Translations under genes and position numbers: made by a program | Notes under the pieces: model-generated | What the model was told of the DNA's origin: nothing | The model's input: only the letters and a program-made list of their open reading frames with translations | Databases searched by the model: none | NCBI GenBank assembly: GCA_030691295.1 | Contig: JAUYEQ010000624.1 | Span: 1 to 17,076 of the forward strand | Reading direction: 5' to 3' | Origin: Bacteroidota bacterium | Lineage (GTDB): Bacteria > Bacteroidota > Bacteroidia > Bacteroidales > Prolixibacteraceae | DNA: 17,076 nucleotides | Shown here: piece after piece, positions 1 to 17,076 of the stretch | Layout: each line of letters starts with the position of its first letter | Position numbering within the stretch: position 1 is the stretch's first letter

Positions 1-13
1 TTGAATAATTTTC

Positions 14-40
14 AAAAATAATACTAAAAAGTATTTTTCT
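14..40 (-). terminator. weak hairpin downstream of the flippase gene
   Basis: Read on the minus strand, a short AATAC/GTATT stem (20-24 with 31-35) is followed by ATTTTT, directly after the flippase stop codon. The stem is only five A/T-rich pairs, so this is a possible intrinsic terminator and no more. Confidence 0.3.
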
Positions 41-43
41 ACG

Positions 44-1516
44 CTATCGTTTAATAAAACTTTGTATCTCATTTTTTTCAGCTAAAAATACCACCCAAAT
101 AAATGCAGCAAACAGGCTGATATTAAGTACGTATTTCAATATTTCTGAAGATATATTTACCGTTGACGAAATATAATATAAACCGACAGCGACAGCAAAA
201 TAAAGGAGTATTCGTTTCAGGTCGTATTCAACGCGGTAGTATTTCTGCCCAACCACGTATGAAATTACAGTCATGAGCACAAAGCAAATTAACACCGCAT
301 AAGCCGAACCCATGTAACCCATCACCGGAATGAGCCAAATGTTAAACCCAATGGTTAAAACAGCGCCAATTCCGCCAATTACAGCTCCCATCCAGGTTTT
401 ATCCGACAGTTTGTACCAAAGCGAAAGATTAAAATAAATTCCAAGGAAAAGATTTGCCATTAAAACATACGGAACCACTTTTAATCCGGAATGATATTCG
501 GAACCTATTACAATTTTAAAAACATCGATAAACAGTGTGATTCCCAAAAATATAAGCAAGCCGAAAATTATAAAATACTTCATCACATGCGCGTAAATCA
601 GGCGCGAATCGCTGTTTTTCTGGTGACTGAAAAAGAACGGTTCGAATGAATACCGGAAAGCCTGTATAAACATGTTCATCAATACTGCCAGTTTATAATT
701 TGCTCCGTAAATTCCAAGTTGTTCCATCGGTTTTTGGCTGGCTGTTATCAACTCCGGAATTAAAATTTTATCAATATTCTGGTTGATCATTCCGGCAATT
801 CCAACCAGTAGGATAGGGAAGGAGTACCAAAACATTTCACGGAAAAGACCCCAGTCAAAAATCGGTTTTATTTTCCTTATTTCTGGGATGAGCATAAAAA
901 GCGTAATGACAGATGCCAGCAAATTGGATACAAACACGTAACCTACACCAAATTGAGGATTGTAAATGTATTGTATAAAACTGTCGGGATTCGATTTAAG
1001 GATTGAGGGGCAGACCGAAAGAAAAAATAAATTGAAGAAAATGTTGAAGAAAATATTGACCATTTTCAGTGTCGCAAACCTGACTGGTTTTCCTTCGAGC
1101 CGCAAATTGGCAAACGGAATGGCTGTTGCTGCATCGAGCGCCACAATTACAGCCAATAATTTGATGTATTCCTGACTGTTCGGATAGTCGAGAAAACCGG
1201 CAAAACTTCCGGAGAAAATAAATGCGATGGCCACGAAAAACAGCGAACTTCCGAACAGGGAAAATGCACTGGTAGAATAAATTTTATCTTTTTGTTCGCT
1301 CTTGTTGGCAAACCTGAAAAAACCTGTTTCCATACCAAAAGTGAGCATAACCAGCAAAAATGCGATGTACGAATATAAATTAGTCACAATTCCATATTCT
1401 TCAGGAAGAAAAATTCTTGAATAATATGGAACCAACCACCAGTTAAGGAATCGTCCGACAATACTGCTCATTCCATAAATGGCTGTTTCGCCGGCGAGTT
1501 TTTTTAATGCGCCCAC
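44..1516 (-). CDS. polysaccharide/lipopolysaccharide flippase (Wzx/MATE-like, MOP superfamily)
   Basis: Integral inner-membrane protein of about 490 residues with roughly twelve to fourteen hydrophobic segments spread over its whole length. This is the size and pattern of the oligosaccharide flippase / polysaccharide biosynthesis family, which moves undecaprenyl-linked sugar units across the membrane. The N-terminus (LAGETAIYGMSSIVGRFLNW, then PYYSRIFLPEEYGIV) is typical of Bacteroidota members. I place the start at GTG 1514-1516, giving MGALKKLAGETAIYG. The longer frame from TTG at 1546 is unlikely because that codon abuts a good TAnnTTTG promoter element at 1534-1541, so it would lie upstream of the transcript. 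The gene stands alone and is divergent from the cyclotransferase; no glycosyltransferases are nearby, so the substrate cannot be inferred. The family call is firm; the exact glycan is unknown. Confidence 0.88.
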   Translation of the reverse strand: MGALKKLAGETAIYGMSSIVGRFLNWWLVPYYSRIFLPEEYGIVTNLYSYIAFLLVMLTFGMETGFFRFANKSEQKDKIYSTSAFSLFGSSLFFVAIAFIFSGSFAGFLDYPNSQEYIKLLAVIVALDAATAIPFANLRLEGKPVRFATLKMVNIFFNIFFNLFFLSVCPSILKSNPDSFIQYIYNPQFGVGYVFVSNLLASVITLFMLIPEIRKIKPIFDWGLFREMFWYSFPILLVGIAGMINQNIDKILIPELITASQKPMEQLGIYGANYKLAVLMNMFIQAFRYSFEPFFFSHQKNSDSRLIYAHVMKYFIIFGLLIFLGITLFIDVFKIVIGSEYHSGLKVVPYVLMANLFLGIYFNLSLWYKLSDKTWMGAVIGGIGAVLTIGFNIWLIPVMGYMGSAYAVLICFVLMTVISYVVGQKYYRVEYDLKRILLYFAVAVGLYYISSTVNISSEILKYVLNISLFAAFIWVVFLAEKNEIQSFIKR

Positions 1517-1533
1517 AATCTGTAAATTTTGGC

Positions 1534-1541
1534 CAAATATA
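1534..1541 (-). promoter_or_regulatory. Bacteroidota -7 element for the flippase gene
   Basis: The minus strand reads TATATTTG, a perfect TAnnTTTG match. Transcription would begin near 1527, about ten bases before the GTG start at 1516. I see no clear -33 TTG at normal spacing, so this rests on the -7 motif and its position. Confidence 0.5.
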
Positions 1542-1581
1542 TACAAACCTATTCTTTTTGCCTTCTTCTAATTTATTGTTA

Positions 1582-1615
1582 TTTGCAAATTGACTTTTAA
1601 TTTATTTTATCTTTG
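1582..1615 (+). promoter_or_regulatory. promoter of the glutaminyl cyclotransferase gene
   Basis: A -33-like TTTG at 1582-1585 is followed 22 bases later by TATCTTTG at 1608-1615, a perfect TAnnTTTG. Transcription would begin near 1620, leaving a leader of about 25 bases before the ATG at 1646. The upstream TTG at 1613 lies inside the -7 box, which rules it out as the start codon. Confidence 0.6.
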
Positions 1616-1645
1616 AAGCCCATTATATTACTAAAAATTAAAGTA

Positions 1646-2716
1646 ATGAATTTCAGACTATTCGTTGTGTTTATCGTAGTATCTGCATTTATAAGCTCTT
1701 TTTCATGTTCAAGTAAATCGAACCGATCGAGAAAACCAGCGGTTCAAATAAAAATAGAATCGGTAAACAAGAAAATTATTTTTGGTGATGACATCAATAT
1801 TGGTATTTCAGTAAAAGTAAAAGGCGGCGACCTGAAGGAAACCAAAATTTATATTGATTCGGTCTTGGTCACTTCAAGTACTGAAACTGAATTTACTTAT
1901 TCGCTGAAAAATTTTAAAAGTATTGGAAAACATTCAGTAAAAACAGTTGCAACAAAAACCGATGGGATAGAAGGTATTTATTTCAAAACTTTTGAGGTTT
2001 TGTCGGATATTGTTCCTGAAAAATATGGTTATGAGATCGTTAAATCGTTGCCACACAACGAAACATTTTTTACACAAGGATTGGAAATACACAATGGTTA
2101 TTTATATGAAAGTACCGGAGAAAACGGAAAATCAGCCATTTACAAAGTCAATCTTCAAACCGGTAAAGTACTTCAATCGGTAAAACTTGCAGATCGTTAT
2201 TTTGGTGAAGGAATTACTATTTTCAACAACCGCATTTTTCAGCTCACCTATAAAACCAAAGTCGGTTTTGTTTACGAACTGGAAACAATGGCAGTTATTG
2301 ATAGTTTTCATTACGCTTCTCCTGAAGGCTGGGGATTGACCAATGATGGAAAGCAACTGATCATGAGCGATGGCACCAATATTCTTACTTATCTCGACCC
2401 TGTAAGTTATAAACCGGTAAAAAAAGTTCAGGTGTACGACGATAAAAATCCTGTTTTATACCTGAACGAGCTTGAATATTCGGATGGATTTATTTATGCG
2501 AATGTTTGGACTACCAATCTGATTGTAAAAATAGATCCTGAAAGTGGCAAAGTACTGTCTAAAATAGATTTGGACGGTATTCTAACCATGATAAAATCTG
2601 AAAAACAAGTTGATGTTTTAAATGGCATAGCGATAGATCCGGTCACAAAAAAAATGTATGTAACCGGAAAATTATATCCTAAACTGTTTGAAATTAAACT
2701 TGTTAAAAAAGGGTAG
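1646..2716 (+). CDS. glutaminyl-peptide cyclotransferase (glutamine cyclotransferase family), probable lipoprotein
   Basis: A 356-residue exported protein. The N-terminus is a hydrophobic signal (residues 5-20) ending in SSFSC, so Cys21 is the likely lipidation site, although Phe at -2 and Ser at -3 make the lipobox imperfect. Residues of about 30-125 look like a beta-sandwich domain. From about residue 130 come the family's landmarks: [39 protein letters not shown] and LNGIAIDP near the end, fitting the five-bladed beta-propeller glutamine cyclotransferase family (PF05096). These enzymes cyclise N-terminal glutamine to pyroglutamate; this one would act in the periplasm or at the cell surface. 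The start is ATG 1646 rather than TTG 1613, because the latter is part of the promoter. The last 14 bases overlap the 3' end of the convergent ruvB. The propeller-family call is strong; enzymatic activity is inferred. Confidence 0.85.
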
Positions 2717-3728
2717 GGGTGTCGCCGTATTTAATTTTTCCCAGGTGTTTATAAGCCAGTTCAGTAACTTCCCTTCCCCGCGGTGTGCGTTTTAAAAATC
2801 CTTCCATTATCAGGAAAGGTTCATACACTTCTTCAATGGTTCCGGTGTCTTCGCCAACAGCAGTTGCAATTGTTGATAAACCAACAGGCCCGCCCTTAAA
2901 TTTATCGATAATGGTTGTTAAAATTTTATTATCCATTTCATCCAAACCATACTTGTCGATGTTCAGCGCATCCAATGCGTACAAAGTAATATCGATATCT
3001 ATTTCACCATTGCCTTTTACCTGGGCAAAATCTCTTACGCGGCGCAACAAAGCATTTACAATTCTGGGAGTTCCGCGACTTCTTGATGCAATAGAAACAG
3101 CTGCCTGATCTTCAATTTTCACATTCAGGATATAAGCCGAGCGTTTTACTATTTTTGTAAGTATATCAACGTCGTAGTATTCGAGATGCGATTTTATGCC
3201 GAAACGAGCCCGTAGGGGACTTGTTAATAAACCAGAGCGTGTAGTTGCGCCAATCAAGGTAAAAGGGTTTAATTCGATCTGAATGGACCGCGCACTGGGT
3301 CCCTTGTCAATCATGATATCTATCTTGTAATCCTCCATTGCTGAATACAGGTATTCTTCTACAATTGGGCTCAAGCGGTGAATTTCGTCGATAAACAAAA
3401 CAGAATTGGGTTCAAGGTTTGTTAACAATCCAGCCAAATCTCCGGGTTTGTCCAATACCGGCCCGGATGTTAGTTTCAGCGAAACACCCAATTCATTGGC
3501 AATAATATTTGAAAGTGTGGTTTTTCCCAGACCGGGTGGGCCGTGCAGTAGAACATGATCCAAAGCCTCGCCACGCATTTTTGCAGCTTTGACAAATATT
3601 TTCAGGTTTTCAACAATTTTACTCTGCCCGCTAAAATCATCGAATTCAAGCGGCCTTAATTGTTTGTCAATATCTTTGTCATTATCCGGGACACATTCTT
3701 CCCTGAAATCAAAATGTTCGTTCATCAT
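2703..3728 (-). CDS. ruvB: Holliday junction branch migration DNA helicase RuvB
   Basis: A 341-residue AAA+ motor that, with RuvA, drives branch migration of Holliday junctions in recombinational repair. Visible motifs are the [11 protein letters not shown] entry segment (25-35), Walker [10 protein letters not shown] (63-71), Walker B DEIH (114-117), the [18 protein letters not shown] sensor/arginine-finger region, and a C-terminal winged helix containing [22 protein letters not shown]. Length and motif order are normal for the family. Two adjacent ATG codons (3726-3728 and 3723-3725) are equally possible starts. A TACATTTG box at 3745-3752 gives it its own promoter. It follows the receiver gene on the same strand with a gap of 65 bases. 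ruvA and ruvC are not in the window. The 3' end overlaps the convergent cyclotransferase gene. Confidence 0.97.
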
Positions 3729-3744
3729 TAGCTTTTAATCAGGC

Positions 3745-3752
3745 CAAATGTA
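3745..3752 (-). promoter_or_regulatory. -7 element for ruvB
   Basis: The minus strand reads TACATTTG, a perfect TAnnTTTG, about 16 bases upstream of the first ATG. Transcription would start near 3738 with a very short leader. No convincing -33 element was found. Confidence 0.45.
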
Positions 3753-3793
3753 AACAAATTAAGCTGGATGCTGAAGAATAGGATTCGATAAAA

Positions 3794-4183
3794 TCAACTA
3801 ATTATATTCAATTCGCTGAAGATTACATTGAGTTTTTCGATATCAAACGGCTTCGACATAAAATCGTCCATTCCGAATGATATGCATGTATCACGATCAT
3901 TATCCATTGTATTTGCAGTAAGCGCTATGATAGGAGTTCTTGAATCTGAATTATTATTTTTTTCATCTTCCCTTATTTGGATCGTAGCTTCAAGCCCATC
4001 CATCACCGGCATCATGATATCCATCAAAATAACGTCAAATTTATTCGTACGAAATATCTGAACTGCCTCCAAACCATTGTTGGCAATAGTTACTTCGTGA
4101 TTATACTTTTTTAAACTAAACGTTACGATACGCTGGTTTAAAAGATTATCCTCCACCAATAATATTTTAAGTCTCTCTCCCAT
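3794..4183 (-). CDS. stand-alone response-regulator receiver domain (CheY-like)
   Basis: A 129-residue protein that is a receiver domain only, with no output domain. The key residues are in place: acidic pair Glu11-Asp12 (LLVEDNLLNQ), phospho-acceptor Asp55 (VILMDIMMPVMDG), switch Thr89 (IIALTAN) and Lys111 (MSKPF). The sequence resembles the receiver domains fused to hybrid histidine kinases, so it probably takes part in a phosphorelay or binds a partner protein. No kinase is nearby, so partner and process are unknown. It starts at ATG 4181-4183 after a purine-rich AAAGAG. The best promoter candidate lies about 250 bases upstream (4432-4460), implying a long leader. Confidence 0.9.
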   Translation of the reverse strand: MGERLKILLVEDNLLNQRIVTFSLKKYNHEVTIANNGLEAVQIFRTNKFDVILMDIMMPVMDGLEATIQIREDEKNNNSDSRTPIIALTANTMDNDRDTCISFGMDDFMSKPFDIEKLNVIFSELNIIS

Positions 4184-4431
4184 TGTTGCTCTTTCTAATC
4201 ACCCAATACTGTTTATTCCGAAAAAAGGAAAAAGGATACCCTCATTTTTCATTTATTTACACATTATTATAATTATTATTTTAAATATAATTAAAAAGAA
4301 TGAATATGAATATGTCCTGTTAGTTCGTTTGATATCTTTTTATTGTTTCGCTTGCATTTTTAAAAATGGTATTTTTATATTCTTTTTTAAACGGGTTATT
4401 AACAACGTAAAGTAATGAAAGCAAATTTAAT

Positions 4432-4460
4432 AGCCTTTATAATAACATCTGTTGATTCAA
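4432..4460 (-). promoter_or_regulatory. candidate promoter for the receiver gene
   Basis: The minus strand carries ATTG (at 4457-4460 on the plus numbering, seen there as CAA) and, 18 bases further on, TAAATTTG (4432-4439), matching the -33/-7 pattern of this phylum. Transcription would start near 4426 and leave a leader of about 240 bases. In such AT-rich DNA a chance match is possible. Confidence 0.35.
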
Positions 4461-4580
4461 TTTGTTTTTAATAAATTTATACCGCAAAATAACCACAATT
4501 TTGTTGATTCACGGTACAATTAGTATTTGTTAATTTTTCTTGTCTTTTCCGAAAAAATATCTAATACAAATATCAATCTA

Positions 4581-4588
4581 TATCTTTG
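4581..4588 (+). promoter_or_regulatory. -7 element of the DUF4175-to-uvrC operon
   Basis: TATCTTTG is a perfect TAnnTTTG, identical to the box upstream of the cyclotransferase gene. Transcription would begin near 4594, giving a leader of about 95 bases before ATG 4690. No TTG lies at the usual -33 spacing. Confidence 0.45.
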
Positions 4589-4689
4589 TCATTAGTTTTT
4601 GATATTTTACCTGAACTTATAAACAATGAATTTAAATTTCTGTTTAAAAGTTAATATTTTAATTGGTTATAAATGAATGGCTTGTACTG

Positions 4690-7600
4690 ATGGATAAAAA
4701 CTATAAACAGTTTGTTGATAAGCTAAATTCGTATATTCGGAAGTTTTACCTTTATCAGTTGATGAGGGGTTTAATGCTTTTTATACTGCTGGTAATTGTT
4801 TATTGGGGCAGCGTATCGCTTCTTGAATACTTTAGCTATTTCGATCCAAAGGTTAAATTAAGCATTGCTATTTTCACTATATTACTTACTTTATTTATTT
4901 TTATCTACTTCATAATCAAACCATTTATTAAATTGTTGGGTCTTGGAAAAATATTAACATTTTACGATGTTTCAACACATTTAAGTAAAAAGTATCCTGA
5001 AATTAAAGACCGTTTAATCAACATCATTGAATTATCAAGTGAAGCTCATTCAAATTATTCCGATGAGTTGACAAAAGCAAGTATTGATCAGAAAATTGAT
5101 GAGTTAAAAGTATTTTCATTTTCTGATGCTATACGACTGAAAGATTTGAAGATACTTTTTATTTCATTTTTAGGAGTATTTCTATTATTTTCTGTATGGT
5201 TTATTAGTTTTCCTGAATTATTTAAGGAAAGTTCAGTTCGCTTAATAAGGTATCAGCAGAAATTTGAAAAACCGGCTCCTTTTACTTTTATCCTCGAAAA
5301 TACCGATCTGGAAGTGATAATGGGTGAATCTATTGATTTACAATTGCTTTGTAAGGGTAAAGAAATCCCGGAGATGGTGTATGTAAATATAGGAGGAAAT
5401 AACTTTTTAATGACGAAGGAAAACGATGGTTTTAAATATACCATCGAAAATGTAAATAGTTCATTTTCAATATATTTTACAGATAAAAAGTACGTTTCAG
5501 AAGGATATAAAATTTCAGTAATAAACAAACCTTTTGTTTCAGAATTTACGCTGGATATTCAATCTCCGGGTTACACCGGGTTACAAACCCAAACGCTTCA
5601 TAATATTGGTGATTTAAAAATAGCTTCAGGCTCAACCATACTTTGGAAATTTAAAACTGTGGATACCGACAGTTTGGAAATAATATTCAATGACAGTTCA
5701 AAAATTTCAGGTATTAGGAATGGAAACTCATTTAAAGTAAAGAAAACATTTTTGACCAATGCTGAATACCGCATTTCAATTAAGAATTCTAGATTGAAAG
5801 ATGAAAACAGTCTTATTTATAGGGTTCAGGTTATTCCCGATTTATTTTCTGAAATAAAGGTGGTACAGGTTAGCGATTCCATTGATTTTAGAAGATTTCA
5901 TTTTAAAGGCAATATAATTGACGATTACGGATTTCATAAGTTGGCATTTGTCTTAAATGTTGAGGGAAAAGACAGTATCATTAGTATTCCGGTTACACCT
6001 TATTTTCTAAATCAGGATTTTTATTATTCATTTGACTTTGAATCGGTTAAAAGTTTGGGTAAATCGTTTAAGTATTACTTTTCAGTTTATGATAACGATT
6101 ATATCAATCATTTTAAAAGAACTATCAGCGAAACTTTTACATTTAGTTTTCCGGATTATCAGGAAATACTTGCAAAAGAAAACTCGGATATGAATTCAAT
6201 TGATCAACTGATAAAAAAGAGTTCAAAGCTTACAGAAGAAATTCAGATGGAATTTGAGAACTTTAAAATGAAACAGATTAATTCGAATATATCGGATTAT
6301 GAAAAATTTCAAACAGTTAAGGATATTGTAAATAAAAAGAATGAACTGGAAAATGTGTTGGAACAGATTGCTCAGCAAAATAAGGATGCCAATAGATTTT
6401 TGAATTCGTTTTCGGAGGATAAAGCTGAAATACTGAAAAAGCAACAGCAAATTGACGAACTTTTGAATGAAGTTTTTAGTGATGAATTGAAAAAGTTGTT
6501 CGAGGAATTTAATGAACTGGCCAAACAATTTGATCCGAAAAAGTTTGATCAGTTATCGAAGGAGATGAATACCGGGTTGGACGATCTTTCAAAACAATTG
6601 GATAAAAATATGCAGTTGCTTAAAAAATTGAAGGTGGAACAAAAAGTTGAAAGGGTTTTGGATGAGTTGAAAAAGTTGGCGGTTTCAGAAAAACAAATTC
6701 AGGAAGATATAAAAGACAAGGATAATTTAAGTGAATCCGGTGAATCGGAAAAGAAAAATTTTAATCATTTAGACGAGATTGAGAAGGATTATAAGGATGC
6801 GCTTGATTTTAATAAGACCTTGGAGAAACCGATGAATTTATTTGATCTCGGAAATGAATTCAAAGATATCAAGGAAAACTATCAGGAAATTTTAAAAGAA
6901 GTTGAAAAGAAAAACCGCAAAAAAGCTTCTGATGGGATAGGGGAGAATGTAAAAAGTTTGGAAGAGTTGGCTTTTTCAATCGATCAAATGTTGAAGAGTA
7001 ATAAGAAGAAAGAGAACAAAGTAAATATTGAGGATATAAAACAAATTCTTGATAATTTGATTTTGGTTTCTTTTGAACAGGAAAATTTGCTGAAAACGCT
7101 AACTAAAATTGATTATAATAATCCGCTTATAAATGAGTTGAAAGTAAAACAAAAGAGTATGCAGCGGCAGGTTGAATTTGTGAAGGATTCGCTTTATGCA
7201 TTGTCGAAACGTACGCCTGAAATCAGTTCAATCATCAACAAGGAATTATTGTCGTTGGAAAGCAATGTTGGTTATTCATTCGATAATCTTGAATCAGGAA
7301 ATATTGGAGGTTCAAGAATGTATCAGCAATACGGTATTACGGCTGCCAATAATTTAGCTTTGTTTTTAAGCGAAGCGCTTGATAACATTAAGAAGCAGGA
7401 AGAAGCTGCCGGAAGTGGCGAAGGAGATTGTGAGAAGCCTGGCGGAAAGGGTTCAAAACCAAGCATAGGTGCGCTTAAAGAAAGTCAAAATTCTATAAAA
7501 GAGCAATTGCAGAAAATGATCGATCAGATGAAAAGTGGCGATATGGGCAAAATGGGTAGAAGTATAGGTCAAACCATTGCACAACAGGAGATTATGCAAC

Positions 7601-7974
7601 AATTGATTCGTGATATGCTTAATGGTACTTCGGTCGGGAAAGAGGCAAAAGGGCAGTTGCAGGCAATCGATCAGTTGTTGGAACAATCGAGAAAAGATTT
7701 AATTAACCGTAACATTAGCAATGAGTTGATAAATCGACAGAACTTAATTTTATCAAAATTACTTGAAGCCGAAAAATCCGAAATTGAACGGGATTTTGAG
7801 GATGAAAGGGAATCGAAAACAGCCAAAGATATAAAGAAAGCCAACCCTGAAGATTATTTCGAGTTTAATAACAAAACCAAAAATGAGAATGAACTGTTGA
7901 AAAGGAGCAACTATCAATTGCGTAATTTTTACGATCAGAAATACAACAACTTTTTAAACCAGATTAAGAATTAA
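4690..7974 (+). CDS. DUF4175-like large membrane-anchored coiled-coil protein
   Basis: A 1094-residue protein of unknown function. The N-terminus carries hydrophobic segments at about 28-45 and 57-76 and a third at about 153-172. A large extracytoplasmic-looking beta-rich part follows (about 180-480), then a long Lys/Glu/Gln-rich stretch of predicted coiled coil (about 500-900), a short Gly-rich linker (SGEGDCEKPGGKGSKPS) and another helical charged C-terminus with many Gln and Met residues. The architecture and position match the DUF4175-type proteins found in this operon in other Bacteroidota (from memory, not searched). I start it at ATG 4690 (MDKNYKQF), not at the TTG nine codons upstream. 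It is the first gene of the operon, and the next gene begins two bases after its stop. The biochemical role is unknown; a structural or envelope function is plausible. Confidence 0.75.
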   Translation: MDKNYKQFVDKLNSYIRKFYLYQLMRGLMLFILLVIVYWGSVSLLEYFSYFDPKVKLSIAIFTILLTLFIFIYFIIKPFIKLLGLGKILTFYDVSTHLSKKYPEIKDRLINIIELSSEAHSNYSDELTKASIDQKIDELKVFSFSDAIRLKDLKILFISFLGVFLLFSVWFISFPELFKESSVRLIRYQQKFEKPAPFTFILENTDLEVIMGESIDLQLLCKGKEIPEMVYVNIGGNNFLMTKENDGFKYTIENVNSSFSIYFTDKKYVSEGYKISVINKPFVSEFTLDIQSPGYTGLQTQTLHNIGDLKIASGSTILWKFKTVDTDSLEIIFNDSSKISGIRNGNSFKVKKTFLTNAEYRISIKNSRLKDENSLIYRVQVIPDLFSEIKVVQVSDSIDFRRFHFKGNIIDDYGFHKLAFVLNVEGKDSIISIPVTPYFLNQDFYYSFDFESVKSLGKSFKYYFSVYDNDYINHFKRTISETFTFSFPDYQEILAKENSDMNSIDQLIKKSSKLTEEIQMEFENFKMKQINSNISDYEKFQTVKDIVNKKNELENVLEQIAQQNKDANRFLNSFSEDKAEILKKQQQIDELLNEVFSDELKKLFEEFNELAKQFDPKKFDQLSKEMNTGLDDLSKQLDKNMQLLKKLKVEQKVERVLDELKKLAVSEKQIQEDIKDKDNLSESGESEKKNFNHLDEIEKDYKDALDFNKTLEKPMNLFDLGNEFKDIKENYQEILKEVEKKNRKKASDGIGENVKSLEELAFSIDQMLKSNKKKENKVNIEDIKQILDNLILVSFEQENLLKTLTKIDYNNPLINELKVKQKSMQRQVEFVKDSLYALSKRTPEISSIINKELLSLESNVGYSFDNLESGNIGGSRMYQQYGITAANNLALFLSEALDNIKKQEEAAGSGEGDCEKPGGKGSKPSIGALKESQNSIKEQLQKMIDQMKSGDMGKMGRSIGQTIAQQEIMQQLIRDMLNGTSVGKEAKGQLQAIDQLLEQSRKDLINRNISNELINRQNLILSKLLEAEKSEIERDFEDERESKTAKDIKKANPEDYFEFNNKTKNENELLKRSNYQLRNFYDQKYNNFLNQIKN

Positions 7975-7976
7975 AT

Positions 7977-8378
7977 TTGGAACGCTCTTTAGTCATATCT
8001 TCACATCTGACGAACATAAATAAAGTCAGAATTTTTCTAGAGAAATATTTTGAAGAATTTTCTTTAAGCAGGGATTTTTTTAATCATGTTTTTCTGGGAA
8101 TTAGCGAAGCCGTTTGTAATGCAATTTTACACGGAAATCAATTAAATACTGAAAAGAGTGTATTTATTAAACTGAATTTATTCGGTAATCAATTACATGT
8201 TGAAGTGGAGGATGAAGGCGATGGGTTTTGCGATACTTTATTATTTGATCCTACTTTGCCGGAAAATATTAAATGTGAAAGCGGACGTGGAATTTATATC
8301 ATACGTCAAATTGCCGATGAATTAGTTTTTAAGGAGGATGGAAGAAAAATATATATGTTATTTACGATAGAAGAATGA
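7977..8378 (+). CDS. RsbW/SpoIIAB-like serine kinase or anti-sigma ATP-binding protein (HATPase_c)
   Basis: A 133-residue GHKL-fold ATPase domain on its own. It shows the N-box with Glu44 and Asn48 (GISEAVCNAILHGN), the G1 box Asp79 (EDEGDGF, 78-84) and the G2 box GRGIYI (103-108). These are the ATP and Mg2+ contacts of anti-sigma serine kinases such as RsbW and SpoIIAB. No sigma factor or STAS antagonist is next to it, so its target is unknown. The only usable start is TTG at 7977: the family's conserved N-terminal strand (SLVISSHL) begins at once, and no earlier or nearby ATG is in frame. It lies two bases after the DUF4175-like stop and overlaps ybeY by four bases (ATGA), so translation of the three genes is probably coupled. 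Confidence 0.85.
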   Translation: MERSLVISSHLTNINKVRIFLEKYFEEFSLSRDFFNHVFLGISEAVCNAILHGNQLNTEKSVFIKLNLFGNQLHVEVEDEGDGFCDTLLFDPTLPENIKCESGRGIYIIRQIADELVFKEDGRKIYMLFTIEE

Positions 8379-8797
8379 GTATTAATTATTGTATTGAAGA
8401 TGTTCCTGCTCCGAAGATTCAGAAACGAAAAATAACCAGCTGGATTAAAGAAACTGTTATTTCTGAAGGTAAAACATTGGGAGATATTTCTTTTGTTTTT
8501 TGTTCTGATGATTATTTGCTTGAAGTTAATAAGCAATATCTTAATCACGATTATTTTACCGATATCATTACGTTTGATTATGTAGAGGATGGAGTTATTT
8601 CCGGCGATATTTTTATAAGTTGTGATCGGGTAAAAGAGAATGCTTCGGCGTTTAAAACAGGTTTTGAAAATGAATTATTACGAATTGTAATTCACGGAGT
8701 TCTTCATCTGTTGGGATATAAAGATAAAAGTAAAAAAGACAAACTATTGATGACTCAAAAGGAAGATTTTTACCTGGCGTTATTATCAAAGAGTTGA
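8375..8797 (+). CDS. ybeY: endoribonuclease YbeY, 16S rRNA maturation and ribosome quality control
   Basis: A 140-residue metal-dependent RNase that helps process the 3' end of 16S rRNA. Family landmarks are LNHDYFTDIITFDY (56-69), GDIFIS (77-82) and the metal site HGVLHLLGY (107-115). His107 and His111 are present, but where the classical pattern HGxLHLxGYDH has its third metal-binding His, this protein has Asp117 (GYKDK). From memory, Asp at this position is common in Bacteroidota YbeY, so I read it as a lineage variant and not a loss of function. The start ATG overlaps the stop of the ATPase gene. Length is normal, and mnmG follows after 21 bases. Confidence 0.93.
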   Translation: MSINYCIEDVPAPKIQKRKITSWIKETVISEGKTLGDISFVFCSDDYLLEVNKQYLNHDYFTDIITFDYVEDGVISGDIFISCDRVKENASAFKTGFENELLRIVIHGVLHLLGYKDKSKKDKLLMTQKEDFYLALLSKS

Positions 8798-8818
8798 TTA
8801 ATAAATAAATAAAGAGAG

Positions 8819-10696
8819 ATGTTACCGTTTTACGATGTGATTGTTGTTGGGGGAGGCCATGCGGGTTGCGAAGCTGCTGTTGCGGCTGCAAATTTGGGGT
8901 CGAAAACATTGTTGATTACAATGGACATGACCAAATATGCGCAAATGTCGTGCAATCCGGCAATGGGAGGTATAGCAAAAGGTCAGATTATACGTGAAAT
9001 TGACGCTTTGGGTGGTTACTCCGGAATAGTTACCGATAAGTCAAGTATTCAATTTAGGATGCTGAATCAGTCAAAAGGGCCAGCAATGTGGAGTCCCCGT
9101 GCCCAGTGTGACCGGGTTCGTTTTACCGAATTATGGCGGCACGTGTTGGAGAAAACTGAAAATCTGGACTTATGGCAGGATGCTGTTATTTCGTTGCATA
9201 TAAAAGACAATGTTGTTACCGGAGTCAAAACGAAGATAGGAGTTGATTTTTATTCAAAGTCGGTTGTATTAACCAATGGTACTTTTTTAAACGGTTTGAT
9301 GCACATTGGAAAAGCTCAAATGGAAGGCGGCAGGATAGGAGAGAGCGCTTCCTATCATATTTCAGAACAATTATTAAATGCAGGTTTTAAAACTGGTCGG
9401 TTAAAGACAGGCACACCTGTTAGAATTGACGGAAGATCGGTTGATTTTTCAAAACTTGAGGAACAGGGTGGTGATGATGTAATTCATAATTTTTCATTTC
9501 TGCCTGAAATAAAATCCAGTTTAAAGCAAAAAAGTTGCTGGATAACTTATACCAACTCAGAAGTTCATAGCATTCTGGAAGAAGGATTTGGAGATTCTCC
9601 GATGTACAATGGAACCATTCTTGGAACAGGTCCTCGTTATTGTCCAAGCATTGAGTCTAAAATTGTCACTTTTTCAGAACGAACTTCCCATCAACTTTTT
9701 TTGGAGCCGGAAGGGGAGGATACCATCGAATATTATCTGAATGGTTTTTCATCTTCATTGGCTTGGGATGTTCAGTTACGCGCTTTGAAAAAGGTTCCGG
9801 GATTGGAAAATGTTCGAATTTTTCGTCCAGGTTATGCAATAGAATATGATTATTTTGATCCGACTCAATTGCTTCATTCGCTCGAAACAAAGCTGGTTAA
9901 AAACTTATTTTTCGCCGGACAGATTAATGGCACCACCGGATACGAGGAGGCAGCTGCACAAGGTCTGGTTGCCGGAATAAATGCACATCAAAAAGTGAAC
10001 GGGCTTGAACCTTTTGTTTTGAAAAGAGACGAAGCTTACATTGGCGTTTTGGTGGATGATTTGGTTACAAAAGGAGTTGATGAGCCTTACCGTATGTTTA
10101 CCTCCAGGGCTGAGTACCGCATTTTATTGCGCCAGGACAATGCCGATTTTCGACTTACACCAATAGCGTATAAATTTGGTTTGGCTAAAAAAGAACGGTA
10201 TGATTTATATATTGAAAAGAAAGAAGCGGTGGATAAAATAATTGAATTTGTATCAGGGTTTTCCATTAAGCCGCAATATATTGATTCTATTCTGGAAGCA
10301 AAAGGTTCTTCGGCCTTGAAGCAGGGAGTTAAATTAATCGACATTATTCTACGTCCTCAGATTTCGATATTTAATTTGACTGAAGACATCGCACCGTTTA
10401 AATCATTTCTGAAGTTTGTGCCGGAAGAGCGTTTTACCGAAATTTTAGAGTCAGCCGAGATAGCAATTAAATATGCAGGTTACATTGATCGTGAAAAATT
10501 GGTAGCTGATAAGTACCGAAGATTAGAAAATATCTCCATTACCGGAAGGTTTGATTATAACAGTATGCATACAATTAGTACAGAGGCGAGACAAAAACTT
10601 ACCGAAATACAACCGGAAACCATAGGTCAGGCTAGTCGTATTTCTGGGGTAAGTCCGTCTGATATTAATGTTTTACTTGTCCTCTTAGGACGTTAA
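8819..10696 (+). CDS. mnmG: tRNA uridine-5-carboxymethylaminomethyl modification enzyme MnmG (GidA)
   Basis: A 625-residue FAD protein which, with MnmE, installs the carboxymethylaminomethyl group on wobble U34 of certain tRNAs. It shows the dinucleotide-binding motif [12 protein letters not shown] (9-20), the [14 protein letters not shown] segment (about 44-57), [11 protein letters not shown] (about 270-280) with the conserved Cys, [18 protein letters not shown] (about 365-382), and [14 protein letters not shown] (about 430-443). The C-terminal helical domain ends with [25 protein letters not shown]. Length is full. The start ATG 8819 follows a purine-rich AAAGAGAG. It sits between ybeY and apt, and a parS-type palindrome lies two bases after its stop codon. 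mnmE is not in the window. Confidence 0.97.
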
Positions 10697-10697
10697 T

Positions 10698-10711
10698 GTT
10701 CCACGTGGAAC
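10698..10711. other. parS: parS-type centromere site (ParB-binding palindrome)
   Basis: GTTCCACGTGGAAC is a perfect 14-bp palindrome and fits the broadly conserved chromosomal parS pattern GTTnCACGTGnAAC; with the flanking T it reads TGTTCCACGTGGAAC. It lies between the mnmG stop and the apt start. ParB loads at such sites and spreads, which organises origin segregation. A second 13/14 match is at 15595-15608. parA and parB are not in the window, so binding is inferred from the motif. As RNA, the site could also form a five-pair hairpin before TTTT, but the exact parS match is the better explanation. Confidence 0.8.
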
Positions 10712-10726
10712 TTTTAAAATTTAAAA

Positions 10727-11245
10727 ATGGAGCTCAAAAATTTCGTTCGTTCGATTGAAAATTATCCTATTGAGGGTATAAGTTTTAAAGATATTACCAC
10801 CTTATTGAAAGAACCAACCGCATTTAAACAAGTGGTTGATGAAATTTCAAATCGGTTTAAGGACAAGGGAATTACCAAAATTGTATCGCTCGAATCGCGT
10901 GGATTTATTGTTGGGGGAGCTGTTGCCTATTGCATCAATGCTGGTTTTGTGCCGATTCGTAAAAAGGGAAAATTGCCGTCAACCGTTCTGAGCGAATCGT
11001 ATGAATTAGAGTATGGAGTGGATTCTATCGAAATTCATACTGATGCTTTGACAGAAGATGATGTTGTTTTGATCCATGATGATTTGTTGGCAACCGGTGG
11101 AACTGCCCTTGCTGCACTCAATCTGGTGAAGCAAATGAATGTGAAAAAAATCTACTTTTCTTTTATCATTGACCTTACTTTTATTGATACTGAAAAGAAG
11201 ATCGAATTGGCAGAATACGAAACACATTCAGTGATTCAGTATTAA
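10727..11245 (+). CDS. apt: adenine phosphoribosyltransferase
   Basis: A 172-residue purine-salvage enzyme converting adenine and PRPP to AMP plus pyrophosphate in the cytosol. The N-terminus NYPIEGISFKDITTLL (12-27) is typical of Apt (usually yPxxGixFkDitpLl). It also has ESRGF (56-60), RKKGKLP (78-84) and the PRPP-binding loop VVLIHDDLLATGGT (113-126). Length is normal. It is the fifth gene of the operon, after the parS-type site, and uvrC begins 26 bases beyond its stop. Confidence 0.96.
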   Translation: MELKNFVRSIENYPIEGISFKDITTLLKEPTAFKQVVDEISNRFKDKGITKIVSLESRGFIVGGAVAYCINAGFVPIRKKGKLPSTVLSESYELEYGVDSIEIHTDALTEDDVVLIHDDLLATGGTALAALNLVKQMNVKKIYFSFIIDLTFIDTEKKIELAEYETHSVIQY

Positions 11246-11271
11246 TATATCTTCAAAATAAAATCCTTCTG

Positions 11272-13080
11272 ATGGTGTTGAAAAATGCTGAATATCTAAA
11301 ATCCCTGGTTTCGGTTCTTCCAGATCAACCTGGGATATATCAGTATTTTGATCAAAGCGGAAAGATTATTTATGTCGGAAAAGCGAAGAATTTAAAGAAA
11401 AGGGTTACTTCTTATTTCATAAAAAATCAGCAAAATCGGAAAACAGAACTACTTGTAAGGAGCATTTCAGACATCAAACACATGGTGGTTGAAACCGAAC
11501 AGGATGCTCTTTTACTCGAAAATAACCTGATCAAAAAGTATCAGCCCCGATACAATATCCGGCTGAAAGACGACAAAACTTACCCGTGGATCGTCATCAA
11601 AAACGAACGGTTTCCAAGAGTTTTTCAAACCAGAAATGTGATCCGCGATGGATCAACTTATTTTGGTCCGTACACGTCCATTTTTACCGTCCGGATGTTG
11701 CTTGAATTTTTCCGTAAAACGTACAAGCTTCGCAATTGCAAACTGAATCTTTCGGAGGAGAATATCCGCCTGAAAAAGTTTAAAGTCTGTCTGGAATATC
11801 ACATCGGAAATTGTCTCGGACCGTGTGTGGGGAAACAGGAGCACAATCAGTATATGAAAAGTATTGATCAGATTAAGGAGATATTGAAAGGGAATATATC
11901 CGGAGTAATCAAATATCTCAAGGATTTGATGCATCAATTTTCCTCGGAATATAAGTTTGAAGAAGCTGCTTTGATCAAAGACAAGCTTGAATTGCTCGAA
12001 AAGTTTCAATCCAAATCTACAGTCGTGAGCAATTCAATTAGCGATGTGGATGTTTTTACAATCGATCAGGACGAAGATTTTGCCTACATCAATTACCTGA
12101 AAATTATCCAGGGCGCCATCATGCAAACCTATACTTTGGAGCTTAAAAAAGTATTGGATGAATCGCCCAACGAATTACTGGAGCTCGCGATTGTTGACAT
12201 TCGTCAGAAAATATTCAGCAATGCAAAAGAAATTCTGGTGCCCTTTAAATTGGATTTTGAATTGGAAGGAGTGAAATTCCTGGTTCCAAAACAGGGCGAT
12301 AAGAAAAAATTACTTGATTTATCGGAACGGAATGCAAAATATTACCGGATAGAAAAGCAAAAACACATGTCGGTGCCGAAGACCGAAAAGAATGCAATGC
12401 GTATTTTGGAAACCATGCAAAAGGATCTTCAGTTAAAATCTCAGCCAATCCACATCGAGTGTTTCGACAATAGTAATTTGCAGGGGACAAATCCGGTGGC
12501 TTCGTGCGTGGTTTTCAGAAATACAAGACCTTCGAAAAAGGACTATCGCCACTACAATATAAAAACTGTTGTTGGGCCCGACGATTTTGCTTCGATGGAA
12601 GAAATTATTTACCGAAGATACCGGCGTTTGATTGACGAAGAAAAATCGCTGCCGCAGTTAATTGTGGTTGACGGAGGAAAGGGTCAACTTGGTGCTTCTT
12701 TAAATGCACTTGAAAAATTGGAGCTTCGTGGCAAGATTGCAATTATCGGAATTGCAAAAAGACTGGAAGAAATTTATTTCCCCGGAGATTCGGTTCCGCT
12801 CTATCTTGACAAGAATTCGGAGACGCTGAAAATTATTCAGCAGTTGCGCGACGAAGCCCATCGGTTTGGAATTACATTTCACCGCAATAAACGATCGGGC
12901 GAATTTATAAAATCGGAACTCGAAAATATTTCAGGAATAGGAGAGAAGACGATAACAGCGGTTTTAAAGCGTTTTAAGAGCGTCGAGAATCTAAAAAAAC
13001 AAGGCTACCGGGTAGTTGCCGATGAAATAGGCGATTCTAAAGCACGTATCATCTTCGACTTTTACGAGCTAACCTATTGA
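11272..13080 (+). CDS. uvrC: excinuclease ABC subunit C (UvrC)
   Basis: A 602-residue nuclease that makes both incisions in nucleotide excision repair with UvrA and UvrB. Domains in order: GIY-YIG nuclease (about 17-95, with GIYQYF, IIYVGKAKNLKKRV and the acidic ETEQDALLLE); a cysteine cluster at 156, 173, 181 and 185 that matches the family's four-Cys iron-sulfur site; UVR motif (about 208-243); RNase-H-like second nuclease (about 390-540, with ECFDNSN and VVDGGKGQLGA); and a C-terminal helix-hairpin-helix (ISGIGEKTITAVLKRF, about 555-570). Length is normal. It is the last gene of the operon and is followed by a hairpin terminator shared with rsgA. Confidence 0.97.
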   Translation: MVLKNAEYLKSLVSVLPDQPGIYQYFDQSGKIIYVGKAKNLKKRVTSYFIKNQQNRKTELLVRSISDIKHMVVETEQDALLLENNLIKKYQPRYNIRLKDDKTYPWIVIKNERFPRVFQTRNVIRDGSTYFGPYTSIFTVRMLLEFFRKTYKLRNCKLNLSEENIRLKKFKVCLEYHIGNCLGPCVGKQEHNQYMKSIDQIKEILKGNISGVIKYLKDLMHQFSSEYKFEEAALIKDKLELLEKFQSKSTVVSNSISDVDVFTIDQDEDFAYINYLKIIQGAIMQTYTLELKKVLDESPNELLELAIVDIRQKIFSNAKEILVPFKLDFELEGVKFLVPKQGDKKKLLDLSERNAKYYRIEKQKHMSVPKTEKNAMRILETMQKDLQLKSQPIHIECFDNSNLQGTNPVASCVVFRNTRPSKKDYRHYNIKTVVGPDDFASMEEIIYRRYRRLIDEEKSLPQLIVVDGGKGQLGASLNALEKLELRGKIAIIGIAKRLEEIYFPGDSVPLYLDKNSETLKIIQQLRDEAHRFGITFHRNKRSGEFIKSELENISGIGEKTITAVLKRFKSVENLKKQGYRVVADEIGDSKARIIFDFYELTY

Positions 13081-13083
13081 AAT

Positions 13084-13118
13084 AAAAATGCTTAAACCTA
13101 TAAAATTTAAGCTTTTTT
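13084..13118. terminator. bidirectional intrinsic terminator between uvrC and rsgA
   Basis: GCTTAAA (13090-13096) pairs perfectly with TTTAAGC (13106-13112) around a nine-base loop. Six T follow on the plus strand and an A-run precedes the stem, which becomes a T-run on the minus strand. Placed between convergent gene ends, it can stop transcription from both sides. Confidence 0.8.
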
Positions 13119-13144
13119 GTGGTTGAAATTTGGGTTGAATTAGA

Positions 13145-14089
13145 TCAGTTTCTGTATTTATCTTCCGTATCGAGTAAGCCAAGGTAGGTATCGTACCTGC
13201 TTTCCGCAATTTGGCCATCAGTCACAGCTTTTTTTACCGCGCACTCAGGTTCGTGCGTATGAGTGCAATTATAGTACTGGCAATTATTCAGGAGTTCGAA
13301 CATTTCAGGAAAATAATGTGAGATTTCTTCTTTTTCCATTTCAAGCAAACCAAAACCTTTTATACCTGGAGTATCAATAATAAATCCGCCAAAGTGGAGA
13401 TCAATCATTTCGGAATAGGTGGTGGTGTGTTTGCCCGAATGATGCGAATCGGAAATGATGCCGGTTTTTAACATTGATCCCGGTTGAATCGAATTGATGA
13501 TGGTTGATTTTCCGACGCCCGAATGTCCGGAGAAAACATTGGTTTTATTTTGCATCATCATTTTCAGTTCTTCCATACCAATATCCTTTTTTGCTGAAAT
13601 TTTCAAACAATGGTAACCCACCTTTTCATAAACGTCAATCAGGAAATTCATCAGCGAAGTTTGTGCTTCGTTGTAAAGATCAATTTTATTGAATATGATG
13701 CGGCAGGGAATGCGGTACGCTTCGGCAGAAACCAGGAAACGATCGATGAAAGTAGTGGTGGTGACCGGATGTTTGATGGTAACAATCAGGAAAGCCTGAT
13801 CGATGTTGGCTGCAATAATGTGCGATTCTTTTGAAAGGTTGGGCGATTTCCGAATGATGTAATTTTTTCTTTCAATTATGTTTGTTATCAGCCCGATAAC
13901 TGCGCCATCTGAATTGTTATCTTCCTTCGTTTCAGTTATTTCTACGTGGTCGCCCACTGCAATTGGGTTGGTGCTGCGGATTCCTTTTAACCTGAAATTT
14001 CCTTTTATCCTGCATTCTATTGAATTTCCGTCATCGGTTCTTACGGTGTACCAACTTCCGGTCGATTTTATTACAATACCTTTTTTCAA
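13145..14089 (-). CDS. rsgA: ribosome small subunit-dependent GTPase A (RsgA)
   Basis: A 314-residue circularly permuted GTPase that checks late 30S ribosomal subunit maturation. An N-terminal OB-fold (about 1-75) is followed by the permuted G motifs: NKID (134-137, G4), then GHSGVGKST (188-196, G1) and DTPG (239-242, G3). A zinc-binding knuckle follows with Cys270, Cys275, His277 and Cys283, the family's C-x4-C-x-H-x5-C pattern. Length and motif order are normal. It is convergent with uvrC and divergent from xthA; a 16-bp-arm palindrome begins 18 bases upstream of its ATG. Confidence 0.96.
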
Positions 14090-14106
14090 TTGTTGTTTAA
14101 ATTAAA

Positions 14107-14154
14107 AGCTTTTCCAAAGTTTTTTTTTAAGTTTAAATAAACTTTGGAAAAGCT
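14107..14154. repeat. large palindrome between divergent rsgA and xthA
   Basis: AGCTTTTCCAAAGTTT (14107-14122) and its exact reverse complement (14139-14154) flank a 16-base AT-rich centre. Each arm, read outward towards its neighbouring gene, contains AAACTTTG, close to the TAnnTTTG -7 box, so the palindrome could hold back-to-back promoters. It could also be an operator, or a hairpin in a leader RNA. On the plus strand it is followed by TAAGTTTTTT, which also makes it terminator-like. Confidence 0.75.
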
Positions 14155-14196
14155 AAGTTTTTTCAAGTTTAATATGAACCAAAAGTAACAAAAATT

Positions 14197-14964
14197 GTGA
14201 AAAGGATTTTAAGCTACAATGTGAATGGAATTCGGTCGGCTGTTAGAAAGGGATTGCTTGAATGGTTGCCGGAAGTTAACGCTGACGTGGTTTGTATTCA
14301 GGAAACAAAAGCGCAGCCCGGACAGATGCACGAGGCTGATTTTGCAGAGATGGGCTACCATTGTTATGCTCATTCAGCTGTCAAAAAAGGCTATAGCGGA
14401 GTGGCTATTTTTTGTAAACAAATTCCTGATCATGTTGAATACGGGATGAACCATTCTAAATACGATTTTGAAGGCAGGGTGATTCGGGCTGATTTTGGAG
14501 ATCTTTCGGTTGTAAACGTGTATTTCCCCTCCGGAACTACGGGAGAGCTGCGACAGGCCGTTAAAATGGATTTTCTGGCCGATTTTCAATCCTACCTGAA
14601 TGAGCTCAGGAAAGTCAGGAAGGATCTGGTGATTTCAGGAGATTATAACATTTGCCGACTGTGGATCGACATTCACAATCCGGCACAGCAGCAAAAAACA
14701 TCGGGTTTTTTACCTGAAGAACGTGATTGGTTTGCCAAATTTGTGGAAGATGGGTATGTTGACAGTTTCAGGAAAATAAATCCGGAACCCCACCAGTATT
14801 CATGGTGGAGTTACCGTGCCGGGTCGCGTGCCAATAACAAAGGCTGGCGCATCGACTACCACATGGTCACCAGCGAGTTGGAAGACAGGATTCTGGATGC
14901 AAGGATTTTGCCTGCTATTGTTCATTCCGATCATTGTCCGGTGTTGATTGATATTGATTTTTAG
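14197..14964 (+). CDS. xthA: exodeoxyribonuclease III / AP endonuclease
   Basis: A 255-residue Mg2+-dependent enzyme of the exonuclease III family, which nicks abasic sites and degrades 3' ends in base excision repair. Active-site motifs are visible: SYNVNGIRS (6-14), QETK with Glu36, VYFPSG with Tyr109, SGDYNIC with Asp149 and Asn151, WRIDYHMV with Asp220, and SDHCP with Asp245 and His246. Length is normal for the short bacterial form. The start is GTG at 14197, placed by the family's N-terminus; the only ATG just upstream (14174) is out of frame and opens a four-codon frame. The DUF4421-like gene starts three bases after its stop, so the two are probably co-transcribed. Confidence 0.95.
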   Translation: MKRILSYNVNGIRSAVRKGLLEWLPEVNADVVCIQETKAQPGQMHEADFAEMGYHCYAHSAVKKGYSGVAIFCKQIPDHVEYGMNHSKYDFEGRVIRADFGDLSVVNVYFPSGTTGELRQAVKMDFLADFQSYLNELRKVRKDLVISGDYNICRLWIDIHNPAQQQKTSGFLPEERDWFAKFVEDGYVDSFRKINPEPHQYSWWSYRAGSRANNKGWRIDYHMVTSELEDRILDARILPAIVHSDHCPVLIDIDF

Positions 14965-14967
14965 CCG

Positions 14968-15978
14968 ATGAGAATATTTCTTCTAATCTTGGTTGTTTTT
15001 GTTTTTACTGTTTCTGCTTCCGGAAAATCATTCACTGGCTTTCTGCAAGCGAAAAAGGACTCAAATTACATTGAAAGTTATTTTAACGACTTCATTGTAA
15101 ACCTTTATTCAGTAGAAAAAACACATTCGCTCGATTTAAGCGATTTAAGTAATCCATACCGGCTTCAGTATTTGCCAAACGGATATTTTAATATGGGTGT
15201 GGGAGTTAACTTTCGGTCTTTTGGTTTGAGTATGGCCACAAAAATTCCTTTTTTGCAGAACGACGAATCCAAGTATGGGGAGACAAAGAGGTTCGGAATT
15301 CAGAGCTATATTTATACCAATAAATATTCAATCGATTTAATATCATCAACTTCAAAGGGTTATTATTTAAAAAATTCCAATCAGCACTTGAATTCGTTTA
15401 CAAAAGTTCGGGAATATCAACGACCCGATATTGTTTCTACCAACCTTGGGTTGAATGTAAATTACATTTTTAACAACCGAAAATTTACGTACAAAGCGGC
15501 ATTCAGTGATACCGAGCGACAAAAAAGAAATGCAGGCTCACTGATTGCCGGAGGAAGTATTCTTTCATACCGAACCAAAGCCGATTCGGCATTTGTTCCA
15601 CGTGGAATCGACGAAAAGTTTTTCCTGAAATCCAGAGATGTCAATAAATCGCTGGTTTTGGCCTTCAATGTAAATGGCGGCTATGCCTATTCGCTTGTTT
15701 TTTTGCGAAATGGAATCGTAACGATGTCGTACATTGTGGGTGCGGGAATTCAGGATAACAACTATGATAAAACTACCCAAGCTGAAGTTAACAACTGGAG
15801 GTTTAGTTTTAATCATACCGGAAGGTTTGGCATCGGTTACCGTGTGAAAAGATATTATGCAAGAGCGTCATTTATTCGTTCCACTCAATTTACCAGTTTG
15901 CGACACAATGATTTAAGAATAGCAAACGGTACGGATTTCATACAGTTGTCTGTGGGAAAACGCATTTCGTTCAAATAA
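14968..15978 (+). CDS. DUF4421-like outer-membrane protein of unknown function
   Basis: A 336-residue protein with a signal peptide (MRIFLLILVVFVFTVSASG, cut probably near residue 19). The mature start KKDSNYIESYFNDFIVNLYS and the later alternating hydrophobic/polar strands with many aromatic residues (for example MGVGVNFRSFGLSMATKIPF and GIGYRVKRYYARASFI) look like an outer-membrane beta-barrel. They fit the DUF4421 family known from Bacteroidota; I assign this from memory. The C-terminus ends in a strand-like SVGKRISFK. No enzymatic motif is visible. It lies three bases after xthA, although no functional link is obvious. A parS-like palindrome is embedded in its codons at 15595-15608. Confidence 0.65.
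   Translation: MRIFLLILVVFVFTVSASGKSFTGFLQAKKDSNYIESYFNDFIVNLYSVEKTHSLDLSDLSNPYRLQYLPNGYFNMGVGVNFRSFGLSMATKIPFLQNDESKYGETKRFGIQSYIYTNKYSIDLISSTSKGYYLKNSNQHLNSFTKVREYQRPDIVSTNLGLNVNYIFNNRKFTYKAAFSDTERQKRNAGSLIAGGSILSYRTKADSAFVPRGIDEKFFLKSRDVNKSLVLAFNVNGGYAYSLVFLRNGIVTMSYIVGAGIQDNNYDKTTQAEVNNWRFSFNHTGRFGIGYRVKRYYARASFIRSTQFTSLRHNDLRIANGTDFIQLSVGKRISFK
15595..15608. other. second parS-like palindrome, inside the DUF4421-like gene
   Basis: GTTCCACGTGGAAT matches the site at 10698-10711 in 13 of 14 positions, and its inner 12 bases TTCCACGTGGAA are a perfect palindrome. It encodes Val-Pro-Arg-Gly within the gene, so it coexists with coding use. By a simple random-sequence estimate, a match this close is expected well under once per window, which supports a real second ParB site. 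Confidence 0.6.
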
Positions 15979-16025
15979 GTGAGAAGGTTGTGTTTTTATA
16001 ATTTTTAAGGCTTTTATGTAACTAC

Positions 16026-16088
16026 GTAGCGCTATTCTTTGCCCCCGATTTTTCATCGGGGCAGGGCTGTTTGCCTATAGGCAACGAA
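16026..16088. repeat. palindromic repeat, copy A, interrupted by a second hairpin
   Basis: GTAGCGCTATTCTTTGCC (16026-16043) and GTTTGCCTATAGGCAACGAA (16069-16088) match copy B at 16323-16360, but are split by 25 bases (16044-16068). Most of that insert forms the hairpin CCCCGAT-TTTTC-ATCGGGG (16043-16061). The right part contains the perfect 14-bp palindrome TTGCCTATAGGCAA (16071-16084). Confidence 0.7.
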
Positions 16089-16109
16089 CAGGAGAATTCA
16101 ATAGGATCC

Positions 16110-16133
16110 GGGCCTTAAATGGGGCTAAAGCCC
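16110..16133. repeat. small GGGC palindrome
   Basis: GGGCCTTA (16110-16117) and TAAAGCCC (16126-16133) form a stem with one mismatch; alternatively GGGCT-AA-AGCCC (16122-16133) forms a tight hairpin. It resembles short dispersed palindromes and lies between copy A and the MITE-like element. Confidence 0.5.
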
Positions 16134-16154
16134 AAAAAATGGTGTGATCTTCCT

Positions 16155-16285
16155 GAAGCTGTCTAAAAAGTCATTGATCCCGTCATCCTGAACTTGTTTC
16201 AGGATCCCATCGCATTGTATATCAGACCCCGAAATAAATTCGGGGTGACCCGGTTCGCGATTGTTTTGACTTTTGAGACAGCCTC
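16155..16285. mobile_element. MITE-like element with terminal inverted repeats
   Basis: GCTGTCTAAAAAGTCA (16158-16173) and TGACTTTTGAGACAGC (16267-16282) are inverted repeats matching in 15 of 16 positions. Between them are two clean hairpins with 8-bp stems: ATCCTGAA-CTTGT-TTCAGGAT (16185-16205) and ACCCCGAA/TTCGGGGT (16226-16246). The element is about 130 bases, has no coding capacity, and looks like a non-autonomous miniature element or a composite palindromic repeat. I see no clear target-site duplication. Confidence 0.6.
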
Positions 16286-16322
16286 CAAAGGATATTGCCC
16301 TGATCGGCTAAACTGCTTATTA

Positions 16323-16360
16323 GTAGTGCTATCCTTTGCCGTTTGCCTTTAGGCAACGGA
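16323..16360. repeat. palindromic repeat, copy B, uninterrupted
   Basis: GTAGTGCTATCCTTTGCC runs directly into GTTTGCCTTTAGGCAACGGA. It is the intact form of the element found split at 16026-16088. The second half folds as CCG-T-TTGCC/GGCAA-CGG with one bulged base. Confidence 0.7.
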
Positions 16361-16519
16361 TATAATGGCTATAACGAAAATCGTCCGCGCCAATGTCTTT
16401 TTTAGGGAAAAGCACACCTTTCGGACGAAACAGCATCGGTCCGTAAAAATCACCACACCAACCAAAACCTTGTTAATCAGTCATGAATTTAGAAAATGAC
16501 TACCAATAAAAAATACTAT

Positions 16520-16552
16520 AAAACCATAAATAATTTTCAGTTTATTGGTTTT
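16520..16552. terminator. hairpin with T-run, possible terminator
   Basis: AAAACCATAAA (16520-16530) pairs with TTTATTGGTTTT (16541-16552) with one bulged T around a ten-base loop, and two further T follow. It is AT-rich and more than 500 bases from the nearest upstream stop codon, so it may end a long 3' tail or mean nothing. Confidence 0.35.
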
Positions 16553-16664
16553 TTCTGATAATTATTTGTTAAATTAGCTCAGTTCTTTTTTTATTATTCA
16601 TCAGAAACGTACAACCGGCAGAATACCACCGTTGTTTTCAGGGCGAAAATAGTTGTGAAAAAAG

Positions 16665-16890
16665 TGTCTGCAAATTGCAGAAGCCCGAAATCAAGCCCTG
16701 GGAACCTTCCGCAAAATGCGAAGGCTCCAACTGGAGTCGGGGGAACCTTCTGCAAAATGCGAAAGCCTCAACCGGTGTCAGTGAAACCTTCTGCAAAATG
16801 CGGAAACCCCAATCAATGTTGGTAGAGTCTTCTGCAAATTGCGGAAACCTCTGCCGGTGTCAGATGGAACTTTCGCAAAATGCAGAAGCT
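16665..16890. repeat. 41-bp tandem repeat array, six units, each with a hairpin core
   Basis: Units start at 16665, 16706, 16747, 16788, 16829 and 16870, exactly 41 bases apart; the last is cut short. Each opens with a dyad close to CTTCTGCAAAATGCGGAAG (Y/R changes keep the pairing), followed by about 22 less conserved bases. The cores differ by compensating or G-U-compatible changes. The intervening bases are partly shared (CCGGTGTCAG in units 3 and 5), so it is not a CRISPR array. Because 41 is not a multiple of three, the open frame across it is not a repeat protein. Confidence 0.85.
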
Positions 16891-16984
16891 CCAAAATGAT
16901 AAAAGTGGACAAAAGCGAAGTCAATTAATCTCAATATTCAGACATCCAATACCTATGTTTGATTATCAACGGCTAACAGGACAA

Positions 16985-17013
16985 TTGCCGTAAAGTAATA
17001 ATCCTTATCTTAG
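16985..17013 (+). promoter_or_regulatory. candidate promoter for the gene entering at 17019
   Basis: TTG (16985-16987) is followed 18 bases later by TATCTTAG (17006-17013), one base from TAnnTTTG. Transcription would start close to ATG 17019, giving an almost leaderless message. Confidence 0.4.
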
Positions 17014-17018
17014 CGGTC

Positions 17019-17076
17019 ATGGGACAACTATTACTACCAATATTTCCAGGCGATACCCGAATGATCACCCTGACAC
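17019..17076 (+). CDS. partial gene, possible transposase N-terminus
   Basis: ATG 17019 opens a frame (MGQLLLPIFPGDTRMITLT) that continues past the window edge. The opening resembles that of Bacteroidota transposase or helix-turn-helix proteins beginning MGQLLLPxFP; this is from memory and based on 19 residues only. The candidate promoter just upstream and the repeat-rich left flank agree with a mobile element, but the family is uncertain. Confidence 0.4.
   Translation, partial: MGQLLLPIFPGDTRMITLT

Follow-up and report, generated by a model that had tools for sequence, protein, structure and literature searches.

The window (the whole 17,076-nucleotide stretch of DNA analysed here) belongs to a draft genome of 4,443,218 bases (4.44 Mb) in 721 contigs, which is 93% complete. 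Scanning the window for the parS pattern with up to two mismatches returned two places, a perfect palindrome between mnmG and apt and a one-mismatch copy further downstream:

8819..10696, + strand: mnmG (gidA); TIGR00136, E 1.5e-244; Pfam GIDA
10698..10711, no strand: parS core GTTCCACGTGGAAC; flanked form TGTTCCACGTGGAACT, one base off the 16-bp form
10727..11245, + strand: apt, the next gene; NF002634 and TIGR01090, both over cut-off
11272..13080, + strand: uvrC; TIGR00194, E 3.9e-155
15595..15608, no strand: possible satellite parS GTTCCACGTGGAAT; in frame in a DUF4421 gene, where it codes for VPRGI

The TAA stop codon of mnmG (10694–10696) is followed by a single T at 10697 and then by GTTCCACGTGGAAC, and 15 A/T bases separate the end of the palindrome at 10711 from the apt ATG at 10727. 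The 14-bp palindrome, its coordinates and the 30-base mnmG–apt gap are exactly as claimed in a preliminary description of this DNA. Judged by Apt, the closest relatives are Prolixibacteraceae, with Draconibacterium and Mariniphaga more distant. The titles of two apt-bearing entries look doubtful: 'Odoribacter sp.' (L052) has a Prolixibacteraceae-type gene run whose apt is 83% identical, and the apt of a MAG contig titled 'archaeon' (L060) shares 50% identity with the window's.

The consensus for parS, as given in a passage of PMC7383237, is TGTTTCACGTGAAACA, and the window site matches all 12 fixed core positions of the parS pattern. Under the C/G reading, the window 16-mer agrees with TGTTYCACGTGRAACA at 15 of 16 positions, its final base being T, not A. 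C/G is also tolerated at the two inner variable positions of parS, and the sites of the family show the same. Throughout the 4.44-Mb draft, exact GTTNCACGTGNAAC occurs only at the window site (reversed control pattern: 0), against an expectation from composition of about 0.17 exact sites per genome. With one mismatch allowed, the draft has seven other places, compared to nine for the control; one-mismatch sites as such are therefore background in this draft. By all the evidence that sequence can offer, the palindrome appears to be a chromosomal parS, ordinary by kind: a bacterial centromere onto which the chromosome-segregation protein ParB would load.

A conserved place behind mnmG

Among 60 genomes of the family Prolixibacteraceae, 54 carry the exact site and five the reversed control pattern, with 64 exact against six control places in total. 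We read the surroundings of the site in all 54 genomes, using the window's MnmG as query and projecting the mnmG stop position from the alignment. An even scatter of sites over the genome, which the preliminary description had named as an outcome speaking against a parS, is not what emerged: exactly one site is present in 45 of the 60 genomes, and in 51 of the 54 site-bearing ones its start falls between −1 and +8 bases downstream of the mnmG stop, with one base in between in 40 of the 51 and the last stop base shared with the site in three. Since the search pattern fixes 12 core positions, identity of the core is given by construction, and the unselected positions are the informative ones. 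Of the two unconstrained positions, one is always C/T and the other always A/G in the 51 aligned sites, and the outer T and outer A are kept in 45/51 and 44/51, respectively.

The three exceptions to the mnmG position (G031, G043, and G054) all belong to genus g12, and their site lies about 8.5 kb from mnmG. It sits inside polA in G031 and G043, in frame as VPRET codons, and the site locus of G054 is without mnmG. A fourth genome of this genus, G011, has no exact site and two one-mismatch sites less than 9 kb from mnmG, one of which occupies the same polA codons as in G031 and G043. Across three g12 loci (L306, L307, and L308), the parS in polA reads as VPRET or IPRET, the copy in L306 being a one-mismatch form. 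The other five site-less genomes gave no convincing mnmG match (in G013, 33 residues only), so the mnmG–parS region is probably missing from these assemblies. A second exact parS is found 29–40 kb from the main site in G036, G021, and G043 (L300, L301, and L302).

Looking beyond the family, we found at least one site in 140 of 148 genomes drawn from the phylum at a completeness of at least 90%. For gene context, we examined 27 loci listed from 36 genomes of the same class and 25 hand-picked from other classes, with each family label from f11 to f34 represented once and f16 twice (one locus per genome). The same roughly 3-kb locus contained mnmG in 24/27 and 19/25 cases, respectively, with sites lying before mnmG, after it, or both. 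Among the places listed, 24 of these 52 genomes show two sites spaced 1.88–2.05 kb apart; as this spacing is about the length of mnmG, parS seems often to flank the gene on both sides. The window's family keeps mostly only the downstream site, and a second parS upstream of mnmG, as elsewhere in the class, was not detected at up to three mismatches in the window (8601–8900). Six sites stand just before mnmG in L325. This locus and three others of family f5, genus g28 (L326, L328, and L329), have three to six exact parS clustered at a spacing of ~40–110 bp; the clusters adjoin mnmG, except in L329, which is at a contig end and adjoins ybeY.

A true parS might be held behind mnmG because ParB tunes mnmG, apt or uvrC, its main role here then being regulatory. 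The spacing of one base from the projected mnmG stop in 40 of 51 genomes fits this idea, and there is a precedent in another species, in which, according to passages of PMC7022226, a single parS with its ParB complex can act on a promoter and genes at a distance of 5 kb. However, eight of the 51 loci gave no apt match (L018, L019, L024, L038, L287, L288, L289, and L299), genus g12 has its parS in polA, and elsewhere in the phylum the sites change sides of mnmG or occupy both. We therefore regard a primarily regulatory site as very improbable, if the best placed of the alternatives.

Slightly less probable still is an RNA hairpin that would act as a weak terminator or as a processing site in the mnmG–apt gap, its likeness to parS being coincidental. 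The transcript could form a 5-bp stem and TTTT follows the window site; moreover, the variable positions can pair in 49 of 51 sites if U-G wobble is counted (38 CG, 2 TA, 9 TG). As nine of the 11 non-Watson-Crick sites still wobble, the argument from non-pairing weighs less against a stem. Yet the predicted fold is no better than that of shuffled sequences (z −0.75; 44 of 200 at least as good), the site is not among the predictions of a terminator scan, two of the 51 sites contain a C-A mismatch, and at least five T within the next ten bases follow only eight of the 51. A terminator behind mnmG also fits poorly with a site inside polA in genus g12 and before mnmG in many other Bacteroidota. 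Finally, a chance palindrome in an AT-rich genome, for which the background level of one-mismatch sites in the draft might speak, is refuted by conservation, 51 of 60 family genomes having the site at the same place.

The one-mismatch copy GTTCCACGTGGAAT, 4.9 kb downstream of the main site, is a possible satellite parS and is graded no higher here. Its letters are identical in the orthologous gene of G058; it is absent from the closest relative read (G018), despite presence of the gene, and from the stretches read in G035 and G047, where the DUF4421 gene was not found. The 20-kb main-site stretches of G060 (Draconibacterium orientale; L183) and G030 (L226) together contain six additional one-mismatch sites of the Y/R form, compared to one in the 1.96 Mb sampled elsewhere. 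These two genomes are close (84–90% DNA identity over the main aligned blocks) and three satellites are common to both, so the two sets are not independent; in one of the three shared satellites, the core is kept and the flanks differ.

ParA, ParB and their distance from the site

Absence of parB, a further outcome that would have counted against the preliminary description, does not apply: the draft encodes a ParA–ParB pair, and all 60 family genomes have a ParB (TIGR00180). In the draft, parA directly precedes parB on contig C300 (L002; AAA_31, E 3.7e-70). The ParB sequence runs into the contig end after 168 residues and includes ParB_N, part of the HTH, and the GERR motif; the first three specificity residues are R-Y-R, and the sequence stops before position 201. 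In the ParB loci of the best-scoring 30 of the 60 genomes, the equivalents of Caulobacter positions 173/179/184/201—mapped by motif, not by structural alignment—read R-Y-K/R-G in 30 of 30, together with GERR. A passage of PMC7383237 calls R173 and G201 absolutely conserved among ParB orthologues. The ParB of one relative (L119) matches solved ParB/Spo0J chains.

These residues also bear on whether the palindrome could be a Noc-binding site (NBS) instead of parS, given that Noc, the sister protein of ParB, recognises a similar 16-bp site. The probability of this is negligible, and both the core sequence and the ParB residues led us to reject it: the source passage gives TATTTCCCGGGAAATA as the NBS consensus whereas the window site has CACGTG, and the outer specificity positions of the 30 best-scoring ParBs are R and G, not Q and R.

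Proximity of parAB to parS, usual for such systems albeit not defining, is not seen in the family. In the nine genomes with both on one contig, the distance is 0.38–1.0 Mb: 0.38 Mb in G060, 0.46 in G030, 0.74 in G039, 0.62 in G027, 0.73 in G043, about 0.59 in G011 (taken from its near-site), and 0.5–1.0 Mb in G042, G053, and G032. The best-scoring parB is likewise remote in other families where both are on one contig, the nearest being about 0.5 Mb off; a weaker ParB-family match, additional to the best one, lies about 0.3 Mb from parS in G194 and G190. As for dnaA, it is 1.1–2.1 Mb from parS in six one-contig family genomes (G011 again by its near-site). Outside the family, G090, G192, and G207 have dnaA less than 0.1 Mb from parS, as G063 probably does too; in the other measurable genomes it is farther away.

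Probable position of the replication origin

We measured GC skew in 20-kb stretches sampled from the six one-contig family genomes. At parS, the skew turns from negative to positive in five of them (G060, G030, G039, G027, and G043), and G011 showed no clear change in the sampled stretches. The change falls within 20 kb of parS in D. orientale and between −70 and +70 kb in G039 and G027. That of G043, also between −70 and +70 kb, is noisy, its stretches at −800 and +800 kb each having the sign contrary to this pattern; an out-of-order stretch occurs at −80 kb in G030 and one of contrary sign at −400 kb in G027. A contiguous 420 kb of D. orientale has its cumulative minimum at 1,929,361, 6.3 kb from parS at 1,923,106. 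The minimum lies beside one of the two groups of DnaA-box-like sequences that are densest in this stretch (three in 500 bp, one of them exact). The origin-proximal position anticipated by the preliminary description is thus borne out by GC skew in five of six one-contig relatives. Its proposed check against the positions of dnaA and parAB would have misled, because both genes lie 0.38–2.1 Mb from parS in these relatives.

With the draft in 721 contigs, its own origin can be placed only through the local skew minimum of the window, which falls in the following arrangement:

2703..3728, − strand: ruvB, adjoining the response regulator; TIGR00635 over cut-off
3794..4183, − strand: single-domain response regulator (receiver-only); PF00072, E 2e-27
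4184..4662, no strand: candidate oriC; 78% AT gap between the response regulator (−) and the 1103-aa ORF (+)
4663-7974, + strand: ORF of 1103 aa, conserved in relatives; no Pfam or NCBIfam match

The cumulative minimum of the window is at 4624, inside the gap, with a skew of −0.04 on its left side and +0.14 on its right, and the most AT-rich 200 bp of the window start at 4244, also inside it. In D. orientale, the minimum over 420 kb lies inside the corresponding divergent gap between response regulator and long ORF (about 370 bp outside when the 20-kb stretch alone is used), and the stretch minimum of G030 lies inside the same gap. These neighbours are kept in G035, G047, G058, G060, and G030, and in G027 only the long ORF was matched; by tblastn, response-regulator orthologues occur at the same place in five relatives, at 52–80% identity. 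The D. orientale and G030 gaps each contain one exact DnaA box and one-mismatch boxes. The window gap has none with zero or one mismatch (one is at 4713, just beyond), so that it is no more than a candidate oriC; TTAACA-type words are only mildly above random expectation within it. Most likely, the origin is this AT-rich divergent gap about 6 kb upstream of parS, which would then have oriC activity.

Proposed function and comparison with known systems

Taken together, we consider the palindrome very probably to be the primary parS of a Prolixibacteraceae-type genome, loaded by ParB from a remote parAB locus, with the origin most likely about 6 kb upstream. Sequence comparison shows what kind of site this is, that the draft has no other exact copy, that it is conserved behind mnmG, and that ParA and ParB are present; relatives add the parS-type specificity residues of ParB and the position of the origin by GC skew. 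ParB binding, clamp loading, a function in segregation, and oriC activity of the gap are inferred. ParB made from the parAB operon elsewhere on the chromosome would bind the palindrome, close together with CTP into a DNA clamp, and slide over mnmG, apt, uvrC, and their neighbours; this spreading may affect the transcription of apt and uvrC. The loaded ParB may then serve as a handle for ParA (perhaps also for a condensin), such that newly copied origins would be separated first. Passages of PMC7333895 and PMC7022226 present ParB loading, CTP-clamp sliding, and hand-over to ParA as established ParABS biology, and a single parS as often sufficient.

The fixed place, behind mnmG in the family and beside it widely in the phylum, is worth more than the site itself. 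No title in the literature searched reports a parS–mnmG linkage; the parS census of Livny et al. 2007 may contain part of it. We lean, with some reserve, towards a compact origin–centromere module (oriC at 4184–4662 and parS 6 kb on), in which mnmG–parS would be the lasting core of the Bacteroidota origin domain phylum-wide and from which dnaA and parAB would have moved away. If this is true, looking for the 14-bp site at mnmG would be enough to find the origin in nearly every draft genome of the Bacteroidota. The conserved junction is a marker usable even in fragmented metagenome assemblies. The default placing of Bacteroidota origins at dnaA, which is sometimes done, does not suit this family, because dnaA is 1.1–2.1 Mb from parS in its six one-contig members. 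Normally having one exact parS and a distant parAB, these genomes also provide a clean natural setting for tests of ParB loading, spreading, and segregation.

Four bodies of earlier work bear comparison. A parS/Hi-C study of gut bacteria (PMC10197239) scanned parS with two mismatches in 12 gut species, two of them Bacteroidetes, and reports in its passages that parS clusters mark the origin and that dnaA is not always there; it shares with our analysis the origin-marking parS, and those passages are silent on mnmG. For the flavobacteria Mariniflexile and Algorimicrobium, passages of the genome papers PMC11278836 and PMC12843772 predict oriC at mnmG, consistent with GC skew; for Mariniflexile, the choice was made because dnaA disagreed with the skew (one figure legend of that paper swaps labels). 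These passages are silent on parS, and our analysis adds both the junction parS and the divergent gap 6 kb upstream. Chromosomal parS of the ParABS type are alike in the 16-bp palindrome, in origin proximity, and in the encoded ParA and ParB; here, in contrast, there is one exact site in 45 of 60 genomes, parAB is 0.38–1.0 Mb off where measurable, and the site abuts the mnmG stop codon. The chromosome of Xanthomonas campestris, according to passages of PMC7333895, likewise has a single parS, whereas here the site is common to a whole family at one gene junction, with one-mismatch satellites nearby in some of its members.
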